64,000 bases of DNA, from the NCBI GenBank assembly GCA_029260215.1, contig JAJDDQ010000039.1, positions 112,313 through 176,312 of the forward strand, written 5' to 3'. The DNA comes from Phycisphaerae bacterium (GTDB lineage Bacteria > Planctomycetota > Phycisphaerae > UBA1845). The notes below the pieces were generated by a model that worked only from the letters and a program-made list of their open reading frames with translations, was not told the origin of the DNA and did not search any database. A program made the position numbers and the translations under genes. Position 1 is the stretch's first letter. Every line of letters starts with the position of its first letter. Below, piece by piece: positions 1 through 64,000 of this stretch.

Positions 1-124
1 GCTGCCGGCGCGTTTGTCCACCGGAAAATACGTGCTCAAGGTTACGGTTGAGGATGTGATCGCCGAGAAGCAGACGCAGGCGACGCATGCGTTTACGGTG
101 CATTCCGGTTTGTCGATCGAGTAG
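1..124 (+). CDS. C-terminal end of an unidentified protein (partial)
   Basis: The reading frame is open from base 2 and ends at a TAG at 122-124, giving about 40 residues. The tail has alternating hydrophobic and polar residues (YVLKVTVEDVIAEKQTQATH), as in the last beta strands of an Ig-like or similar beta-sandwich domain. The gene begins outside the window, so no function can be assigned. Confidence 0.55.
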   Translation, partial: LPARLSTGKYVLKVTVEDVIAEKQTQATHAFTVHSGLSIE

Positions 125-247
125 TGGACGGGGTGAGGTCGCCTGACGGCGACAGGGTCTGCCAGCTTCGCTGGGCAAACGAAAAAAAAGGCGCAGCCAA
201 TGCGGCAGCGCCTTGTCGTTTGATTGCGTTGGATTGTCCGCCGCGAA

Positions 248-454
248 CTACGCTACAACGTCAATCCGCTGCCCCTGGCCTGGGGCAGAGCTGCGCTTGC
301 CCGTTGTCTCCGCCGCGGAATCAAGCAGCGCGACAGCCGCTTTGCCCTCGGCTTTGGCTGCGTCATTCGCCTTCCCCAAGACCGCAAAACCTATGCTTTG
401 CTGCGTCTGGGCCTGTTTCAACGCCGTCGCCCCTGCGGCACCTGAAATCTCCAT
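248..454 (-). CDS. YjfB-like putative motility protein
   Basis: This gene encodes 68 residues. The start is the ATG at 454-452, because a strong ribosome binding site (AAAGGAG) lies 8 bases upstream; the open frame extends further upstream to 538, but that part looks non-coding. The protein starts MEISGAAGATALKQAQTQQS and ends in a GQRIDVVA tail. This matches the small YjfB_motility family (alanine/glutamine-rich N-terminal helix and a short C-terminal 'G..iDv' motif), found in flagellated bacteria including planctomycetes. The biochemical role of the family is unknown; a link to flagellar motility is inferred from the family name only. No other flagellar gene is in the window. Confidence 0.7.
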   Translation of the reverse strand: MEISGAAGATALKQAQTQQSIGFAVLGKANDAAKAEGKAAVALLDSAAETTGKRSSAPGQGQRIDVVA

Positions 455-663
455 AACCTGTGCTCCTTTCGAGCGGTGTGCGCCGTATGCGACGCAAAGT
501 TGGTCCTGGCGGCTCAACAGAGCCATTCCAGTTGTCATCCATCGGCGAAAACAGATGCCGAATGAATCTCAAAGGTAAGTCCGATAGGCCCCGCGAATGC
601 GGTCTGTCAGTGCTGAAAACGGATAGTCCGAATAAGTCCGGTCGCCTCCCGGAGCGGTCGCTG

Positions 664-1092
664 TCACGCAGCGGGGAACAGTTGGTACAGCATCAGATAG
701 ACCACAACGCCGGTGACCGAGACATACATCCAGATGGCCAGGGTCCACGGTGCGATGCGTTTGTGTTTTTCGAACTGCCCCTTGATCGCGCGATAAAGCG
801 TGATGAGCACCATCGGCACGTTGGCGGCGGCGAGCACGACGTGCGTGATGAGGATGAAAAAGTAGACGGATCGCAGGGTCGCGCCTTCGTGCGTGAATTT
901 CGTTGATCCGTGGAGCGCGTGGTAAACGACGTAGCTGACCAGAAAAACACCCGAAACCACAACGGCTCCCAGCATGCACTGCGTGTGGCGAACGACGTTC
1001 CGGCGTTTGATGAAGTAGAAACCCGCGCCAAGCAGGATGGCGCACATTGAGTTGAGGACAGCGTTGACGGCGGGCAGGTCGGCGGTGGTCAT
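664..1092 (-). CDS. DUF420 membrane protein, cytochrome oxidase-associated
   Basis: The product has 142 residues and four predicted membrane helices (roughly residues 10-28, 40-60, 78-98, 118-138). Conserved-looking His residues lie at helix ends: RRNVVRHTQ, VVYHALHGS and LITHVVLAA. This is the layout of DUF420 (YozB/CtaM-like) proteins, which in many bacteria sit next to cytochrome c oxidase genes and act in oxidase maturation or stability. It lies 23 bases downstream of the SCO1-like gene on the same strand, so the two are probably co-transcribed. They are oriented divergently from the oxidase structural operon that starts at 2277. The first ATG at 1092 is used; only a weak GGGA lies upstream. 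Confidence 0.85.
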   Translation of the reverse strand: MTTADLPAVNAVLNSMCAILLGAGFYFIKRRNVVRHTQCMLGAVVVSGVFLVSYVVYHALHGSTKFTHEGATLRSVYFFILITHVVLAAANVPMVLITLYRAIKGQFEKHKRIAPWTLAIWMYVSVTGVVVYLMLYQLFPAA

Positions 1093-1115
1093 GTCTTGAA
1101 TCGTCCCTACCGACG

Positions 1116-1775
1116 CTAAGAACCCGGCTCATCGATCAGCCGTTGGATGTCGCCTGCGAGCTGGGTCATTTGTTTGGGTTCCGTTTCGTCGTAGTAGCCT
1201 CGGATTCGCCCTTTTCGATCGACCAGTACGAATCGCGTGCTGTGCAGGATGTTGTTTTCATCACTGGGGTCTTTGCCAACCGCCAGCTTGAACCCGTTGA
1301 TGCACAATTCGTGAATCTTCTGGCGCGCACCGGTCAGGAATGCCCAGCGCCCGGGGTCCGCACCGAAGGCTTCACCGTATTCAGCCAACTTGGCTGGCGT
1401 GTCGTATTCCGGGTCGACCGTGAACGTCACGAGGCGAAAATCATCCAGACCAGCCATCACGTTCTGGAACTCTGACATGCGCTGAGTCATTTTCGGGCAG
1501 GGGCCTGCGCAGCGTGTGAAAATAAAGTCCACCACCCACACCATGCCGGACAGCTTGTCGTTCATAAACATCCGGTCGGCTTGATCGGTAAGCGTGAACT
1601 TCGGCGCGACCCCGAGCATGGGCAGCGGTGCCCGTTGCACGATGGCAGAAGCTTCCATCGCCATGCGCTTGAAGGCCAAGAAACCGATCAACAGGCCCGC
1701 AAGCACAAGCAGCAGCAGGATCGGCCGATGCGCCCAATCCCCGGTCGGATTTTCAGTGCTCGTCATCGTTGTCAT
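1116..1775 (-). CDS. SCO1/SenC-family copper chaperone
   Basis: The protein (219 residues from the ATG at 1775) has one N-terminal membrane anchor (residues about 18-36) and a periplasmic thioredoxin-like domain. The metal-binding CxxxC is visible as FTRCAGPCPKM, and the distant His ligand as ILHSTRFVLVD. These are the Cu ligands used by SCO proteins to deliver copper to the CuA site of cytochrome oxidase subunit II, which is encoded 500 bases away. The open frame continues upstream to 1853, but those 26 codons run into a repeat element, so the internal ATG is preferred. A second ATG three codons later is also possible. Confidence 0.88.
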   Translation of the reverse strand: MTTMTSTENPTGDWAHRPILLLLVLAGLLIGFLAFKRMAMEASAIVQRAPLPMLGVAPKFTLTDQADRMFMNDKLSGMVWVVDFIFTRCAGPCPKMTQRMSEFQNVMAGLDDFRLVTFTVDPEYDTPAKLAEYGEAFGADPGRWAFLTGARQKIHELCINGFKLAVGKDPSDENNILHSTRFVLVDRKGRIRGYYDETEPKQMTQLAGDIQRLIDEPGS

Positions 1776-1844
1776 TTTCGGAAGTCTCTCGTCAGTGCCA
1801 AGCAGCCGCCCATCCAGCACCCTGCTGAAGAACATGGGCGTTTT

Positions 1845-1910
1845 GTGTGGCACCGGTTTCTAACCGGTGCATTGGCCGCCGAAGACACGGGTTGGAAACC
1901 CGTCCCACAT
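1845..1910. repeat. Two-hairpin interspersed repeat, copy 1
   Basis: Two adjacent inverted repeats lie here: GCACCGGTT/AACCGGTGC (1851-1871) and ACGGGTT/AACCCGT (1888-1904). The same arrangement, with a matching flank beginning ACATGGGC, occurs in reverse orientation at 45856-45917. The element sits in the 501-base gap between the divergent SCO1 and oxidase operons. The rest of that gap (1911-2276) holds no gene I can support and must contain the oxidase promoter, although no clear -35/-10 pair stands out. Confidence 0.75.
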
Positions 1911-2276
1911 TTTTTCAACGGCCATCCAGCGTCACAGCGCTCGAAGGCAGCGGAAACCCGCACGCGTTCCGTAATCTTCAGCCGAAGCGAAGATCGCCGC
2001 AAGCGTCGCGCGGAAACGAAGCCCGCCGCTGTGGTGCGAAAGAGCATCGGTGAAACCGGAAATTGCTTGAGTCGGGTTGCCCGACTATTGACGCGGCTGG
2101 CGATTTGCCTTACCCATTCCGGTTCGTGTGGTTCGGTGCCCCAACCGCACTGAGAGCCACCGTCAGGGTGGTTCGATGCGTGGCGGTGGGGAAGTCGGAG
2201 GCCGGTCGGCTGGCACCGCACCAATACCAGTGGTGTTTGCTCATTCTCGCAGAAGTAGTTTCGGAGTCCGTAAGCT

Positions 2277-3053
2277 ATGGTACCTGAATACGGCCTTTGG
2301 CTGCCGCCGGATATTTCCACACACGGATATCAAGTTGATCGCCTCATCAACGTGTTGCACTGGTTCATGGCACTGTTGTTCGTGGGCTGGGGCATATTCT
2401 TCACCTATTGCCTGTTCAAGTTTCGCGCCCGAACGGGTCATCGAGCCAATTACGAGCTGCCCAATGCCAAGATTTCCAAGTGGGCGGAGGTGGCGGTAGC
2501 GGGGTTTGAGGTCGTTCTGCTGTTTGGCTTAGCCCTGCCTGTGTGGTCGCAGGTTAAGTCGGATTTTCCGACAGATGAAGACAATCCGCTGCGTATCCGC
2601 GTGATCGGCGAACAATTCGCCTGGAATTTCCACTACGCAGGCCCCGATGGCATTCACGGAAGAACGAGTCCCGAGCTTATGAAGGCTGACAACCTTATCG
2701 GTTTGGACATGAGCGATCCGGATGCTGCCGACGATCTGGTTACGAACAACTGGATGCATATTCCCAAGAATAAGAAAATCGTCTGCGACGTCAGCACAAA
2801 GGACGTCATCCACAGCTTTTGGATACCAGTGTTGCGCGTGAAGCAGGACGCGATTCCGGGCATGAGTATTCCAGTCTGGTTTGAAGCCACCGAACACGGC
2901 GACAAGTTCCAGGTCGCTTGTGCTCAGCTTTGCGGGAACAACCACTACACCATGAAGGGCGATCTGACCATTTACGAGAGCGAGGAAACTTTCAACGAAT
3001 GGTACGAAAGCATGGCTGGCGACGGTGAGGACGAAGAGGAAGAGGAAGAATAA
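2277..3053 (+). CDS. ctaC: Cytochrome c oxidase subunit II
   Basis: The product has 258 residues, with two N-terminal membrane helices (about 22-45 and 65-85) and a periplasmic CuA cupredoxin domain. CuA ligands are visible: the early His in KDVIHSFWIP, then CAQLCGNNHYTM, which supplies both cysteines, a His and the Met. The usual Glu between the cysteines is Gln here, which is tolerated because its backbone carbonyl is the ligand. The C-terminus is a run of Glu/Asp. There is no lipobox or fused cytochrome c domain, so an external c-type donor is expected. GGAG lies ten bases before the ATG. It is the first gene of the operon and is separated from subunit I by two bases. Confidence 0.95.
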   Translation: MVPEYGLWLPPDISTHGYQVDRLINVLHWFMALLFVGWGIFFTYCLFKFRARTGHRANYELPNAKISKWAEVAVAGFEVVLLFGLALPVWSQVKSDFPTDEDNPLRIRVIGEQFAWNFHYAGPDGIHGRTSPELMKADNLIGLDMSDPDAADDLVTNNWMHIPKNKKIVCDVSTKDVIHSFWIPVLRVKQDAIPGMSIPVWFEATEHGDKFQVACAQLCGNNHYTMKGDLTIYESEETFNEWYESMAGDGEDEEEEEE

Positions 3054-3055
3054 CA

Positions 3056-4825
3056 ATGTCGACCGACCATCACCACAATCCGGGTTTCATCGCCAAGTAC
3101 GTCTTTTCGGTGGACCACAAGGTCATCGGCATTCAGTATGCGGTGACTGCGTTGCTGTTTCTGTTCTTCGGTTTTTGCCTGATGATGATGATGCGTTTCC
3201 AGCTTGCCTACCCGGGCGAGGAGATTCCGGTCATCGGCGGGCTGCTTGCGGGCGCGCTGGATCCCGATACAGGGGGTTTCCTGCATAACCTGGCCGCCTC
3301 GTTGGTGAGCAGCGACGGTTTCCTGCTTCCTGAGGGCTACAATGTTCTCGGGGCGATGCACGGCACGATCATGGTGTTTCTCGGCGTTGTGCCATTGGCG
3401 GTCGGCGGGTTCGGCAATTATGTCATGCCGCTTCAGATCGGCGCGCCGGACATGGCTTTTCCCAAGCTCAACATGGCCAGCTACTGGGTGTTCCTTGCCG
3501 GCGGCATTGTGATGCTGGTCAGTTTCTTTCTTCCGCAAGGTGCAGCCCAATCCGGCTGGACGTCTTATCCACCGCTTTCGGTCATCAGCCCGGGTCAGAC
3601 AATGTGGTTGATCGGCATGGTTCTGCTGATTACGTCGTCGCTGCTCGGCTCGGTGAATTTCATCGTGACCATTATTCACTTGCGGGCTGAAGGCTTGAGC
3701 TTTTTCCGATTGCCGTTTTTCGTGTGGGCACAATTCGTGACTGCGTTTCTGCTGCTTCTCGCTTTTCCACCGCTGGAGGCTGCGGGCGTACTTCAGTTGA
3801 TGGACCGCGTCGCGGGCACGTCGTTTTTCATGCCGACGGGTTTGGTCGTTGCCAACGAAGTGTTGAATGTGGCCGGCGAGGGGAATCCGCTGCTGTGGCA
3901 GCACTTGTTCTGGTTCCTGGCCCATCCGGAAGTCTATGTTCTTATTTTGCCGGCGCTTGGCATTGTGGCGGAAGTCATCGCGAACAACACACGGAAGCCA
4001 TTGTGGGGCTATCGTTCGATGGTCTACTCCACGATTTTCCTCGGCTTCATGTCGTTCATCGTCTGGGCACACCACATGTTCATGACCGGTATGGGCGAGA
4101 CAATGAGCATATTCTTCCAGACCACGACGATGATCATATCCGTTCCGAGCGTGATTATTCTGACGGCGCTAGTCATCAGCCTGTGGGGTTCTTCCATACG
4201 CTTCACCGTCCCGATGTTGTTCGCCCTGTCGTTCCTGCCGATGTTTGCCATCGGTGGTTTGACCGGCCTGCCGTTGGGATTGGCAGCAGCGGATATTCAC
4301 CTGCACGACACCTACTACGTCATCGGGCATTTTCACTACGTGGTCGCACCGGGCACGCTGATGGCACTCTTCGCGGGGATATACTACTGGTACCCCAAGG
4401 CGACAGGCCGAAAGATGAACACGATGCTCGGCCACATGCATTTCTGGGGGTCGTTCATTTTCCTGAACGCGGTGTTCATGCCCATGTTCTTCCAGGGGAT
4501 GGCCGGCGTGTCGCGACGTCTTTATGACCAGACGCTTTACTATCACGGGGACGCGGTTCAGAGTCTGACGCGCATGTCCTCGTGGGGCGCGTGGTGCCTG
4601 GGGATCGCACAGATTCCGTTCATCATCAACTTCTTCGCCAGCCTGTGGATGGGTAAGAAGGCCAACGACAACCCGTGGGAAGCGACCACGCTGGAATGGT
4701 CCACGCCGACGCCGCCTCCGCACGGGAATTTCACCACCGTTCCGGTCGTCGTGTGCGGCCCGTACGAATACAGCCCGCCGGACAAGCCGGACGGATTTAC
4801 CCCACAAATGACGGCCAATGCGTAG
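3056..4825 (+). CDS. ctaD: Cytochrome c oxidase subunit I (heme-copper oxidase)
   Basis: This catalytic subunit has 589 residues and about 12 membrane helices. Active-site residues are visible: the low-spin heme His in GAMHGTIMVF, CuB His and crosslinked Tyr in AHPEVY, the CuB His pair in VWAHHMF, and the two heme histidines in YVIGHFHYVV. D-channel residues (Asn of FGNYVMP, Asp of APDMAFPKLN, and Glu of HPEVY) are present. The segment that carries the K-channel lysine in classical A-type enzymes (PTGIKIFSW) reads PSVIILTAL here, so Ile replaces Lys. It couples O2 reduction to proton pumping in the cytoplasmic membrane. Subunit III follows after 12 bases. Confidence 0.96.
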   Translation: MSTDHHHNPGFIAKYVFSVDHKVIGIQYAVTALLFLFFGFCLMMMMRFQLAYPGEEIPVIGGLLAGALDPDTGGFLHNLAASLVSSDGFLLPEGYNVLGAMHGTIMVFLGVVPLAVGGFGNYVMPLQIGAPDMAFPKLNMASYWVFLAGGIVMLVSFFLPQGAAQSGWTSYPPLSVISPGQTMWLIGMVLLITSSLLGSVNFIVTIIHLRAEGLSFFRLPFFVWAQFVTAFLLLLAFPPLEAAGVLQLMDRVAGTSFFMPTGLVVANEVLNVAGEGNPLLWQHLFWFLAHPEVYVLILPALGIVAEVIANNTRKPLWGYRSMVYSTIFLGFMSFIVWAHHMFMTGMGETMSIFFQTTTMIISVPSVIILTALVISLWGSSIRFTVPMLFALSFLPMFAIGGLTGLPLGLAAADIHLHDTYYVIGHFHYVVAPGTLMALFAGIYYWYPKATGRKMNTMLGHMHFWGSFIFLNAVFMPMFFQGMAGVSRRLYDQTLYYHGDAVQSLTRMSSWGAWCLGIAQIPFIINFFASLWMGKKANDNPWEATTLEWSTPTPPPHGNFTTVPVVVCGPYEYSPPDKPDGFTPQMTANA

Positions 4826-4837
4826 GAGCGATTCATC

Positions 4838-5659
4838 GTGTCGGTAGCCGAGATTAAATACATCGATAAGCCTCACCCGATTACGGGTCTCACCAACGGC
4901 AAGTTGGGGATATGGCTTTTTCTCGCGTCGGAAGTGATGCTCTTCGGAGCGTTGTTTTCCTCGCTGATCCTGCTTCGCGTGGGTTCGTCGGATTGGCCTC
5001 ACGGCAAGAACATCCTCGACGTCCCGCTCGCGACGCTGAACACGATCATACTGATCACGTCCAGCGTGACGATGGTGATGGCGTGGGCGTCGTTGAAAAT
5101 GGACCGCTTCGACAAATTCAAGCTGTACATGGGCGCGACGATCGCCTTGTCGTGCGCTTTTCTCGTTATCAAGTTCTTCGAGTACAGCCCCAAATTCAGT
5201 CACTACGAAGCGTTTCTCAAGCCCGCCGCCGTCTCGAAATATGAAGATCATCTGACCGGCAAGGCGTCGATTTCCGGTCACATCGAAAAACAGACCGATG
5301 ATGAAATCGTTTTCAAGCCCGACACGCCCAAGGGTGACCACGGGGCTGATCATGGTGCTGAGCACGACGGTCACGCCGAGCATGCGGAGATCACGATCGA
5401 TCGAGCCGATATTCACCGGCTGACCAGCTTCGGCCCGTGGCACAGCAACTTTCTGGGCATCTATTTTACGATGACCGGGTTACACGGTTTGCACATTATC
5501 GGCGGGATCGTGGTCAATGCGTGGCTGCTGTTCCCCGGATCGGTGATGTTCAGGAAAGAGCGCGAGCGGTTTGAGGGGCGGGTGGAGTGCGCAGGGCTGT
5601 ACTGGCACTTTGTCGATCTGGTCTGGATTTTCCTCTTTCCGACGCTGTACCTTCTTTAG
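4838..5659 (+). CDS. ctaE: Cytochrome c oxidase subunit III
   Basis: The product has 273 residues; the start is GTG at 4838, preceded by GGAG. The N-terminal GIWLFLASEVMLFGALFSS and the C-terminal YWHFVDLVWIFLFPTLYLL are signature segments of subunit III, a non-catalytic membrane subunit that stabilises the oxidase and aids proton uptake. About five membrane helices are expected. An unusual hydrophilic insert of roughly 75 residues lies between the early and late helices (about residues 125-195). It contains a His/Asp/Glu-rich stretch (GADHGAEHDGHAEHAE) that could bind metal ions. The insert is seen directly; metal binding is inference. Confidence 0.93.
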   Translation: MSVAEIKYIDKPHPITGLTNGKLGIWLFLASEVMLFGALFSSLILLRVGSSDWPHGKNILDVPLATLNTIILITSSVTMVMAWASLKMDRFDKFKLYMGATIALSCAFLVIKFFEYSPKFSHYEAFLKPAAVSKYEDHLTGKASISGHIEKQTDDEIVFKPDTPKGDHGADHGAEHDGHAEHAEITIDRADIHRLTSFGPWHSNFLGIYFTMTGLHGLHIIGGIVVNAWLLFPGSVMFRKERERFEGRVECAGLYWHFVDLVWIFLFPTLYLL

Positions 5660-5677
5660 TAAAGTGGGGAGTTGATG

Positions 5678-5989
5678 ATGGCTGAACACGCACACGACAT
5701 CGCCAAGCACGTCAAGGTTTACATCGTTATCTTTGCGGTGCTGATGGTGCTGACCCTGGTCACGGTCGGTGTTTCCTATCTCGAGTTGTCGATCATGAGC
5801 GCCGTCATCGTCGCCATGTTCGTGGCTTCGATCAAAGGATCGCTCGTCGCCTGCTATTTCATGCACCTGATTGATGAGCGCAAAATCATCTACTGGGTGC
5901 TTGCTTTAACCGTCTTTTTCTTCATCGTTCTGATGGCAATTCCATCGCTGGATGTGCATAGCGGGGAAGGCGTTGTGGTGAACCGCTGA
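5678..5989 (+). CDS. Cytochrome c oxidase subunit IV (prokaryotic type)
   Basis: This 103-residue protein has three hydrophobic helices and the pattern of the prokaryotic COX4 family: a His-rich start (MAEHAHDIAKHVKVY) and a central IKGSLVACYFMHLIDERK segment. The ATG at 5678 is chosen because the GGGGA sequence lies about seven bases upstream; ATG 5675 and TTG 5672 are alternatives. The subunit helps assemble or stabilise the oxidase. Its stop codon overlaps the next start by one base (TGATG), which implies translational coupling. Confidence 0.88.
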   Translation: MAEHAHDIAKHVKVYIVIFAVLMVLTLVTVGVSYLELSIMSAVIVAMFVASIKGSLVACYFMHLIDERKIIYWVLALTVFFFIVLMAIPSLDVHSGEGVVVNR

Positions 5990-6198
5990 TGTCGATCAAG
6001 TCGTTCCACATCGTTTTCGTGGCCTGTTCGATCGCCCTGTCGGCCTTCATCGGCGTGTGGGGCATCCGGGAATATTCTGCCACGCGAAACGCGGGGGAAC
6101 TCGCTATCGGCGTGGGTGCGATCGTCGGCGGCCTGGTTCTGGTCGTCTACTCGAACTGGTTCATCAAAAAGATTCGCACCGTCAAGGAACTACGATGA
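5989..6198 (+). CDS. Small two-helix membrane protein of the oxidase operon
   Basis: The product has 69 residues with two predicted membrane helices (about 7-25 and 38-58) and a basic C-terminus (FIKKIRTVKELR). I cannot assign it to a named family. Its start overlaps the end of subunit IV, and its own stop overlaps the next gene (ATGA), so it belongs to the oxidase transcription unit and is probably an accessory or assembly subunit. The functional statement is from context alone. Confidence 0.75.
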   Translation: MSIKSFHIVFVACSIALSAFIGVWGIREYSATRNAGELAIGVGAIVGGLVLVVYSNWFIKKIRTVKELR

Positions 6199-6467
6199 GT
6201 CGTGCGGGTTTGACGAGCCTGGTTCTGACGGCAGTCGTAGCTGTTTCCCCCGCCGTCTGCGAAGCATGCGCGACCTGTTTCGGCGACCCCAATTCCAACC
6301 TCGTCAAAGGTGCCAAAGCTGGCGTGCTGTTTCTCGGCATCGTCGTTTACGGGCTCCTTCTCTCGATGGCGGGCGTGACCGGCATGTGGATCATGCGTGC
6401 CCGGCGGTTGCAGCAGATCGACCCTTCAGGAGAGTCGTCAACGTCGAAAATCGACAACGACTCTTAG
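6195..6467 (+). CDS. Small exported membrane protein with a CxxC motif, end of oxidase operon
   Basis: The product has 90 residues, starting at the ATG that overlaps the previous stop (6195-6198). It has a signal peptide (about residues 1-24, ending VCEA), then a CxxC-containing segment (ACATCFGDPNSNLVKG), one membrane helix (about 44-68) and a polar tail. The CATCFGDP segment suggests a metal-binding or redox element on the periplasmic face. Its place as the last gene of the oxidase operon suggests a role in copper or heme handling for the oxidase. The family was not recognised with certainty. Confidence 0.75.
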   Translation: MSRAGLTSLVLTAVVAVSPAVCEACATCFGDPNSNLVKGAKAGVLFLGIVVYGLLLSMAGVTGMWIMRARRLQQIDPSGESSTSKIDNDS

Positions 6468-6522
6468 CACCGCGCATTTCTCACCATTTTTCTACTGCGT
6501 TGTCGCGCGCGATTCGTCACGA

Positions 6523-7017
6523 TCATGACGACGGACTGAGGCTGGAGATGGCTGGGCATTGGTTGGCGCACTGCCAGCACAAACCCGAAATCTGAAACCG
6601 GTGTGCGATGGCGTGGAATTTGTTCTCGCGTGCGAGCCGAGCACGCAGCTCGATCACGTCTTCACTGTCGAACTCGACGATCCGCCCGCACCGGCGGCAG
6701 ACCATGTGATCGTGCGGGTTTTCACCGTAGCACAGCTCGTAGTGCGCCTGTTTAACCTCGAATCGAACCTGCTTGAGTATGCCGCAATCGACCAGAAGCG
6801 GCAGCGTGCGGTAGATTGTGGCTTTGGCCACCCGCTCCCCGCGCTGGCGGAGCAAAATCAGCAGTTGCTCCGCCTCGAAATGGTCGTGCATTTCGAGCAC
6901 CGTTTCGAGGATTCGCCGCCTGGGGCCGGTGAACTTGATGCTGCGGCTACGCAGGAAGCGTTTGAACTCCTCACTTGCGTCGCCAGCCTGGTTGTTTTGC
7001 GAAATCGGGTCAGCCAT
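6523..7017 (-). CDS. Fur-family metalloregulator
   Basis: This 164-residue protein has an N-terminal winged helix (KFTGPRRRILETVLEMHDHF; recognition region AKATIYRTLPLLVDCGIL) followed by the metal-binding dimerisation domain. Metal ligands visible are NPHDHMVCRRCGRIVEF and GLCWQCANQC, giving two CxxC pairs of a structural zinc site and the His-rich HDH of the sensor site. The family represses target genes when loaded with Fe, Zn, Mn or peroxide-sensitive iron; which metal is sensed here cannot be read from sequence. It is convergent with the oxidase operon (55 bases between stops), so it is not part of it. It lies divergent from metK. Confidence 0.92.
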   Translation of the reverse strand: MADPISQNNQAGDASEEFKRFLRSRSIKFTGPRRRILETVLEMHDHFEAEQLLILLRQRGERVAKATIYRTLPLLVDCGILKQVRFEVKQAHYELCYGENPHDHMVCRRCGRIVEFDSEDVIELRARLARENKFHAIAHRFQISGLCWQCANQCPAISSLSPSS

Positions 7018-7252
7018 GTCTGGGCATCATAAGTGTCAGGCCCTTCGGCGGCAAAGTGGTACGCCCGAAGTGACGATCTATCTCAGGGGGTACGCCACCC
7101 CGCAATCGGGCAATTGGTTCGACTACAGCGTGTTTTGCAGCCGATTCAGCCCGTTCGGCCGATCGTCGGCCGTCGCCGGAGTTGAAAGAAGTCCGAAAAT
7201 CGCCTAGATTCAGGAAATTGGAACCGAGTATTCAGCAAGAGGAAGGTCATTC

Positions 7253-8428
7253 GTGAGAACCCCAAGCAACGATTCGTACCAGTTTACCTCCGAGTCCGTC
7301 TCGATGGGCCACCCGGACAAGGTGGCGGATCAGATATCGGACGCCGTGCTCGATTCCATGCTCGAGCAGGATCCCGCCTCCCGCGTCGCCTGCGAGACAA
7401 TGGTCTCGACCGGCATGGTCGTGGTGGCTGGCGAAGTCACCACCAAGGCCTACGTCGAGATTTCCGACATTGTGCGCGGGACGGTCAAGGAGATCGGGTA
7501 CACCTCCGGGGACATGGCCTTCGATTTCGAATCGTGCGCCGTGCTGACTTCGATCAAGAAGCAATCCTCCGATATCGCGATGGGCGTCGATCGCGACGGC
7601 GCGGGCGATCAGGGCATGATGTTCGGTTTCGCCTGCAACGAGACGGACGAACTCATGCCCTTGCCGATTCATCTGGCCCACCGGCTGGTCGAGCGGCACG
7701 CCGAGGTGCGCCGCAGCGGACAGATCGCGGGGTTGCGGCCCGATTCCAAGAGCCAGGTCACCGTCCGATATGAGGGGCTTACGCCTCAGTATGTGGAAAC
7801 GGTGGTCATGTCCTCGCAGCATGATGCCTCATGGAACGATCGTCAGGACGAACTCAAGAAGCAGATCGTCGAGCACGTGTTCAAACCGGTGCTCGGCAAG
7901 TGGTGGGACGAGGAGATTACGGTCCACGTGAACCCGACCGGGCGTTTCGAGATCGGCGGCCCGCACGGTGATGTTGGCCTGACCGGTCGAAAAATCATCG
8001 TCGATACCTACGGTGGCCGGGGGAGACACGGCGGCGGTGCGTTTTCCGGCAAAGACCCCACCAAGGTCGATCGGTCGGCGGCCTACATGGCCCGCTATAT
8101 CGCCAAGAATGTCGTCGCGGCAGAGCTGGCCGACGTGTGCGAAGTGCAGCTTTCGTACGCGATCGGGGTGGCTGAACCGACGAGCGTGAATTTCACGACG
8201 GAGGGCACTGCCAAGGTTAGCGAGCAGGACATCGCCCGAGCCGTTCGCGAGGTCTTTCCGCTGACGCCCAAAGGCATCATTTCGCATCTGGACCTCCGCC
8301 GCCCGATCTATCGCGAGACCGCGCGCCACGGCCACTTCGGCCGCGAGGGCGACGCATTCACCTGGGAAAAGACCGACAAGGTCGAGGCGTTGCGCAAGGC
8401 GCTAAAGAGTGTGACCGCGACCGCGTAG
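7253..8428 (+). CDS. metK: S-adenosylmethionine synthetase
   Basis: MetK makes S-adenosylmethionine from ATP and methionine in the cytosol. The product has 391 residues, normal for the family. Signatures visible are [18 protein letters not shown] near the N-terminus, [13 protein letters not shown] at about residue 118, and the active-site loop [20 protein letters not shown] at about residue 260. The start is GTG at 7253, with AGGAAGG about seven bases upstream. No SAM riboswitch fold was recognised in the 235-base leader. The gene is monocistronic; a multi-hairpin repeat follows it. Confidence 0.97.
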
Positions 8429-8504
8429 CGGCGGTACGTCATCGTTCACGAAGAACGTTTCGTGGACGACAATTACCCCAGCTGCTTTGTCAAGCCAAAA
8501 CAAC

Positions 8505-8594
8505 GATTGGGTGCCCCACCTCTTCAGAGGTGGGGGAGTCGAATAGTCCCTCGGATTCGACTTCACCACGGCCAAAGCCGTGGGGCACCCAATC
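8505..8594. repeat. 90-bp multi-hairpin element with 15-bp perfect terminal inverted repeats
   Basis: The ends GATTGGGTGCCCCAC (8505-8519) and GTGGGGCACCCAATC (8580-8594) are exact reverse complements. Three further hairpins lie inside: CCACCTC/GAGGTGG, GTCGAAT/ATTCGAC and CACGGC/GCCGTG. The whole can fold as a cloverleaf-like or cruciform structure. It has no coding capacity. It sits between the convergent metK and secreted-protein genes and could also act as a bidirectional transcription end. It looks like a MITE- or REP-like mobile repeat. Confidence 0.75.
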
Positions 8595-8618
8595 CGTCAA
8601 TTGAGTTGTGACAACGCA

Positions 8619-10472
8619 CTACGGGCAGGGATCACCGCACGTAGCCGTGGTCAGCGCCGTCGGGTCGCCCCAATTTGTGTTGTATTGATCGCGGTCATCG
8701 TCGTCGATGCGGCCATCGCAATTCCAATCGACCAGGATGTCGTAATCCGTGTCGCCGATGCAGGTACAGAACGCATCGTTGAAGCGGCGCGTATCGCTGC
8801 CGGCTTGATCCGGTTCGTCGCCGTCACCGTCGCTGTTGAAATCACCGTACAAGCGCGGGGTGAGCTTCACCGGTGTGTAGCTGGAACCGACCGATTCGAT
8901 CGTGCCGTTGTTGGTCAGCGTGCCGGTATAGTAGACGTTGTACCCATTCGTATCGAGGGTCGCACCGCTGTCCACCGTGAGGTCAATGACATAGAGTGCT
9001 TCCGGGACACCTCCGGTCGGCGGCCCGCCGGGGCACAAGTCGGTGGCGCTCCCGCTAATCGGCGTGCTGCAGTAGTAGTCATCAAGGATCCGATCGACCG
9101 CGCTGCTGTCATCGTATGTCACCTCCGCCCATCGACGCACGCAGGGTGAATCCGTGAACAACACGCTTGATCCATTGTGCCCGTCGTAATCAGGCCCGAA
9201 AACCTCAGTCGGATCGTCGCCCACAATCGGCTTGAGGGTCACGCCTTCAGTATCGAATTGCGTGATGATCGTCATGCCGTTCTCGACACGAACCGTCTCT
9301 GTTGAAACAAGAAAGGGATCGTCGTAAACAATGTCCAGTGTCGCGCCAGTTCCGCCGCTCACAAGCTCTCCGCCAAGTTCAATATTTCTCGAGGTCATCG
9401 AATTGCCCGTGCCGACGTATGTCAGCACGGAGTTTTCGGAAAGGCCTTGTCCAGTTCCCGCGAGACGAATCGCCCCTTCAATTGTGGTTTTCGCTGCCCC
9501 GCCGTTCTTGATCGTCATCTGCCATACTGGCAAAACCGTCGACGCATCGAACCCGAAATGGTCAGCCTCGACCGTTGCGCCGTCGATAACAAGTGAATCC
9601 GGTGTGAAGTACGCATTGTTTCCCGTCGTAACGGTCAATTCTGCCAAGTCTTCTACAATCCACGATCCACCATCGGTGATCCCGCTCGTCAGCGTCGAAT
9701 TGCCACTCAAAGTCATCGTCGATCCGTTTACTTTGAACACGCCCGCTGCCGTAACGTCCACCGCGCCCTTGAGGGTCCAATCCTCGTCCGTCGCGTTCGA
9801 CGCGCCCACGCTGCCGATGTCCACCGTCGTAGCCGAGTCGCCGATACCGATTGACGACGCCCCCAGCGTGACCGCGACGTCGGTCAGGTCGCCGACGATG
9901 TCCACATCCCCGCTGACGTCAACGGTCAGTTTGTGTCCACCCGCAGCCGTCCCGGTCATGTCTCCACCAACGTCGATGTCGGCGTCCTTGCGCACCACGA
10001 TCGATGAGTCGATCACGTCGTCGGTGACATCAATCTTGGCAAAGTCGGCGTTGTTGCTCCGCGCGGCCGCGATCGCTATCCGCAAGAGGTCGTCATCCAC
10101 GGAGACCGTGGTCAGATCCCCACTCGATCCGTCTTGCAGCAGCAACTTGAACTGAGTCGAATTCGACCCCTTGAGAACACCGCCGACGTCGAGTGTATTC
10201 CCGGCATCGACACGCATAAATCGGTCCGTCGGGCTGCCGCCGTCACCCTCAAACGACAGGCACTCGCCCGTCGTTACGTTCATCTGAATGTCGCTCAGCG
10301 AACTGGTGTGCTTGGCGTCGTCCGACGAACCGGGTACGCCGTTGTTCCAGTTTTCCAACGCGTTCCAATTGGCGTTGCCTGCGTTGTCTGTCCAGGAAGT
10401 GACAGCCGCTTTGACCGTGGTCGCGTCTGTACAAATGGCGACCGCTAACGCTAAGATGGCTGGCTTGTGCAT
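8619..10472 (-). CDS. Large secreted beta-helix-like protein with dockerin-like C-terminus
   Basis: The product has 617 residues. A signal peptide (MHKPAILALAVAICTDATTV) ends near residue 22, followed by a WTDNAGNANWNALENWNNGV segment typical of autotransporter-like or pectin-lyase-like exported planctomycete proteins. The middle is rich in Val, Thr, Gly and Asp with short repeats (DVDIVGDLTDVAVTLGASS), as in right-handed beta-helices. The last 75 residues contain two Asp-rich calcium loops (GDFNSDGDGDEPDQAG; DWNCDGRIDDDDRDQYN), a type I dockerin-like pair. TAGGAG lies upstream of the ATG. Function is unknown; location outside the cytoplasm is supported. Confidence 0.8.
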   Translation of the reverse strand: MHKPAILALAVAICTDATTVKAAVTSWTDNAGNANWNALENWNNGVPGSSDDAKHTSSLSDIQMNVTTGECLSFEGDGGSPTDRFMRVDAGNTLDVGGVLKGSNSTQFKLLLQDGSSGDLTTVSVDDDLLRIAIAAARSNNADFAKIDVTDDVIDSSIVVRKDADIDVGGDMTGTAAGGHKLTVDVSGDVDIVGDLTDVAVTLGASSIGIGDSATTVDIGSVGASNATDEDWTLKGAVDVTAAGVFKVNGSTMTLSGNSTLTSGITDGGSWIVEDLAELTVTTGNNAYFTPDSLVIDGATVEADHFGFDASTVLPVWQMTIKNGGAAKTTIEGAIRLAGTGQGLSENSVLTYVGTGNSMTSRNIELGGELVSGGTGATLDIVYDDPFLVSTETVRVENGMTIITQFDTEGVTLKPIVGDDPTEVFGPDYDGHNGSSVLFTDSPCVRRWAEVTYDDSSAVDRILDDYYCSTPISGSATDLCPGGPPTGGVPEALYVIDLTVDSGATLDTNGYNVYYTGTLTNNGTIESVGSSYTPVKLTPRLYGDFNSDGDGDEPDQAGSDTRRFNDAFCTCIGDTDYDILVDWNCDGRIDDDDRDQYNTNWGDPTALTTATCGDPCP

Positions 10473-10646
10473 AAGACTTGCTCCTAAGCTTTCGCCGAGT
10501 TTCTCGGCGAGGGTTTTCGGGCGGCGCTTGGGGAACCATCCCAGGTGCCGCCTCTTTCTTCAAAAACATTCCGATAACACTTTCTTGATCGCGAATCGCA
10601 ATTGGGCAATCTCCTTTCCCGATTCGTTTCAACTTTGCCTATGAAA

Positions 10647-11915
10647 TTACGGGCAGCCGACCAAAGTGACATCGGGCCCGGATACTGCGGAAAGAAACTG
10701 CTCGAAATCATCCAGGTCGACATCGCCGTCACCGTCGCCGTCGCCTTGTGTACAATCAGCAAGCAGCTGTCCATCCGAATCTCGATTCGCGCATATCTGA
10801 AACGCGCGAAGATCGCGATTATCGATTTGACAGTCACCATCAAAATCGAACAGGGAACGCTCGCGCCTCAAGAGAAAAACGTCACCGAAAGTACCATCCG
10901 GTGCGATGGCCAACCACGCGATTTCCCCATGATTGTTGATGCTGGCCCGACTACTGAAAATCCCGCTGTCCGGGAGCCTGAATACTGCATCGTTCATGAA
11001 TACGTTGGGGTCGCCCGTCTCATCGTTCTCATTAAAGGTCAAGAAATAGATGTCACCTCGGTCATTGATTCGCGGCAGGCGGCCACCGGAAAACATCAAC
11101 TCCGCTTTTCCGTCAATGATACGGTGGATGCCCTCGGAGTCCATCCAAACCACCACGCCGTCATCATTGATGTCCGGGGATTGCCGCTGACCGATGCCGG
11201 GAGTAAGGCTCGTTGTTACACCATGATCGTCCATCAGAATACGCGACTGCCACGGACTCATATTGAAATCGAGTGTGGTCCAGACGATCACGCCCGCATT
11301 GCTTATTTTGGGTTCTTGGCTTGACAGCCCTTCGAAACTCACCTGCCGCCAAGCGCCCGTCGCGCGCGTGAACTCGAAAATCTCACACACGTCAGGATTG
11401 TCCTTTAGCGTCGTGTTCCAAACCAACTGGCCCACGTCGTTATCCCTGGGCCAACTCAACGGCGTCGGCCCGGTGAACACGACCGCGTCCCATTCGGAGA
11501 TGTAGAGATCGTTGGCCGTCGGGCGCGTGGGGCCTCGTCGCCAAGCCATGCGTCCTTCGTTGTCCAGCGTGGGACCGTCCTCGTAGAGCGTGCCGTCGGT
11601 GACGCGCGTCACCACGCCGTTCCGGTAGATGTACACGCTGGATTCAAACGGCGGCGTGAAGTGCGCCCAGGTCACCTCGCCGCGATCGTTGATGTCCGGG
11701 ATCGACGAGAAAACCTGAAACCCGCCGTTGGTCAGCCGAACCACCTCAAACCCCGGCGGCGGGCCTTGGACGACAGGATACTCACCAGCATCAGCCGATT
11801 CACCCGCGATGCCGATCAACAATGCGAACACAAGCCGAACGAATCGCCGGTTCGCACAGGCCTGCCGCCTCCCATCACCCCGCGATACACGCCCTGACGC
11901 AGCATTTCCGACCAT
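10647..11915 (-). CDS. Secreted beta-propeller-like repeat protein with dockerin-like C-terminus
   Basis: The product has 422 residues. GGAGGG lies seven bases before the ATG at 11915. A signal peptide (about residues 24-43, VRLVFALLIGIAGESADA) is followed by at least five imperfect repeats of about 45-50 residues built around 'IND.GEV.W' (INDRGEVTWAHF, ISNAGVIVWTTL, INDDGVVVWMDS, INDRGDIYFLTF, INNHGEIAWLAI). This resembles bladed propeller or extracellular-repeat proteins. The C-terminus has paired calcium-loop motifs (FDFDGDCQIDNRDL; GDGDGDGDVDLDDFEQF). It has the same strand and architecture as the 8619-10472 gene but is separated by 174 bases, so it is probably transcribed on its own. Confidence 0.78.
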   Translation of the reverse strand: MVGNAASGRVSRGDGRRQACANRRFVRLVFALLIGIAGESADAGEYPVVQGPPPGFEVVRLTNGGFQVFSSIPDINDRGEVTWAHFTPPFESSVYIYRNGVVTRVTDGTLYEDGPTLDNEGRMAWRRGPTRPTANDLYISEWDAVVFTGPTPLSWPRDNDVGQLVWNTTLKDNPDVCEIFEFTRATGAWRQVSFEGLSSQEPKISNAGVIVWTTLDFNMSPWQSRILMDDHGVTTSLTPGIGQRQSPDINDDGVVVWMDSEGIHRIIDGKAELMFSGGRLPRINDRGDIYFLTFNENDETGDPNVFMNDAVFRLPDSGIFSSRASINNHGEIAWLAIAPDGTFGDVFLLRRERSLFDFDGDCQIDNRDLRAFQICANRDSDGQLLADCTQGDGDGDGDVDLDDFEQFLSAVSGPDVTLVGCP

Positions 11916-11946
11916 GACTGGCCCTCCGATATGTTCTTGCGCATCC

Positions 11947-12023
11947 GCTGAATGCTGAATGCTGAATGCTGAATGCTGAATGCTGAATGCTGAATGCTGA
12001 ATGCTGAATGCTGAATGCTGAAT
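11947..12023 (+). repeat. Perfect heptanucleotide tandem repeat (11 x GCTGAAT)
   Basis: Eleven uninterrupted copies of GCTGAAT run from 11947 to 12023. The array lies 31 bases upstream of the secreted-protein start at 11915, in its presumed promoter/leader. Because seven is not a multiple of three, all frames read the same heptapeptide, which makes spurious open frames on the minus strand. Such arrays mutate by slippage. The rest of the 318-base gap (11916-12233) contains nothing else I can name. Confidence 0.95.
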
Positions 12024-12233
12024 GCCCCCGGCCCTGCAAGGGCAGTGTACACCAACGGAGCATTCGTATCAAACGATTTATTCGTTAAATGTGAGTTGCC
12101 CAAGCCAGCCTTACGGACTCTTCATCGCACGAGTCCGAAGAGATACCTGCCCGCGAACATCTTCGTTCGCGAGCGGGATTGTTTGGCGCTTGGAGCGATG
12201 GCCCCGGAAGAAGCAACGATCTCGCGGCGATGC

Positions 12234-13352
12234 TCAGCGTTTGTCGACGGGAACGACCTCACGTGCCGACGAGCCGACGTAGCGACTTAGCGGGCGGATG
12301 AGGCGGTTGTTTTCAGCCTGCTCGATAAAGTGCGCTGACCAACCGGTGACACGACTGCATACGAACAGCGGCGTGTACATGTCGATCGGCAAGCCGAGCA
12401 GGTAGTAGGTCAGGCCGCAGGGGTAATCGACGTTGGGGAAAATCTTCTTCTGCGTGACCATCGGCTCTTTGATGGCGTCGTAGATGGCCATCCATTTCTG
12501 CTGGCCCTTTTGTTCGGCGAGATTGCGCAGTTCATCCTCGAGGATGTGGGCGCGGTGGTCACCGTTTTTGTAAACCCGGTGGCCAAAGCCCATGACCTTC
12601 TGCTTTTTCTCGAAGGCGTTCTGAATCCACTCTGAGGCTTCTTCGGCGGAATCGAATTGCTTGAGCATCGCCATCGCCGCTTCGTTGGCACCGCCGTGAA
12701 GCGGGCCTTTGAGCGTACCGATACCGGTCACGATTCCGGAGACGAGGTCGGACATGGTGGACGCGACGATGCGGCAGGCGAACGTGCTCGCGTTGTATTC
12801 GTGCTCTGCGTAAAGGGTTAGCGTTAGATCGAGCAGACGGACGGAAGTTTCGTCGGGAACTTCACCGAGGGCCTGATAGAGAATCTGGGCGGCGTGGGAC
12901 AGGCCTGGCTTGGGATCGACGGGTTCTTTCTTGCTGAGCAGCCGGTATCGCGCGGACACAACGCCCGCGCAGACGGCCATCAGCCACACGGCGCGGCGGC
13001 GGAGATCGTCCGGGGAATCGCCTTTGACCGGATCGAAATGCCCGGCGAAGGAGACGGCTGATCGCAGCACGTCCATCATCGGCACTTCGGTGGGAATGAG
13101 GCGAATCATCTGGATGACTTCAGCCGGCAGCGGGCGAAGCTGGGCCAGCACAGTCTGAAACTCAGCTAGTTGAGCGGACGTCGGCAGCTCGTTGTAAAGC
13201 AGCAGATGCGCCACTTCCTCGAACGTCGTGTTCTGTGCGAGGTCGCTGATGTTGTAGCCTCGATAAGCGAGACTGCTTTGCTCGACGGCGGCGACGGTGG
13301 TTTCGCCTGCGATCACGCCTTCAAGCCCGGGTTTGAAAATCGTGTCAGTCAT
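12234..13352 (-). CDS. prpC: 2-methylcitrate synthase / citrate synthase
   Basis: The product has 372 residues, the length of short-type bacterial citrate and methylcitrate synthases. It condenses propionyl-CoA (or acetyl-CoA) with oxaloacetate. Catalytic residues are visible: His in YAEHEYNASTFACR, His in GPLHGGANEAAM and Asp in NVDYPCGLTYYLL; the CoA/substrate segment VMGFGHRVYK is intact. Context favours methylcitrate synthase: it is the third gene of prpD-prpB-prpC, and its ATG overlaps the prpB stop (ATGA). Sequence alone does not exclude citrate synthase activity. Confidence 0.92.
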   Translation of the reverse strand: MTDTIFKPGLEGVIAGETTVAAVEQSSLAYRGYNISDLAQNTTFEEVAHLLLYNELPTSAQLAEFQTVLAQLRPLPAEVIQMIRLIPTEVPMMDVLRSAVSFAGHFDPVKGDSPDDLRRRAVWLMAVCAGVVSARYRLLSKKEPVDPKPGLSHAAQILYQALGEVPDETSVRLLDLTLTLYAEHEYNASTFACRIVASTMSDLVSGIVTGIGTLKGPLHGGANEAAMAMLKQFDSAEEASEWIQNAFEKKQKVMGFGHRVYKNGDHRAHILEDELRNLAEQKGQQKWMAIYDAIKEPMVTQKKIFPNVDYPCGLTYYLLGLPIDMYTPLFVCSRVTGWSAHFIEQAENNRLIRPLSRYVGSSAREVVPVDKR

Positions 13353-14248
13353 GATGTTGTTCCTGTAGTCGATGCCGGTGTTGTGGGTGTTCCCATTTCG
13401 TATCCGAGCAGGTCGTAAAGATCCTTGCGCGTTTGCATCTGTTCGAGCAATGACTCCTGCGTGCCTTCCCGGCGGATGGTCCGCAGCGTGGTCTCCATCG
13501 CCTTCATCGCGGCGCGCTGGAGCGTGACCGGGAAGATAACGATTTTGTAACCCAACTCGGCGAATCGTTCCACTTTCAGGTACGGCGTTTTGCCGAATTC
13601 GGTCATGTTGGCCAACAGGACCGTGGGGACGTCCTTAGCGAATCGGGCGAATTCCTCTTCGTCGCGCAAAGCTTCCGGGAAAATCCCGTCGGCACCGGCT
13701 TTGAGGTATCGGTGGGCGCGTTCGACGGCGTCGTCGTATCCGGTCACGCCGCGTGCGTCCGTCCGCGCCAAAAGAAGAAAATCGGGACTGGTCTTAGCCG
13801 CCGCTGCGGCTGCGATCTTCTCGCAGAACTCTTCGGTCGGCACGAGTTTCTTGCCGTCAAGGTGGCCACAGCGCTTGGGAAATTCCTGATCCTCAAGGTG
13901 GATACCGCTGACGCCCGCTGACTCCAATTCGCGCACGCAACGGGCTGCGTTGTCAGAACCACCGTAGCCGGTGTCGGCGTCCATGATGATGGGGATGGTG
14001 GTCCCTTCAGCGATGGCGGATGCGTGGGCGCGGGCTTCGGTCAGCGTCATCAAGCCGATGTCCGGCACGCCGCCGACGCTGTTGGCCAACACCGCCCCCG
14101 AAAGGTACATCGCCTCAAAGCCCTCCCGTTCAATCAATCGGGCCGACAGCGCGTTGATGGCCCCCGGCATCGCTACCGTGCCTTGCGCGAGTAGCTCGCG
14201 AAGTTTTTTCGATCGGGCGTGTGATGTAGTCATGCGCGCCCCGCTCAT
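13349..14248 (-). CDS. prpB: 2-methylisocitrate lyase
   Basis: The product has 299 residues from the ATG at 14248, which overlaps the prpD stop by four bases and has GAGG ten bases upstream; the ATG at 14233 is an alternative. PrpB splits 2-methylisocitrate into pyruvate and succinate. The PEP mutase/isocitrate lyase fold signatures are visible: MDADTGYGG with the metal-binding Asp residues, the catalytic Cys loop KRCGHLDGKK, and LARTDA. The KRCGH form is the lyase signature and argues against PEP mutase or phosphonopyruvate hydrolase. Confidence 0.92.
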   Translation of the reverse strand: MSGARMTTSHARSKKLRELLAQGTVAMPGAINALSARLIEREGFEAMYLSGAVLANSVGGVPDIGLMTLTEARAHASAIAEGTTIPIIMDADTGYGGSDNAARCVRELESAGVSGIHLEDQEFPKRCGHLDGKKLVPTEEFCEKIAAAAAAKTSPDFLLLARTDARGVTGYDDAVERAHRYLKAGADGIFPEALRDEEEFARFAKDVPTVLLANMTEFGKTPYLKVERFAELGYKIVIFPVTLQRAAMKAMETTLRTIRREGTQESLLEQMQTRKDLYDLLGYEMGTPTTPASTTGTTS

Positions 14249-15600
14249 TTCTTGATGACCTCGAACGCGGTGATGGCGTCCAGATCGCTCAGCGTGTCGA
14301 GCTTCCAGCATGCCTCGAGAATCTGGTCAGCCGTCGCTTCTGTAATGACACCTTCACCCAGCCGCTTGAACTTGGTGATGACTTCTTCGTCCGTCATGGG
14401 GTTCCCGGCGTGTCCTCTGGGGAAGTCGACACGTTTTTCGAGCTTGGTACCATCATCGAGCGTGACGACCAGATGATTGGGAATGCCCTTGGGGTAGCCC
14501 TTGTTGCAATCGTCGTCCTCGACGATCTTGGTCTTGTCCATCAGATCGAGCAGCCGCTTGTCGACCAGACGATCATCGTCGAACGAATTCAGCCAGACGT
14601 CTCCATCCACCAGAGCAGCCGCCACGCAGTAAGCCATCGAATGGTCAGCCGTCTCGCGCGAAGTCGGCCGCCACTTCTCCCGCTCCGAGCCAATGATGCT
14701 GACCGCCGCTTCGAAGCTCCTGATGAGCAGTTCCTTGACCTGACGGTCGCCGATTTCGGGTCGCAGCGCGAGGATGGCTTCGATGGCGGACTGCGAATGA
14801 TACTCCGCAGGCCAATACTTGATGTACGTCTTATTGATCATGTAGTCGTTTTTGCCGCCGAGCTTCAGGTCGAACGGGCCTGTGAGCTGGTTGAAGATGC
14901 CCTTAGGCCCTTCAAACATTTCGTAAGGACCGGTCATATCGCGACGGGCCAGGTCGGCTGCGAACACGCCGTTGCGGGCGGCGTTGGCGAAGGCGCAGGC
15001 TTTCCAATGCGACATCTGCCCGGTGCGCGTCTGACGCGTGGCGATGTTGCACACACCAGCCAAGCCGATCGCGTGTTCGAGCTGATCTTCATTCAATTCC
15101 CAGAGCTTCCCAGCCAACAGGGCTGAGCTGAGCGCGCCGTAGTAAACATGGTCCCAGCCATGAGCGCGCAGGCTTGCAGCGTCGCAAAGTCGACACTGAA
15201 TCTCGTAGCCGATGACCGCGGAGAGGATGAGGTCTTTCCCGCTCTTGCTCGTGGACTGCGTGACAGCGATGGCCGGCGCGAGGTTGTCCGACGGGTGGGC
15301 CGGTTCGAGTGACAGGTACGTGTCATTGTAGTCGAGGTAGCGGATGATCGTGCCGTTGGCGAAGGCCGCCAGATCAGGACTGGCGCTGTGTTTTGTGCCG
15401 AACACGATGCCTGCGTGCGTGTCGTTCCGCGACTCCGCCAGCGCGCGCGTGATGTTTCCCGGCGCGGAATAGTACGCCCCAAGGGCAGTGCCGATGGAAT
15501 CGATCACGCGACGCTTGACCTCGTGGATCGTCGTGTCGTCGAGATCGGTGTACGTCAGTTTGTTGACCCAGCCTGCGATTGTTCGTCCTAGTGTTGCCAT
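14245..15600 (-). CDS. prpD: 2-methylcitrate dehydratase (MmgE/PrpD family)
   Basis: The product has 451 residues, slightly shorter than the usual 480. The family start (TIAGWVNKLTYTDL...RRVIDSIGTALGA) and the His/Asp-rich segment RYLDYNDTYLSLEPAHPSDN, where active-site residues cluster in PrpD proteins, are present. It dehydrates 2-methylcitrate to methylaconitate in the propionate-degrading 2-methylcitrate cycle. It is the first gene of a tight minus-strand operon with prpB and prpC. No PrpR- or GntR-type regulator lies next to it, so control is not evident. The promoter should lie in 15601-15677. Confidence 0.93.
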   Translation of the reverse strand: MATLGRTIAGWVNKLTYTDLDDTTIHEVKRRVIDSIGTALGAYYSAPGNITRALAESRNDTHAGIVFGTKHSASPDLAAFANGTIIRYLDYNDTYLSLEPAHPSDNLAPAIAVTQSTSKSGKDLILSAVIGYEIQCRLCDAASLRAHGWDHVYYGALSSALLAGKLWELNEDQLEHAIGLAGVCNIATRQTRTGQMSHWKACAFANAARNGVFAADLARRDMTGPYEMFEGPKGIFNQLTGPFDLKLGGKNDYMINKTYIKYWPAEYHSQSAIEAILALRPEIGDRQVKELLIRSFEAAVSIIGSEREKWRPTSRETADHSMAYCVAAALVDGDVWLNSFDDDRLVDKRLLDLMDKTKIVEDDDCNKGYPKGIPNHLVVTLDDGTKLEKRVDFPRGHAGNPMTDEEVITKFKRLGEGVITEATADQILEACWKLDTLSDLDAITAFEVIKK

Positions 15601-15677
15601 GATTCTGTTGATTCCCCAGACAGTATTTCGGCGTCGCGCTCGCCGAGTCAGCTTTTCTACAATCTTCGCTTGCGCGA

Positions 15678-16043
15678 CTAACGGTGTCTAAGAACCCGGA
15701 TGACCGAAGGGGTTACCACCACAATCGCCCCACCGGCAGTCTCAATTCCATTTACATCAAGTAACGCTTCGATCAGGCGAATATACCCTGAACGACTTTC
15801 TCGCGGCAGGCGTAAGAGCACTATTCCGTGATGCGGCTCTGAACCAACTGTTCGGGGATCCGCGAATCCCTTGTCGGCGGTCACGAGCATTCGTTCCTCA
15901 CTCTGCACCAAATCCCAAAGTTCTCTATCGGTCGCACCAACCCGTTCCTGCTCCCGGACGGTACAGGCGTCGTGTCCGGCGGCGCGCAACCTCTCCGCGA
16001 CCTCGGTTGGCAAATCCTCATCAATCTTGATACGCACGGACAT
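15678..16043 (-). CDS. DUF5615 PIN-like protein (toxin candidate)
   Basis: The product has 121 residues. The opening KIDEDLPTEVAERLRAAGHD, the central GATDRELWDLVQSEERMLVT and the TADKGFAD motif are those of DUF5615, a compact PIN-like nuclease fold. Acidic residues expected in the PIN site are visible: the Asp/Glu pair near residue 8, Glu near residue 42, and Asp in TADKGF. It lies eight bases downstream of a DUF433 gene on the same strand, the usual pairing for a putative toxin-antitoxin module. Nuclease activity is inferred from the fold. Confidence 0.85.
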   Translation of the reverse strand: MSVRIKIDEDLPTEVAERLRAAGHDACTVREQERVGATDRELWDLVQSEERMLVTADKGFADPRTVGSEPHHGIVLLRLPRESRSGYIRLIEALLDVNGIETAGGAIVVVTPSVIRVLRHR

Positions 16044-16051
16044 TGATCGAT

Positions 16052-16294
16052 CTACTTGACGATTGGAGAGAATTCGAACCGACTAACAGCCTCAGCCGCA
16101 TAATGCAAAGCAGCCTGTACGTCCTCACGCGTCAACTGCGGATAGCTCGCGAGAATCTGCTCGGCAGTGTCGCCGTCTGCGATACTGCCGACAATCCCAC
16201 TCACGGAAACGCGCGTTCCCTTAATGCACGGATCACCATGATGAACGGCAGGGTCTATGCTTATGCGATCCAGCCAGTGTAGATTGGTTACCAT
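16052..16294 (-). CDS. DUF433 protein (antitoxin candidate)
   Basis: The product has 80 residues from the ATG at 16294, which has GAGAGG seven bases upstream; the longer open frame to 16357 lacks such a site. DUF433 proteins are small winged-helix DNA-binding proteins with the segment 'I..DP.i.hG.PCIKGTRV.V..I...i..G.t...I...YP.Lt..dv.aAL.Ya', and this sequence follows it throughout (HGDPCIKGTRVSVSGIVG; YPQLTREDVQAALHYA). It is expected to bind the DUF5615 partner and repress the pair's promoter. Confidence 0.88.
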   Translation of the reverse strand: MVTNLHWLDRISIDPAVHHGDPCIKGTRVSVSGIVGSIADGDTAEQILASYPQLTREDVQAALHYAAEAVSRFEFSPIVK

Positions 16295-16506
16295 GACTAT
16301 CCTCTCATGCCTGACGCGGTTTCGTGAAACGCCCCGCTCCTGCGACTGGTTACCCAAACCGCTAGTTGCTTTTCATCCGTACTGTACGTCACGCCGACAC
16401 TATTTCCATACCAACCGCCATCTCATTCCGACAGTGCTCTCCGAAATCACGCTCCATATTCCTGATTCACCGCTCGGAGCACTGACTTCAAATTGAAACA
16501 CAATGG

Positions 16507-18588
16507 CTACTCCATCGCCCTGAGCAACATCTCCGCCACATCAACCTGCTCCACATCCGTCCGCTCCGCATCACCCAGACCGTCGCTGAGCATGCGCGTG
16601 CAGAACGGGCAGGCGCTGCTGATGACGTCGGGCTTGGTATCCAGAAGCTGCTTCGTGCGACGCTGGTTGACGCGCTCGTCGCCTTCTTCCTCTTCCTTGA
16701 ACATCTGCGCACCGCCCGCACCGCAGCACATACCGCGATCGCGCGTTTCGTTCGGTTCGACCAGTGTGACGCCCGGAATGGCGGACAGCACATCGCGCGG
16801 CGCGTCGTAAACCTCATTGTATCTGCCAAGGTAACAGGAGTCGTGGTACGCGACTTTGGCGTCCACTTTCTGCGTCGGCTTCAGTTTGCCTTGCTTGACG
16901 AGGTCAGCCAATAGCTGCGTATGATGAATAACCTCGAATTTTCCGCCGAAGTCTCCATACTCATTGCCCAGCGTATTGAAACAGTGCGGGCAGGTCGTAA
17001 CGATCTTCTTAACGCCATAACCGTTGAGCGTTTCGCTGTTCTGCTGAGCGAACATCTGAAACAAAAACTCGTTGCCGGCCCGTCGAGCAGGATCACCCGT
17101 GCAGCATTCCTCGGGGCCTAAAATGGCGAACTCGATGCCGGCTTGCTTGAGCAGTTGCGCGGTGGCTCGCGTAGTCTTTTTCGCACGATCATCGAACGAC
17201 GGAGCGCAGCCGACCCAGAACAGATACTCAACGTCCGGCTTCTCGGAAATGAGCGGAATGTCCAGACCGTCCGCCCATTGGCTTCGCTCGTCGGGTGCGA
17301 AGCCCCACGGGTTCATATTCGTTTCCATGCCTCGGAAAGCGGTCTGAAGCTCGTTGGGGAATTCGCCACGCTCCTGAACAAGGTAGCGGCGCATATCGAC
17401 GATCTTGTCCACGTAGGTAATCAGAACCGGGCATTCCTGCTCGCAGGCGCGGCAGGTCGTGCAAGCCCACAGTACTTCGGGGTCGATGATGCCGTCAACG
17501 AGGTCGATGGTGTGGGCGGCGTTTGATTCCAACGGCGCGGTACCGGCGTCGGATGCTCCGGTTTCGCCATTAGCGTCTACCGCTCCCTCACGGTCGCGGC
17601 TCTGTTCGTCGCCACCAATCAGCGTCGATTCATGCTTGTACAGGAAGTTGCGCAGGTCGATGGTAAAGTGCTTCGGCGAGAGCTTCTTGCCGGTTTTGGT
17701 CGCGGGGCAGTGGTCGCTACATCGGCCGCACTCGGTACAGGTGTAGAAATCCAGGATGCTCTTTTGCGAAAACTGGTCGATGCGCTTGATGCCAAGCGTC
17801 TCTTCGCGTTCAACTTTGCCTTCAATATCTTCGATCGGTGCCAGCCGCCCCACCGGGCCAAGCCTGCGAAAAAACACGTTGGGAATAGCTGTGATGATGT
17901 GAAAATGCTTCGAGACCGGCAGCAGGTTCAGAAAGATGAGCACAAGCGAAACATGCGTCCAGAACCCGGCGTGTGCGAGAACCTTCAGCGTGCCCTCACT
18001 CGCACCAGCCAACAACACCGCCACCAATGAACCCGCCGGCTCCCACACGCGGAACGAAACGGCCTCACCGGTTTCAAGAGCGTGCAGATTCAGCCAAGCC
18101 CCGTCGTAAATCAAGTCCGCCATCATCATGACGAAGATGATGCACAGAATGATGACCCCTTCGGTGCTGAGCGTCATACGCGGGAGCTTCGCAACGAGGC
18201 GATAATAGAGAAACACAAGCGTCCCGCAGATCACCAGAACGACAAAAACGTCCTTGAGCAGCGAATACGCGTCGCCGATGGGCGTGTGCGAACCGAAAAG
18301 CCACAGGCCCGAATCGGGGACATACCCGCGCGAAAAGAGAATCAGCGAGCGAAGCAGCAGCACGCCGAAACCGGCGAAAATGACCTGATGCGCGATCCCG
18401 GCCCACCAGTAGCGCCGCATGCGCTCCTGGGCAAGGGCGAATCGTCTCACACCAGCCAGCCTCTCAGCCACGTTATCGGAACCAAGCCCGCCGTCGCCGA
18501 CGTTCAGGAGTCTCCAGCGCCTGCTCGCGGTGCGCGCAAACAGCCCGAGCGTGACGGCGAGCAGGATGGTCATGCAAATGGGGTTCAT
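16507..18588 (-). CDS. Membrane-bound Fe-S/CCG-domain reductase, ETF:quinone oxidoreductase-like (DUF224/EMO type)
   Basis: The product has 693 residues. The N-terminal half (about residues 1-260) has five or six membrane helices, like the heme b (NarI-like) domain of EMO proteins. Then come two [4Fe-4S] ferredoxin sites (CTECGRCSDHCP near residue 285; CTTCRACEQECP near residue 370) and two CCG domains (EECCTGDPARR...CPHCF; HDSCYLGRYN...MCCGAGG), which in related proteins hold noncubane clusters. Such fusions pass electrons from electron-transfer flavoprotein or similar donors to quinone. Between the two ferredoxin motifs is a low-complexity insert of about 45 residues that includes SRDREGAVDANGE and coincides with an interspersed DNA repeat. 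A GlpC- or GlcF-like role is less likely because of the membrane domain. Confidence 0.85.
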   Translation of the reverse strand: MNPICMTILLAVTLGLFARTASRRWRLLNVGDGGLGSDNVAERLAGVRRFALAQERMRRYWWAGIAHQVIFAGFGVLLLRSLILFSRGYVPDSGLWLFGSHTPIGDAYSLLKDVFVVLVICGTLVFLYYRLVAKLPRMTLSTEGVIILCIIFVMMMADLIYDGAWLNLHALETGEAVSFRVWEPAGSLVAVLLAGASEGTLKVLAHAGFWTHVSLVLIFLNLLPVSKHFHIITAIPNVFFRRLGPVGRLAPIEDIEGKVEREETLGIKRIDQFSQKSILDFYTCTECGRCSDHCPATKTGKKLSPKHFTIDLRNFLYKHESTLIGGDEQSRDREGAVDANGETGASDAGTAPLESNAAHTIDLVDGIIDPEVLWACTTCRACEQECPVLITYVDKIVDMRRYLVQERGEFPNELQTAFRGMETNMNPWGFAPDERSQWADGLDIPLISEKPDVEYLFWVGCAPSFDDRAKKTTRATAQLLKQAGIEFAILGPEECCTGDPARRAGNEFLFQMFAQQNSETLNGYGVKKIVTTCPHCFNTLGNEYGDFGGKFEVIHHTQLLADLVKQGKLKPTQKVDAKVAYHDSCYLGRYNEVYDAPRDVLSAIPGVTLVEPNETRDRGMCCGAGGAQMFKEEEEGDERVNQRRTKQLLDTKPDVISSACPFCTRMLSDGLGDAERTDVEQVDVAEMLLRAME
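17578..17604. repeat. Fragment of interspersed repeat lying in frame inside the Fe-S reductase gene
   Basis: The segment CCGCTCCCTCACGGTCGCGGCTCTG shares its two ends (CCGCTCCCT and GTCGCGGCTCTG) with a longer copy on the minus strand at 38455-38521. Here it is translated within the linker between the two ferredoxin sites, as SRDREGAV on the minus strand. The family assignment rests on these two copies and on my memory that similar GC-rich repeats are frequent in planctomycete genomes. Confidence 0.5.
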
Positions 18589-18736
18589 GCTTTGGGCGTC
18601 CTTTTTGAAGTTCCGGGGCAGTTTAATCGCCCTGAACGCTTCCCGCCATCCGGCACCCTTCGCAACCTATCCCCAACGCGACACTATCGCCTCGCATTTG
18701 CACCGGCGGAGTGATTGCCCCAAAATCGCGCGCATC

Positions 18737-20926
18737 ATGAACATGTGTCGAAGCAGCCTTTTTTTCGCGATCGTTGGCCTGACAATCAGCATCCTCCCGC
18801 CGCCCACGATTGCGGACGAACCGTCGGCCCGCGAAATCGCCGACTCCACCGGTTGCGCCAAGCGTCTCACCGACCACGCCCACCACACAGGCTTAGTTTC
18901 CAACCGCTCCGATCCGCGACAATCCGCGGAGGTCGCCCTCTGCTGGCTCGACGCAGCGCTGCGATTCGACCCCGATCAGCCCGACGCCCTTAAATGGAAA
19001 TACGATCTCACCGCGCGACTCGGACGACGGGCCGAAGCATTCAAAGCCCTCGAAGCCTACGTCCGCGTCGCCCCCGATGACGCAATCGCAACCATCGCAT
19101 GGATCGGGCAGGCCGCCGCGAACCTGCAAACCGCCGAGGAACGCATCGACTTCTACACAAAGCAGTTAGCCGTCGCGCGGCCGAGCGAGCTGCGCAGCAC
19201 GCTGCACGTCGAACTCGCCCGCGTGCATGCAGGAAGAGGCGAAACCGCGTCGGCCCGCAAACACATCGCCGCAGCCCTCGACGATTGGCCTTTCAATCCC
19301 GCCGCAATTCGGCTCGACGCGGAAATCGCAGGCACGCAAAGCACCCCGCTGACGCGCGTACGCACGCTCGTCGCCCAAGCCATGAATCAGCCGCGAAGCG
19401 CCGAAACCATGTGGGAGCTGGCCCGGCTTCTCGACGGCTTGTCGATGCACGACGACGCACATACCTGGGACGAACGCGCCCTCGTCATCCTCCGAAGACG
19501 CCTGCCGAACTACCATCCGCCCAAGAAACTGCTCTTCGATCGCGCGCAAAGTGCCTACGACAACGGTGATAACCCCGGAGCAGCCGCATACTGCGAAAGT
19601 GCGCTCGCAACAGACCCCGCCTATCACGAAGCGGAAATGCTGCTCACCAAGACCCTGCGCAGACTAGGCCAACAAGACACCGCCAACGCGAGGCTGGCCC
19701 GCTTTCGCGCCCGAATCAACGAGGCGCTCCGTGACACAGCCAGCCTCAGCGCGTTTGAGGCTGCACAATTTGCATGGTTTCACCTCGAAATCGATCCCGA
19801 TTTTACAAAGGCTGACCGCCTCAGCGAACGCGCCATCGCAGCCGCACCCAACAACCCCGTGGTTCAGCGCGTGCGCGCCGTCGCGCTGCTTCGCAACTAT
19901 CGCACAAAGGATGCCCGGAAACTGCTCATACGTCGGCCCGAATCCGACCAGTGGGCGGCGGCGGCGATGGCCGAAATTCTCATCGCCGACGGAAACCGAA
20001 AAGACGCCATCCGCATCCTGCGCACGGGCGAACGACAACGCTACTCCGGCGACGCATACGCCCGCGTCGTACGTACGTTGAGAAACATCGGCGAACTGAC
20101 GGCAAAGCCGCCGGACCGCACGCCAATCCGAAACGCAAGCGCCGCATTCGACGACCGCGTGCTCGATTACCTCAAGAACCCGCGAGATTACCTCACCCTC
20201 AGCGTCGAACTGAACCGCCAGCCCATCCAGCCGAGCGACCCCCTGACCTGTGACATTCGGTTGACCAACAAGGGGCCGATCACCATTACACTCAGCCAGG
20301 GCGACGCCCACGCTACCGACGTGATCGTCGATATCGCGATGGAGGCAGCCTCATTGCCCGCTCCCGTATCGCGAAGTGCCTACCTCTCCGTTTCGATGAA
20401 CCGCCGGGTCATCCTCCCGCCGGGGGAATCGATCCTGGTAAGACAATCGCTCAACATCGGTGTTGCTCGGGAGATTCTGGCATCCCACGACGATCGCGAC
20501 GCAATCTCCACGTTCACGTTTACGACCAGCCCAGTCCTATCTTCAACGGCTCGGCAGAATGTTCGCGCGAACCGGCTGCCCCCGACGATCATCACGCTCT
20601 CGCGTCCAGCCCGGTCGCCGCGCTGGTCAGAATATCAAGCCGTCGAACAAGCCACCAACCCTTCGACATCCTGCGGACAGGCAGTCGCCATGATGGATAT
20701 TATCGGACAACGACTGAGCAACCGCAGCGTCGCCCGGCTGGTCGCGTTGGTGGGTCACGACGAATGGCTCGTCAGAATGGCGGCGATGGAACTGTTCGCC
20801 CATCTCCACAAAGGCCGATTCACGCCCGTATTGCGTCGTATCGCGGAAACCGACCCCGACAAACTGGTCCGCCGCCACGCCACATGGCTACTCAGCGGCA
20901 CATCGGAAGCTCAACAAGAACGGTAA
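18737..20926 (+). CDS. Exported TPR-repeat protein
   Basis: The product has 729 residues from the ATG at 18737; the open frame upstream of it overlaps the start of the divergent reductase gene and is not convincing. A signal peptide (CRSSLFFAIVGLTISILPPP) is followed by about 12 TPR-like helical pairs (for example WLDAALRFDPDQPDALKWKY, AYVRVAPDDAIATIAWIGQA). After about residue 490 comes a beta-rich domain (LTLSVELNRQPIQPSDPLTC), and the last 60 residues form a HEAT-like pair (SVARLVALVGHDEWLVRMAA). It is probably a periplasmic or surface scaffold. Substrate and partners are unknown. Confidence 0.78.
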   Translation: MNMCRSSLFFAIVGLTISILPPPTIADEPSAREIADSTGCAKRLTDHAHHTGLVSNRSDPRQSAEVALCWLDAALRFDPDQPDALKWKYDLTARLGRRAEAFKALEAYVRVAPDDAIATIAWIGQAAANLQTAEERIDFYTKQLAVARPSELRSTLHVELARVHAGRGETASARKHIAAALDDWPFNPAAIRLDAEIAGTQSTPLTRVRTLVAQAMNQPRSAETMWELARLLDGLSMHDDAHTWDERALVILRRRLPNYHPPKKLLFDRAQSAYDNGDNPGAAAYCESALATDPAYHEAEMLLTKTLRRLGQQDTANARLARFRARINEALRDTASLSAFEAAQFAWFHLEIDPDFTKADRLSERAIAAAPNNPVVQRVRAVALLRNYRTKDARKLLIRRPESDQWAAAAMAEILIADGNRKDAIRILRTGERQRYSGDAYARVVRTLRNIGELTAKPPDRTPIRNASAAFDDRVLDYLKNPRDYLTLSVELNRQPIQPSDPLTCDIRLTNKGPITITLSQGDAHATDVIVDIAMEAASLPAPVSRSAYLSVSMNRRVILPPGESILVRQSLNIGVAREILASHDDRDAISTFTFTTSPVLSSTARQNVRANRLPPTIITLSRPARSPRWSEYQAVEQATNPSTSCGQAVAMMDIIGQRLSNRSVARLVALVGHDEWLVRMAAMELFAHLHKGRFTPVLRRIAETDPDKLVRRHATWLLSGTSEAQQER

Positions 20927-21291
20927 AAAGCGGCAAGGGCTGCTCACCCGAACAGCCCAAGCCTGGGAGGGAGAGAAGGAAATTGTCGGCACACCACGCC
21001 GCATCCGGCGGGCACACCCTATCTCGAATCGCGGTCAACCAGCAGGCCAACCGTTACAGTCCAACTTTCTTATCATAGCAAACTCGGACTAGAAGGCAAG
21101 GGTCAACGTAGAAAAATCAGTAGGAACCGAACAAACTGAATAAATCTGAAGTCATGGTGGATTCGTTGTCGGTGCTGCGAAACGCCCGAAACCGATTCGC
21201 AGCCAGCGCCCGTGCCCTATGGTGACTGTCGTTGGTCGAGGGTCCGCGCGAACTGAAGTTCGCGGCTCGTGATGCTGGTTTTGGAACTGCT
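20927..21291. other. Intergenic region with two hairpins, no gene
   Basis: This 365-base gap lies between convergent genes. GGGCTG/CAGCCC (20938-20959) could form a weak hairpin after the TPR gene. CGCGAAC-TGAA-GTTCGCG (about 21246-21263) is a perfect 7-bp stem with a tetraloop, 30 bases beyond the end of the sigma gene. Neither is followed by a T-run in the expected direction, so I do not call them intrinsic terminators. I see no gene in the rest. Confidence 0.5.
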
Positions 21292-22968
21292 CTAATCCGC
21301 GAAGGCGTCGATCAGGTTTGGCGAGATGACCTCTCGAAGTTTTTCGATGGCTTTGCGCTCGATTTGCCGCACGCGTTCCTTGGTGACCCCGAATCGTCGG
21401 CCTAGCTCTTCCAGCGTTTCGGTAGCGCCGTCGGCGGAGCAAAGCCCGAAATGAGCTTTGACGATCGTTCGTTCGCGGGTGTTGAGTTGTTCGATGCCCT
21501 CGTTGATCGCGTCGCGGACAGCCTGCATGTCGCCCGTGGATGTTTCCACGGTCGCGGCGTCCGGTGCGCAATCGAGCAACTCGTCCTGCCCGGTGACGTA
21601 GCGGCGTTGATGGTAGTGGTTCTCAGGTACGCTGCGGGCATAGTTCCGCATCAGCGACCAGCAGGAATAGGTACTGAACTTGTAGCCCAGCGAATAGTCG
21701 AAATTGTCCACGGCGCGCATCAGGGTCACGTTGCCGTCGGACACGGTCTCAAAGAAACTCTCGGAACGGTTCGCGTGACGCTTGGCCACACTGACCACCA
21801 GGCGAAGGTTGGCCTGTATGATCTCGTTCTTAATGCCCTCCGCCGCAGCCTGCAATGCGTGAATCTTGTCCAACTCACGACGCGATGCGGAATAGGGGTC
21901 CAGCTTTTCAATGGCTTGGGCGACGCTGAAACGCAGGTAATTGTATCGTCGAAACAGATCCGCTTCCTGCTCCCGCGAGAGCAGCGGAATCTCATAGAGC
22001 GCCCGCACATAGGCTGGTGCGCCCTTCGGCGTTTTGAGCTTCCTGCCCGAAGGTTCCTCAGCCGCCGGTCTAGGAACGTCCAGAATCAGCGCTTTTGCGT
22101 TCGGCGCGTGGAACAACTCGTTGTCGACGTATTCCCATGTTTCCTGTTTGAGCTGGCGCGCCTCGAGTTCGCGGAGGACCGCTTCGACGGCGACCGGATT
22201 CATGCCGAAAGCCTCGGCGATCTGCTCGACGGATTCCCCGCGATGCCTGCACCGCCAGATGGCCAACTGCTCGCGATTGACCGCCGGCTCACCGCCTCTG
22301 GCGAACAGGGGCTGATTGGGATTTTGCAAGTCGTATTGGCGCAGCGTGTACCGGATTGTTTCGACGGCTCGCCCGGTTTGTTCCGAAATTTTTCGCGAGA
22401 TATTGTGCAGCTTCTCGCGCTTTTCCATCAGGATGGCGCGGGCGATATCGATGATGTTCTGCTTCTCCGCCTCAGTCAGCAACTTGAACGAAGCGCCCCG
22501 CTCGACAGTGTCTTTGTTGCGTTCCCGGAAACGCTCGATGGCTGCCTCCGAAAACACGAGCCGGGTCACACTGCCCTTGATCGCAGCGCGAAAACCCATC
22601 AAGCCCCGCTTTCGCCAACGGCGAATCGTCTTGGTGCTTACTTGCAGGTTGGCTGCCAATTCGTCGAGCGTCTGGTGTTGGCCGGTCAAATCCGACATCG
22701 AAATCGCGGCCTTTCGCGTGACATGCTCCGCCAGCGTGGGCAGGTCGGCCAACAAGTCCGTCCCCGAGACCGCCCTCTTCTCGTCAGGGTTGATCGGCTT
22801 GGTGCCTGTAATGTGAAACCGAACGAGGTCGAACGGGTATGACTTCTCCGGCGAGACCATAGCCAGAAGCCGGTCCGCGCCGCCAAGTTGCTTCAACCGC
22901 AAATGCTTCGGCGACAGCGCCAACTGATGGGCCAGGTCGGCCACGTCGTTATTCCGGTATTTCAACAT
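21292..22968 (-). CDS. Sigma-70 family factor with long HTH-containing N-terminal extension
   Basis: The product has 558 residues. Sigma region 2 lies near residues 380-470 (ANLRLVVSVAKRHANRSESF; MRAVDNFDYSLGYKFSTYS) and region 4 at the C-terminus (LEELGRRFGVTKERVRQIER). Only about 45 residues separate them, so region 3 is missing. Region 2.4 reads CWSLMRNYARSVPEN, where housekeeping factors have WWIRQAITRAIADQ, so -10 recognition should differ. The N-terminal 330 residues are unlike other sigma factors: a MerR/excisionase-like HTH (LDELAANLQVSTKTIRRWRK) and another HTH (ESVEQIAEAFGMNPVAVEAV). It is probably an alternative sigma factor with its own DNA-binding or sensing module. Confidence 0.85.
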   Translation of the reverse strand: MLKYRNNDVADLAHQLALSPKHLRLKQLGGADRLLAMVSPEKSYPFDLVRFHITGTKPINPDEKRAVSGTDLLADLPTLAEHVTRKAAISMSDLTGQHQTLDELAANLQVSTKTIRRWRKRGLMGFRAAIKGSVTRLVFSEAAIERFRERNKDTVERGASFKLLTEAEKQNIIDIARAILMEKREKLHNISRKISEQTGRAVETIRYTLRQYDLQNPNQPLFARGGEPAVNREQLAIWRCRHRGESVEQIAEAFGMNPVAVEAVLRELEARQLKQETWEYVDNELFHAPNAKALILDVPRPAAEEPSGRKLKTPKGAPAYVRALYEIPLLSREQEADLFRRYNYLRFSVAQAIEKLDPYSASRRELDKIHALQAAAEGIKNEIIQANLRLVVSVAKRHANRSESFFETVSDGNVTLMRAVDNFDYSLGYKFSTYSCWSLMRNYARSVPENHYHQRRYVTGQDELLDCAPDAATVETSTGDMQAVRDAINEGIEQLNTRERTIVKAHFGLCSADGATETLEELGRRFGVTKERVRQIERKAIEKLREVISPNLIDAFAD

Positions 22969-23237
22969 TGCTTAGCGTTACCCCGCTTACCGGGTGCATC
23001 GAACCCCGCAAACCGCCACCGAGAGATTGTAGGTCCGTATTCTCGCGAAATCACGAAACCGTTCCCAAAAATCCGCATCCGCCGGCCAAGTTCATTAAGT
23101 CGATCCGGGCGCACCCTTTCCGCAAAACGCCGAAGTCACCATTACCTTTATCGCGGATTGGCAAGGTTCCAGTCAACCTGGTACGCGAGATTGCTCTCAA
23201 TTGTCCGCACAATTAAAGCGGGAGTGGAAAAACCGCG

Positions 23238-24929
23238 TTACCTGCTTCGTAGTTGCTCGATGCGATCCATGAATACCCGCGTCACCGCCTCCGATTCCCG
23301 CCCTTGAATCGCGTTTTCGTAGTTCACGATGGCGGTTTGCACGTGAACCGGGTTTTCCAGAACACGGAGCATGTCGTGGGCGGTGGCGACGGAAGCGGGT
23401 ACGGTCCAATTGTTGTTGACGTCGCGGTAGGCTTTTTCGTAGTTTGCGACGGCTTCGCGCAGCGCGTCCGCCCCTTCGGTTTTGGCTTCGTCGCGTCGTT
23501 CCTTGAACTCGTCGGCGTTGGCTTGTGCGAGCACGAGCGGTGATTTGACGGCTGCGATCAGATCGGCTGCGCTGTCGGCAGCCATGAATCGGTCGAACAG
23601 GATGGACGCCAAAACCATCCGCGCGTGGGCACCGTCGGCACTTAGTTGGCCTACAATCCAGCGTTCCTCCGCCTGAAGCTTGGTGGCGGACCGCTCCTGA
23701 GCGGGGGCGCTCAACACATTCAATGCGTCGCCAGCGTCCCGTGTGCGTGTTGTGGCTGACCCCGAAGCCGTCCGAAACGCCGCGACGGCTGACCGCGCTT
23801 TGGCGAGACTCTGGTCGAGCATGTCTTCAGCCTCAAGCTCGAACGCCTGATATTTCGCGAAAATATTCGTCGCGCTGCCCAGCGCTTCGCTTGCGTGTTC
23901 TTTGGCATCGAGCGCCTTTTGCGCGTAGTATTGCGCCAATTCAGAAAGGGATCGGGCTGACTGCTCGACCTCGTCAAGTGTTTGCATCAGGCCGTCGCGG
24001 TCGTGACGAGCTACTTCCAGGTCGCGCCGATGGTCCATCAGCCCGCGCAGCCCGACGATTTCGCCGCTGGCGTCCTCGGGCACGAAACCACCTTTGATGT
24101 AGTCGCCGGAGTCATCGATTCGCGCGTTTTCGAGGGAGCCGTGTTCGAAGCGGTGTGCATCGCTGATGGCTGAGTGGTAAGCGTTGGCTGCGAGGGTGTA
24201 CGCTTCGGCGAACTTTTCCGCACCGTGCGGGTCGAGCAGATCCGCACCGTCGTGTTCCAACTGATCGAGCTGTGCCCGGGCTGATTCCGATCGACGGGTC
24301 GCGTCCGCCAGCTTCGCTTCGAGATCAGCGACGGTGGATTCCAGTTCCGCGATTGCGCGCTTGCGCGCCGTCAGTGTGGCTTGTACCTCCGCAGCCTGAT
24401 CGTTCAATACCTCGATGTTGGCGTGAATGCCGCTTTGCTCGACGACGTTGGCTTCCTGTTCCAACGTGCGGACACGTTTAGCCAGAGTGACCAGTTGCGC
24501 TCGCGGTTTTTCGCATTGGTTGCGAACGATGTCAGCCTTACGTCGCAGCAGGTCGGCCTGGGCGACGAGGATCGTGCCCTTGATCTGCTGGGCTTGGGCG
24601 TGCTGGCCTGCGCTCGCGTCGCCGTGGGAAACGGACAGTGCGTCGCCGACTGCTTTGAGCGCGTCCTTCAGGACGGTTTCGTTCTCGGAGATCAATCGCT
24701 CGCGTCTCACCTCGACGCCCTGTTTTTCGAGCGTGTTCAAGACCGATGCGAGTCGTTCGATGTTCTCGTTGTAAGTGTGCAGCAGTCGCCGGGCACGCTC
24801 GACGTGTTCGTCGGCCTCCACCTGAACGACGGACGAAGCCTCGGTGAGCATCGGCACGGAGACGTAAAGCCCGCCGGCGACCAGCGGGACAGCCAATGCG
24901 ATGAGCAGTATGGAAATCGGTCGCGTCAC
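23238..24929 (-). CDS. Membrane-anchored coiled-coil protein
   Basis: The product has 563 residues from a GTG at 24929 with GAGAGGA upstream; the frame continues upstream to 25010 without a ribosome binding site. One N-terminal membrane helix (PISILLIALAVPLVAGGLYV) is followed by long heptad-patterned, Ala/Glu/Arg-rich helices to the end (for example VEADEHVERARRLLHTYNEN, RKRAIAELESTVADLEAKLA). No catalytic motif is visible. A periplasmic or cytoplasmic structural role anchored in the membrane is likely. The family was not recognised. Confidence 0.75.
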   Translation of the reverse strand: MTRPISILLIALAVPLVAGGLYVSVPMLTEASSVVQVEADEHVERARRLLHTYNENIERLASVLNTLEKQGVEVRRERLISENETVLKDALKAVGDALSVSHGDASAGQHAQAQQIKGTILVAQADLLRRKADIVRNQCEKPRAQLVTLAKRVRTLEQEANVVEQSGIHANIEVLNDQAAEVQATLTARKRAIAELESTVADLEAKLADATRRSESARAQLDQLEHDGADLLDPHGAEKFAEAYTLAANAYHSAISDAHRFEHGSLENARIDDSGDYIKGGFVPEDASGEIVGLRGLMDHRRDLEVARHDRDGLMQTLDEVEQSARSLSELAQYYAQKALDAKEHASEALGSATNIFAKYQAFELEAEDMLDQSLAKARSAVAAFRTASGSATTRTRDAGDALNVLSAPAQERSATKLQAEERWIVGQLSADGAHARMVLASILFDRFMAADSAADLIAAVKSPLVLAQANADEFKERRDEAKTEGADALREAVANYEKAYRDVNNNWTVPASVATAHDMLRVLENPVHVQTAIVNYENAIQGRESEAVTRVFMDRIEQLRSR

Positions 24930-25044
24930 GATCGAGTCATCCTCTCTGGCGGGTTGTTTTACTTTCGGGTCAAGCGCCGACCCACACAGGGGTGAATTGT
25001 AACCCACCATACAATAATGGGAAGCGGGCGATGGATTGTCGAAA

Positions 25045-25071
25045 AAGCCCGCGGAACGTGCCCGCGGGCTT
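25045..25071 (-). terminator. Intrinsic terminator of the FG-GAP protein gene
   Basis: The arms AAGCCCGCGG and CCGCGGGCTT (10 bp, loop of 7) form a perfect hairpin. Read on the minus strand it is followed by a run of five T. It lies 51 bases downstream of the stop at 25122. Confidence 0.85.
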
Positions 25072-25121
25072 CAACAGCGGGTAAATCCAAGCGTCAACCA
25101 AACCCCGTGTTCACACAGACG

Positions 25122-26858
25122 TTAGGAGCCGTAGGCGAGCTGGAACCATGCGAAGTCGTCGAAGGACACGTTCTGATCGCCGTCGAAGTCGTATGTTCGG
25201 CAGGCGGGTGTGACTTGGCCGATTGGGCCTGTGACGCAATCGAAGAAGCCCCCCACGTCTTCCAGATCGAGATCGTTGTCGCCGTCGCCATCGCCGAGCA
25301 GGCCGCCGAAAACGGGAAACGCGGCCGTCGGGCTTGTGCCGGTGTTGCCCGCGAAATCGGTCGCGGTCACCCAATACGAGACGCTGGAACCAGCGGCCAA
25401 CCCCGGAATCTCACCACGGTACAGATCGCCGCCGACCCAGGTCATGGGCAGGGTGTTCGGCTGTCCCGCGCCGACCGTGTAATGCAGGTACACGCCGCGA
25501 TCGAAAAAGTTGTTGTCCGAGGTGATGTTGTCCCGGATCGAAGCCTTGACCACATAGGGGCCTGCGGTGTTGTTCGTAGGCGACAGTGCGGTCATGTTCG
25601 GAAAGGTCGGCGGTGTTGTGTCCACCGCTCCGGTCTGGTTGATGTATATGCGGTTGCGGAAGGAGCCTGACTCGCCCTGGGCGGTGACAATGTCCACGCG
25701 GCCATCGCCGTTGACATCGCCGAATTCGATATCGAGCGACGAGTCCGAGATGACCGTGATGATGCCCGACTGTAGTGTGAATACGCCGCTGCCGTTGTTT
25801 TGGTAAATGCGTTCCCCACCGCTGCCCAGTCGCGCGATGGCGAAGTCCAAATCTCCGTCGGCGTCGTAGTCGAAGAAGTCGCCGTCGTTGTCGTCCTGAA
25901 ACGGGTTGACCGGAATCGCTGTGGCAGTGATGTCCGTGAACACGCCGCCGCCGTTGTTGCGGAAAATGCGGTCGTTGCTGCCGCGTACGACGAGCAGATC
26001 GAGGTCGCCGTCCCCGTCGATGTCGCCCGGGTCGATCGAATACGTGCCGCTGCCGTCCGAGGGGAGCCGGCCGGCGGTGACGTTGGTGTAGTTGCCCGAG
26101 CCGTCATTCTCCCACAACTGGCTGGCTGGATCGCGATGCACCATGACCAGATCGAGGTCGAGGTCGCCGTCCATGTCAAAGAAGTCACAATCGATGCTTT
26201 GCGAGACAGCCGACCCGGGCAGGCGTGCGGCTGTTTCATCGGTGAACACGCCGGTTCCGTCGTTGATGTAAAGGCGATCCACGCCCGCGCCAAACGGCGA
26301 CGATCCGGAGTTTGTGAAGATGATGTCCAGGTCGCCGTCGTCATCGACATCGCCGAAGTCCGCGTCCGATCCGCCGATGACGGCTGCGGGCAAGCGTGAG
26401 CCGGTTTCGTCCGCGAAAAAGCCGTTGCCGTCATTTATCAGCATGCGCGGTTGATTGTTAAACGCGTTGACGATCAGTAGGTCGAGGTCGCCGTCTGCGT
26501 CGATGTCGGCGAACTCCACATCGCGCGTGAACCCGGTAATGCCAGCCATCCGCGCGTCGGTGACGTCCGTGAAGACGCCGTTGCCGTCGTTGAGGTACAG
26601 GCGGTTTGTTTCCTGAAGCGACGGTGAGCCGAAACCCCGTCCGTTGGCGAACAGGATATCGAGGTCGCCGTCGCCGTCGATGTCCGCGAGATCGACCTGT
26701 TCGGAGTATTCAAGCGGTGAGGCTGCGGGCAGGCGAGCGTTCGTCTCGTTGACGAATTGCTGGGCGGTGGAAAATCGTGGTGAAACCGTGCAAAGCGCGA
26801 TCGCCGCTACCGTCGCTACGCGGAACATTGTGGGCCTTTGCCCAAGGCTAATATGCAT
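25122..26858 (-). CDS. Secreted FG-GAP/VCBS beta-propeller protein with dockerin-like C-terminus
   Basis: The product has 578 residues. The ATG at 26858 is used because AAGGA lies nine bases upstream; a second ATG at 26828 would give a shorter signal peptide (MFRVATVAAIALCTVSPRFS). Seven repeats of about 55-60 residues carry the calcium-binding core 'D.DGDGDLDI.. and NDG.G.FTD.T..RLP' (DLADIDGDGDLDILFANG, EFADIDADGDLDLLIVNA and so on), typical of an integrin-alpha-like propeller. A short Ig-like domain follows (VKASIRDNITSDNNFF). The last 60 residues have two Asp-rich loops (GDGDGDNDLDLEDVGGF; FDGDQNVSFDDFAWFQ). It is expected to be an extracellular adhesion or surface protein. Confidence 0.9.
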   Translation of the reverse strand: MHISLGQRPTMFRVATVAAIALCTVSPRFSTAQQFVNETNARLPAASPLEYSEQVDLADIDGDGDLDILFANGRGFGSPSLQETNRLYLNDGNGVFTDVTDARMAGITGFTRDVEFADIDADGDLDLLIVNAFNNQPRMLINDGNGFFADETGSRLPAAVIGGSDADFGDVDDDGDLDIIFTNSGSSPFGAGVDRLYINDGTGVFTDETAARLPGSAVSQSIDCDFFDMDGDLDLDLVMVHRDPASQLWENDGSGNYTNVTAGRLPSDGSGTYSIDPGDIDGDGDLDLLVVRGSNDRIFRNNGGGVFTDITATAIPVNPFQDDNDGDFFDYDADGDLDFAIARLGSGGERIYQNNGSGVFTLQSGIITVISDSSLDIEFGDVNGDGRVDIVTAQGESGSFRNRIYINQTGAVDTTPPTFPNMTALSPTNNTAGPYVVKASIRDNITSDNNFFDRGVYLHYTVGAGQPNTLPMTWVGGDLYRGEIPGLAAGSSVSYWVTATDFAGNTGTSPTAAFPVFGGLLGDGDGDNDLDLEDVGGFFDCVTGPIGQVTPACRTYDFDGDQNVSFDDFAWFQLAYGS

Positions 26859-27024
26859 TCTGAGTCCTTATTATCACTTTTGTGTCGGCCTTTCCCCGAG
26901 GCAGGCCCGATACCCGAATCGCCCATTCTAACGATTGCCGGCGTTCATTCCAAACATCGAGACGGGAATACACTTTCCATTGCTGCTTGCAATTTTGTGA
27001 CGGAGTCTTGCCGCCCGGATCGGA

Positions 27025-28569
27025 CTATTGGCTGAATGGTTCGACTGAGATGGACGGATCGTTCACGGGGCCTTGGATGCGGTAGGTGACGATTTTATCT
27101 GTGAGTTGGCCGAAGATTTTGCCGATCTTGCCCATCTTGGATTGCAATTTTTCGAGGGGGCCTGCGTTGACGCGCATGTCGAGCGTGCCGTTGTAGTAAA
27201 CCTGCCCGCGTGCGCGGGCTGTCAGCCAATCGGTTTCCACCTGCAATTGTTCGAAACTGACGGCTGACGATTGCAGCGCGAATTGTCCGGTTACGCGATG
27301 CTTCATCGATGGTTGAGCGAACTGAGCGTTCGGCTTGACCATGCGTACGAGTTCCTTCACGCCCGGAATGAAGGTGAGATTGCCCTCGTCGACGCGCAGA
27401 TTGCCCGAGCCGTCAATCGACGCAGGCCACGCCGACAAACGCCCGAACGCTTGCCCGCTCAAATAAGCCTTGCCGGCCAATTGGTTCGATTTGTCTGAAG
27501 ACGCTCGCTGGGCGCGATTGATCTGGATACCGTCGAATTCCCAGGTGGCGGTGATTGGCATCGGACCGTCGAGTCCTGCGTTGGCGCGACACGCGACGAC
27601 ACCGTCCATGATGTTCGCGTCGATTGCGACGGCCGCTGCGTGATCGGCGACCTTCGCGCTGACCGAGAGTTTTTCGAGCGGCAGGATGTAGTCGTCGGCT
27701 GATGCGAATGCGTCGGTCAGGACTGCATCGACGTTCAGTTCGGCGTTTTGGAATTCTTTCAACGGCACGCGACCCGAAACGTTTACCTTCAGCGCTCCGC
27801 GTACGTCGTGCTTGCGCAACAACGATTGAATAGCCGGTGGCATGGTCGCGTACCGGTCGGGGCCTATGTCGATGGAAGCGTCGATGGTTTTGATGTCGAG
27901 GACGGCGGTGTCGAGATTGATGCGCCCGTTGAAATCGACTCGACTCAACCCTTCGCGACCCAGTGCGCAGTCAAGCGTGTACCAGCCGGGTTCGTTGGGC
28001 GCGGGTGTTGTGTTCATGGCGAACTCGACGCCTTCGAGCACCATCGGATCGTTTCCGTCGGCGGGGTCGTAGATCATGCTGCCGTCGTTGACTTCAACAT
28101 GCCGCAGCACAAGGACGTCGCTCAAACGTCGCCCCTGCTCGATCGCCTCCGGGTCAGCGAGGGCTTTCGGTTTCACGAGGCCGTTCCATCCGACGAATCC
28201 CCCCCCTGCCGCTTTCTTGAAATACATCCGCAGGCCGTCGGCTTCGACCCGCTTGATCTGAATAGGTTTGGAAAGGCTTGGTATCTCGCCCAACTCGATC
28301 AGCAGTCGATCCGCGCCCAGGAATTCCTGGTTCTCGCGATTCATGGTCATCAGGGTAATTTCGACGGTGGTGGGGGCTTGGTAGTCCAGTGTTCCGAACG
28401 AGGCATCGCAGTTGAGGTGACTTTCGATGACGCCAGCGATCTGCGTGCCGATCCACCGTTCGATGGCCGACTCCTCTTGCCGGCCGGTCCATGCGTACAG
28501 GGCGAATGCACCAGCCGCTGCGGCGACGAGTGTGCCCCCGATCAACATTGTCTTTTTTTGTTTAATCAT
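27025..28569 (-). CDS. AsmA/TamB-like inner-membrane protein
   Basis: The product has 514 residues with one N-terminal membrane anchor (TMLIGGTLVAAAAGAFALYA). The remainder is beta-rich with the AsmA pattern: 'V.vdG....' and repeated 'L.l..G.l.....v...G...L...' segments (RVEADGLRMYFKKAAGG, VLRHVEVNDGSMIYDP, LKVNVSGRVPLKEFQNAELN), ending in a barrel-like C-terminus (LDMRVNAGPLEKLQSKMG). AsmA-like proteins bridge inner and outer membranes and are linked to lipid transport. The family call rests on fold-level similarity. It is divergent from the M16 protease. Confidence 0.7.
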   Translation of the reverse strand: MIKQKKTMLIGGTLVAAAAGAFALYAWTGRQEESAIERWIGTQIAGVIESHLNCDASFGTLDYQAPTTVEITLMTMNRENQEFLGADRLLIELGEIPSLSKPIQIKRVEADGLRMYFKKAAGGGFVGWNGLVKPKALADPEAIEQGRRLSDVLVLRHVEVNDGSMIYDPADGNDPMVLEGVEFAMNTTPAPNEPGWYTLDCALGREGLSRVDFNGRINLDTAVLDIKTIDASIDIGPDRYATMPPAIQSLLRKHDVRGALKVNVSGRVPLKEFQNAELNVDAVLTDAFASADDYILPLEKLSVSAKVADHAAAVAIDANIMDGVVACRANAGLDGPMPITATWEFDGIQINRAQRASSDKSNQLAGKAYLSGQAFGRLSAWPASIDGSGNLRVDEGNLTFIPGVKELVRMVKPNAQFAQPSMKHRVTGQFALQSSAVSFEQLQVETDWLTARARGQVYYNGTLDMRVNAGPLEKLQSKMGKIGKIFGQLTDKIVTYRIQGPVNDPSISVEPFSQ

Positions 28570-28712
28570 GTCTGCCCACCCGCGAAATCCGTATTCTGAA
28601 TAGGAATGCCCAGCATGAGCGCGTTTGGGTCGTTTTGCAACACCGGAGCGAGTCGGGTACTTTTATCGGTTCGGTGCTACCAGTGTTTCGACAGTCACCA
28701 GGGAATCCAAAA

Positions 28713-31580
28713 ATGATTACAAGTAGAATGCGTTCGTGTCACCTTATTGTCGCAAGCCTTGTTTTGGCTTTACCGGCATCTCAACTCCTTGCGAAGCCGC
28801 TGCCGAGCGATTCGCGTGTGCTCAAGGGGAAAATGGAAAACGGCGTCAAGTGGATGTACCGCCAGCACGACAACCCGCCGGGCAAAATGGCGTTGATGAT
28901 TCACATCGACACCGGTTCACTGAACGAGAAAGACTCGCAGCGAGGGTTGGCACACTTTCTCGAGCACATGTGTTTCAACGGGACGGAGAACTTCGCCCCC
29001 GGCGAGTTGATCCCGTACTTCGAGAGCATCGGCATGGAGTTCGGCGCGGACCTCAACGCCTTCACCAGCTTCGATCAGACAGCCTATATGCTCTTCACGC
29101 CCGATACTGAAGAGGCTCAGATTGACAAGGCGCTCATGGTGCTGAGTGACTACGCGTTTCGCGCGACGCTGCCGATCGAAGAGATCAACAAGGAACGCGG
29201 CGTTGTGCTGGAAGAAGCCCGCCGCGGCAAGAGCGCATTCCAGCGCATTCGCGACAAGCTTTGGCCTGAGCTGTTCGAGAACACACGCTTCGCGGTACGT
29301 CTGCCGATCGGCGATGAAGACGTGATCGCCAACGCGTCGCGCGAAGAGTTCGTTGATTACTATCAGACCTGGTATCGCCCGGAGAACACGACCGTTGTGC
29401 TCGTCGGCGATGCGGAGGCTGACCGAATCGTGCCGCTGATCAAAAAGTGGTTCGGCAAAGCCAAGGGCAAAGGCAAAACCCGCCCGCAGAAGGGGCCTGA
29501 ATTCAAGCCGTTTACGAAACAGCGTGCCATGGTCGTGACGGACCCCGAGATGGCTATGTGCTCCGTGCAAATGACCGACATTCGCTCAGGCCGACCGCCC
29601 ACAACAACGTACGAGCAGGCCCGCGTGCAGCTTACCGAGTACTTCGGCAGTTGGATCATTGGCCGGCGGTACGACGAACTGGTCAACAAAGGCGAAGCCG
29701 CTTTCCGCGGAGCGGGTGCGAGCGTGTCCGATTTCTTCCACGACGCGATGCTCGTCAGCGGTTCCGCCAGCGGCGAGCCTCAGGATTGGTCCAAAATGCT
29801 CGAGCAGTTGATTGTCGAGATAAGCCGAGCGCGCGAACATGGTTTTTCGCAGCGGGAATTGTCGCTCGCCAAAGAAGCGATCATTGCGTCGGCTGAGCGC
29901 GGCGTGCGCACCGAGCCGACACGCAACGCGCGGGGCATCGTTCAGGGTATTGTCCGTACGGTCAACGGCCACGAACCCTACTCGTCCGCCCAGCAGGACT
30001 TGGACGTCTACAACGAATTGCTTCCGAAAATCACGCTTACCGACGTGAACGAAGCCTTCACCAGGAATTTTACGCCCGGAAAATTCGCCTACATCATTCA
30101 GGCACCCGACAAGGACGGCGTAGTCGTTCCGGCGCGTGAGGAAGTGTTGGCCGCTGCACGGGCTGCCTGGTCGCGCAAGACAAAGCCGCTCGAAACGACC
30201 GACGCACCGACCGAACTTCTCGCCAAGCTGCCCATGCCGGGCAAGACGATTGACAAGTCGGAATTCGAGCCGCTGGAAGTCACCAACGCCTGGCTGTCCA
30301 ACGGTGTGCGCGTGCATCACCGGTTCATGGACTACAAGAAAGACAGCGTCATGATCAGTATCTCGCTGGCCGGCGGGACGATCGAGGAGACCGCCGACAA
30401 CGTCGGCATCACGCAGGTGGCTTCACTGGCCTTTCAGGAAGCAGCCACAAGCCGGCTGACCTCGACCAACATTCGCGACATCATGACGGGCAAGAACATC
30501 GGTGTTCGCGGAGGCGGCCGCGAGGATGCGTTTACCATCAGTGTCAGCGGCTCGCCCGAAGACCTGGAAATTGGCTTGCAGAAGGCGTACGCGCTGCTGA
30601 CCGACGGGAAGATCGAGGAGTCTGCCTTCGACAACTGGAAGCTGCGTATGCTTCAGCAGATCGAGATGATGGATCGCAACCCGAGCATGATGGCGTTCAA
30701 AGCCATGCACGAAATGCTGACCGGCGGCGACACGCGTACACCGTTCCTGACCAAAGAAAACATTGAATCATTGAAGCTCGCGGACGCCCAACTGTGGCTC
30801 AATCGTCTGTGCAAGACCGCTCCGATCGAGGTGGCGGTCGTTGGTGAAATGAAGCTGGACGCTGTGATGCCGTTGATCGAGAAGTACATCGGCTCACTGC
30901 CCAAGCGTGAGCGGTCCGCCAAGTATCTCGACGGCCTGCGCAAGCTCGCCAGACCGACCGGTCCGCTGTCGCGGCACATCACGGTGGACACAGTTACGCC
31001 GCAGGCGATGGCCATCGCGGGCTTTGTCGGTTGCGAATCGCGGAACAGTGTTGATCGTCGCGCTTTGCAGATTGCGTCGCAGATTCTGACCAGCCGACTT
31101 GTGAAGCGCATTCGCGAGGAGTTGGGCATCGTCTATTCCATTCGTTGCGGCAGCAGCGCATCGAAGGCCTACGAGGATGCAGGGCGGTTCAGCGCCGGGG
31201 CATCGTGCGATCCGGAGAATGCGCCCAAGGTCATCGAGGAAGTTCACGCCATCTTCGCCGACTTCCGCGACAACGGCATGACCGACGAAGAACTGGAGAA
31301 CGCCAAGAAGCAAATCGCGAACAACCTGGACACCTCCATGCGTGAGCCGAGATTCTGGTGGAGCATCCTCGGAGATCTCGACTACCACCATCGCGACCTG
31401 GCTGACACCTACCGCGCGAAGGAGGCTTACGCCGCCTTCTCCAAGGACAAGGTTCACGGCGTATTCAAGAAGTACTACACGCCCGAGCGGACGTTCGGCG
31501 TGTCAGCCGTCCCCGCACCGCCCAAAACGCCGATAGACGCTCCGAACAAAGAAGGATCGACATCGCCGTCGCCTTCGTAG
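28713..31580 (+). CDS. M16 (insulinase/pitrilysin) family zinc peptidase, exported
   Basis: The product has 955 residues from the ATG at 28713 (AGGGA nine bases upstream). A signal peptide (RSCHLIVASLVLALPASQLL) is followed by the M16 peptidase domain with the inverted zinc motif HFLEHM near residue 77 and a third ligand Glu in the RGVVLEEARR helix. Four M16 half-domains are covered: two before and two after about residue 500. The C-terminal half lacks HxxEH, as expected for the inactive partner. An RIREELGIVYS motif near residue 800 matches the substrate-binding R/Y motif of the family. It probably degrades peptides in the periplasm. A strong terminator follows. Confidence 0.93.
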   Translation: MITSRMRSCHLIVASLVLALPASQLLAKPLPSDSRVLKGKMENGVKWMYRQHDNPPGKMALMIHIDTGSLNEKDSQRGLAHFLEHMCFNGTENFAPGELIPYFESIGMEFGADLNAFTSFDQTAYMLFTPDTEEAQIDKALMVLSDYAFRATLPIEEINKERGVVLEEARRGKSAFQRIRDKLWPELFENTRFAVRLPIGDEDVIANASREEFVDYYQTWYRPENTTVVLVGDAEADRIVPLIKKWFGKAKGKGKTRPQKGPEFKPFTKQRAMVVTDPEMAMCSVQMTDIRSGRPPTTTYEQARVQLTEYFGSWIIGRRYDELVNKGEAAFRGAGASVSDFFHDAMLVSGSASGEPQDWSKMLEQLIVEISRAREHGFSQRELSLAKEAIIASAERGVRTEPTRNARGIVQGIVRTVNGHEPYSSAQQDLDVYNELLPKITLTDVNEAFTRNFTPGKFAYIIQAPDKDGVVVPAREEVLAAARAAWSRKTKPLETTDAPTELLAKLPMPGKTIDKSEFEPLEVTNAWLSNGVRVHHRFMDYKKDSVMISISLAGGTIEETADNVGITQVASLAFQEAATSRLTSTNIRDIMTGKNIGVRGGGREDAFTISVSGSPEDLEIGLQKAYALLTDGKIEESAFDNWKLRMLQQIEMMDRNPSMMAFKAMHEMLTGGDTRTPFLTKENIESLKLADAQLWLNRLCKTAPIEVAVVGEMKLDAVMPLIEKYIGSLPKRERSAKYLDGLRKLARPTGPLSRHITVDTVTPQAMAIAGFVGCESRNSVDRRALQIASQILTSRLVKRIREELGIVYSIRCGSSASKAYEDAGRFSAGASCDPENAPKVIEEVHAIFADFRDNGMTDEELENAKKQIANNLDTSMREPRFWWSILGDLDYHHRDLADTYRAKEAYAAFSKDKVHGVFKKYYTPERTFGVSAVPAPPKTPIDAPNKEGSTSPSPS

Positions 31581-31610
31581 ACGGGCTGACTTTGGGTTGA
31601 AAAAACTTTT

Positions 31611-31650
31611 CGCGCCGGCGGGGCCATGCATGTGGTCCGCCGGCGCGTTT
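31611..31650 (+). terminator. Intrinsic terminator of the M16 peptidase gene
   Basis: A perfect 11-bp stem, CGCGCCGGCGG / CCGCCGGCGCG, has a 15-base loop and is followed by TTTCTC. A short A-run precedes the left arm, so it may also stop the convergent minus-strand transcript. Confidence 0.85.
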
Positions 31651-31672
31651 CTCTGCGCGGACCTCCGGGCGG

Positions 31673-32731
31673 TCACGTCTTCATCCGCACATCCGGGCCG
31701 AGAAAGGCCTGTACCTCATCCAGCGACGGCGTTCGCCCTTCGCTCAGCCAGGCGGCGGCGATGGGCCAGGCGTGCCATTGCGCGCATGGAAACGACTCAA
31801 CCATTCCGTCGATGACGATCCATATCTTGTGTTCGTTCGCGTCAATACAGACCGAGGATTGGTCAGCCGTGACGATCATCCCCTCTGTTCGCCGGCTCCA
31901 CACCGACGTTCGCCGCCGGATGAATCCACCCGGCACGACCCACCATCGCAGGTCGAGTCCAACGCCGAACAGCAAGTCAAACAAGGCCATCAGGATTAAG
32001 ATACCGCCGAAAATCCACTTAAACACGCTCGCCCCGGTAATGATGGAATACGCGATGTAGGGAAGCCACAGGTACCCCAGCCAAGGCCAAACCCGTCGCG
32101 CCACGTCGCGTAACGAAGTGCCGCGTGCTTCATGCTCGACGGATTGACGCTCGTATTCCGTCGCGCCCAGCTTGGACAGCGCGTTCAATTGCGCAATTTC
32201 GTTCAAATCAACCACGTCGCGCAAGACGTCAATGGGTTCAAATGAAATGTCCGTGACGGCGGGACGACACCAGGGTTCGACATAGCCTTCGGTCCTGAGA
32301 ATCAGCCGGTTCGGCGGCAGATTAAAAAGGAACCATTCGAGGTGTCGCTCACCTTTGAAACGCAGGGCGTATTCGAGCACCCGATGCGGAAGGCGGTCCG
32401 CCGCACGCCCGTCGCCCAGAATTGCTTCAAGACGCCGCCGTCTCAGCTTGTGCTTGCGGTTCAGCCAGCGTCGTTTCAGCGCCTGAAACGTAAAAATCCA
32501 AACGAAAAGACCGACGAACCCCGCCGACAACGCAACACCCATCTCGATTGCGGACGTCGTGCCGCTCTTGCCGATCATCACGAGCACTTTTTGGCAGAAA
32601 TAGAGCGCCAACCCAAACCACAGAAGGAATGAAATCGGCAGGCCGACCGCAAAAACCAGGAGGCTCACCACGCGGAACCATCGGCTCATGTGGCTGCGAT
32701 ACCTCAGCATGTAGACCGTTCTCGGCATCAT
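31673..32731 (-). CDS. Membrane protein of unknown function, paralogue A
   Basis: The product has 352 residues; two adjacent ATG codons (32731, 32728) could start it, and ATGs at 32710 and 32689 are also possible. There are two N-terminal membrane helices (about 18-42 and 62-85), a basic segment (KRRWLNRKHKLRRRRLEA), a soluble middle and a second helix pair (about 215-265). A C-terminal domain ends in AWLSEGRTPSLDEVQAFLGP. It is a tandem paralogue of the next gene (32774-33883): shared motifs are ISFEPID, GLD.RWWVVPGGFIRRRTS and the C-terminal segment. The family was not recognised. Confidence 0.75.
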   Translation of the reverse strand: MMPRTVYMLRYRSHMSRWFRVVSLLVFAVGLPISFLLWFGLALYFCQKVLVMIGKSGTTSAIEMGVALSAGFVGLFVWIFTFQALKRRWLNRKHKLRRRRLEAILGDGRAADRLPHRVLEYALRFKGERHLEWFLFNLPPNRLILRTEGYVEPWCRPAVTDISFEPIDVLRDVVDLNEIAQLNALSKLGATEYERQSVEHEARGTSLRDVARRVWPWLGYLWLPYIAYSIITGASVFKWIFGGILILMALFDLLFGVGLDLRWWVVPGGFIRRRTSVWSRRTEGMIVTADQSSVCIDANEHKIWIVIDGMVESFPCAQWHAWPIAAAWLSEGRTPSLDEVQAFLGPDVRMKT

Positions 32732-32773
32732 CTGATTTCGTCAGCCTCCCCTATCATGACCGCCCATCATTGG

Positions 32774-33883
32774 CTACCACGTTTTCATCCGCACGTCCGG
32801 CCCGAGAAAGGCATGCACCTCATCCAGCGATGGCGTTCGCCCTTCGCTCAGCCAGGCGGCGGCGATGGGCCAAGCGTACTCGTGTGCGTATTGAAAGCGT
32901 GTAGCCTTGCCGTCGATGACGACCCATCCCAAGTCCGCCGTTGCGTCAAGATAGACGGGGGACTGCTCGGCTGTCACAAGCGTTCCCTCCGTTCGCCGCG
33001 TCCAAAGTGACGTACGCCGCCGGATGAACCCACCAGGCACGACCCACCAACGTTCATCAAGCCCGACTCCGAAGATCAGCCAACCCAGGATCATCAGAAT
33101 CAAACCGAAACCGAAAATCCAGGCGGACTCGCTCGATCCCATCACCGTGTTGTAGCCAAAGTATGGAACCCACAGGATTCCCAGAAAACGCAAAAGGCCT
33201 GACGCGAAGCCACCAACTGAACCACCTTCCGACTCATCTTCAACGGTTTGGCGATCGAATTCAGCCTCGCCCACCTTGGCAATCAAGGTCAATCTCGCAA
33301 TCTCGTACAATTCTTTGGCGTCGCGCGCGATATCAATAGGCTCAAATGAAATGTTGATTGCAATCGGAAACGACGGTGACGATCTCGGCGGGCCGTTGAC
33401 CAGGATAAATGTTCCTGGCGGCAGGCGTTCCAACGCCTTGGCCAGCGCTCTCTTCCTGCGGTTCCTGCTGAGCAGTTCGTACTCCACGAACCGGTGTGGC
33501 AGACGTTCGATTGCTGCATCGGCTTGGAGCGCACGCTTCAGTCTTGCGGTTCGGCGTCTCCGCTGTTTCTTCAGGCGCGCGGGAATTCGCCGCGATATCC
33601 AAACGCACCAGACTGCCACACCGGCGAAGCCAATGAAAATTGGGATTGTGTACGCACTGGAGGGTGGGTCAGGCTTCCCGGCGTAGCGCAGCAGGACTGG
33701 AATCATGGCTATCTGGAACGCCGCGATCCACGAGAGTACGATGCCAACGCCGAGTACCAAGAGTTCACGGTAGCTCAGATTCTCGCTCGGAATCCAAATC
33801 GCGAATACCCGTCGCCCGCCCCGATTTTGCTCCGTCGTTTTCCGCACAGAAACAATCGTCTCCGTCGCAGGCGGGTTGTACAA
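32774..33883 (-). CDS. Membrane protein of unknown function, paralogue B
   Basis: The open frame gives up to 369 residues, but its first codon is TTG without a clear ribosome binding site; a GTG about 12 codons later is an alternative, so the start is uncertain. The layout is the same as the neighbouring paralogue: two N-terminal helices, a basic stretch (ARLKKQRRRRTARLKRALQA), ISFEPIDIARD, another helix pair, VGLDERWWVVPGGFIRRRTS and a C-terminus ending EGRTPSLDEVHAFLGPDVRM. The 3' 100 bases are nearly identical to those of paralogue A, while the rest has diverged. This indicates a tandem duplication with late homogenisation of the end or strong constraint there. Confidence 0.75.
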   Translation of the reverse strand: MYNPPATETIVSVRKTTEQNRGGRRVFAIWIPSENLSYRELLVLGVGIVLSWIAAFQIAMIPVLLRYAGKPDPPSSAYTIPIFIGFAGVAVWCVWISRRIPARLKKQRRRRTARLKRALQADAAIERLPHRFVEYELLSRNRRKRALAKALERLPPGTFILVNGPPRSSPSFPIAINISFEPIDIARDAKELYEIARLTLIAKVGEAEFDRQTVEDESEGGSVGGFASGLLRFLGILWVPYFGYNTVMGSSESAWIFGFGLILMILGWLIFGVGLDERWWVVPGGFIRRRTSLWTRRTEGTLVTAEQSPVYLDATADLGWVVIDGKATRFQYAHEYAWPIAAAWLSEGRTPSLDEVHAFLGPDVRMKTW

Positions 33884-34000
33884 AAATCAGCGTTAGGAAA
33901 ACCGCGTCGGCCAAGATATCCCGATAACGCCCGCATCCGACCATCACCGCCACCGCCACGGCCGCTTCCACCATCGCTGCCTCTACAAAGGTTACCTGAC

Positions 34001-34095
34001 TTCCTTCCCCCCTTGCAAAGGGGGGATTGAGGGGGGTTCTTCGAAAGCCAGGAGACCTCCCCCAGCCCCTCCTTGTGAAGGAGGGGAGCAGGAAC
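34001..34095. repeat. Interspersed G/C-run repeat with nested hairpins
   Basis: Complementary runs pair as CCCCCCTT-GCAA-AGGGGGG (about 34007-34025) and CCCCTCCTT-GTG-AAGGAGGGG (about 34066-34086), with related G- and C-runs between them. A shorter sequence of the same style is at 61935-61975. It lies just downstream of the topoisomerase VI-like gene, where it may also end transcription. Confidence 0.65.
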
Positions 34096-34120
34096 CCGAA
34101 CGACATTCCCGGAAGCCGCG

Positions 34121-35266
34121 TCAGTCAAGCCACTTCTTCTTCTTCAGCTTCTGCGGCACGTAGGTGTCGGCGATGAACGAAAAATCCTTGTTGGACAGCG
34201 CTTCCAGCTCCAGCTTCACGCCGAGCTTGAGCATATGGTTGATCTCTCTTTGCCACGGGCGGGCTGCGAACCACGGATAGTTGCGGATTTCCTTGGCACG
34301 CTGAATGTCCTTGTCGTTCAAACGCAGGAACACCGACGGCGAAATGTTGAACTCAGCCGCGTCGTAGCTGCTCATGCCGATGAACCGCGCACTCGGGATA
34401 GCCATCCGCATGGATTCGTACGCAAGGTTGATCGAACCCTGCTTCACCACGCTGTAGATGTAGTAGCCCCACGGGTCGTTATCCACCAGGACGTAAATCG
34501 GCAGCTTCAACTCATTCACCATGCGATGACACAATCGGCGCACGCCGCGCGGCGGTTGGCCTCCACCGTGAACGATCATGCACTTGTGCTTCTCCCAAAA
34601 GCGATCCTCGTTGAAACGCATCCAAATCGCTGCCTTCTCGATCAGCAGGATGAACTTGGCTTTGCATTGCAGAAATTGAATGACGTGCGGCTCGACGATC
34701 GACGGGACAGCCCATCCGCCGCTGCCCATGCGGTTGAGCGTGATTTCGTCGCCCGTGTCGCGAATGGTCATAGGCCCGACCATCGCGCCGGCGGGGTTGG
34801 CGAACACGCGCAGCTCCTCGCGCAACGCCCCGATGGAAACCTCGATGTCCTCGATCACCGGGTCGGATTCGGACTGATCGTTAAAAGTCTCTTCCTTGGC
34901 CCCCTCGATGGTATGCTTGCAGTGGTAGAACATGTCACGAATGCTGGCTGTCTTTTGCTGCTCCTGAAGCTTGAGCAGTTCGCTGGACATCAGCATGGTC
35001 TGCATGAAGCGTTTGGCGTTGCCGAGATCGAAGAAAGGCCTCGACGCCCGCGAACTGCCCAGCTCGATAATGCGCTTTTTCGTGTTGAATTCGACGTTGC
35101 TCAGCGTGCGCAGCGGAACGTCCAGCGAGGGGTTGTCAGCCGCTTCGATCTGCTTGACCACAGCCTCCGCCATCGACACGATCCGCTCGTTCGTGCTCCC
35201 GCGAGCCTTGTCGTCGCCCGCCTTCGCCTTCGATCGGCCACCCTTCGCATCCTTACTACCGCCCAT
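34121..35266 (-). CDS. top6A: DNA topoisomerase VI subunit A (Spo11-like)
   Basis: The product has 381 residues from the ATG at 35266 (AAAGG and GGAGG upstream). The catalytic Tyr sits in the 5Y-CAP domain (ASIRDMFYHCKHT). The Toprim metal site is visible as the Glu of LLIEKAAIWMRF and the Asp pair of VLVDNDPWGYYIYSV. The flanking segments FWEKHKCMIVHGGGQPPRG and MGSGGWAVPS are diagnostic of subunit A. With subunit B this enzyme makes ATP-dependent transient double-strand breaks to relax or decatenate DNA. Topoisomerase VI is archaeal and eukaryotic in the main and patchy in bacteria. No subunit B gene adjoins it here, although A and B are often adjacent. The N-terminal 25 residues are Lys/Gly-rich. 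Confidence 0.93.
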   Translation of the reverse strand: MGGSKDAKGGRSKAKAGDDKARGSTNERIVSMAEAVVKQIEAADNPSLDVPLRTLSNVEFNTKKRIIELGSSRASRPFFDLGNAKRFMQTMLMSSELLKLQEQQKTASIRDMFYHCKHTIEGAKEETFNDQSESDPVIEDIEVSIGALREELRVFANPAGAMVGPMTIRDTGDEITLNRMGSGGWAVPSIVEPHVIQFLQCKAKFILLIEKAAIWMRFNEDRFWEKHKCMIVHGGGQPPRGVRRLCHRMVNELKLPIYVLVDNDPWGYYIYSVVKQGSINLAYESMRMAIPSARFIGMSSYDAAEFNISPSVFLRLNDKDIQRAKEIRNYPWFAARPWQREINHMLKLGVKLELEALSNKDFSFIADTYVPQKLKKKKWLD

Positions 35267-35394
35267 ACCTCCGTGCCTTTCAATCTGAAACCGTGAGACC
35301 CGCCCGAGTCGCGTCCATGTGATTGTCCGCCGGGTATCATAGAACATCCCCCGCCCATTGCCCAGACGATCGCCCTCGTGCAGAATCTCTGACG

Positions 35395-35718
35395 ATGATG
35401 AAACCGATTGTAGAATTGAATCGCTGCCCCGAAGGACGCGGAACCTTCATCGGCGTCGATGGCAAGGAGCTGGCCATCTTCCGAGTGAGCGGCAGCCCCG
35501 AAGTCGTCGTCATCGACAACGCCTGCCCCCACGCCAACGGCAACCTCTCCAGCGGCGAGGTCGTTGGCCGAACGGTGTCATGCCCCTGGCACCAATGGGT
35601 GTTCAATCTCGACACAGGCCTGTGCGTCGATTCCCCGGGCGCCCGCGTGGCCCGTTACCCCGTCGAAGTGCGCGACGGCGTCATCCACGTCGATCTCGAC
35701 CACCCGCCTGCCGACTAG
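35395..35718 (+). CDS. Small Rieske [2Fe-2S] protein
   Basis: The product has 107 residues (two adjacent ATG codons at 35395 and 35398). It is a single Rieske domain with both cluster boxes: NACPHANGNLSSGE (C-x-H) and SCPWHQWVFNLDTG (C-x2-H). The size and the tail (ARYPVEVRDGVIHVDLD) fit NirD-like or ferredoxin-type Rieske electron carriers rather than an oxygenase. No partner oxidoreductase is next to it. Its 5' end is divergent from the topoisomerase gene with 128 bases between them. Confidence 0.9.
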   Translation: MMKPIVELNRCPEGRGTFIGVDGKELAIFRVSGSPEVVVIDNACPHANGNLSSGEVVGRTVSCPWHQWVFNLDTGLCVDSPGARVARYPVEVRDGVIHVDLDHPPAD

Positions 35719-35950
35719 GGCTTGGTCAACCATCCTTCGACGTGAAGAGACGAACAGAGCCGCGCCCGTAAGGAAGCGGTGGACCGAGACACGCGTACAT
35801 TACGCCCACCTCGTTCTCATCGTATCGGCTCCAATTACCCATTAATTCATATGTGAAACTGCACTGAAGCATCCGGATAACGTTTTCAGGCGCGACGGCT
35901 AAGCAAAGTCATTGCCAACATCAATGAAGCATCCGCATTCGGCACATCGC

Positions 35951-36163
35951 TTACTCCGGCCTGCTGTTGGTCGCATCCACCACGGCCAGCTTGCCAGTTG
36001 CCAGCCGCTTGCGTGCGATGCAGTGCAACACGTCGAAGACGTCACCGGTCGCAGCCTGGTCGTTCTCATCATCGGACACAAGGCCACGGCAGTAGTCGCT
36101 CGACAGCACCTCGGTTGGCTTGAACAGCCTGCGCGCAAACGACGACTTCCCCGACCCCGTTGG
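35951..36163 (-). pseudogene. Truncated polynucleotide-kinase (PNKP-type) P-loop domain
   Basis: The minus-strand frame reads PTGSGKSSFARRLF (Walker A), then PTEVLSSDYCRGLVSDDEND, and LAVVDATNSRPE before a TAA at 35951. This is the first 70 residues of the kinase domain of bacterial Pnkp-like proteins that work with ligases and phosphatases in RNA repair. The rest of the protein is absent, and so is the normal N-terminus: the P-loop is joined directly to a piece of another gene in a different frame (36164-36338). It is therefore a remnant, not a functional gene. Confidence 0.75.
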
Positions 36164-36338
36164 CACAACGGATTCGATACGAATGCGCGTTGTCTGCCGG
36201 CGCGCCCACGACGACGCCGACGATGCCAACCGGACACACTTGTCCTCCACCGATGGGCGTTGTGGTGACCTTCGTGACAACACGAGTTCCCACGGCGAGG
36301 ATCATGATTGGATTGAGTGCATTCTCACGAGACATCAT
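36164..36338 (-). pseudogene. N-terminal remnant of a KOW-like/nucleotidyltransferase gene
   Basis: The frame starting at the ATG 36338 (or 36335) reads about 55 residues including LAVGTRVVTKVTTTPIGGGQ and VGVVVGAPADNAHSYRIR. As I recall, this is the short beta-barrel leader found at the N-terminus of predicted nucleotidyltransferases that neighbour Pnkp-like kinases in planctomycetes. The similarity ends exactly where the kinase P-loop sequence begins in another frame, which points to a deletion that fused two neighbouring genes. The nucleotidyltransferase catalytic part is missing. Confidence 0.6.
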
Positions 36339-37350
36339 CAACTCGTTCTTTCGGTGGGCGGAAATGAGTTGCGACAAAGCCGTCATGCTCAAGAAGATGC
36401 TCACGCTCTTCGTAGAGATCCTTCGCGGAAGATGTCTCGCATCGAGAGCAGGGCGCGAAGTTACCTTCGCAGGCCACATACTCGGACTCCAAGTAAGTAC
36501 ATCCCTCGGCCACCGGCATTTTCCAGTCGAACGATTGCGAGTGCCACCACCAGCAGTACCGTCGCGGACAACTCGTCACGCTCATCGCACGCGCTCGGAA
36601 CAGGTCATCGGCCGATGGCGGAATCGGTGTTGAATCCGACGGCTTTCCCAGGAATCGTAGATAGCTGTCGGGGAGCAGCACTCGAAGTGCCTCCGTAGCA
36701 GCCGCAACGAGTTCAGCCGACTGTGGCATGTTCACGAAGTCTTCGATTGAAGGGCCGGGGCCCCAACCCATTAGTTCGCTCCAAATCCTCTCGGCAACGC
36801 AATCGACTTGGACAACGGCCTCCCTTTCCTCGTTACTCCGCAAATCGATAGGCACGATGTTCGTGAGGGCGGTCAACACCGACGCAGTCATCTCATAATC
36901 AAATCCAAGGTAGTTCTTGAGTCCGACCTGCTGGTCCGGCCTTGCGACGAGCAATAGTCGGTCGAGGATGCCTATGCGCGTGTTGGGGGCGTACGTCAGA
37001 TTTTCGTGCGGAGCAACTTCCCAAAAGCACGGTGCGCAGCGATCAAGATACGCGCCTACCATTCGGCGGGCGGCAGCATCGTGGTCGAAGTACGCTTCCC
37101 ATGTGTGTGATTCGAAAGCAACGGGACGTGTGTAGCGCTCGCCCTCGTCTCCGAATTCCTCGCGCCAGTCTTCCGGCTCCGTGGGGTCGATGATCGCAAA
37201 AAATACTGGCTCGTAGAGGCAGGGTTCGTCGCCACTTAGCAACCGGTACGAATCGGCCTCGATCGCCAGAACTCGGTACTCGCGGTTCAGCGAAAGACTA
37301 CGGGGCAGCACCGGCATCAGATAACGTTTTCGTTTCAGTCGTACGATCAT
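36325..37350 (-). CDS. Unknown protein, two-gene operon
   Basis: The product has 341 residues and no membrane segment. The N-terminal 100 residues contain EYRVLAIEADSYRLL, VFFAIIDPTEPEDWREEFGD and SHTWEAYFDHD. The C-terminal part is Cys/Trp-rich (SCPRRYCWWWHSQSF, CEGNFAPCSRCET) and may bind zinc. I do not recognise the family. Its ATG overlaps the stop of the 80-residue gene upstream (ATGA), so the two are translated together. The 3' end reaches into the nucleotidyltransferase remnant (36325-36338), consistent with insertion among decaying genes. Confidence 0.65.
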   Translation of the reverse strand: MIVRLKRKRYLMPVLPRSLSLNREYRVLAIEADSYRLLSGDEPCLYEPVFFAIIDPTEPEDWREEFGDEGERYTRPVAFESHTWEAYFDHDAAARRMVGAYLDRCAPCFWEVAPHENLTYAPNTRIGILDRLLLVARPDQQVGLKNYLGFDYEMTASVLTALTNIVPIDLRSNEEREAVVQVDCVAERIWSELMGWGPGPSIEDFVNMPQSAELVAAATEALRVLLPDSYLRFLGKPSDSTPIPPSADDLFRARAMSVTSCPRRYCWWWHSQSFDWKMPVAEGCTYLESEYVACEGNFAPCSRCETSSAKDLYEEREHLLEHDGFVATHFRPPKERVDDVS

Positions 37351-37589
37351 TGCATACGCAGCCAGTCCGCTGCCTCAAAAAGTGCCATCTGCGTCGGTGA
37401 TCCGACTTCGCCATCTTCCGGCCCAATCGCCGCAAATCGAACGGCGTATCCGAACCGCTCGGCCACGCCATTCGCACATACATGAAACTCATCACCCGTC
37501 CGCTCGAAGCGGTGATCGTTGTGACGAAACTTGCCAGCCGGGAGGGTCTCGAAGCGGGCATTGTATTCGATGTTCGGCGTCACGCTCAT
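37347..37589 (-). CDS. Small unknown protein upstream of and coupled to the 341-residue gene
   Basis: The product has 80 residues, rich in aromatic and charged residues (PAGKFRHNDHRFERTGDEFH; QMALFEAADWLRMQ), with no signal or membrane segment. Its start codon overlaps the stop of a RhuM-like remnant (37586-37589), and its stop overlaps the start of the next gene. These overlaps suggest it was once part of a longer operon. Function is unknown. Confidence 0.6.
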   Translation of the reverse strand: MSVTPNIEYNARFETLPAGKFRHNDHRFERTGDEFHVCANGVAERFGYAVRFAAIGPEDGEVGSPTQMALFEAADWLRMQ

Positions 37590-37737
37590 CGCTTGTCCTC
37601 CTTGCCCTCTCCTTCAATCCGCTTAGCCACATCGTCAAACTCGTCGGCATTCTCCTGGGATTCCTCCAGCAGTCTCCGCTCGTTGAACTTCTCGTAATGC
37701 TCCGTCGCCAGCGCCTTGGCTACCGCAGGCGATGCTA
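37586..37737 (-). pseudogene. C-terminal remnant resembling RhuM-family protein
   Basis: On the minus strand, an open frame without its own start codon reads AKALATEHYEKFNERRLLEE followed by SQENADEFDDVAKRIEGEGK and a TGA. This resembles the extreme C-terminus of RhuM-type virulence or DNA-binding proteins ('A...YEKF..RR......FD..vK.l'). The upstream part is replaced by the end of the phosphatase gene, so only about 50 codons survive. The similarity is from memory of the family pattern and should be treated as tentative. Confidence 0.45.
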
Positions 37738-38289
37738 GTCTCCCAGCCCCAGCTTCCGGCGAACCGCTTCGACCAGCACTTCGTTCTTCATGCCCGCCTT
37801 CTCGCCCAGCGAGATAGCCTCATCGATATCGATCTCTCGGTGACGATTCAGGTAGATCGCCCAAAGCGCCCCGACGCGATTGGACGAGCCGCAGTGGATG
37901 AGCACCGGCTCGGTCGTCTTGCCGAGCACGTAGTGAAGCTGGTCAGCCTGCGTGACGCTCAACGTAGCCGGCGTGATCGGAATGTGAACGTAGCGCATGC
38001 CGAGTTTCTTGACGAGCGCTTCCTCATCGAACTCCACACGCGTGTCCATCTCTCTGGCTGATCGCAGGTTCACAACCGTCCTGATCCCCGCCTTCTCAGC
38101 CGCATCCGTCAAGGCAGCTTCCGTCGGTTGGCCGGCGAAGTAAATGTCACCGTCCCGGAAAATGCTGTGGTAGCCCGGCATGTCCGAGACCGTCTGCGCG
38201 GAACCAACCTGAACATTGCTCAGGGTTGTCGCGCAGCCGCCGCTAAAAACAAACGAAATCGCAGCCATCAAAACACATGCACGCTTCAT
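37735..38289 (-). CDS. Exported dual-specificity/Cys-based phosphatase-like lipoprotein
   Basis: The product has 184 residues from the ATG at 38289. The signal peptide ends in a lipobox-like FSGGCA, so it is probably a lipoprotein. The domain is of the DSP/beta-lactamase-hydrolase-like type: YFAGQPTEAALTDAAEKAGI, TVVNLRSAREM, and the Cys loop VLIHCGSSNRVGALWAIYL, which gives HC-x5-R with GSSNR between. A general-acid Asp is not obvious. It is expected to hydrolyse phosphomonoesters in the periplasm or to use a non-protein substrate; the natural substrate is unknown. Confidence 0.85.
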   Translation of the reverse strand: MKRACVLMAAISFVFSGGCATTLSNVQVGSAQTVSDMPGYHSIFRDGDIYFAGQPTEAALTDAAEKAGIRTVVNLRSAREMDTRVEFDEEALVKKLGMRYVHIPITPATLSVTQADQLHYVLGKTTEPVLIHCGSSNRVGALWAIYLNRHREIDIDEAISLGEKAGMKNEVLVEAVRRKLGLGD

Positions 38290-38454
38290 AACCAATCGTC
38301 CCGAATCAAAAAGGTGTAAGAAAAAAGCCCGACCGATTCACCGAATCAACCAAGCTCATCTTCCCCCCACCGCCGCCGCAAACACGGCGATGAAGAGAAT
38401 CCTCGAAACATGTTGTGAGGGCGACCAGCGCATCGCCAATCGTTTTCTTGAGTG

Positions 38455-38521
38455 TTCCGCCCGCTCTTTCAGAGCCGCGACCCTGAGAGCGACCAATGCG
38501 GGAGCACGAAGGGAGCGGTTA
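38455..38521. repeat. Interspersed GC-rich repeat (long copy)
   Basis: Read on the minus strand it begins CCGCTCCCTTCGTGCTCCCG and ends GGTCGCGGCTCTGAAAGAG, sharing both ends with the segment inside the Fe-S reductase gene (17578-17604). It is flanked by a 13-base direct repeat TTGTGAGGGCGAC (about 38414-38426 and 38539-38551), the second copy touching the rplT stop. This layout suggests an insertion or duplication in the rplT 3' region. Confidence 0.6.
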
Positions 38522-38550
38522 GCACGAATCCGCACAAATTGTGAGGGCGA

Positions 38551-38919
38551 CTAAGCGGCTGCGGCCGCCTGATTCGCTTTGGCGATCTCGGTGATCGCGT
38601 CAAACGCAGCCGGGTCGTCGATGGCGATTTCGCTCAGCATCTTGCGATTGATGATGATCGATGCCTGCTTCAGACCGTAGATGAACCGCGAGTAGCCGAT
38701 CCCGCGCATCTCGCAGGCAGCGCTCAAGCGCGTGACCCAGAGAGACCGGAAATCGCCCTTGCGTGCCCGCCGATCGCGAAAGGCATATACCCCAGCGCGA
38801 AAAATCGCGTCCTTCGCGGTACGGTATTGCTTGCTGCGCGCTCCACGATATCCCCTGGCCGCCTTGAGGATGCGAACTTTCTTCCGATGTCGGGCAGCGC
38901 CGTTTCTTGCTCTTGGCAT
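38551..38919 (-). CDS. rplT: 50S ribosomal protein L20
   Basis: The product has 122 residues. The N-terminus MPRARNGAARHRKKVRILKA and the core segments GYRGARSKQYRTAKDAIFRA and RRARKGDFRSLWVTRLSAAC are those of bacterial L20, which binds 23S rRNA early in large-subunit assembly. It follows rpmI with a 50-base spacer on the same strand. The usual upstream partner infC is not adjacent, and no L20-responsive leader was identified. Confidence 0.98.
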   Translation of the reverse strand: MPRARNGAARHRKKVRILKAARGYRGARSKQYRTAKDAIFRAGVYAFRDRRARKGDFRSLWVTRLSAACEMRGIGYSRFIYGLKQASIIINRKMLSEIAIDDPAAFDAITEIAKANQAAAAA

Positions 38920-38969
38920 GATGTGTACTCCGCGTGGTCGTGACCAGCCTTACAATGTTGCGCTCCGAC

Positions 38970-39164
38970 TTAACCGGACAGCAGACTGTTGATCTTCTTG
39001 GCAACAGCGCCGGTGAGGTAAGCCGCTTTTCGCAGGTTCCGCTTGCGATTCCCGCTCTTGCTGCTCATCAGGTGTCCGGCAAACGACTTCCGATACCGGA
39101 CTTTCCCCGTGGCAGTCAGCTTGAACCGCTTTTTCGTGCCTTTGTGTGTCTTTTGCTTTGGCAT
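38970..39164 (-). CDS. rpmI: 50S ribosomal protein L35
   Basis: The product has 64 residues. The start MPKQKTHKGTKKRFKLTATG and the tail KSGNRKRNLRKAAYLTGA fit L35, a small basic protein of the large ribosomal subunit. It forms an operon with rplT. The gene upstream (39276-39767) is not infC, which normally heads this cluster. Confidence 0.98.
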   Translation of the reverse strand: MPKQKTHKGTKKRFKLTATGKVRYRKSFAGHLMSSKSGNRKRNLRKAAYLTGAVAKKINSLLSG

Positions 39165-39275
39165 AATTTTGCTCTTGTTTCAATCGAGCCGAGCATCTTA
39201 ACACCTCGGAATCGTATTGCAAGGGGGAGAAATGGGCGGTTCTCAATCCGTTTCGGGCCGGGTGGCGTAGCGAGG

Positions 39276-39767
39276 TCAGACGTTGGTGGCGGATTGGGCT
39301 TTTTGCTGCTGCCGCTCCATTCTGGCACCGACATCTGAGTTGGGAATCCACTCAACGCGGATTTCGCCTTCGTCGAGAATGATCGCGGCATAGCCGTTGG
39401 GCTTGAGAATCAGGCCGGTGCGTTGGCCGAAACCGATGACGACCGGTTCGCCGGCGTGGGGTGCCCACCCCAGCACCTCAGCGGATGCGTAGTGAAAATC
39501 GTCACCTGGGGTCATCACACTACTTTTGCCGAGACCTGCAACAGACTCGGGCAGTGATCCGTGGTCGCTAAAGTATTGCTTTAGGGTGGTGGCCAGCGGC
39601 TGCATGCGCTCGCAGGCTTTTTCCATGTGCGTCGCGTCTCGATGCCAGACCACCACGAAGCACAACCCCACAGCCGCCGCGAGAAGGGGCAGAAATTGTC
39701 GGCTGAGTTGCGATCGCGTCTTGCGGGATCGACTTGCCTCCGGGATGGTTGAGGTAGATTGCGACAT
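39276..39767 (-). CDS. Single-pass membrane protein, unknown function
   Basis: The product has 163 residues from the ATG at 39767; an open frame runs further upstream but includes low-complexity sequence. One membrane helix (FLPLLAAAVGLCFVVVWHRD) is followed by an extracytoplasmic domain with MEKACERMQPLATTLKQYF and a beta-rich end (VVIGFGQRTGLILKPNGYAA). The 'LKQYFSDHGSLPESV' segment recalls the periplasmic helix of pseudopilin-like proteins, but no prepilin peptidase site is seen. Family not recognised. Confidence 0.65.
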   Translation of the reverse strand: MSQSTSTIPEASRSRKTRSQLSRQFLPLLAAAVGLCFVVVWHRDATHMEKACERMQPLATTLKQYFSDHGSLPESVAGLGKSSVMTPGDDFHYASAEVLGWAPHAGEPVVIGFGQRTGLILKPNGYAAIILDEGEIRVEWIPNSDVGARMERQQQKAQSATNV

Positions 39768-39871
39768 GGCTGATCGTTCGCTGGGTGCTCCGTCACCTTT
39801 TTGGGTTCGCGATGGGCCGCCCCCTGAGTCTGGGAGGCGCAAAGCTATTTTGCTGTCAGATCGCGGAAATG

Positions 39872-40369
39872 CTACAGGATTCCGCCGTCATCCTCGAACG
39901 GGTCGATGGCAGTCTGATCCGCGCTGGATGCCAAAGCCTCAAGTGCGCTGATGGGATCGACCTCGTCGTCGCGGCTGAAGACCTGCTCAGCCACGGCAGA
40001 GTCGCTGGATTTCGCGGTGTTGCCGACGGCGGAGAGCGGCCTGAGTTTCGTCTTGACCGGGCGGATATCTTCGGGTTGACCGTCGACCTGGACCGTGAAA
40101 ACGACGGGGCCGACGACCACGTGGTCTCCGGCGGCGAGTTTGTGCGTTTTCACGGGTTTGTTGTTCACGTAGGTTCCGTTGGCGCTGCCGAGGTCTTTGA
40201 GCACGGCGGACTTGCCATCAACCACGATTTCCGTGTGATGTCGTGAAACGTCGGAGAGCGGGATACGGATATCGCAATCATCCTTGCGACCGATGGACGT
40301 TTTCCCCTCCTTGAGCGGGAATTCTCTCCGGTCACCGGATTCACGGAACATGACGAGTTTGACTTGCAT
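39872..40369 (-). CDS. FHA-domain protein
   Basis: The product has 165 residues from the ATG at 40369, which has GAGGAA seven bases upstream. The FHA core motifs are present: GKTSIGRKDDCDIRI, SDVSRHHTEI and LGSANGTYVNN (residues about 22-70), so phosphothreonine binding is expected. The C-terminal 70 residues are acidic and disordered (DEVDPISALEALASSADQ). It probably links Ser/Thr kinase signalling to a partner. No kinase or phosphatase is adjacent. Confidence 0.92.
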   Translation of the reverse strand: MQVKLVMFRESGDRREFPLKEGKTSIGRKDDCDIRIPLSDVSRHHTEIVVDGKSAVLKDLGSANGTYVNNKPVKTHKLAAGDHVVVGPVVFTVQVDGQPEDIRPVKTKLRPLSAVGNTAKSSDSAVAEQVFSRDDEVDPISALEALASSADQTAIDPFEDDGGIL

Positions 40370-40530
40370 AAATCGTTCCTCGGCGGATGCGTCCGCCCAT
40401 CGATTACGTCGTATACCCGTTCGCGACTCTCGATATAATCCTACCACACGGATTGCGGGTGTTCAAAGGAAACCGCCGGTGTGATTCGTCGAATGATGTA
40501 AAGAATGCTGTTGGGAGGCATTGTCCGCGT

Positions 40531-41685
40531 ATGGGCGTCGGGTTGTACGTACATATTCCTTTTTGCGAAACGAAGTGCGGGTATTGCGATTTTTACTCGT
40601 TGGCGATGAAAGATCGCCCTACGAAGCCGCTGGTGGGGGCGATTGTGCGCGAGTTGACCCAGCGGCGGGCGGCGACGGACGAAGAGGTCGAGACCATTTT
40701 CGTGGGCGGCGGAACCCCGACGCTTCTCCCGGTGGACGGTTTGAAGCGCCTCGTGGACGGAATCGGTGCGTTTATCGGCGGCGCGGTTTTGAAGGAATTC
40801 ACGGTCGAGGCGAACCCTGCCTCTGTTGATACGGAGAAAATCGGCGTGCTGCGAGCCGGCGGTGTGGATCGCATTTCGATGGGTGCTCAATCCTGGCATC
40901 AGGCTGAGCTGACCGCGCTGGAGCGTTTGCACAACCCCGGCGACATTGTCGAGGGCGTGCGGCTGTGCCGGGCGCACGATATTGGTCGCATCAATCTGGA
41001 TCTGATTTTCGGTATTATCGGTCAGACGATGGCGAGTTGGATGGATTCGCTGGATCGCACGATCGATCTGGGTGTCGAGCATATTTCCTGCTACGCGCTG
41101 ACCTATGAGCCGGGTACACGACTGACCGCGCTTCGGGACGCCGGTCGCCTGAAACCCTGCGACGAATCGCTGGAGACGGAGATGTACCTGGCTGCCATCG
41201 AGCGATTGGCGAAGGCGGGATACGAACAATACGAGATCAGCAGTTTCGCCCAGCCAGGCCAGCGGTGCATGCACAATATTGTCTATTGGCGGAACGGTTC
41301 GTATGTGGCTGTGGGGCCTTCGGCGGCCGGGTTTGTCGGGGGCGAGCGATATCGCAACGTGCCGGATCTGGCGGAGTACGTGCGCCGGATGGATCGGGAC
41401 GGGACGGCTGAGATCGAGCGCGAGCGTATCACAGGCGCGACGTTGGCGGGCGAAACGCTGATGATGGGACTGCGTCTCAACGAGGGTGTCGAATTGGCGC
41501 GTTTGGGAATTCCGGCTGGGGCACCTTTGTCGCCGGCGGTTGATCGGCGAATTCGGTTGCACGGCGATGGTGGCCTGCTCGAGCACCACGGCGACTACCT
41601 TCGCCTGACACCGCGGGGGCGGCTCGTCGGCGACGCGATCATTTCTGACCTGTTCGCCGCGTTACACGAGGGAGTCGCAGAGTAG
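40531..41685 (+). CDS. hemW: HemW-like radical SAM protein (heme chaperone)
   Basis: The product has 384 residues from the ATG at 40531 (GGGAGG about 12 bases upstream); a longer in-frame extension to 40387 overlaps the FHA gene and is rejected. The radical SAM cluster motif is HIPFCETKCGYCDF (CxxxCxxC). GGGTPTLLP, ISMGAQSW and the HemW heme-binding segment CMHNIVYWRNGSYVAVGPSA (HNxxYW) are present, while the extra Cys of HemN is absent. HemW proteins deliver heme to membrane cytochromes, which fits the oxidase in this genome. Anaerobic coproporphyrinogen oxidase activity is not expected. Confidence 0.92.
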   Translation: MGVGLYVHIPFCETKCGYCDFYSLAMKDRPTKPLVGAIVRELTQRRAATDEEVETIFVGGGTPTLLPVDGLKRLVDGIGAFIGGAVLKEFTVEANPASVDTEKIGVLRAGGVDRISMGAQSWHQAELTALERLHNPGDIVEGVRLCRAHDIGRINLDLIFGIIGQTMASWMDSLDRTIDLGVEHISCYALTYEPGTRLTALRDAGRLKPCDESLETEMYLAAIERLAKAGYEQYEISSFAQPGQRCMHNIVYWRNGSYVAVGPSAAGFVGGERYRNVPDLAEYVRRMDRDGTAEIERERITGATLAGETLMMGLRLNEGVELARLGIPAGAPLSPAVDRRIRLHGDGGLLEHHGDYLRLTPRGRLVGDAIISDLFAALHEGVAE

Positions 41686-41751
41686 CAGTTGGAGCGTTGG
41701 TGGAATACGTGGTTTGTGTTGGCGAAGGGATTGGCGGCCGTTGCCACTCCT

Positions 41752-42807
41752 TCAAATGGCTTGCATTTCGGGCGTGTTCTTGGGGGTTGGGGAGGAGGCG
41801 ACGCAGGTGCGGTTTCTGCCGCCGTTTTTCGCTTCGTAGAGTGCGTCGTCGGCGAGCTTGACGAGGTGTTCCGCCCCCTGGACGCCAGTGCTGAGTCCCG
41901 CGACGCCGAGGCTGATATTCACGCGAAGTGTGTGTTCTTCGTATTGGACGGCTAGGGACTCGATACTTTTTCGCAAGCGTTCCGCCACGGATTCGGCGTC
42001 GGACTCCTTGGTGTTGGGGGCGATGATGAGAAATTCTTCTCCACCGATTCTGGCTGCGACATCGGTTGAGCGCAGCGCGTCGGCAGCAGTCTTCGCTACG
42101 ACCTTCAACACGGCGTCTCCGGCTGCGTGGCCGTAGGTGTCGTTGAATCCTTTGAAGTGATCAATATCGAACATGATGCACGACAGCGGCAGCTTGTAGC
42201 GTGCTGCGATGCCGAACAGTTCGTCGAGCTTTTCCATTGCGCGTCTGCGATTCATCAGCCCGGTCATGGCATCGGTTGTGGCGAGTTCCTGGAGTTTGCC
42301 GTTCAACATCGACATTTCCGCGTTGGCTTTGCAGAGATCGCGCCGTTGCTGATTGATGCGGGACTCAAGTTCGACGATCCTGCCACCCGCGCGGACACGC
42401 GCAAGAAATTCCGCGGAATCATACGGCTTGATGAGGTAATCGTCGGCACCGGCGTCAAATGCTTCGGACAGGCGTTCGCGTTCGCCCTGGCCTGTGACCA
42501 TGATAAAGTATACGAAACCGACCGACTCGATCGAGCGTACGGTCTCGCAGAACTCCAAGCCGTTCATGGTCGGCATGAGCCAGTCTGAAACGACGATCTG
42601 TATGTCCTGCTCCGCCAGCATGCGCAGGCCTCTCGCTCCGTTCTCGGCGGTAACGACTTCGTAGCCAGCCCGTTCGAGAATGCGCGCGGTGAGTTTTCGG
42701 TCGCAGGGATCGTCATCGACCACGAGGACTCGGTGCTGATTGATCTGGCAAAGCTGGGGTTCGGCGTGTGCCGGAGCGACGGCGTTTTTGCGTTGACGCT
42801 GTTCCAT
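41752..42807 (-). CDS. Response regulator with GGEEF diguanylate cyclase domain
   Basis: The product has 351 residues from the ATG at 42807 (GGAGGA upstream). The receiver domain has the acidic pair VLVVDDDPCDRKL, the phosphoacceptor Asp in IVVSDWLMPTMNG and the Lys in YLIKPYD. A short coiled coil (LESRINQQRRDLCKANAEMS) leads to the GGDEF domain with an intact active site RIGGEEF. A complete inhibitory site RSTD lies five residues before it, so c-di-GMP product feedback is expected. This is the PleD/WspR-type layout. No cognate histidine kinase adjoins it. Confidence 0.94.
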   Translation of the reverse strand: MEQRQRKNAVAPAHAEPQLCQINQHRVLVVDDDPCDRKLTARILERAGYEVVTAENGARGLRMLAEQDIQIVVSDWLMPTMNGLEFCETVRSIESVGFVYFIMVTGQGERERLSEAFDAGADDYLIKPYDSAEFLARVRAGGRIVELESRINQQRRDLCKANAEMSMLNGKLQELATTDAMTGLMNRRRAMEKLDELFGIAARYKLPLSCIMFDIDHFKGFNDTYGHAAGDAVLKVVAKTAADALRSTDVAARIGGEEFLIIAPNTKESDAESVAERLRKSIESLAVQYEEHTLRVNISLGVAGLSTGVQGAEHLVKLADDALYEAKNGGRNRTCVASSPTPKNTPEMQAI

Positions 42808-42962
42808 GATCGAGCAGAATCCTCCGGTCTCTTGCAGGAATCCCAGTCCTGCTGCATAAGTATCGGTTCGCGTGGCGGGCGACTGTGCAAGTGAGTGTTT
42901 GGACCTATGACAGGCTGTGCCAATCGGTTGGCATCGTCCTGTAGCTGGTTTTTTTCGGTCGT

Positions 42963-44396
42963 ATGCGGGAACACGAGATGCTTCCAAGGCAGAAGATTCG
43001 TCTGGCGATTATTATCGTCATCAATGCGGTGCTTTGGTGGATTCCGAGCGACGTGGTGGAATTGGTCGCGCGGGATCGCCACACGCTCTTGGGACGGTAT
43101 TCGCGCGAACACTTCACGCTGAATGTGCTTGTGGCCGTCGTATCGTTGATCGCTTTGTACATCGCTCGAGGGCGTGGCGAGGCGCACAGGAAGCGATTGT
43201 TCCAAGTGATCGCGGTTTTGATGGCGGGCACGCCGGTCATTCTGGCTGCCGATTTTTCGGTTCGGCTGTTCAGACCTCCGAGCTACGTTCGCAAGACGCC
43301 CGCTTATCGGCGTCCGGCGAACATCACGTTTACGGAGACATTTGTGGATCGGCCGGAGGCGGCGCGCAGTTACCCGCATGCGCGCGACGGGTTCGGCGAA
43401 GTCACCTGCGATTATCACACCGACGCAAACGGTTATCGGAACGAAACGCTTCGTACGAAATACGATGTCGTCGCACTCGGTGACTCGTTCACGGAAGGGT
43501 CCAAGGTTTCAGACGCGGACAGTTGGCCGGCTGTGCTTGCCCGGCGGAGCGGGCTAGCTGTGTACAATCAGGGCATGTCGGGCTACAGCCCGGTTCACTA
43601 CCTGGCTTCTTTCGAGGAGGTCGGCGCGGGGCTGAGCCCTGGTTACGTTGTTTGTGTTCTGTATGAGGGCAACGACTTTCGCTCGAAGCGCGGTGATGAT
43701 AAGCCGACCGACTCAGTCTCCCGTCGCCTTAAGCGTTATTTCAAACAGTCGCCGTTCAGGAGGGCGCTCGACGGATTCTTCGTCAGCACGTTTGGGCCCA
43801 TCGGGGCTGACTGGGATGCTCCGGGTTTGGAGAAGCTTGCTTGGCTTCCCGTGGGCGTTCCGCCGGGCGAGGGGGCGAAGTACTACGCATTCGCACCCAA
43901 GCAATTGTTGCAGAACATCAAGCCTGTTCAAGTGTTTGCCAAGAGTGCTGCTTGGGAGAATACGGCTGTTTCGCTCGCGAAACTGAACGATGCGTGTGCT
44001 CGGGCGGGGGTGAAACTGGTGGTCTCGTTGGCACCGTCGAAGGCTCATGTCATATTTCCGTTGGTTGCGGATGGGCTGCCGGCTGACGACGTTCGCGACT
44101 TCGCGGCGTTGCGGTCAGATGACTTGCCGCCGGGTGACGAGTTCGTAGCCCGAGTTTTGCGCTTCTTGCCGTCGGCTGAGACTGTGACCGCACGGTGGTG
44201 TGCTGAAAACGGCGTCCCGTTCATCTCGCTGACCGGACCGTTGCGGCGCCGGGCGGCGGGCGGGGAGCAGGTCTACTACGCATACGATCAACATTGGACG
44301 CCGATCGGTCATGCGATTGCGGCGGAAACGATTGGTGCGTGGCTCGCACGGGATACCGAAGAAGAGACAGCAGCAGCGTTCGCGCCGACGGAATAG
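42963..44396 (+). CDS. Membrane-anchored SGNH/GDSL-hydrolase-like protein
   Basis: The product has 477 residues; the ATG at 42978 is an alternative start with GGGA eight bases before it. There are three N-terminal hydrophobic segments (about 12-30, 50-66, 78-95), then an SGNH domain: block I VVALGDSFTEGSKV, block II in YNQGMSGYSP, block III as VLYEGNDFR, and block V DQHWTPIGHAIAAE with the Asp and His. The catalytic Ser, Gly, Asn and His are therefore all visible. AlgJ/AlgX-like O-acetyl transfer on polysaccharide or esterase activity is plausible. Substrate unknown. Confidence 0.85.
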   Translation: MREHEMLPRQKIRLAIIIVINAVLWWIPSDVVELVARDRHTLLGRYSREHFTLNVLVAVVSLIALYIARGRGEAHRKRLFQVIAVLMAGTPVILAADFSVRLFRPPSYVRKTPAYRRPANITFTETFVDRPEAARSYPHARDGFGEVTCDYHTDANGYRNETLRTKYDVVALGDSFTEGSKVSDADSWPAVLARRSGLAVYNQGMSGYSPVHYLASFEEVGAGLSPGYVVCVLYEGNDFRSKRGDDKPTDSVSRRLKRYFKQSPFRRALDGFFVSTFGPIGADWDAPGLEKLAWLPVGVPPGEGAKYYAFAPKQLLQNIKPVQVFAKSAAWENTAVSLAKLNDACARAGVKLVVSLAPSKAHVIFPLVADGLPADDVRDFAALRSDDLPPGDEFVARVLRFLPSAETVTARWCAENGVPFISLTGPLRRRAAGGEQVYYAYDQHWTPIGHAIAAETIGAWLARDTEEETAAAFAPTE

Positions 44397-44449
44397 GCTG
44401 CTCGTAGACACACCTCGCCGGCCCTCGAATGATCGTCTCTCTTTTACCG

Positions 44450-45022
44450 CTATTTGTCCGCGAGGGCTGCTACGAGCGCCTTGATGAATTCCGCGTCGTC
44501 CGGCAGTGTGCGCGGGCCGAATTTGGCGATTGGTTTTCCCTTGCGATCGACGAGATACTTCTGGAAATTCCAAGGCACCTTGCCGCCCTGTCCGTGGTCG
44601 GCCTTCTCGTCGGTGAGGAACTTGTACAGCGGGCAAATGTCGTCACCGATGACGCTGACCTTCTCGAACAGATCGAACGTGACGTTGTACTCGCTGGTGC
44701 AGAAATGCTTGATCTCTGCGTTCGTTCCGGGTTCCTGCCGGCCGAAGTTGTTGGCGGGGAAGGCCAGGATGCGCAGGCCTTTGACCTTGTAATTCTTGTA
44801 TAGCGACTCCAACCTGGAGTACGTGGCTTTGGTGAGTCCTCACTTGCTGGCGACGTTGACGATGAGCAGTACATCGCCTTCGTATCGGGAGAGTTTGACG
44901 GATTCGCCGTCGATGTTTTTCATCTCGAAATTGTACACGCCTGTTGACTCCTTTGGGGCCTCTCCTGCATGGCTGACTGATGCGGCGGCGAGCAGGCCCA
45001 AACCGATGATCGTGTTTCGCAT
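44450..45022 (-). CDS. Selenocysteine-containing periplasmic glutathione peroxidase (in-frame TGA)
   Basis: One reading frame of 190 codons, interrupted only by a TGA at 44842-44840, encodes a whole peroxidase. The signal peptide is MRNTIIGLGLLAAASVSHAG; then LLIVNVASK-U-GLTKATYSR places the TGA exactly at the catalytic Cys/Sec of the family signature NVAS.(C/U)G.T. Downstream FPANNFGRQEPGTN, VIGDDICPLYKFLT and VPWNFQKYLVDRKG are intact, with the catalytic Trp-Asn pair. The usual catalytic Gln of NQFG is Asn here. It reduces hydroperoxides in the periplasm with a thiol donor. A SECIS-like hairpin follows the TGA. A simple nonsense mutation is the alternative, but it is unlikely at this one codon with no other damage. 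Confidence 0.88.
44804..44823 (-). promoter_or_regulatory. Bacterial SECIS-like hairpin downstream of the TGA
   Basis: On the minus-strand mRNA, a 5-bp stem ACUCC/GGAGU closes an AGGUU loop. Below it are a bulged U and two more pairs (CG/CG). The GG of the loop is 26-27 bases after the UGA. A GGU-type apical loop, a bulged U and this spacing are the features SelB recognises in bacterial SECIS elements such as that of fdhF; the upper stem here is longer than in fdhF. Confidence 0.75.
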
Positions 45023-45164
45023 GATACTGGTTTCTCCGATTTCGGTGTCATTTTGCTCTTACGGGTGGGATGCTACCACGGACCCTGCGGCGTTTCCACT
45101 GCATCCGGTTGCGACGGGGAGGTGTTCAATTGCACGTAAGTGTGGGAATTGATTGATGTTGTGG

Positions 45165-45182
45165 TGGCCGCACGCGGCCACG
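45165..45182. repeat. Short perfect inverted repeat between divergent genes
   Basis: GTGGCCG-CACG-CGGCCAC forms a 7-bp GC-rich stem with a 4-base loop, midway between the divergent peroxidase and ECF sigma genes. It could be an operator or a small interspersed hairpin; it has no T-run. Confidence 0.5.
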
Positions 45183-45243
45183 CTAAGCGGGGAGTGTGAC
45201 GTGAGTGCTGGGGGGTCCAACTTTTTTCTAATCATTTGAACGA

Positions 45244-45816
45244 GTGGTGGCATCTGTTTGGGTGGACGAACGGAAAGGTACGGTTTCGGCGGTGCGTGAA
45301 AGCCGGGTGCGGTGCGGAAATCCAAAGACGCTCGAACGCGACCGCAGCCGTCTGGTTCGGTTGGCGTACCGCTTCCTCTGGAACGAGAGCGATGCGGAGG
45401 ATGTTGTTCAAGATGCCCTCGTTCAGGCGGAACGCGAACATGGTGGGTTGCGTGATGAATCGAAGTGGTGGAGTTGGCTTTGTCGAATCGTCGTGCGGCA
45501 GTGCTTCGCGCTGCGGCGGTCGGAGGGACGCCGGACGCATCGTGAGCGTCTGTCAGCTGACGTGCGACATCGGGACGGGGCGGATGCGGATGACGGACTT
45601 CGATTGTCGGAGCGTGCGGAGCTTGTTCGCTGGGGGATCGCACAGCTTCCGCCGCAGCAGCGGACGGCTGTCACGTTGCGTCACCTTGAGGAAATGTCGT
45701 TCGAGCGGGTGGCGGCAATTATGGAGATTTCGCCCGTTACAGCCCGGTTGCACGTTCGTGCGGGGCGGGAGCGGTTGCGGGAGCTTATCGATCGTGGGGA
45801 ACGTGGGGATGTTTAA
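45244..45816 (+). CDS. ECF-type RNA polymerase sigma factor
   Basis: The product has up to 190 residues; two GTG codons at 45244 and 45247 and another at 45262 are possible starts, none with a clear ribosome binding site. Region 2 is visible as LVRLAYRFLWNESDAEDVVQDALVQAE (in part DAEDVVQDAL), region 2.4 near WSWLCRIVVRQCFALRR, and region 4 as LPPQQRTAVTLRHLEEMSFE and SPVTARLHVRAGRERL. Regions 1 and 3 are absent, as in all ECF factors. It is followed by an anti-sigma gene, so it is probably held inactive until a signal arrives. Confidence 0.92.
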   Translation: MVASVWVDERKGTVSAVRESRVRCGNPKTLERDRSRLVRLAYRFLWNESDAEDVVQDALVQAEREHGGLRDESKWWSWLCRIVVRQCFALRRSEGRRTHRERLSADVRHRDGADADDGLRLSERAELVRWGIAQLPPQQRTAVTLRHLEEMSFERVAAIMEISPVTARLHVRAGRERLRELIDRGERGDV

Positions 45817-45855
45817 TAGGCTGTTGGAAGAGTGTGGTTTGGATTTACCCAAAGA

Positions 45856-45917
45856 GTGTGGCACGGTTTTGCAACCCGTGTATTCACATTTGCACCGGTT
45901 GCAAACCGGTGCCACAC
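45856..45917. repeat. Two-hairpin interspersed repeat, copy 2 (inverted relative to copy 1)
   Basis: The reverse complement aligns with 1845-1910: GTGTGGCACCGGTTTGCAAC..., the second hairpin ACACGGGTTGCAAAACCGTG, and the flank ACATGGGC. It separates the ECF sigma gene from the anti-sigma start at 45961. GGCACGG and CCGTGCC-type complementary arms give two hairpins that could attenuate transcription between the two genes. Confidence 0.75.
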
Positions 45918-45960
45918 CGAAGGCCCATGTCCCTCAACAAACAGTGAAGGTGGGTTTGAA

Positions 45961-46611
45961 ATGAGTGAGTTTTTTTCAAACTGTGCCCAAGCGCGGGAAG
46001 CTATGGACGATCTGATCGACGGATTGGCCGGCGATGACGTTCGGGTGTTGCTCGAAGCCCACACGGGCGGGTGTTCGACTTGTCGCGTAACTTGGGGACA
46101 GATGCGCAGTCTCGATGCTGGATTGACGGAGCTTCGCGAGGCGACGGCTGCATTAGGTCAGGTGAAACCGTCATGCGCAACGGTAGTTCGGCGCTTTCCT
46201 GTTGCGCGATTTTGGCGTGCGGCTGCGGCGATTGCGATCGGCGTGGGCGTTGGATTGGTCGCGTTGCAACGCACGGGTTCGGGGGTGAACGAATTGGTGC
46301 AGCGGAGGGTGGCCGACGGGGTTGCCGTTGACGTCGTACTTGTGCCCGCGAGACGTTTCGAGGTGGTAGCGTCGCGGGAATTCATCGCGATTTCGGAGGA
46401 AACGAAGCAACCGAACGTGCATCTGGTGTGGTTGCACAAGACGGTGCATGTCGCGGCGGACGAGGCTGAGACGTCGCCGCAGAGCCGGAACGGCGGGAGA
46501 GAAGTCGACGCCCTCGCGGCGGGGGCGATCGGCGAGGCTGAAGATGCAAGTCGCACGACGCGGAAACGAAATGAAGACGAATATGAGCCAGTTACGGAGA
46601 TCAAAATATGA
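45961..46611 (+). CDS. Zinc-finger anti-sigma factor, membrane-anchored
   Basis: The product has 216 residues from the ATG at 45961 (GAAGGTGGG upstream). The N-terminal anti-sigma domain carries the zinc motif LEAHTGGCSTCRVTWGQM (H-x3-C-x2-C). A single membrane helix (FWRAAAAIAIGVGVGLVALQ, about residues 80-100) is followed by an extracytoplasmic tail with beta character. It should bind and inhibit the ECF factor encoded just upstream and release it on an envelope signal. Its stop overlaps the next start (ATGA). Confidence 0.88.
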   Translation: MSEFFSNCAQAREAMDDLIDGLAGDDVRVLLEAHTGGCSTCRVTWGQMRSLDAGLTELREATAALGQVKPSCATVVRRFPVARFWRAAAAIAIGVGVGLVALQRTGSGVNELVQRRVADGVAVDVVLVPARRFEVVASREFIAISEETKQPNVHLVWLHKTVHVAADEAETSPQSRNGGREVDALAAGAIGEAEDASRTTRKRNEDEYEPVTEIKI

Positions 46612-47531
46612 ATGCGCGAATTGGGTTGGTAATTCTGTTCTTGTCTACGGCGTGGTGGTGTGCGCCCGCGCCGGCAATCGGTCAGTCAGTGCAAAGACAA
46701 AAACCGGACGTGCGGGTGTATCACTTGCGTCATGGACGTCCCGGCGCGATTGAGGAAACTCTCCTCAGGTTGAATATTGATGCCGATGTTATTTCGGACG
46801 ATACCGCAGGTTCTCTGGTCGTCAACACGACGACGCCGGTGCATGATGAAGTGGCGAGACTCATCAAACTGTTGGACGTGTCAGCGAAGGAAGAATCAAG
46901 CACGACCGCATTCATCAGCCTCATACATCGTGACGCACGGGATATCGGCCACTTGGTTCAGCCGCTCATCAATGCAAAACGAACGCGCGTGGCGGCAGAC
47001 CTCACCAATCAAATACTTGTTCTGAAGGGGTTGGCTTCGGATATCGCAGCGGCTCGGGATTTGGTGAAGCAATTGGATCGCCCCGCACGCATGTTTAGGC
47101 TTTCCTTCATCTTCCTTCGCGCCGACGTTGGCGGTGGGTCCGCTGCCGATCTTCCGGAACTGCCAAAGGGACTTCGCGACGTGGCGGACGCTCTGAGTGC
47201 GAACGGGTTGAGTGGCCTGCGCCTGTTGGCACCGCTTACGGTATCAGTTGAGGAGAAGGCTTCGTATTCGTCGTCCGGTTATCTCCAACCGGAGGACGGA
47301 GCATCGTTTGATTTTCGTGTCAAGGGCGATGTTCTTCGGGGACGGGCGACCGATGATGTGACATTTACCGTGAGAGCGGAAGTCGTCAACGGACGGGGGG
47401 AATTCGCTCGCGAAGTGTTTTCCGCACGGACGACCATCACCGCGCCCCTGGGGGATTATGTGGTGCTGGCGGCGGCACCGAGTTCCAGCGGCGACGGCGA
47501 CGCGATTGTGTTGGTCGTTCGGGCTGAGTAG
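46608..47531 (+). CDS. Exported protein with secretin N-domain-like repeats
   Basis: The product has 307 residues, translationally coupled to the anti-sigma gene. A signal peptide (GLVILFLSTAWWCAPAPAIG) is followed by two secretin short-domain-like units: VYHLRHGRPGAIEETLLRLN with ISDDTAGSLVVNTTTPVHDE, and FISLIHRDARDIGHLVQPLI with VAADLTNQILVLKGLASDIA. This is the beta-alpha-beta-beta-alpha pattern of N1/N2 domains. The C-terminal half is a different beta-rich domain; there is no secretin pore. It may bind a secretin or act as the sensed envelope component of the sigma/anti-sigma pair. Confidence 0.78.
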   Translation: MNARIGLVILFLSTAWWCAPAPAIGQSVQRQKPDVRVYHLRHGRPGAIEETLLRLNIDADVISDDTAGSLVVNTTTPVHDEVARLIKLLDVSAKEESSTTAFISLIHRDARDIGHLVQPLINAKRTRVAADLTNQILVLKGLASDIAAARDLVKQLDRPARMFRLSFIFLRADVGGGSAADLPELPKGLRDVADALSANGLSGLRLLAPLTVSVEEKASYSSSGYLQPEDGASFDFRVKGDVLRGRATDDVTFTVRAEVVNGRGEFAREVFSARTTITAPLGDYVVLAAAPSSSGDGDAIVLVVRAE

Positions 47532-47574
47532 CGGGGTCTACAATTCAACTTCCTCGCAAGAGGAGGCGACCACG

Positions 47575-47610
47575 CGCGGCGGAGGCTCTTGCAGTCTCAG
47601 CCGCGTTTTT
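47575..47610 (+). terminator. Intrinsic terminator after the sigma/anti-sigma operon
   Basis: The outer arms CGCGGC/GCCGCG enclose a second complementary pair (GAGGCT/AGTCTC with one G-U pair) and are followed by TTTTT. It separates the three-gene sigma operon from the giant TPR gene. Confidence 0.85.
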
Positions 47611-47776
47611 ATTGATAGGCGAGCTTGCGGCGGACGCGTGTGCGAACTGAACGATGATCGTTGCTGTGGTCTTTCCGGCGCGTTCGAAGTCCGATAAACT
47701 CCCCAAATTCGTTGGATTCGCGCGTCAGCGGATTTGCGAGGGCGAATGCGGCGATATTCATCGCGAGGAGAGACTC

Positions 47777-50700
47777 ATGGGCGAAATGCGCAGAGCGGCA
47801 CGAATCAACGTCAAAGCGGTGGTGATTCTCGTGGTGATGGTCGTCGGCCTGGCTGGCGGGTTGTTTGGTGCGCACCACATTCGCAAGCGCGTGCGGGCGA
47901 ACAACGCGCTGACCGAAGCCAAACAGTTTTTGGCGGAAGAGCGTTGGGCAGATGCGTGCGGGCCGTTGCGGGTCTATCTGCGCCAATATCCCGACGACGT
48001 TGACATACTTGTCACCTACGCGGAGGCGAGTCTGGCCGTGAGGCCGCGAGAGTTGGAGAACGCCAACGCGGCAGCCAACGCATACCGGCGGCTCCTTCGC
48101 CATCGCCCAGGCAACGATGCTATTTCGGAAGTCCTCGGCAAGTTGTACCTGATCGTCGGCAAGGTGGAAGACGCGTTGCACATTGCCGAGCAGCGGCTGC
48201 AAGTGGATGAAAATGATGTTGACGCGGTACTGGCCAAAGCCCGGATTTTGATCGCCCGAACGATGTATGAAGAGGCCCGCCCCCTGCTCGAAAAGGCGGC
48301 GGCTGCGCGTCTGCCGGACGCGGCGGAAGTATTTGTTCTGCTCGCCGAAATCTCGGTTCTTGACCGGGAATCGTCAGGCGGTGCAGTCGAGGCGATCGAA
48401 TGGCTGAACACCGGTGTGGCTGAGTACCCCGACTCGGCTGAGCTTGGCGTTGGGCGTGCGATGTACTACGTCGGCGCGATGAATACGCCAACCGACGCGG
48501 ACTTTGAAGCTGCCCGCGCTGAGCTTCTTCGCGTGGAAGCGTTGCAGCCGACGCACCCCAATCTTCTACTTCGGATCGCGCGCGGATGGATTGCGCTTGG
48601 CGATTTTGAGCGTTCCGGGCGTTTGATATCGAGGCTCGAAAAAATTGAGGATGACGCGCTGGTGGACAATTTCGTTCAGCCGCGCATATTCCGATTCGAA
48701 TGGTTCAGGGTTGCGGCTTTGCACTACCGTGGCGTACGGGACATGGAAGCGTTGTCGCGTGTTGCACGGAAAGCGCTTCAGGATTTCGACGCGGAAAACC
48801 ACAAATTTCAGCGATCGCGAATTCTGCCGATGGCGGTGAACATGCTGGCTGAGAGCGGCCATCCGGAAGAGGCGCGCAGCGCGTTGGATGAGTATTCTGT
48901 GATTGTGGAAGAGGCGATGCGAGGCCGGGATGCAGGCAACGCGGACTTGGCGTTGCTTGAAGCCAGCGTCGCACTCGCGGAAGATCGCCCGTTCGAGATT
49001 ATCGCGATTCTCAAGCCTATTGTTGACCTTGCTCCGGAGAACACATCCGCGTGGAGGCTGCTGGCTGAGGGGTACAGCCGCACGCAGCAAAACGATTTGG
49101 CTGTTGATGCCCTGCGCCGCGCGGCGGTTGGTAAGCCGTCCGACGTCGGGGTCGCGATGAACCTGCTCCGCGAATACATGAATCGTCGCGATTGGGCCTC
49201 GGCGAAACGTGCGGCGGAGGACTGCGCACGTTTGACACCGGACAATTCCGACATTCGACTTATGCGGATCGAGGCGGAGTTGCGCTACGAATTGGGTCGC
49301 CCGGTAAAGTCGGACGTGCTGCCGCGTTTGAAACAGGAGATCGAGTCCGTTGTCGCGGAGCAGCCGAAATCGGCCCAGCCGCGTATGCTCCAGGCGCTGA
49401 TGGCTGAGCGAACCGAAGGCGCCGTCGAAGCGGAGCAGATCGTACGCACCGTGGTGGCGGAGTGCGACGACACGATGCAGGCGTACGTGTACCTCGGCCG
49501 GCTGCTTGAGATTCAGGGGAAGAGTGAAGAGGCAGAGTCCGTCGCGCGTCAGGCGACGACGGTGCATGGCGATGTGGCGGATGCGTGGGTTTGGCTTGCC
49601 CGGGTGTTGGAATCGAAGAGTGATTTCGAGGGTGCGCGTGATGCGCTGTCTGCGGGAATCGAGTCGGTTTCGGACGACTTTGAGCGTTTTCGGATGCGCC
49701 GCATTCTGGCCCGTTTGCGTGTGACACGTCTCGATCGCAAAGGCGGCATTGAGGATCTGAAGTCGCTCGCGGCGGAGGATCCGAACGATGCCGATACGCT
49801 TTGGACGCTTCTGGATCTGCCGGAAATCATGGAAGACCGCGCGTTGTCGCGATCCTACGTGGACAGTCTGAGGAAAATTGAAGGCGAATCAGGGTTGTCC
49901 TGGCGGTATCACGAGGCTCGATGGCTGCTCGCGGGCGACGACTGGCGCGACAATGCGGAAGAGATTGACCGGTTGTTCGCCGAGTGCGTCGAGGGCGGCT
50001 CCGGTTGGTGGACGCAGGCGATTCTGCGTCGGGCTGTCCTGCACAGGTTGCTGGGTGATTCGGACCGGGCGGAACGTGTCTATCGCGAAGCGCTGGCGCG
50101 ATCGCCTCGGGAAACGCAGATAGTCGATCGGCTGGCTGCCCTGCTCTCCGGCCAGCGCCGGTTTGCCGAAGCCAAGGTCGTTCTCGAACAACTTGCACGC
50201 CGGTTTCCTGACCGCAAGCTGCCCAAGATGCTCAACGATGAGGTTCTTCGCGTGCATCTCGGGTTGGCGGAGACCGCTGCCAATGATTCAGAGGCGAAGC
50301 TACATTACACCAAAGCCGCCGACCTGCTCAGCGTTGTGATTGCGTCTGAACCGAACAACCCGGCTTCGCGGGTGTTGATGGCGCGGGTCATTTATCAGCG
50401 AGACGGGGATGCCGACCGCGCGTTGAAGATGCTCGATGCGGCGGACGCGCTGGGCGACACGGGGCTGGCTTCAGTGGCGGCGCGGATTGTGATCCTGCGC
50501 AAGGAAGGGCGAACGGAGGAGGTCGAGCAACTGCTGTCGGGTATTGTGGCTGAGCGAGGGGATTTCGACAGCTACCTCCTGCGTGCGGAATACTTGTCAC
50601 AGGTGGGCGAAGCGGAGCGGGCGGAGCAGGATTACGTCCGGCTGAGCCAATTCGAAGAGTCAGCCGTTCTTGGGCATCAGTTGTTAGGCCGATTTTATTT

Positions 50701-52222
50701 TCGCCAGGGTCGCGCCGACGATGCGATAGTCGCCTGGCGGGCGGGACTGTCCTACGATCCCGCCAATCTGACGACGCGCGGACTCTTGATGGGCGCATTG
50801 GTGGCCAAGGGTTCGGAAGAGGATCGCGAGGAAGGCCTGCGGATGCTCGACGAACTCCTGGAAGTCAATCCGAGGAATCCCGAATACATTCGCATTCGCG
50901 CTATGGTTGCGATCGAAAAAGGCACGCCCGAATCCATCGCTGCCGCCGAACGGGACTTGCGTGAAGTGTTGAGGATCAACCCGAAGTCGGTGCGCGTGGC
51001 TGCGACACTGATCAGTGTCTACGCATCGGAGAATGATTTCGACCGGGCGGCTGGTGTGATTGCGCGCTCATTGGATGCAAATCCGGACTCAGCCACATTG
51101 ATGACAATGGGCGCTCGTATTGAAGACGCCCGCGGCAATCGGCAAATGGCCGAGGACTTCGCGAGGTCAGCCGTGCGCATGGATCCGCAGAATGTCGGTG
51201 CGCTGAAGTTCCTGTACGACTCCGCCGTCAGGGCGAACGATTTGGCGGAGGCGGGACGGATCGTGCGCAAGCTGTCTGCGCTAAAACCGGACGACTGGTC
51301 GGTTCGCGTTCGACAGGCCGACCTGCTGCGGCAGGAGGGGCGGAACGAGGAAGCCCTGGCCGTCATGGCGCCGTTCGACGAAATACCGACCGGCGAAGGT
51401 GCAGTTCCTATTGCGATCGCGATGGCCGAGCTGAATTGCGCGGTCGGTCGGGACGACAAGTTCGAGTCGCGGATGGCTGAGCTGGAACGTCTGGCGGTCG
51501 ATGTTGCGACGCTTATGCAGATTCGGTGTCGTTGCCTGGCTGGTCGAGCGCGTTATGCCGAGCTGGTGTCGCTTCTCAAAGAGCATCGTGCGAATTACCC
51601 GGACGATTCCACCACACCGGCATTGGGGGCGGCGATGCTGAACGCGACGGGCGATCCCGCCTGGCAGCGGGAGGCGGCCCTGCTGTTCAAGGATGTCGCG
51701 CAAAAAGCCCCTGAGAGTCTCGCCGCACAGTTGGCGGCTGCACAGGCGTCGTACGTAGCCGGCGAACTGGAGTACGCGATCAGCACGTATCGGGAGGTGC
51801 TCGCTATCGACGATACGAATCGTCAGGCTTTGAATGACCTAGCCTGGATACTCGGCGAATCCGGTGACGACGACCATCTTGAAGAAGGGGTCCGTCTGGC
51901 GGAGCAGGGTGTTCGCTTGTACCCCCGCTTCAGTCATATCCGCGATACGCGGGCGGTGCTGTACATGAAGCGAGGCGGGGCCGACGACCTGACCAGCGCG
52001 GTGAATGACCTTCGGGTCGCGATCGAACTTTCCAAGGAGCCTGACAATCCGATCACGCGTGCCCGTGCCTATGTCAATCTCGGCGATGTTTACGTCCGAC
52101 TCGGGCAGATCAAGTCGGCCCGTGAGGCGTTGGCGGAGGCCCGGACTTTGGGCGAAGCTTCGGGCGCGTTCGGGGACGACGACATGGCCCGCTTGACTGA
52201 GCTTGAAGCGCAGTGCGAGTGA
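47777..52222 (+). CDS. Giant membrane-anchored TPR-repeat protein
   Basis: The product has 1481 residues from the ATG at 47777, chosen because GAGGAG lies six bases upstream; the frame is open back to 47654. One N-terminal membrane helix (VKAVVILVVMVVGLAGGLFG) is followed by about 35 helical repeats of the TPR type over the whole length (for example EAKQFLAEERWADACGPLRV, LLREYMNRRDWASAKRAAED, GRFYFRQGRADDAIVAWRAG, AEQGVRLYPRFSHIRDTRAV). No enzyme domain is seen. The layout resembles PrsT-type TPR proteins of exosortase/exopolysaccharide loci, but no exosortase is in the window. It is probably a large periplasmic scaffold. Confidence 0.88.
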   Translation: MGEMRRAARINVKAVVILVVMVVGLAGGLFGAHHIRKRVRANNALTEAKQFLAEERWADACGPLRVYLRQYPDDVDILVTYAEASLAVRPRELENANAAANAYRRLLRHRPGNDAISEVLGKLYLIVGKVEDALHIAEQRLQVDENDVDAVLAKARILIARTMYEEARPLLEKAAAARLPDAAEVFVLLAEISVLDRESSGGAVEAIEWLNTGVAEYPDSAELGVGRAMYYVGAMNTPTDADFEAARAELLRVEALQPTHPNLLLRIARGWIALGDFERSGRLISRLEKIEDDALVDNFVQPRIFRFEWFRVAALHYRGVRDMEALSRVARKALQDFDAENHKFQRSRILPMAVNMLAESGHPEEARSALDEYSVIVEEAMRGRDAGNADLALLEASVALAEDRPFEIIAILKPIVDLAPENTSAWRLLAEGYSRTQQNDLAVDALRRAAVGKPSDVGVAMNLLREYMNRRDWASAKRAAEDCARLTPDNSDIRLMRIEAELRYELGRPVKSDVLPRLKQEIESVVAEQPKSAQPRMLQALMAERTEGAVEAEQIVRTVVAECDDTMQAYVYLGRLLEIQGKSEEAESVARQATTVHGDVADAWVWLARVLESKSDFEGARDALSAGIESVSDDFERFRMRRILARLRVTRLDRKGGIEDLKSLAAEDPNDADTLWTLLDLPEIMEDRALSRSYVDSLRKIEGESGLSWRYHEARWLLAGDDWRDNAEEIDRLFAECVEGGSGWWTQAILRRAVLHRLLGDSDRAERVYREALARSPRETQIVDRLAALLSGQRRFAEAKVVLEQLARRFPDRKLPKMLNDEVLRVHLGLAETAANDSEAKLHYTKAADLLSVVIASEPNNPASRVLMARVIYQRDGDADRALKMLDAADALGDTGLASVAARIVILRKEGRTEEVEQLLSGIVAERGDFDSYLLRAEYLSQVGEAERAEQDYVRLSQFEESAVLGHQLLGRFYFRQGRADDAIVAWRAGLSYDPANLTTRGLLMGALVAKGSEEDREEGLRMLDELLEVNPRNPEYIRIRAMVAIEKGTPESIAAAERDLREVLRINPKSVRVAATLISVYASENDFDRAAGVIARSLDANPDSATLMTMGARIEDARGNRQMAEDFARSAVRMDPQNVGALKFLYDSAVRANDLAEAGRIVRKLSALKPDDWSVRVRQADLLRQEGRNEEALAVMAPFDEIPTGEGAVPIAIAMAELNCAVGRDDKFESRMAELERLAVDVATLMQIRCRCLAGRARYAELVSLLKEHRANYPDDSTTPALGAAMLNATGDPAWQREAALLFKDVAQKAPESLAAQLAAAQASYVAGELEYAISTYREVLAIDDTNRQALNDLAWILGESGDDDHLEEGVRLAEQGVRLYPRFSHIRDTRAVLYMKRGGADDLTSAVNDLRVAIELSKEPDNPITRARAYVNLGDVYVRLGQIKSAREALAEARTLGEASGAFGDDDMARLTELEAQCE

Positions 52223-52603
52223 ATTCCCTAACGCTCGCGTCTTCCGCTTATAATCCGACTATGTCACGATGCAGCCCCTCGAATTCCCATCGAATCGGAC
52301 GCATTCTATCGCCCTGACATCGCCTGAACCTGTTCAGGGTCAATAATTTGGTCCGGACGGTGGAAAATGTGCATCTTTGTTCTGGTAAGATGGGTGACAA
52401 GTTGTTATGCTCCCGTCTCTTGGGTATTGCTCGACCCGAAGGGGGCCGGTGCGTGACCAGCGCAGCGGTGCGTATCAACAGACGAAATATCCCATAATCA
52501 GACCGGGTACGCGATGATCGGCGGGCACCGTGCATGCAGACGGTGGCTGTGGACGAGCAACGATCAATCGGTAACGGCAAGCAGCAACAGGTTTCATAGG
52601 GTC
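52223..52603. other. Intergenic leader upstream of EF-G, no gene
   Basis: This 381-base gap holds a short hairpin CCTGAA-CCTG-TTCAGG (52323-52338) that may mark the end of the TPR transcript, and must contain the EF-G promoter. A TATAAT-like TATAAT at about 52250 lacks a convincing -35. No small open frame with a ribosome binding site stands out. Confidence 0.45.
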
Positions 52604-54697
52604 ATGGACAATCTGGCGAACATTCGAAATATCGGCATCAGCGCGCACATCGACTCGGGGAAAACAACCCTGACGGAGCGCATCCTGTTCTACGCGGGGC
52701 GCATCCACCGCATGCAGGAGGTCAAGGGCAAGGGCGGCGGTGCCACCATGGACTTCATGGAGCTTGAGAAGGAGCGAGGTATCACAATCACCTCGGCTGC
52801 CACCAACGTGACATGGCATGGCAAGGAGATCAACATTATCGACACGCCAGGCCACGTCGACTTCACGATCGAGGTCGAGCGTTCTCTGCGTGTGTTGGAT
52901 GGTGCTGTTCTGGTTCTGTGTGCGGTGGGCGGGGTTCAGTCGCAATCGATCACCGTGGATCGGCAGATGAAGCGCTACCGTGTTCCGCGTATCGCGTTCA
53001 TCAACAAGATGGATCGCGTCGGAGCCGACCCCGCTCGCGTGGTTAATGAGCTTGAGACCAAGCTGGGGCATGTGGCTGTTCCGTTGCAGGTGCCCATCGG
53101 CGGCGGCGACGAATTTGAAGCGGTTATCGATCTTATCGAAATGAAACGGATCGACTTCACCGGCGACAGTGGCGAAAAACTCACTCAATCCGATATTTCA
53201 GAGGAATTCAAGGATGAGACTGACCGCGCTCGCGCGGGCATGCTGGACACACTGAGCCTCTACGACGACGAGCTTATGGAGGCGATGCTCGAGGATCTGC
53301 CAATCTCGATCGACATGATCCGCAAGGCGGTTCGCACAGCCACCATCAATCGCGACATCACACCGGTCATGTTCGGGACCGCTTACAAGAACAAGGGCGT
53401 GCAGCTATTGCTGGACGGCGTGAATCACTACATGCCCAGCCCGTTGGACCGTGTTGCCTACGCGTCGGACAATCACAACGAGGGGGCGGAGACCGCGATC
53501 ACGGCTGACCCGGACGGTTCGCTGGTTGCGATGGCGTTCAAGCTGGTCGATGAGAGTTTCGGCCAAGTGACCTACACGCGCGTTTATCGAGGCCGACTGA
53601 CCAAAGGCCAGCAATACGTCAACTCGCGTACGGGCAGGAAGCAGCGTGCGATGCGCATCCTCAAGATTCACGCGGACCGTCGCGAGGAGATTCCTGAGGC
53701 TGTCGCGGGCGATATCGTGGGTTTGATGGGTATCGAATGCAACTCGGGCGACACCGTCTGTTCGCAGGGGGAGAGCCTTTCCCTAGAGCCGATCGCGACG
53801 GTCGAGCCGGTTATTTCCCTGGCGATTTCACCGGCTACCGCCTCCGATCGGGACAAGATGTCGCGCGGTCTGGGGCGATTCGTTCGCGAGGATCCGACCT
53901 TTCACGTTCACCAGGACGAGAAGACCGAAGAGACGATCATCAGCGGCATGGGCGAGCTGCATCTCGACGTGTACATCGAGCGGCTCAAACGCGAATACAA
54001 CTGCAACATCACCATCGGCAAACCGCGCGTTGAATATCGCGAAGCACCGACGGCTGAATCGACCTACGACTACAAGCACAAGAAGCAGACCGGTGGATCG
54101 GGCCAATTCGCGCACGTTTCTGGTCGGCTGCTGCTGCTGCCCGAGGACTCCGAAGAGGATTATGAATTCGAGAACACGGTGACCGGCGGTCGCGTGCCTT
54201 CCGAGTACATTTCGTCGGTGGACAAGGGATTCCAGATGGCGCGCGTCAAAGGCCCACTCGCGGGGTTTGAGGTGATTCGCGTCAAGATGATTCTTGAGGA
54301 CGGGTCGTCGCACGCGGTGGACTCTTCCGACTTGGCGTTCCAGATTTGTGCACGGACCGCGTTCAAGCAGGCGTTCCTGGGTTCCAAACCTGCGTTGCTC
54401 GAACCGATCATGCTTGTCGAGGTGGAGACGCCGACGGATTGCCAGGGGCCGGTAACCGGCGACCTAAGCTCCCGCCGCGGCATCGTCGTAAGCTCCGAAG
54501 TCAAAGCCGGATTCAGCGTGATTATCGCCGAGGTTCCGCTTGCGGAAATGTTCGGTTACGCGACGGATGTCCGTTCTCTGACGCAGGGTCGCGCGTCGTT
54601 CACAATGGAATTCCTGACCTATCGCCGTTCTCCGAGCAGCGTTCAGGAAGAACTTATCGCCCAGGCCCAAAAGGAACGGGCCGGCACCAAGGACTGA
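52604..54697 (+). CDS. fusA: Elongation factor G (spdEFG/mitochondrial EF-G1 type)
   Basis: The product has 697 residues from the ATG at 52604. This GTPase drives ribosomal translocation. G1 reads SAHIDSGKTTLTERI (the P-loop has Ser where typical bacterial EF-G has Ala). G2/switch I contains EKERGITITSAATNVTW, G3 is DTPGHVDFT, G4 is NKMD and G5 lies near PVMFGTAYKNKG. Domains II to V follow (GMGELHLDVYIERL, GQFAHVSGRLLLLPEDSEED). The SAHIDSGKTT/ILFYAGRIH wording is that of the EF-G subgroup shared by spirochaetes, planctomycetes and mitochondria. A terminator lies 30 bases downstream. Confidence 0.95.
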   Translation: MDNLANIRNIGISAHIDSGKTTLTERILFYAGRIHRMQEVKGKGGGATMDFMELEKERGITITSAATNVTWHGKEINIIDTPGHVDFTIEVERSLRVLDGAVLVLCAVGGVQSQSITVDRQMKRYRVPRIAFINKMDRVGADPARVVNELETKLGHVAVPLQVPIGGGDEFEAVIDLIEMKRIDFTGDSGEKLTQSDISEEFKDETDRARAGMLDTLSLYDDELMEAMLEDLPISIDMIRKAVRTATINRDITPVMFGTAYKNKGVQLLLDGVNHYMPSPLDRVAYASDNHNEGAETAITADPDGSLVAMAFKLVDESFGQVTYTRVYRGRLTKGQQYVNSRTGRKQRAMRILKIHADRREEIPEAVAGDIVGLMGIECNSGDTVCSQGESLSLEPIATVEPVISLAISPATASDRDKMSRGLGRFVREDPTFHVHQDEKTEETIISGMGELHLDVYIERLKREYNCNITIGKPRVEYREAPTAESTYDYKHKKQTGGSGQFAHVSGRLLLLPEDSEEDYEFENTVTGGRVPSEYISSVDKGFQMARVKGPLAGFEVIRVKMILEDGSSHAVDSSDLAFQICARTAFKQAFLGSKPALLEPIMLVEVETPTDCQGPVTGDLSSRRGIVVSSEVKAGFSVIIAEVPLAEMFGYATDVRSLTQGRASFTMEFLTYRRSPSSVQEELIAQAQKERAGTKD

Positions 54698-54727
54698 CGC
54701 AAACACCCAATAATCAAGAGCACTCGG

Positions 54728-54763
54728 ACCCCGCGACTCGGCCACGTTTCGCGGGGTTCTTCT
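54728..54763 (+). terminator. Intrinsic terminator of the EF-G gene
   Basis: The arms ACCCCGCG (54728-54735) and CGCGGGGT (54750-54757) form a perfect 8-bp stem with a 14-base loop, followed by the T-rich TCTTCTC. Confidence 0.8.
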
Positions 54764-54907
54764 CAATATGGCGAGCCTTTTCCGGTATGGTCGCTCTGGC
54801 GAAGCACTTCAGAAAACGCTGAAGTAATCACGTCGGCGACGTCGATGAAACCGTGCTGCCTGCGCGAGATGTCCGCTTTCACAACGTCGACAGGAGGTCA
54901 ACCACCG

Positions 54908-56245
54908 ATGCTGACTTGCAACATGTGCGGTTCGAACGGCACCACGGTATGCGTGGATGGGCCTGGGACGTGGCACTGCTACGACCCGGTGAAGGGTGCG
55001 CCGTTTCCGTTTCGCGTGGGGTTGTGCGAACGCTGCGGCCACGTGTTCGGCGCGTGGGATGGCGACCGCGCGCATCTCTACGCCGATGAAGAATACGTGA
55101 CGAGTGAATTCGACCTGGAGCTGTACACGACGTATGTGAGTTTCGTGCTTGCCGGTCTGCCGCCGCGGAACCGTACGCACCGCATTCTCGAAATCGGTTT
55201 CAATCAGGGGCCTTTGCTCAAGAGGTTCTACGACTTGGGCTTTGAATGTCACGGTATCGAGGCGGGGAAAGAGAACGTGCGAGTTGCCCGAAAAAAGATG
55301 CCGGCGGCGCATCTGAGTGCTGGTATGTTGAGCGCCGAATGGCTGGGCGAATACGATCACGATTTCTTCGACGTGGTCATACTGACCTCAGTGTTCGAAC
55401 ACATAACCGAGCCAGCCGACGTCCTGCGCATGATTCGTCCGTACCTCACGCCGCAGGGTCGAATCGTAATTGTCGTCCCGGACCTTTGCGCCTACACCCC
55501 GACGGTTCAGATCAATCGCGACGATCAAACGCTGTATGGCTGTTCGCAACACAAGTTCTTCTATCGCAACTTGTTTCTTTGCTATGCACAGCATGTCAAT
55601 CACTTCTCGGCACCCAGTCTGACGCGATACCTCTCCGCGCTCGGTTTCGAAACGCGCCAGGTCGCGACAATCGGCTATCAATGGGTTTCCGCCGTCCGCT
55701 CAGAGCCGGTCGATAATTCGTTCGAGTACCCTGACCTGGTGGAGTTTCACAGGCGTGTCATGCAATACTACGAGCGTACGCTGCGCGAAATGCGGGAATC
55801 CGTAATCGAGCGATTGCGAGGCCGGCGTGTGGTGTGTTACGGCGCGGGGCGGGAATTTGGGTACTTTTGCGATATCTTCGAGCCGTTGGGAGTCGAGATA
55901 CTGGCGGTCGGCGACGACAGCCCGCCGGTCGCGAGCAAGCACGGCGTGCCGGTGGTAAAGCCGAAGTCTCTGGCGGCGTACGATCCCGAGGTTTGCATCG
56001 CCACAAGCTTCGACTACGAAAACGAAATCGCCGCCCAAGCCGCAACGACTCTGCCCGCATCGACGGAAATCGTGACGCTCACAGCCTTGTTAAGCACCTA
56101 CGATTTCGAAATGCCGAATTGGATCAACTGCAACCTTCAGCCCATCGCCGCGTTGGTCGAATCGCCAGTCTCAGCCCGACTTGCTCAATCCCATCGCGTG
56201 CGTATGGCGGCCTCGGCGATCACGGTGCAACCTTCGCCACCTTGA
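54908..56245 (+). CDS. Class I SAM-dependent methyltransferase with N-terminal zinc ribbon
   Basis: The product has 445 residues; the ATG at 54908 has a near-perfect AGGAGGT nine bases upstream. The N-terminus has two Cys pairs (LTCNMCGSNG; GLCERCGHVFG), the zinc-binding head of C-methyltransferase-like sugar-modifying enzymes. The SAM fold follows (HRILEIGFNQGPLLKRFYDL, GIEAGKEN, ILTSVFEHITEP). The C-terminal 130 residues form a second Rossmann-like region (RRVVCYGAGREFGYFCDIFE; DPEVCIATSF), again as in that family. Substrate is probably a nucleotide sugar or small metabolite. Its stop overlaps the end of the convergent S74 gene by 26 bases. Confidence 0.85.
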   Translation: MLTCNMCGSNGTTVCVDGPGTWHCYDPVKGAPFPFRVGLCERCGHVFGAWDGDRAHLYADEEYVTSEFDLELYTTYVSFVLAGLPPRNRTHRILEIGFNQGPLLKRFYDLGFECHGIEAGKENVRVARKKMPAAHLSAGMLSAEWLGEYDHDFFDVVILTSVFEHITEPADVLRMIRPYLTPQGRIVIVVPDLCAYTPTVQINRDDQTLYGCSQHKFFYRNLFLCYAQHVNHFSAPSLTRYLSALGFETRQVATIGYQWVSAVRSEPVDNSFEYPDLVEFHRRVMQYYERTLREMRESVIERLRGRRVVCYGAGREFGYFCDIFEPLGVEILAVGDDSPPVASKHGVPVVKPKSLAAYDPEVCIATSFDYENEIAAQAATTLPASTEIVTLTALLSTYDFEMPNWINCNLQPIAALVESPVSARLAQSHRVRMAASAITVQPSPP

Positions 56246-57842
56246 GCACCGGCGCTGATTCAATCCGCTTAGACTCTGACGGTGCGAAGGTGGCGACCAA
56301 GGCTTCGAGGCATTCGAGGCGGTCGCGCAGGTCGTCGTTCTCTGCTTGCAGCGATTCGACCTCGGCATGCATTTCGTGGATTGCACCGATGGCCACCACG
56401 CCCAGCCCGGAGTAGTTCATTGTTTTTTCGCCTTCCGTTCCGCTTACCAGCGACGGCAACAGGCCTTCAACTTCCTGGGCGATGAATCCGATTTGTTTTT
56501 CGGCTGAGGGGTCATTTCTCAGGGTTTTGTAGTAGAAGCTGACAGGTTTGAGTGCCAGTGCTTTGCTCAACAAGCCGCCCAACGGTGAGATGTCGCTCTT
56601 ATAGTTTCGATCGCTGCAACAACTCCACGAACCACTGCTGTCCAGTTGTGCCCAGGTTGCGTCGATTCGATTGCGCATTCTGAGAAACCCAGATGAATTC
56701 ATTCTGATTTGTCCTTGGTTGATTCCACCATTGGTGCTGCTGTCGGGGTCAGCGTCGTTATTCATATGGATGGCATTATGGCTGCCGTCATATTGAATGT
56801 GTAGACGAGCGGTTGCCGAGTCCGTGCCTATGCCGACGTTGTTCGAATTCATCCACATCTTGCCACCGGAGACCTTGTTGAGTGACGCACCGCTGCTTGA
56901 AAGGTTGTTCGCCCCTACCGCCCCATCGTTGATCTTCGAGCCCGTTACGGCATCGTCGGCCAAGTCGTTGGTCATAACTTCGCCGTTCGCGATCTTCAGA
57001 CTTGTAACCGCGCCGCCAGCCAGGTCATCAGTGCCAACTGCGCCGTCGTTGATTTCGGCTGATCGTACCGAACCCGTTGCCAAGTCGGCGAAGCCGACTG
57101 ATCCGTCTTGAATCTTGCTGCCGTTCACGGAATTGTTGGCCAAGTCTGTAGTGGCCACTGTCCCATCAGCAATCTTGGCTGATGTTACTGCGCTGCCCGC
57201 CAATTCGTCGGTATCTACAGAGCCGTTGGTCATCTTGGCTTTGGTTATGGCGTTGTCCGCGATCTCCACGGTGTCCACCGAATTGTTCGCCAAGTCTGCC
57301 GCGGTGACCGTTCCGTTTGTGATCTTGGCTGATGTCACCGCGTTGCCAGCTAGGTCGGCGGTGCTGACAGTTCCGTTTGCGATTTTTTCCGTCGTGATGG
57401 CGTTGTCGTCTACAGTAGCGCTGTGAAAGGCGAAGGGGGCGCTGGCGATCGGCTGATCGGGGGTCAGCAGGTGCGTGCCGTTCAGCGTGTCGTCGAACCA
57501 GATGCGCAAGGCTACGTCGGGCGTGTCGAAAATCGCCGGATCAATCAGGTTGCCTTTTTCACCAAGACGGACAGCGTAGAGGCCACTGATCACGGTTAGC
57601 GAAACGGCGGTGTCCGGCTGCTGATCCTGCACGCCTACATTTGTGTCGTCGTGCGTCCAGAGGTTTGCGCCGGTGCCGGGGTCAACCAGAGCGAACCGGA
57701 ATTCACCCTGACCTGTGAAGCGCTCGCCGAATACCGCCACGACTCCCTGATGATTGATGTGCAGGGGGATGTCTTGGCCACGGACTGGAAGTATGGCTGC
57801 GATACTGATAATTAAGGTCCAACCGAATATTCGTCTGAGCAT
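56220..57842 (-). CDS. Secreted repeat protein with C-terminal peptidase S74 (endosialidase chaperone) domain
   Basis: The product has 540 residues. A signal peptide (LRRIFGWTLIISIAAILPVR) is followed by a 130-residue N-terminal domain (LHINHQGVVAVFGERF, NLWTHDD, VALRIWFDDTLNG, PFAFHSATVDDNAI). Then come about 18 ten-residue repeats alternating 'NAVTSAKITN' and 'GTVTAADLAN' types (about residues 140-310). The C-terminal 110 residues are peptidase S74: SDRNYKSDISPLGGLL, QIGFIAQEVEGLLPSLV, a Tyr-rich MNYSGLGVVAIGAI and a coiled coil. In phage tail fibres this domain assists trimerisation and cleaves itself. It is probably a trimeric surface fibre; a paralogue of its head lies at 59236-60375. 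Confidence 0.88.
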   Translation of the reverse strand: MLRRIFGWTLIISIAAILPVRGQDIPLHINHQGVVAVFGERFTGQGEFRFALVDPGTGANLWTHDDTNVGVQDQQPDTAVSLTVISGLYAVRLGEKGNLIDPAIFDTPDVALRIWFDDTLNGTHLLTPDQPIASAPFAFHSATVDDNAITTEKIANGTVSTADLAGNAVTSAKITNGTVTAADLANNSVDTVEIADNAITKAKMTNGSVDTDELAGSAVTSAKIADGTVATTDLANNSVNGSKIQDGSVGFADLATGSVRSAEINDGAVGTDDLAGGAVTSLKIANGEVMTNDLADDAVTGSKINDGAVGANNLSSSGASLNKVSGGKMWMNSNNVGIGTDSATARLHIQYDGSHNAIHMNNDADPDSSTNGGINQGQIRMNSSGFLRMRNRIDATWAQLDSSGSWSCCSDRNYKSDISPLGGLLSKALALKPVSFYYKTLRNDPSAEKQIGFIAQEVEGLLPSLVSGTEGEKTMNYSGLGVVAIGAIHEMHAEVESLQAENDDLRDRLECLEALVATFAPSESKRIESAPVLKVAKVAP

Positions 57843-58100
57843 GGTGTCGTTCCCCGCCTGTAGATTGGCTGAATTCAAAGCTCAGCCGATATTGCCTAAG
57901 TACAGAAATCCGCCGACGCAAGCGGACCGACGGTCAGTGATTGTACAACATCCCGCTCTGAAATCCTCGCAGTTTTCGGACACTTATTCGCGATTACGAG
58001 AGCTACGAGCGGAAATGCCTGGGTCGATCGCCTCGTTCGGGTTGGACAACGCGATGCATTCCCGTCCCCACCTGTGCAGAGACATCTTGGACACCCGCGT

Positions 58101-59133
58101 TCAGTTTCTTGAGGGCCGCCGTTCGGTTGCCATGTTGAACGACACAAAGTCCTTGACGTTCATTTCGCCATTTTCGTCCGCGTCGAAAATATCGCACCAG
58201 GGGCTCAGGGGCGACTTGCCGTTGGTCGCTGCGTAGCAAATCTGAAAGCACCGGAAGTCGGACCAGTCAACATCGCCGTCATGCGCGCCTCGGCCGTCGA
58301 AGGCTATGCCCAGCGGGACAAAGACATCGGGAACGGACAGAAGTGTTTGCACATCGCTCCCGTCAAGGTTCGCACGTTTGAGTGTCGCAGCCAGCGAGTT
58401 TGACCAGTACAGACGACCCTCGTCCGAATCGATCGACAGGCCCGCAACGAAATCCTCCGCCGGAACGACGACCTCAACGTTGGCCCCGTCCAGGTCGGCA
58501 CGCTGGATAGGCATGCCGGGCCCCCACTGGCTCCAGCAGATTTTGCCGGCGAGTTGATCGAGCGCGACGCCCCAGATGGACGCAGTGTGTCCGTTCGCCA
58601 GCAACTCAATACCGGACCCGTCGAGAGCGGCTCGCGACAACGTGCCGTTGGACGCGTTTGCCCAGTAGAGTTTTTCCGCAGTTGAATCAATCGCGATGCC
58701 TGCGTAGGTTGCGAATCCCAAGGCAATCACCGTTTCAACATTGGACCCGTCAAGGTCGGCCCGTTGAATGCCGTGCTCGTGCGTCCAGTACATTTTGCCG
58801 CGTGGAAGGTCCAGCGCCACGCTGCGCGGAACGCTCAAGCCCGTTACCAGTATTTCAACATTCTCGCCGTTCATGTCCGCGCGGCGAATACTTTCACCCA
58901 TCGTAAACCTTGCCCGCCGTCAGGTCCAGCGCGAGGCCCTGCAAGCTGCTGAGTTCCTTGATCGTCACCACGTCGACCACATTGGCCCCGTCGGGAGCTG
59001 CGGCCCGGATTTCGCCGAGCCACTCGTCCGTCCAATAGATATTTCCAGCCCTTGCGGGTACGAAGGGGCCAACGCTGATCAGCAGGATCATCGCCGCGAA
59101 TTGGGATTCAGCCATGACTTTTTCTCGTTGCAT
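58101..59133 (-). pseudogene. YWTD (LDL-receptor-like) beta-propeller protein with dockerin-like tail, frameshifted
   Basis: Two overlapping frames make one gene. The first (59133 to 58894) has a signal peptide (AAMILLISVGPFVPARAGN), NIYWTDEWLGEIR and LQGLALDLTAGKVY, then runs into a stop. The second (58901 to 58101) resumes at MGESIRRADMNGENVE and continues with repeats 'GIQRADLDGSNVE', 'GKMYWTHEH', 'KLYWANASNG', 'RLYWSNSLAA' and ends in Asp-rich loops (DGDVDWSDFRCFQ; FDADENGEMNVKDF). The expected YWTD between GKVY and MGES is missing, so a few bases have been lost. Whether this is a true mutation or an assembly error cannot be told. Intact, it would be a secreted six-bladed propeller. Confidence 0.8.
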
Positions 59134-59235
59134 CTGAGCACGCCATGATACGGTGTTGCGTGAAACAACGCGCAGGATTCCTTGGTCGACTACAGTAGAG
59201 TGTAGCGTAGCCGGTCGTGCATAGGCCCCTTATTT

Positions 59236-60375
59236 CTAATTCGCGGCGCGGAATGTGATGCCATCGAGAACCTTGATGTCGTGGAATGATTGTGTGTTGA
59301 CGAGCTCCACCCTTCCGTTGTTGCGAATCCTGATGGGCCAAGGTATTAGACTATCCGTGCTTGGTCCTGCGGGGATGAGGAAGAGTTCGGTGTTCGCGGG
59401 GCGGTAGCCGACCGGAAGATCGAACAGCGGCACATTGAACCCGCCACAGTCCTTTATCGTTCCACGCAGGTGTACGATACCGTTGCTGTCTTTGAACACG
59501 CCGGCTGGGTTCGTTCCAAAACCAAAATTGACTTGGCAAATGAGGGCCGCTGCCTGCCAGGCCTCCTGTCCCAAGGTGGCGCTGTCCGCAGTGATGGAGT
59601 TCGTGCCGATACTCGATGCACTTACGGCTCCCGTGTACAAATCGGCTGGTGTTACGCCGTCCGTTTTCCTGAGATACAGCCGAGTTTGGCCGTCCGGTTG
59701 CCCGGTGCCGATGCGCATCCGCCCCCAGAAGCCGTCCTGATCAAGCGTGAACCGATTGGTCTTGAAATTCCCGGCGACGTGAAGTCTCTGTTCGGCTGGC
59801 GATACGCCGATGCCGACATTGCCTCCGACGGACGACATCGCTCCTCCGGAAACTTTGTTGAGCGACGCCGCACTGCTCGCGATTTTGGCTGATGTAACCG
59901 CGTCGTTCACGATCTTGGTCGTTGTCACGGCGTTGTCGTCGATCGTCGCGCTGCGAAAGGCAAACGGAACGCCTGAAGCCGGCTGATCGGGAGCAAGCTG
60001 ATGGGAGCCGTTGACACCGTCGTCGAACCAGATACGCAACGCCACATCGTGCATGTTGAAAATCGACGAATCGATGTTGGCCATTCCGTTGTCACCGAGG
60101 CGAACGTTGTAGATGCCGTTGATGACGGTCAGTGAAACTGCTGTGTCTGGCTGCTGGTTTTGTTCACCGACACGCGAACCGTCGTGGGTCCACAGATTGC
60201 CACCGGTAGCAGGGTCGATCAACGCGAACCAGAAGTCGCCCTGGCCGTTGAATCGTGCGCCTTGCACCGCGATTACGCCCTGGTGGTTGAGGTGCAGGGG
60301 TGCGTCCGCACCGCGCGCCGGTATCGTAGCGGAAACGCCAACAATCGCAACGAGGCCAACTACACTTCTAAACAT
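59236..60375 (-). CDS. Secreted paralogue of the S74 fibre protein, without the chaperone domain
   Basis: The product has 379 residues with a signal peptide (FRSVVGLVAIVGVSATIPAR). The first 170 residues match the head of the 56220-57842 protein closely (LHLNHQGVIAVQGARF, NLWTHDGSRVG, VALRIWFDDGVNG, PFAFRSATIDDNAV), but there are only two ten-residue repeats. The SLNKVSGG and VGGNVGIGVSPAEQRLHVAG junction, typical of tail-fibre-like proteins, is kept. The C-terminal 120 residues are a different beta-rich domain (FKDSNGIVHLRGTIKDCGGF, PVGYRPANTELFLIPA) resembling phage-fibre knob sequences. It is expected to be a surface or secreted fibre. Confidence 0.82.
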   Translation of the reverse strand: MFRSVVGLVAIVGVSATIPARGADAPLHLNHQGVIAVQGARFNGQGDFWFALIDPATGGNLWTHDGSRVGEQNQQPDTAVSLTVINGIYNVRLGDNGMANIDSSIFNMHDVALRIWFDDGVNGSHQLAPDQPASGVPFAFRSATIDDNAVTTTKIVNDAVTSAKIASSAASLNKVSGGAMSSVGGNVGIGVSPAEQRLHVAGNFKTNRFTLDQDGFWGRMRIGTGQPDGQTRLYLRKTDGVTPADLYTGAVSASSIGTNSITADSATLGQEAWQAAALICQVNFGFGTNPAGVFKDSNGIVHLRGTIKDCGGFNVPLFDLPVGYRPANTELFLIPAGPSTDSLIPWPIRIRNNGRVELVNTQSFHDIKVLDGITFRAAN

Positions 60376-60755
60376 TGCATCATTCTCCTATTTGCAATTC
60401 AATCAAATTCAAAGATCAGCCGTGACTCCCCGCACGGCTTGGCCCGCTTCCACTGTCGGGAGCATGAATCGGGCCATTGTATAGTTTTCCAATGTTTCCG
60501 CGTAAGGGAAATGTCAATTTTTCGCGATTTCCAAGGATAGCCAGAATTTTCCTGGCCGGGGAATCTACGAGTAAAATCAGGCTCGCTTCGGTGGCAGGAG
60601 CGGCAGCAACACAGCCTCAGTCGGTACCGACGCGCGCCTTGTCGTCTTTACGTCCTGCCAATTTGCGCGATTATTCCGGTTGCTTCAACGGAAATGGTCG
60701 GTTGTGATTGGGCATTCAAAGGCGTGCCGACGGCGTATCTCCGGGCAGAATTCGA
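60376..60755. other. Intergenic region between divergent genes, no gene seen
   Basis: This 380-base region separates the fibre paralogue (-) and the mannosyltransferase (+) and should hold both promoters. Short A/T-rich stretches such as ATTGTATAGTTTTCC (about 60477-60491) could be part of a -10 region. I see no ribosome binding site followed by a plausible small gene. Confidence 0.4.
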
Positions 60756-61922
60756 ATGAGCGTGCAAAACAACTCGCTGGAACCAGGAAGCGCGGCCGGC
60801 GACATGCCCCGGTTCTGGCGTGTGCTTGCGCTGTTACTCGTATTGCGCGTGATCGTTTTCACGATATTGATTGGCTGGGAATCAATGTCGCCCACGCCCC
60901 CCCACGCGATCGCCGGCCACTATGTCGACACGAAGCCCATGCTCGCTCCCGTCGAGCAGGTGTTCGTCAAGTGGGACGCCTATTGGTACCTGCACATCGC
61001 GGAGCACGGCTACCAGTCTTACGTGCCGGGCACGGGGGCGTCGAGTGCAGCCTTCGCACCGCTCTATCCGTTCGCCATGCGCTGCCTGAATCGGATCGGC
61101 CTGCCAGCGTGGCTGGCGGGCGTACTGATTTCCAACGCTTGTTTCGTGGGCTTTCTGTACTATCTGTATCAACTCGGCCAGCGAATGCGCTCAGCCGAGT
61201 TCAGCCGACGGCTGATGATCTTCGTAAGCCTCTTTCCGTCGGCCTGGGTGTTCAGCATGGTGTACGCCGAGTCGATGTTCTGCCTGACGACAGCCGCTTT
61301 TTTCGTTCACTACGACCGCAAAAATTTCGTTCGCGCAGGGTTGCTGGCAGCCCTTTCGCCGCTGGTGCGAGTCGTCGGCGTCGTGCTGGTTCCGGCGTTG
61401 CTTATCGACCTGATTGTGCGTCGGATTCGTGGGTCAGTCGACCGCGGACGGTGGGTTACGCTGGTCGGCGCGGCTGCCGGGTTGATGGCGCTGGCGACGG
61501 TCTACTACGTGTCCGTGGGTGACGCATTGGCGTTCTTTCATGCAGGCTTAGCTTGGCCTTCCCGGATCGAGGTAGACGACGCACCGATTCCATTGGCGTG
61601 GAGTTTCGCGCTGCATGCGTGGGATCGATCCGAGGTGTGGCTTCATGCCGGTTTTTTCATCGCGTTCGCGATCGGCGGCATGCAGTTGCTCGCCCGCTCA
61701 CCTCGCATCCACGGCTACTACGTCGCCTTGTACTTGTGCGCTCTGACACAAATCCCGTGCATCTGCCAGACGCGATTCCTGCTGGCTTGCGTGCCAGGCC
61801 ATCTGCCGCTCGTCGGCTGGCTGATGCGAAGCCCCTCCGTTTTCACGATCGTTTGCACGCTGATGGGGTTGATGCAGATCATCTACGCGCGGCTGGCGTT
61901 GACGTGGACCCTTGTGTCGTAA
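60756..61922 (+). CDS. PIG-V-like integral membrane mannosyltransferase
   Basis: The product has 388 residues from the ATG at 60756, with about eight to nine membrane helices. The PIG-V signature is present: FVKWDAYWYLHIAEHGYQ (with the Asp that in GT-C enzymes sits in the catalytic loop), AFAPLYPFAMR, and FPSAWVFSMVYAESMF. Such enzymes move mannose from a polyprenyl-phosphate donor onto lipid or protein acceptors on the outer face of the membrane; in bacteria the acceptor is generally unknown. It is likely monocistronic. Confidence 0.88.
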   Translation: MSVQNNSLEPGSAAGDMPRFWRVLALLLVLRVIVFTILIGWESMSPTPPHAIAGHYVDTKPMLAPVEQVFVKWDAYWYLHIAEHGYQSYVPGTGASSAAFAPLYPFAMRCLNRIGLPAWLAGVLISNACFVGFLYYLYQLGQRMRSAEFSRRLMIFVSLFPSAWVFSMVYAESMFCLTTAAFFVHYDRKNFVRAGLLAALSPLVRVVGVVLVPALLIDLIVRRIRGSVDRGRWVTLVGAAAGLMALATVYYVSVGDALAFFHAGLAWPSRIEVDDAPIPLAWSFALHAWDRSEVWLHAGFFIAFAIGGMQLLARSPRIHGYYVALYLCALTQIPCICQTRFLLACVPGHLPLVGWLMRSPSVFTIVCTLMGLMQIIYARLALTWTLVS

Positions 61923-61934
61923 AACGTGCTGGGG

Positions 61935-61975
61935 AACGATCTTTTTCCTCTCCTTCGCAAGGAGGGAAGGAAGAA
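61935..61975. repeat. Short interspersed hairpin repeat
   Basis: CTCTCCTTCGCAAGGAGGGA contains complementary arms (TCCTT-CGC-AAGGA) in the style of the longer element at 34001-34095. It lies 13 bases after the mannosyltransferase stop and could stop convergent transcripts. Confidence 0.5.
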
Positions 61976-62001
61976 GTCGAGCGGTCTTTCTGGAAACGGC
62001 G

Positions 62002-62268
62002 CTACGTTACAATATGCGCAAGCCTTGAAACGCTCATAACGCTCGAATGCAGGACGAGCACAAGTTCGCGATTCGGCGAGACGCCGTGCGTGTTGGCTTC
62101 GTTGATGTAAACCTCTTTGTTCGCGTGGCCGTCGCGGCAATCGTGTACGTCGGCGTTCTCCAGCACGAATCCGGCTGCATTGACTTCGACGAGCGTACCG
62201 ATGTAAATAATCGTACCAGCCGTGTCGAGCACGACCTCGTTGGAGATAAAAATTTCGTACGGTTCCAT
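62002..62268 (-). CDS. Small conserved protein of unknown function
   Basis: The product has 88 residues (ATG at 62268; a GTG two codons upstream at 62274 is possible). The sequence MEPYEIFISNEVVLDTAGTI, VYINEANTHGVSPNRELVLV and VMSVSRLAHI is highly patterned, with beta strands, an N-terminal 'YEIFISNEVVLDT' and no membrane segment. I recall similar short proteins in other planctomycetes but no function. It looks like a small SH3- or Sm-like barrel, which is inference only. Confidence 0.7.
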   Translation of the reverse strand: MEPYEIFISNEVVLDTAGTIIYIGTLVEVNAAGFVLENADVHDCRDGHANKEVYINEANTHGVSPNRELVLVLHSSVMSVSRLAHIVT

Positions 62269-62393
62269 GGTCACGAGGTTTCAGCGTCCCCTGCCGGCGG
62301 CCCGGCGGTTGAAGTCGTCTTGGCCTGAACCTATAGTCAGGTAGGCGCATGAGCCGGTCAACATCTGATTTTTGAGAGATTGCGAGTCGATCC

Positions 62394-63386
62394 ATGACGA
62401 TTTCGAGGCGAATGATGGTCTTCGTGGCGACGCTGGTACTCACCGCGTCGTTTGCTCCGGTCCTGCTGGCCGACGACATCGACGACGAATACCTCCGACG
62501 ATCGCGCGCGTTGAGCGCCGACGACGTCAAAGGCCACCTGACGTTGGCCAAGTGGTGCCGCGCCAATGAGCGATGGAATCTCGTGGCCGACGAGTGCAAC
62601 GCCGTCCTGTTGGTCGATTCCAACAATCAGATCGCCGCGCTCCTTCTCGATCAGGCCCGCAAGATGCTCAACCATTCGATCAGGGGCGAAACCCCGCCCA
62701 AGGGCAGCGTGCCCGTGGCGAGCGGCAAGATTCCGCGCATCGTCAACGACGACGAAATCCAGCGCATCCGCCGCGCCGAGCTGTTCAAAACAGGCAAGGA
62801 ACGCGCGCGCATTCGCGTCGACCAGCGACAAGCACGGGAATTCATCCAAAGCATGAGTCGCAACCGGGGTTTCCCGGTGACTGAGAATGAATTCCATCGA
62901 CTCCCGCAGTTGGAAAAAGCGCGTCTCATTCTGCAGCACGGTCGCGATCGATACGCCGATGCGGTTCGAATCTCGACCGACCCGGACCGCGTGCGCGTGT
63001 TCGATCGCGAGGTCATGTCCACCATCGCCTCCGGCTGCGCGACGGTGGAATGTCACGGCGGCGCAGGGCCGAGCAAATTTCAAATTTACGGCGGACGATC
63101 CATCCGCGGTGCCAAGATGTACACGAATTTTCTCATACTCCAGCAATACGAAGTAGGCCCCCAACGACTGATCGACCGTTTGACGCCGGCGGACAGCCTG
63201 GTTCTCACCTACGGCCTTCCGCCTCAGCCCGGGCGCGAAGCACTGAACCACCCGACAAAAATCGACCCCATCTTCCTCAACACCAAAGATCGCAAATACC
63301 AAAAAATTCTCGACTGGATAAAGATGCTCGATTTCGACACGCCCGATTACGACGTCCAACTCGACGCGCCACCCACAACGCGCTAA
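62394..63386 (+). CDS. Exported protein with a CX4CH motif (cytochrome-like?)
   Basis: The product has 330 residues. A signal peptide (MMVFVATLVLTASFAPVLLA) is followed by a helical, charged N-terminal region with a TPR-like unit (LAKWCRANERWNLVADECNA). At about residue 215 is IASGCATVECHGGAGPSKF, a CX4CH motif in a context (GC...CHGG) that resembles heme c sites of planctomycete proteins, though the canonical motif is CX2CH. A conserved-looking C-terminus follows (YTNFLILQQYEVGPQRLIDR). Heme attachment is possible but unproven. No redox partner is adjacent. Confidence 0.75.
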   Translation: MTISRRMMVFVATLVLTASFAPVLLADDIDDEYLRRSRALSADDVKGHLTLAKWCRANERWNLVADECNAVLLVDSNNQIAALLLDQARKMLNHSIRGETPPKGSVPVASGKIPRIVNDDEIQRIRRAELFKTGKERARIRVDQRQAREFIQSMSRNRGFPVTENEFHRLPQLEKARLILQHGRDRYADAVRISTDPDRVRVFDREVMSTIASGCATVECHGGAGPSKFQIYGGRSIRGAKMYTNFLILQQYEVGPQRLIDRLTPADSLVLTYGLPPQPGREALNHPTKIDPIFLNTKDRKYQKILDWIKMLDFDTPDYDVQLDAPPTTR

Positions 63387-63531
63387 CGCGAGTGAATCAC
63401 AAAATCTGCATCGCGCGTCACCCACACCCGTTTAGCCGTGTCGCGTGCGACACGATCTCACGGTTGCGGCGCGTGCGACACGAATCCCCCCGCGTGTTCG
63501 GACACCCCGTTCGCCGATAGAATAACCACAT

Positions 63532-64000
63532 ATGGCCGACGCAAACGGTGACAAGCGACTGGCGACATTGCGGGAGAAGATCGGTCTTTTCCCGAAGCAA
63601 CCCGGCGTGTACCTGATGAGGGACGCACGCGGGCGGGTGCTCTACGTGGGCAAAGCCAAAGACCTGCGCTCCCGCGTCGGAAGCTACTTCCAGCCGTCAG
63701 CCGACCTGCTCAACACGCGCGGCCCGGACATCGCACGCATGGCCACGCAGGTCGTGGACATCGACTTCCTCGACTGCGAAACGGAAGTCGACGCACTGCT
63801 GCGCGAAGCCCGGCTTATCAAGGACATTCAGCCGCCGTTCAACGCCCAGCTCAAAGACGACAAAACATTTCCGTACATCGAGATCACAACGTCGGACGAT
63901 TTCCCGGGCGTCTTCGTCACGCGCACGCCACGACTAAAGGGCAGCAAACTCTACGGACCGTTCTCCAGCCCGGCTGCGGTACGCGACGCCGTGAACGCCA
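63532..64000 (+). CDS. uvrC: Excinuclease ABC subunit C, N-terminal part (runs off the window)
   Basis: The ATG at 63532 opens a frame that stays open to the window end (156 codons). The GIY-YIG nuclease domain is clear: LFPKQPGVYLMRDARGRVLY, YVGKAKDLRSRVGSYFQ, then DIDFLDCETEVDALLREARL and LKDDKTFPYIEIT. UvrC makes the 3' and 5' incisions in nucleotide excision repair. The remaining domains lie beyond the window. Confidence 0.95.
   Translation, partial: MADANGDKRLATLREKIGLFPKQPGVYLMRDARGRVLYVGKAKDLRSRVGSYFQPSADLLNTRGPDIARMATQVVDIDFLDCETEVDALLREARLIKDIQPPFNAQLKDDKTFPYIEITTSDDFPGVFVTRTPRLKGSKLYGPFSSPAAVRDAVNA

Follow-up and report, generated by a model that had tools for sequence, protein, structure and literature searches.

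The window, that is, the whole stretch of 64,000 nucleotides analysed here, belongs to a Planctomycetota draft MAG of 4.97 Mb in 88 contigs (97% complete, 1.65% contamination), whose named relatives are Phycisphaerae MAGs. It carries top6A, a gene for subunit A of DNA topoisomerase VI (Topo VI), which our genome search found in a single copy and which lies in an open reading frame spanning 34121-35347(-), with the ATG at 35266 as its likely start (Table 1). The product scored 547 bits against the NCBIfam equivalog NF003333, above the cut-off of 465, and Pfam searches recovered the TP6A_N (1.5e-15) and TOP6A-Spo11_Toprim (4e-57) domains. Its PDB matches were the archaeal Top6A structures of Saccharolobus shibatae (2zbk_A), Methanosarcina mazei (2q2e_A) and Methanocaldococcus jannaschii (1d3y_A), which align over almost the full length of the 381-aa protein. 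Tyr114, Glu210, Asp262 and Asp264 are intact and aligned with the known catalytic residues of 1d3y, 2q2e and 2zbk. The protein thus has both the winged helix with its catalytic tyrosine and the Toprim acidic triad of a Topo VI A subunit, and the alignment with solved structures bears out the first-pass annotation, which had considered the active site intact.

Table 1. Position of top6A, its domains and adjacent features in the window.
Feature	Position	Strand	Evidence
top6A, DNA topoisomerase VI subunit A, 381 aa	34121..35266	(-)	NF003333 equivalog, PF04406, PF21180, PDB 2zbk_A E=1e-81
Winged-helix (TP6A_N) domain with catalytic Tyr114 (codon 34925-34927)	34805..35014	(-)	alignment with 1d3y, 2q2e, 2zbk
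Toprim domain: Glu210 (34637-34639), Asp262 (34481-34483), Asp264 (34475-34477)	34145..34654	(-)	structure alignment
Truncated AAA_33 (P-loop kinase) remnant	35951..36283	(-)	E=7e-12; stops downstream in all frames
Dispersed imperfect repeat, ~100 bp	33975..34102		~43 matches genome-wide
Two tandem membrane-type proteins, 352 and 369 aa	31673..33883	(-)	46% identical

The surroundings of the gene had been described as gene debris, a description that holds for the single truncated kinase remnant and for the dispersed repeat; the other neighbours are ordinary intact genes, encoding for example an M16 peptidase, a Rieske protein, RplT, an FHA protein, HemW and FusA. The repeat abuts the 3' end of top6A and is a candidate, possible recombination substrate. 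The two tandem membrane-type proteins gave no match in Pfam or NCBIfam.

The Top6B partner and its conservation with Top6A

As the first-pass annotation had stated, no gene for subunit B stands next to top6A within the window, and this lack of linkage is what speaks for a true orphan, a Spo11-like transesterase working independently of B. However, the search of the full genome returned one strong match to the Top6B transducer domain (2e-58), on contig C25. The encoded Top6B is a protein of 634 aa starting MSKQMTLDF with intact GHKL and transducer domains (HATPase_c, 3e-9; PF09239, Topo-VIb_trans, 9e-58), and the Top6B of M. mazei matches it at 9e-154. The genome therefore contains the GHKL ATPase with transducer that belongs to a Topo VI, and the partner that a stand-alone Spo11 would lack is present. 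The top6B gene lies ~2 kb from dnaA in divergent orientation, with dnaN and then gyrB beyond dnaA (G000:C25:90485-98940; L003 1-6938). Since top6A is 147 kb from the nearest end of its contig (C33) and top6B 98 kb from the nearest end of C25, directly adjoining contigs would still leave ~245 kb or more between the two genes, a minimum that depends on contig integrity and on correct binning of this draft MAG of 88 contigs.

Both subunits are widely conserved together. In genomes of the same family we found A in 44/51 and B in 47/51, and among those of high quality B was present in 30/30 and A in 29/30. Of the 294 genomes sampled across the phylum, both subunits occurred in 170, A alone in only 1 and B alone in 2 (Fisher p~6e-80, not corrected for relatedness), indicating that A and B are inherited together in the lineage. 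An A subunit without B is consequently nearly absent from the phylum (1/171). Together with the B gene of this genome, the passed Topo VI equivalog cut-off and the linked B-A pair in all close relatives, this co-conservation shows that top6A is not an orphan, and a Spo11-like enzyme working alone is most improbable. Of the two possibilities that the first-pass annotation had put forward, a stand-alone Spo11-like function is contradicted by the co-conserved top6B in family and phylum, while a housekeeping Topo VI whose B gene lies elsewhere is what the data support. We are therefore highly confident that top6A supplies subunit A of a standard topoisomerase VI (A2B2, type IIB), the only one of this organism, the two subunit genes being separated. 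What had looked like an orphan, Spo11-like bacterial protein thereby turns out to belong to an ordinary bacterial Topo VI.

Regarding gene order, B and A are same-strand neighbours, with B first and usually beside dnaA, in 29 of the 43 family genomes holding both (28 measured and G025 from coordinates), and they are apart in the remaining 14, the host included, some of them at contig edges. In G013 a single contig holds both genes at a distance of 20 kb, and several linked pairs have intervals of 0.7-2.2 kb between B and A, which suggests stepwise loosening. Divergence of top6B from dnaA was observed in 31 family genomes, again including the host, but not in 8 others with 3 kb or more of flanking sequence; 7 more were untestable. 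Canonical DnaA boxes, sought between dnaA and top6B as a sign of the replication origin, showed no consistent enrichment and no clear cluster. Thus top6B, and usually top6A too, is located in the dnaA-dnaN-gyrB cluster, and the two genes have been split up in several lineages. Separation was also found in four single-contig Phycisphaerae genomes, with linear A-B distances of ~0.48 Mb (G143), 0.94 Mb (G229), 1.27 Mb (G217) and 1.86 Mb (G241), so it is an established state in the class and not an assembly effect of this MAG.

Shared history of the subunits and the position of top6A

Seven genomes (G008, G030, G037, G038, G040, G041 and G042), all with a linked B-A pair, contain both the closest homologues of A (76-80%) and those of B (68-77%), and therefore it is top6A that has moved. 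Maximum-likelihood trees, built from bacterial sequences and two archaeal references that sit on very long branches in both, assigned A (100/100) and B (SH-aLRT 99) to one and the same subclade of eight genomes, and the position of Top6A among Phycisphaerae matches that of Top6B. No remnant of top6A was detected at the B locus by tblastn (best E 0.27).

The two contigs could in principle derive from different organisms, C33 contributing A and C25 contributing B, and the draft state of the MAG with A and B on different contigs is in keeping with such a binning artefact. Nevertheless, contamination is low with only one A and one B in the assembly, GC is similar (58.7% vs 57.8%), both subunits point to the same subclade and the separation recurs in the single-contig genomes of the class; we therefore consider mixed binning very unlikely.

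The locus had also been proposed to be accessory or horizontally acquired. A recently acquired mobile copy of top6A, carried by a plasmid, a phage or an island, would fit the kinase remnant and the repeat beside the gene, as well as a landing site without conserved synteny: in the seven close relatives the Rieske gene is present, with no other window neighbour within 1.5 kb of it. On the other hand, top6A is single copy, its GC (57.9%, with GC3 of 80%) is host-like when compared with the 58.7% of the window, and it groups with its own subclade and other Phycisphaerae, in the same position as B. Moreover, no tRNA was found in the window, no transposase or phage gene was recognised among the neighbours examined, and these neighbours are housekeeping genes. 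We consequently rejected horizontal acquisition of top6A on composition and tree position, and judge a mobile copy extremely unlikely. For the separated but standard Topo VI, the sequence of events would then start from an ancestral top6B-top6A pair beside dnaA-dnaN-gyrB, in which top6B kept its place and top6A would have been relocated by ~245 kb or more.

As a side result, the trees point to an exchange of the A subunit in sister lineages (relatives G003-G050 of family f1, and L158-L180). In the A tree, other members of the family group with Planctomycetia (99/99), while the window's subclade groups with Phycisphaerae; the sister group comprises 34 entries, 33 of them from same-family genomes and one from an uncultured Phycisphaerales (L174). 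The B tree recovers these two groups of the family as sisters (SH-aLRT 97), and B falls among Phycisphaerae. Holding the family together was rejected for A (AU p 4e-5) and an A-like grouping was disfavoured for B (AU p 0.008), both p-values being optimistic given that the grouping was picked after viewing the A tree. Group-consensus sites showed the same tendency, with 9 for the exchange and 0 against in A, and 1 for and 5 against in B. The simplest reading is that A, not B, was likely replaced in the sister lineages and that the host genome keeps the original pair. It seems somewhat probable, then, that in this bacterial family the Topo VI subunits can be separated in the genome and exchanged during evolution, the sister group combining a Planctomycetia-type A with a B and a genome of Phycisphaerae. 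If true, a natural chimera would still act as the sole decatenase in that group, and the likely exchange would provide a natural setting in which to test how closely the evolution of A is coupled to that of B.

Gyrase, topoisomerase IV and the role of Topo VI

The host genome encodes exactly one GyrA, with six C-terminal propeller repeats, and exactly one GyrB-type protein; neither ParC nor ParE was found in the genome search, so it has gyrase but no topoisomerase IV (topo IV). All 24 Topo VI carriers among the Phycisphaerae sampled have one PF00521 (GyrA/ParC) protein, while family f5 of this class, sampled with ten genomes (G132, G172, G192 and others), has neither Topo VI subunit and carries two such proteins in 10/10. 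In one f2 genome, Topo VI is missing and a single PF00521 protein is present. Topo VI and topo IV thus look mutually exclusive in the Phycisphaerae sampled, an exclusion that may represent a single evolutionary event, all ten ParC-like carriers belonging to one family. Topo VI in Planctomycetota is already published (PMC11302465), and the same study reports that topo IV is missing from bacteria with Topo VI other than Pseudomonadota and Terrabacteria, Phycisphaerae and Pirellulales families among them. A further publication describes Topo VI as a preferential decatenase in vitro (PMC8837201).

Because gyrase is present and topo IV absent, Topo VI most likely does the job of topo IV, chromosome decatenation, in this organism, and our data add to the case that it does this work in much of Planctomycetota. 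We infer that Top6A and Top6B assemble in trans, from two unlinked loci, into an active enzyme. With ATP as the driving force, B would close its clamp and thereby cause A to cleave one duplex via Tyr114, aided by Mg2+ in the Toprim site; a second duplex would be passed through the cut before resealing, the enzyme presumably acting as chromosome decatenase in place of topo IV.

Comparison with known systems

Spo11 and the nuclease subunits of MksBEFG, Wadjet and Gabija share distant homology in the winged-helix/Toprim core, according to PMC13040014. These proteins work without Top6B, whereas here Top6B is co-conserved. The archaeal Topo VI of S. shibatae (2ZBK) and M. mazei (2Q2E) has the same domains and catalytic residues in both subunits, but here the host is a bacterium with gyrase. 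Another close counterpart is the Topo VI of other Planctomycetota (NF003333; Pirellula, Thermogutta, Anaerohalosphaera and Sedimentisphaera in PMC11302465), which is alike in protein family and in having A, B and gyrase with no topo IV; in the genome described here, unlike in those, A and B are on separate contigs and, if these abut, no less than ~245 kb from each other.
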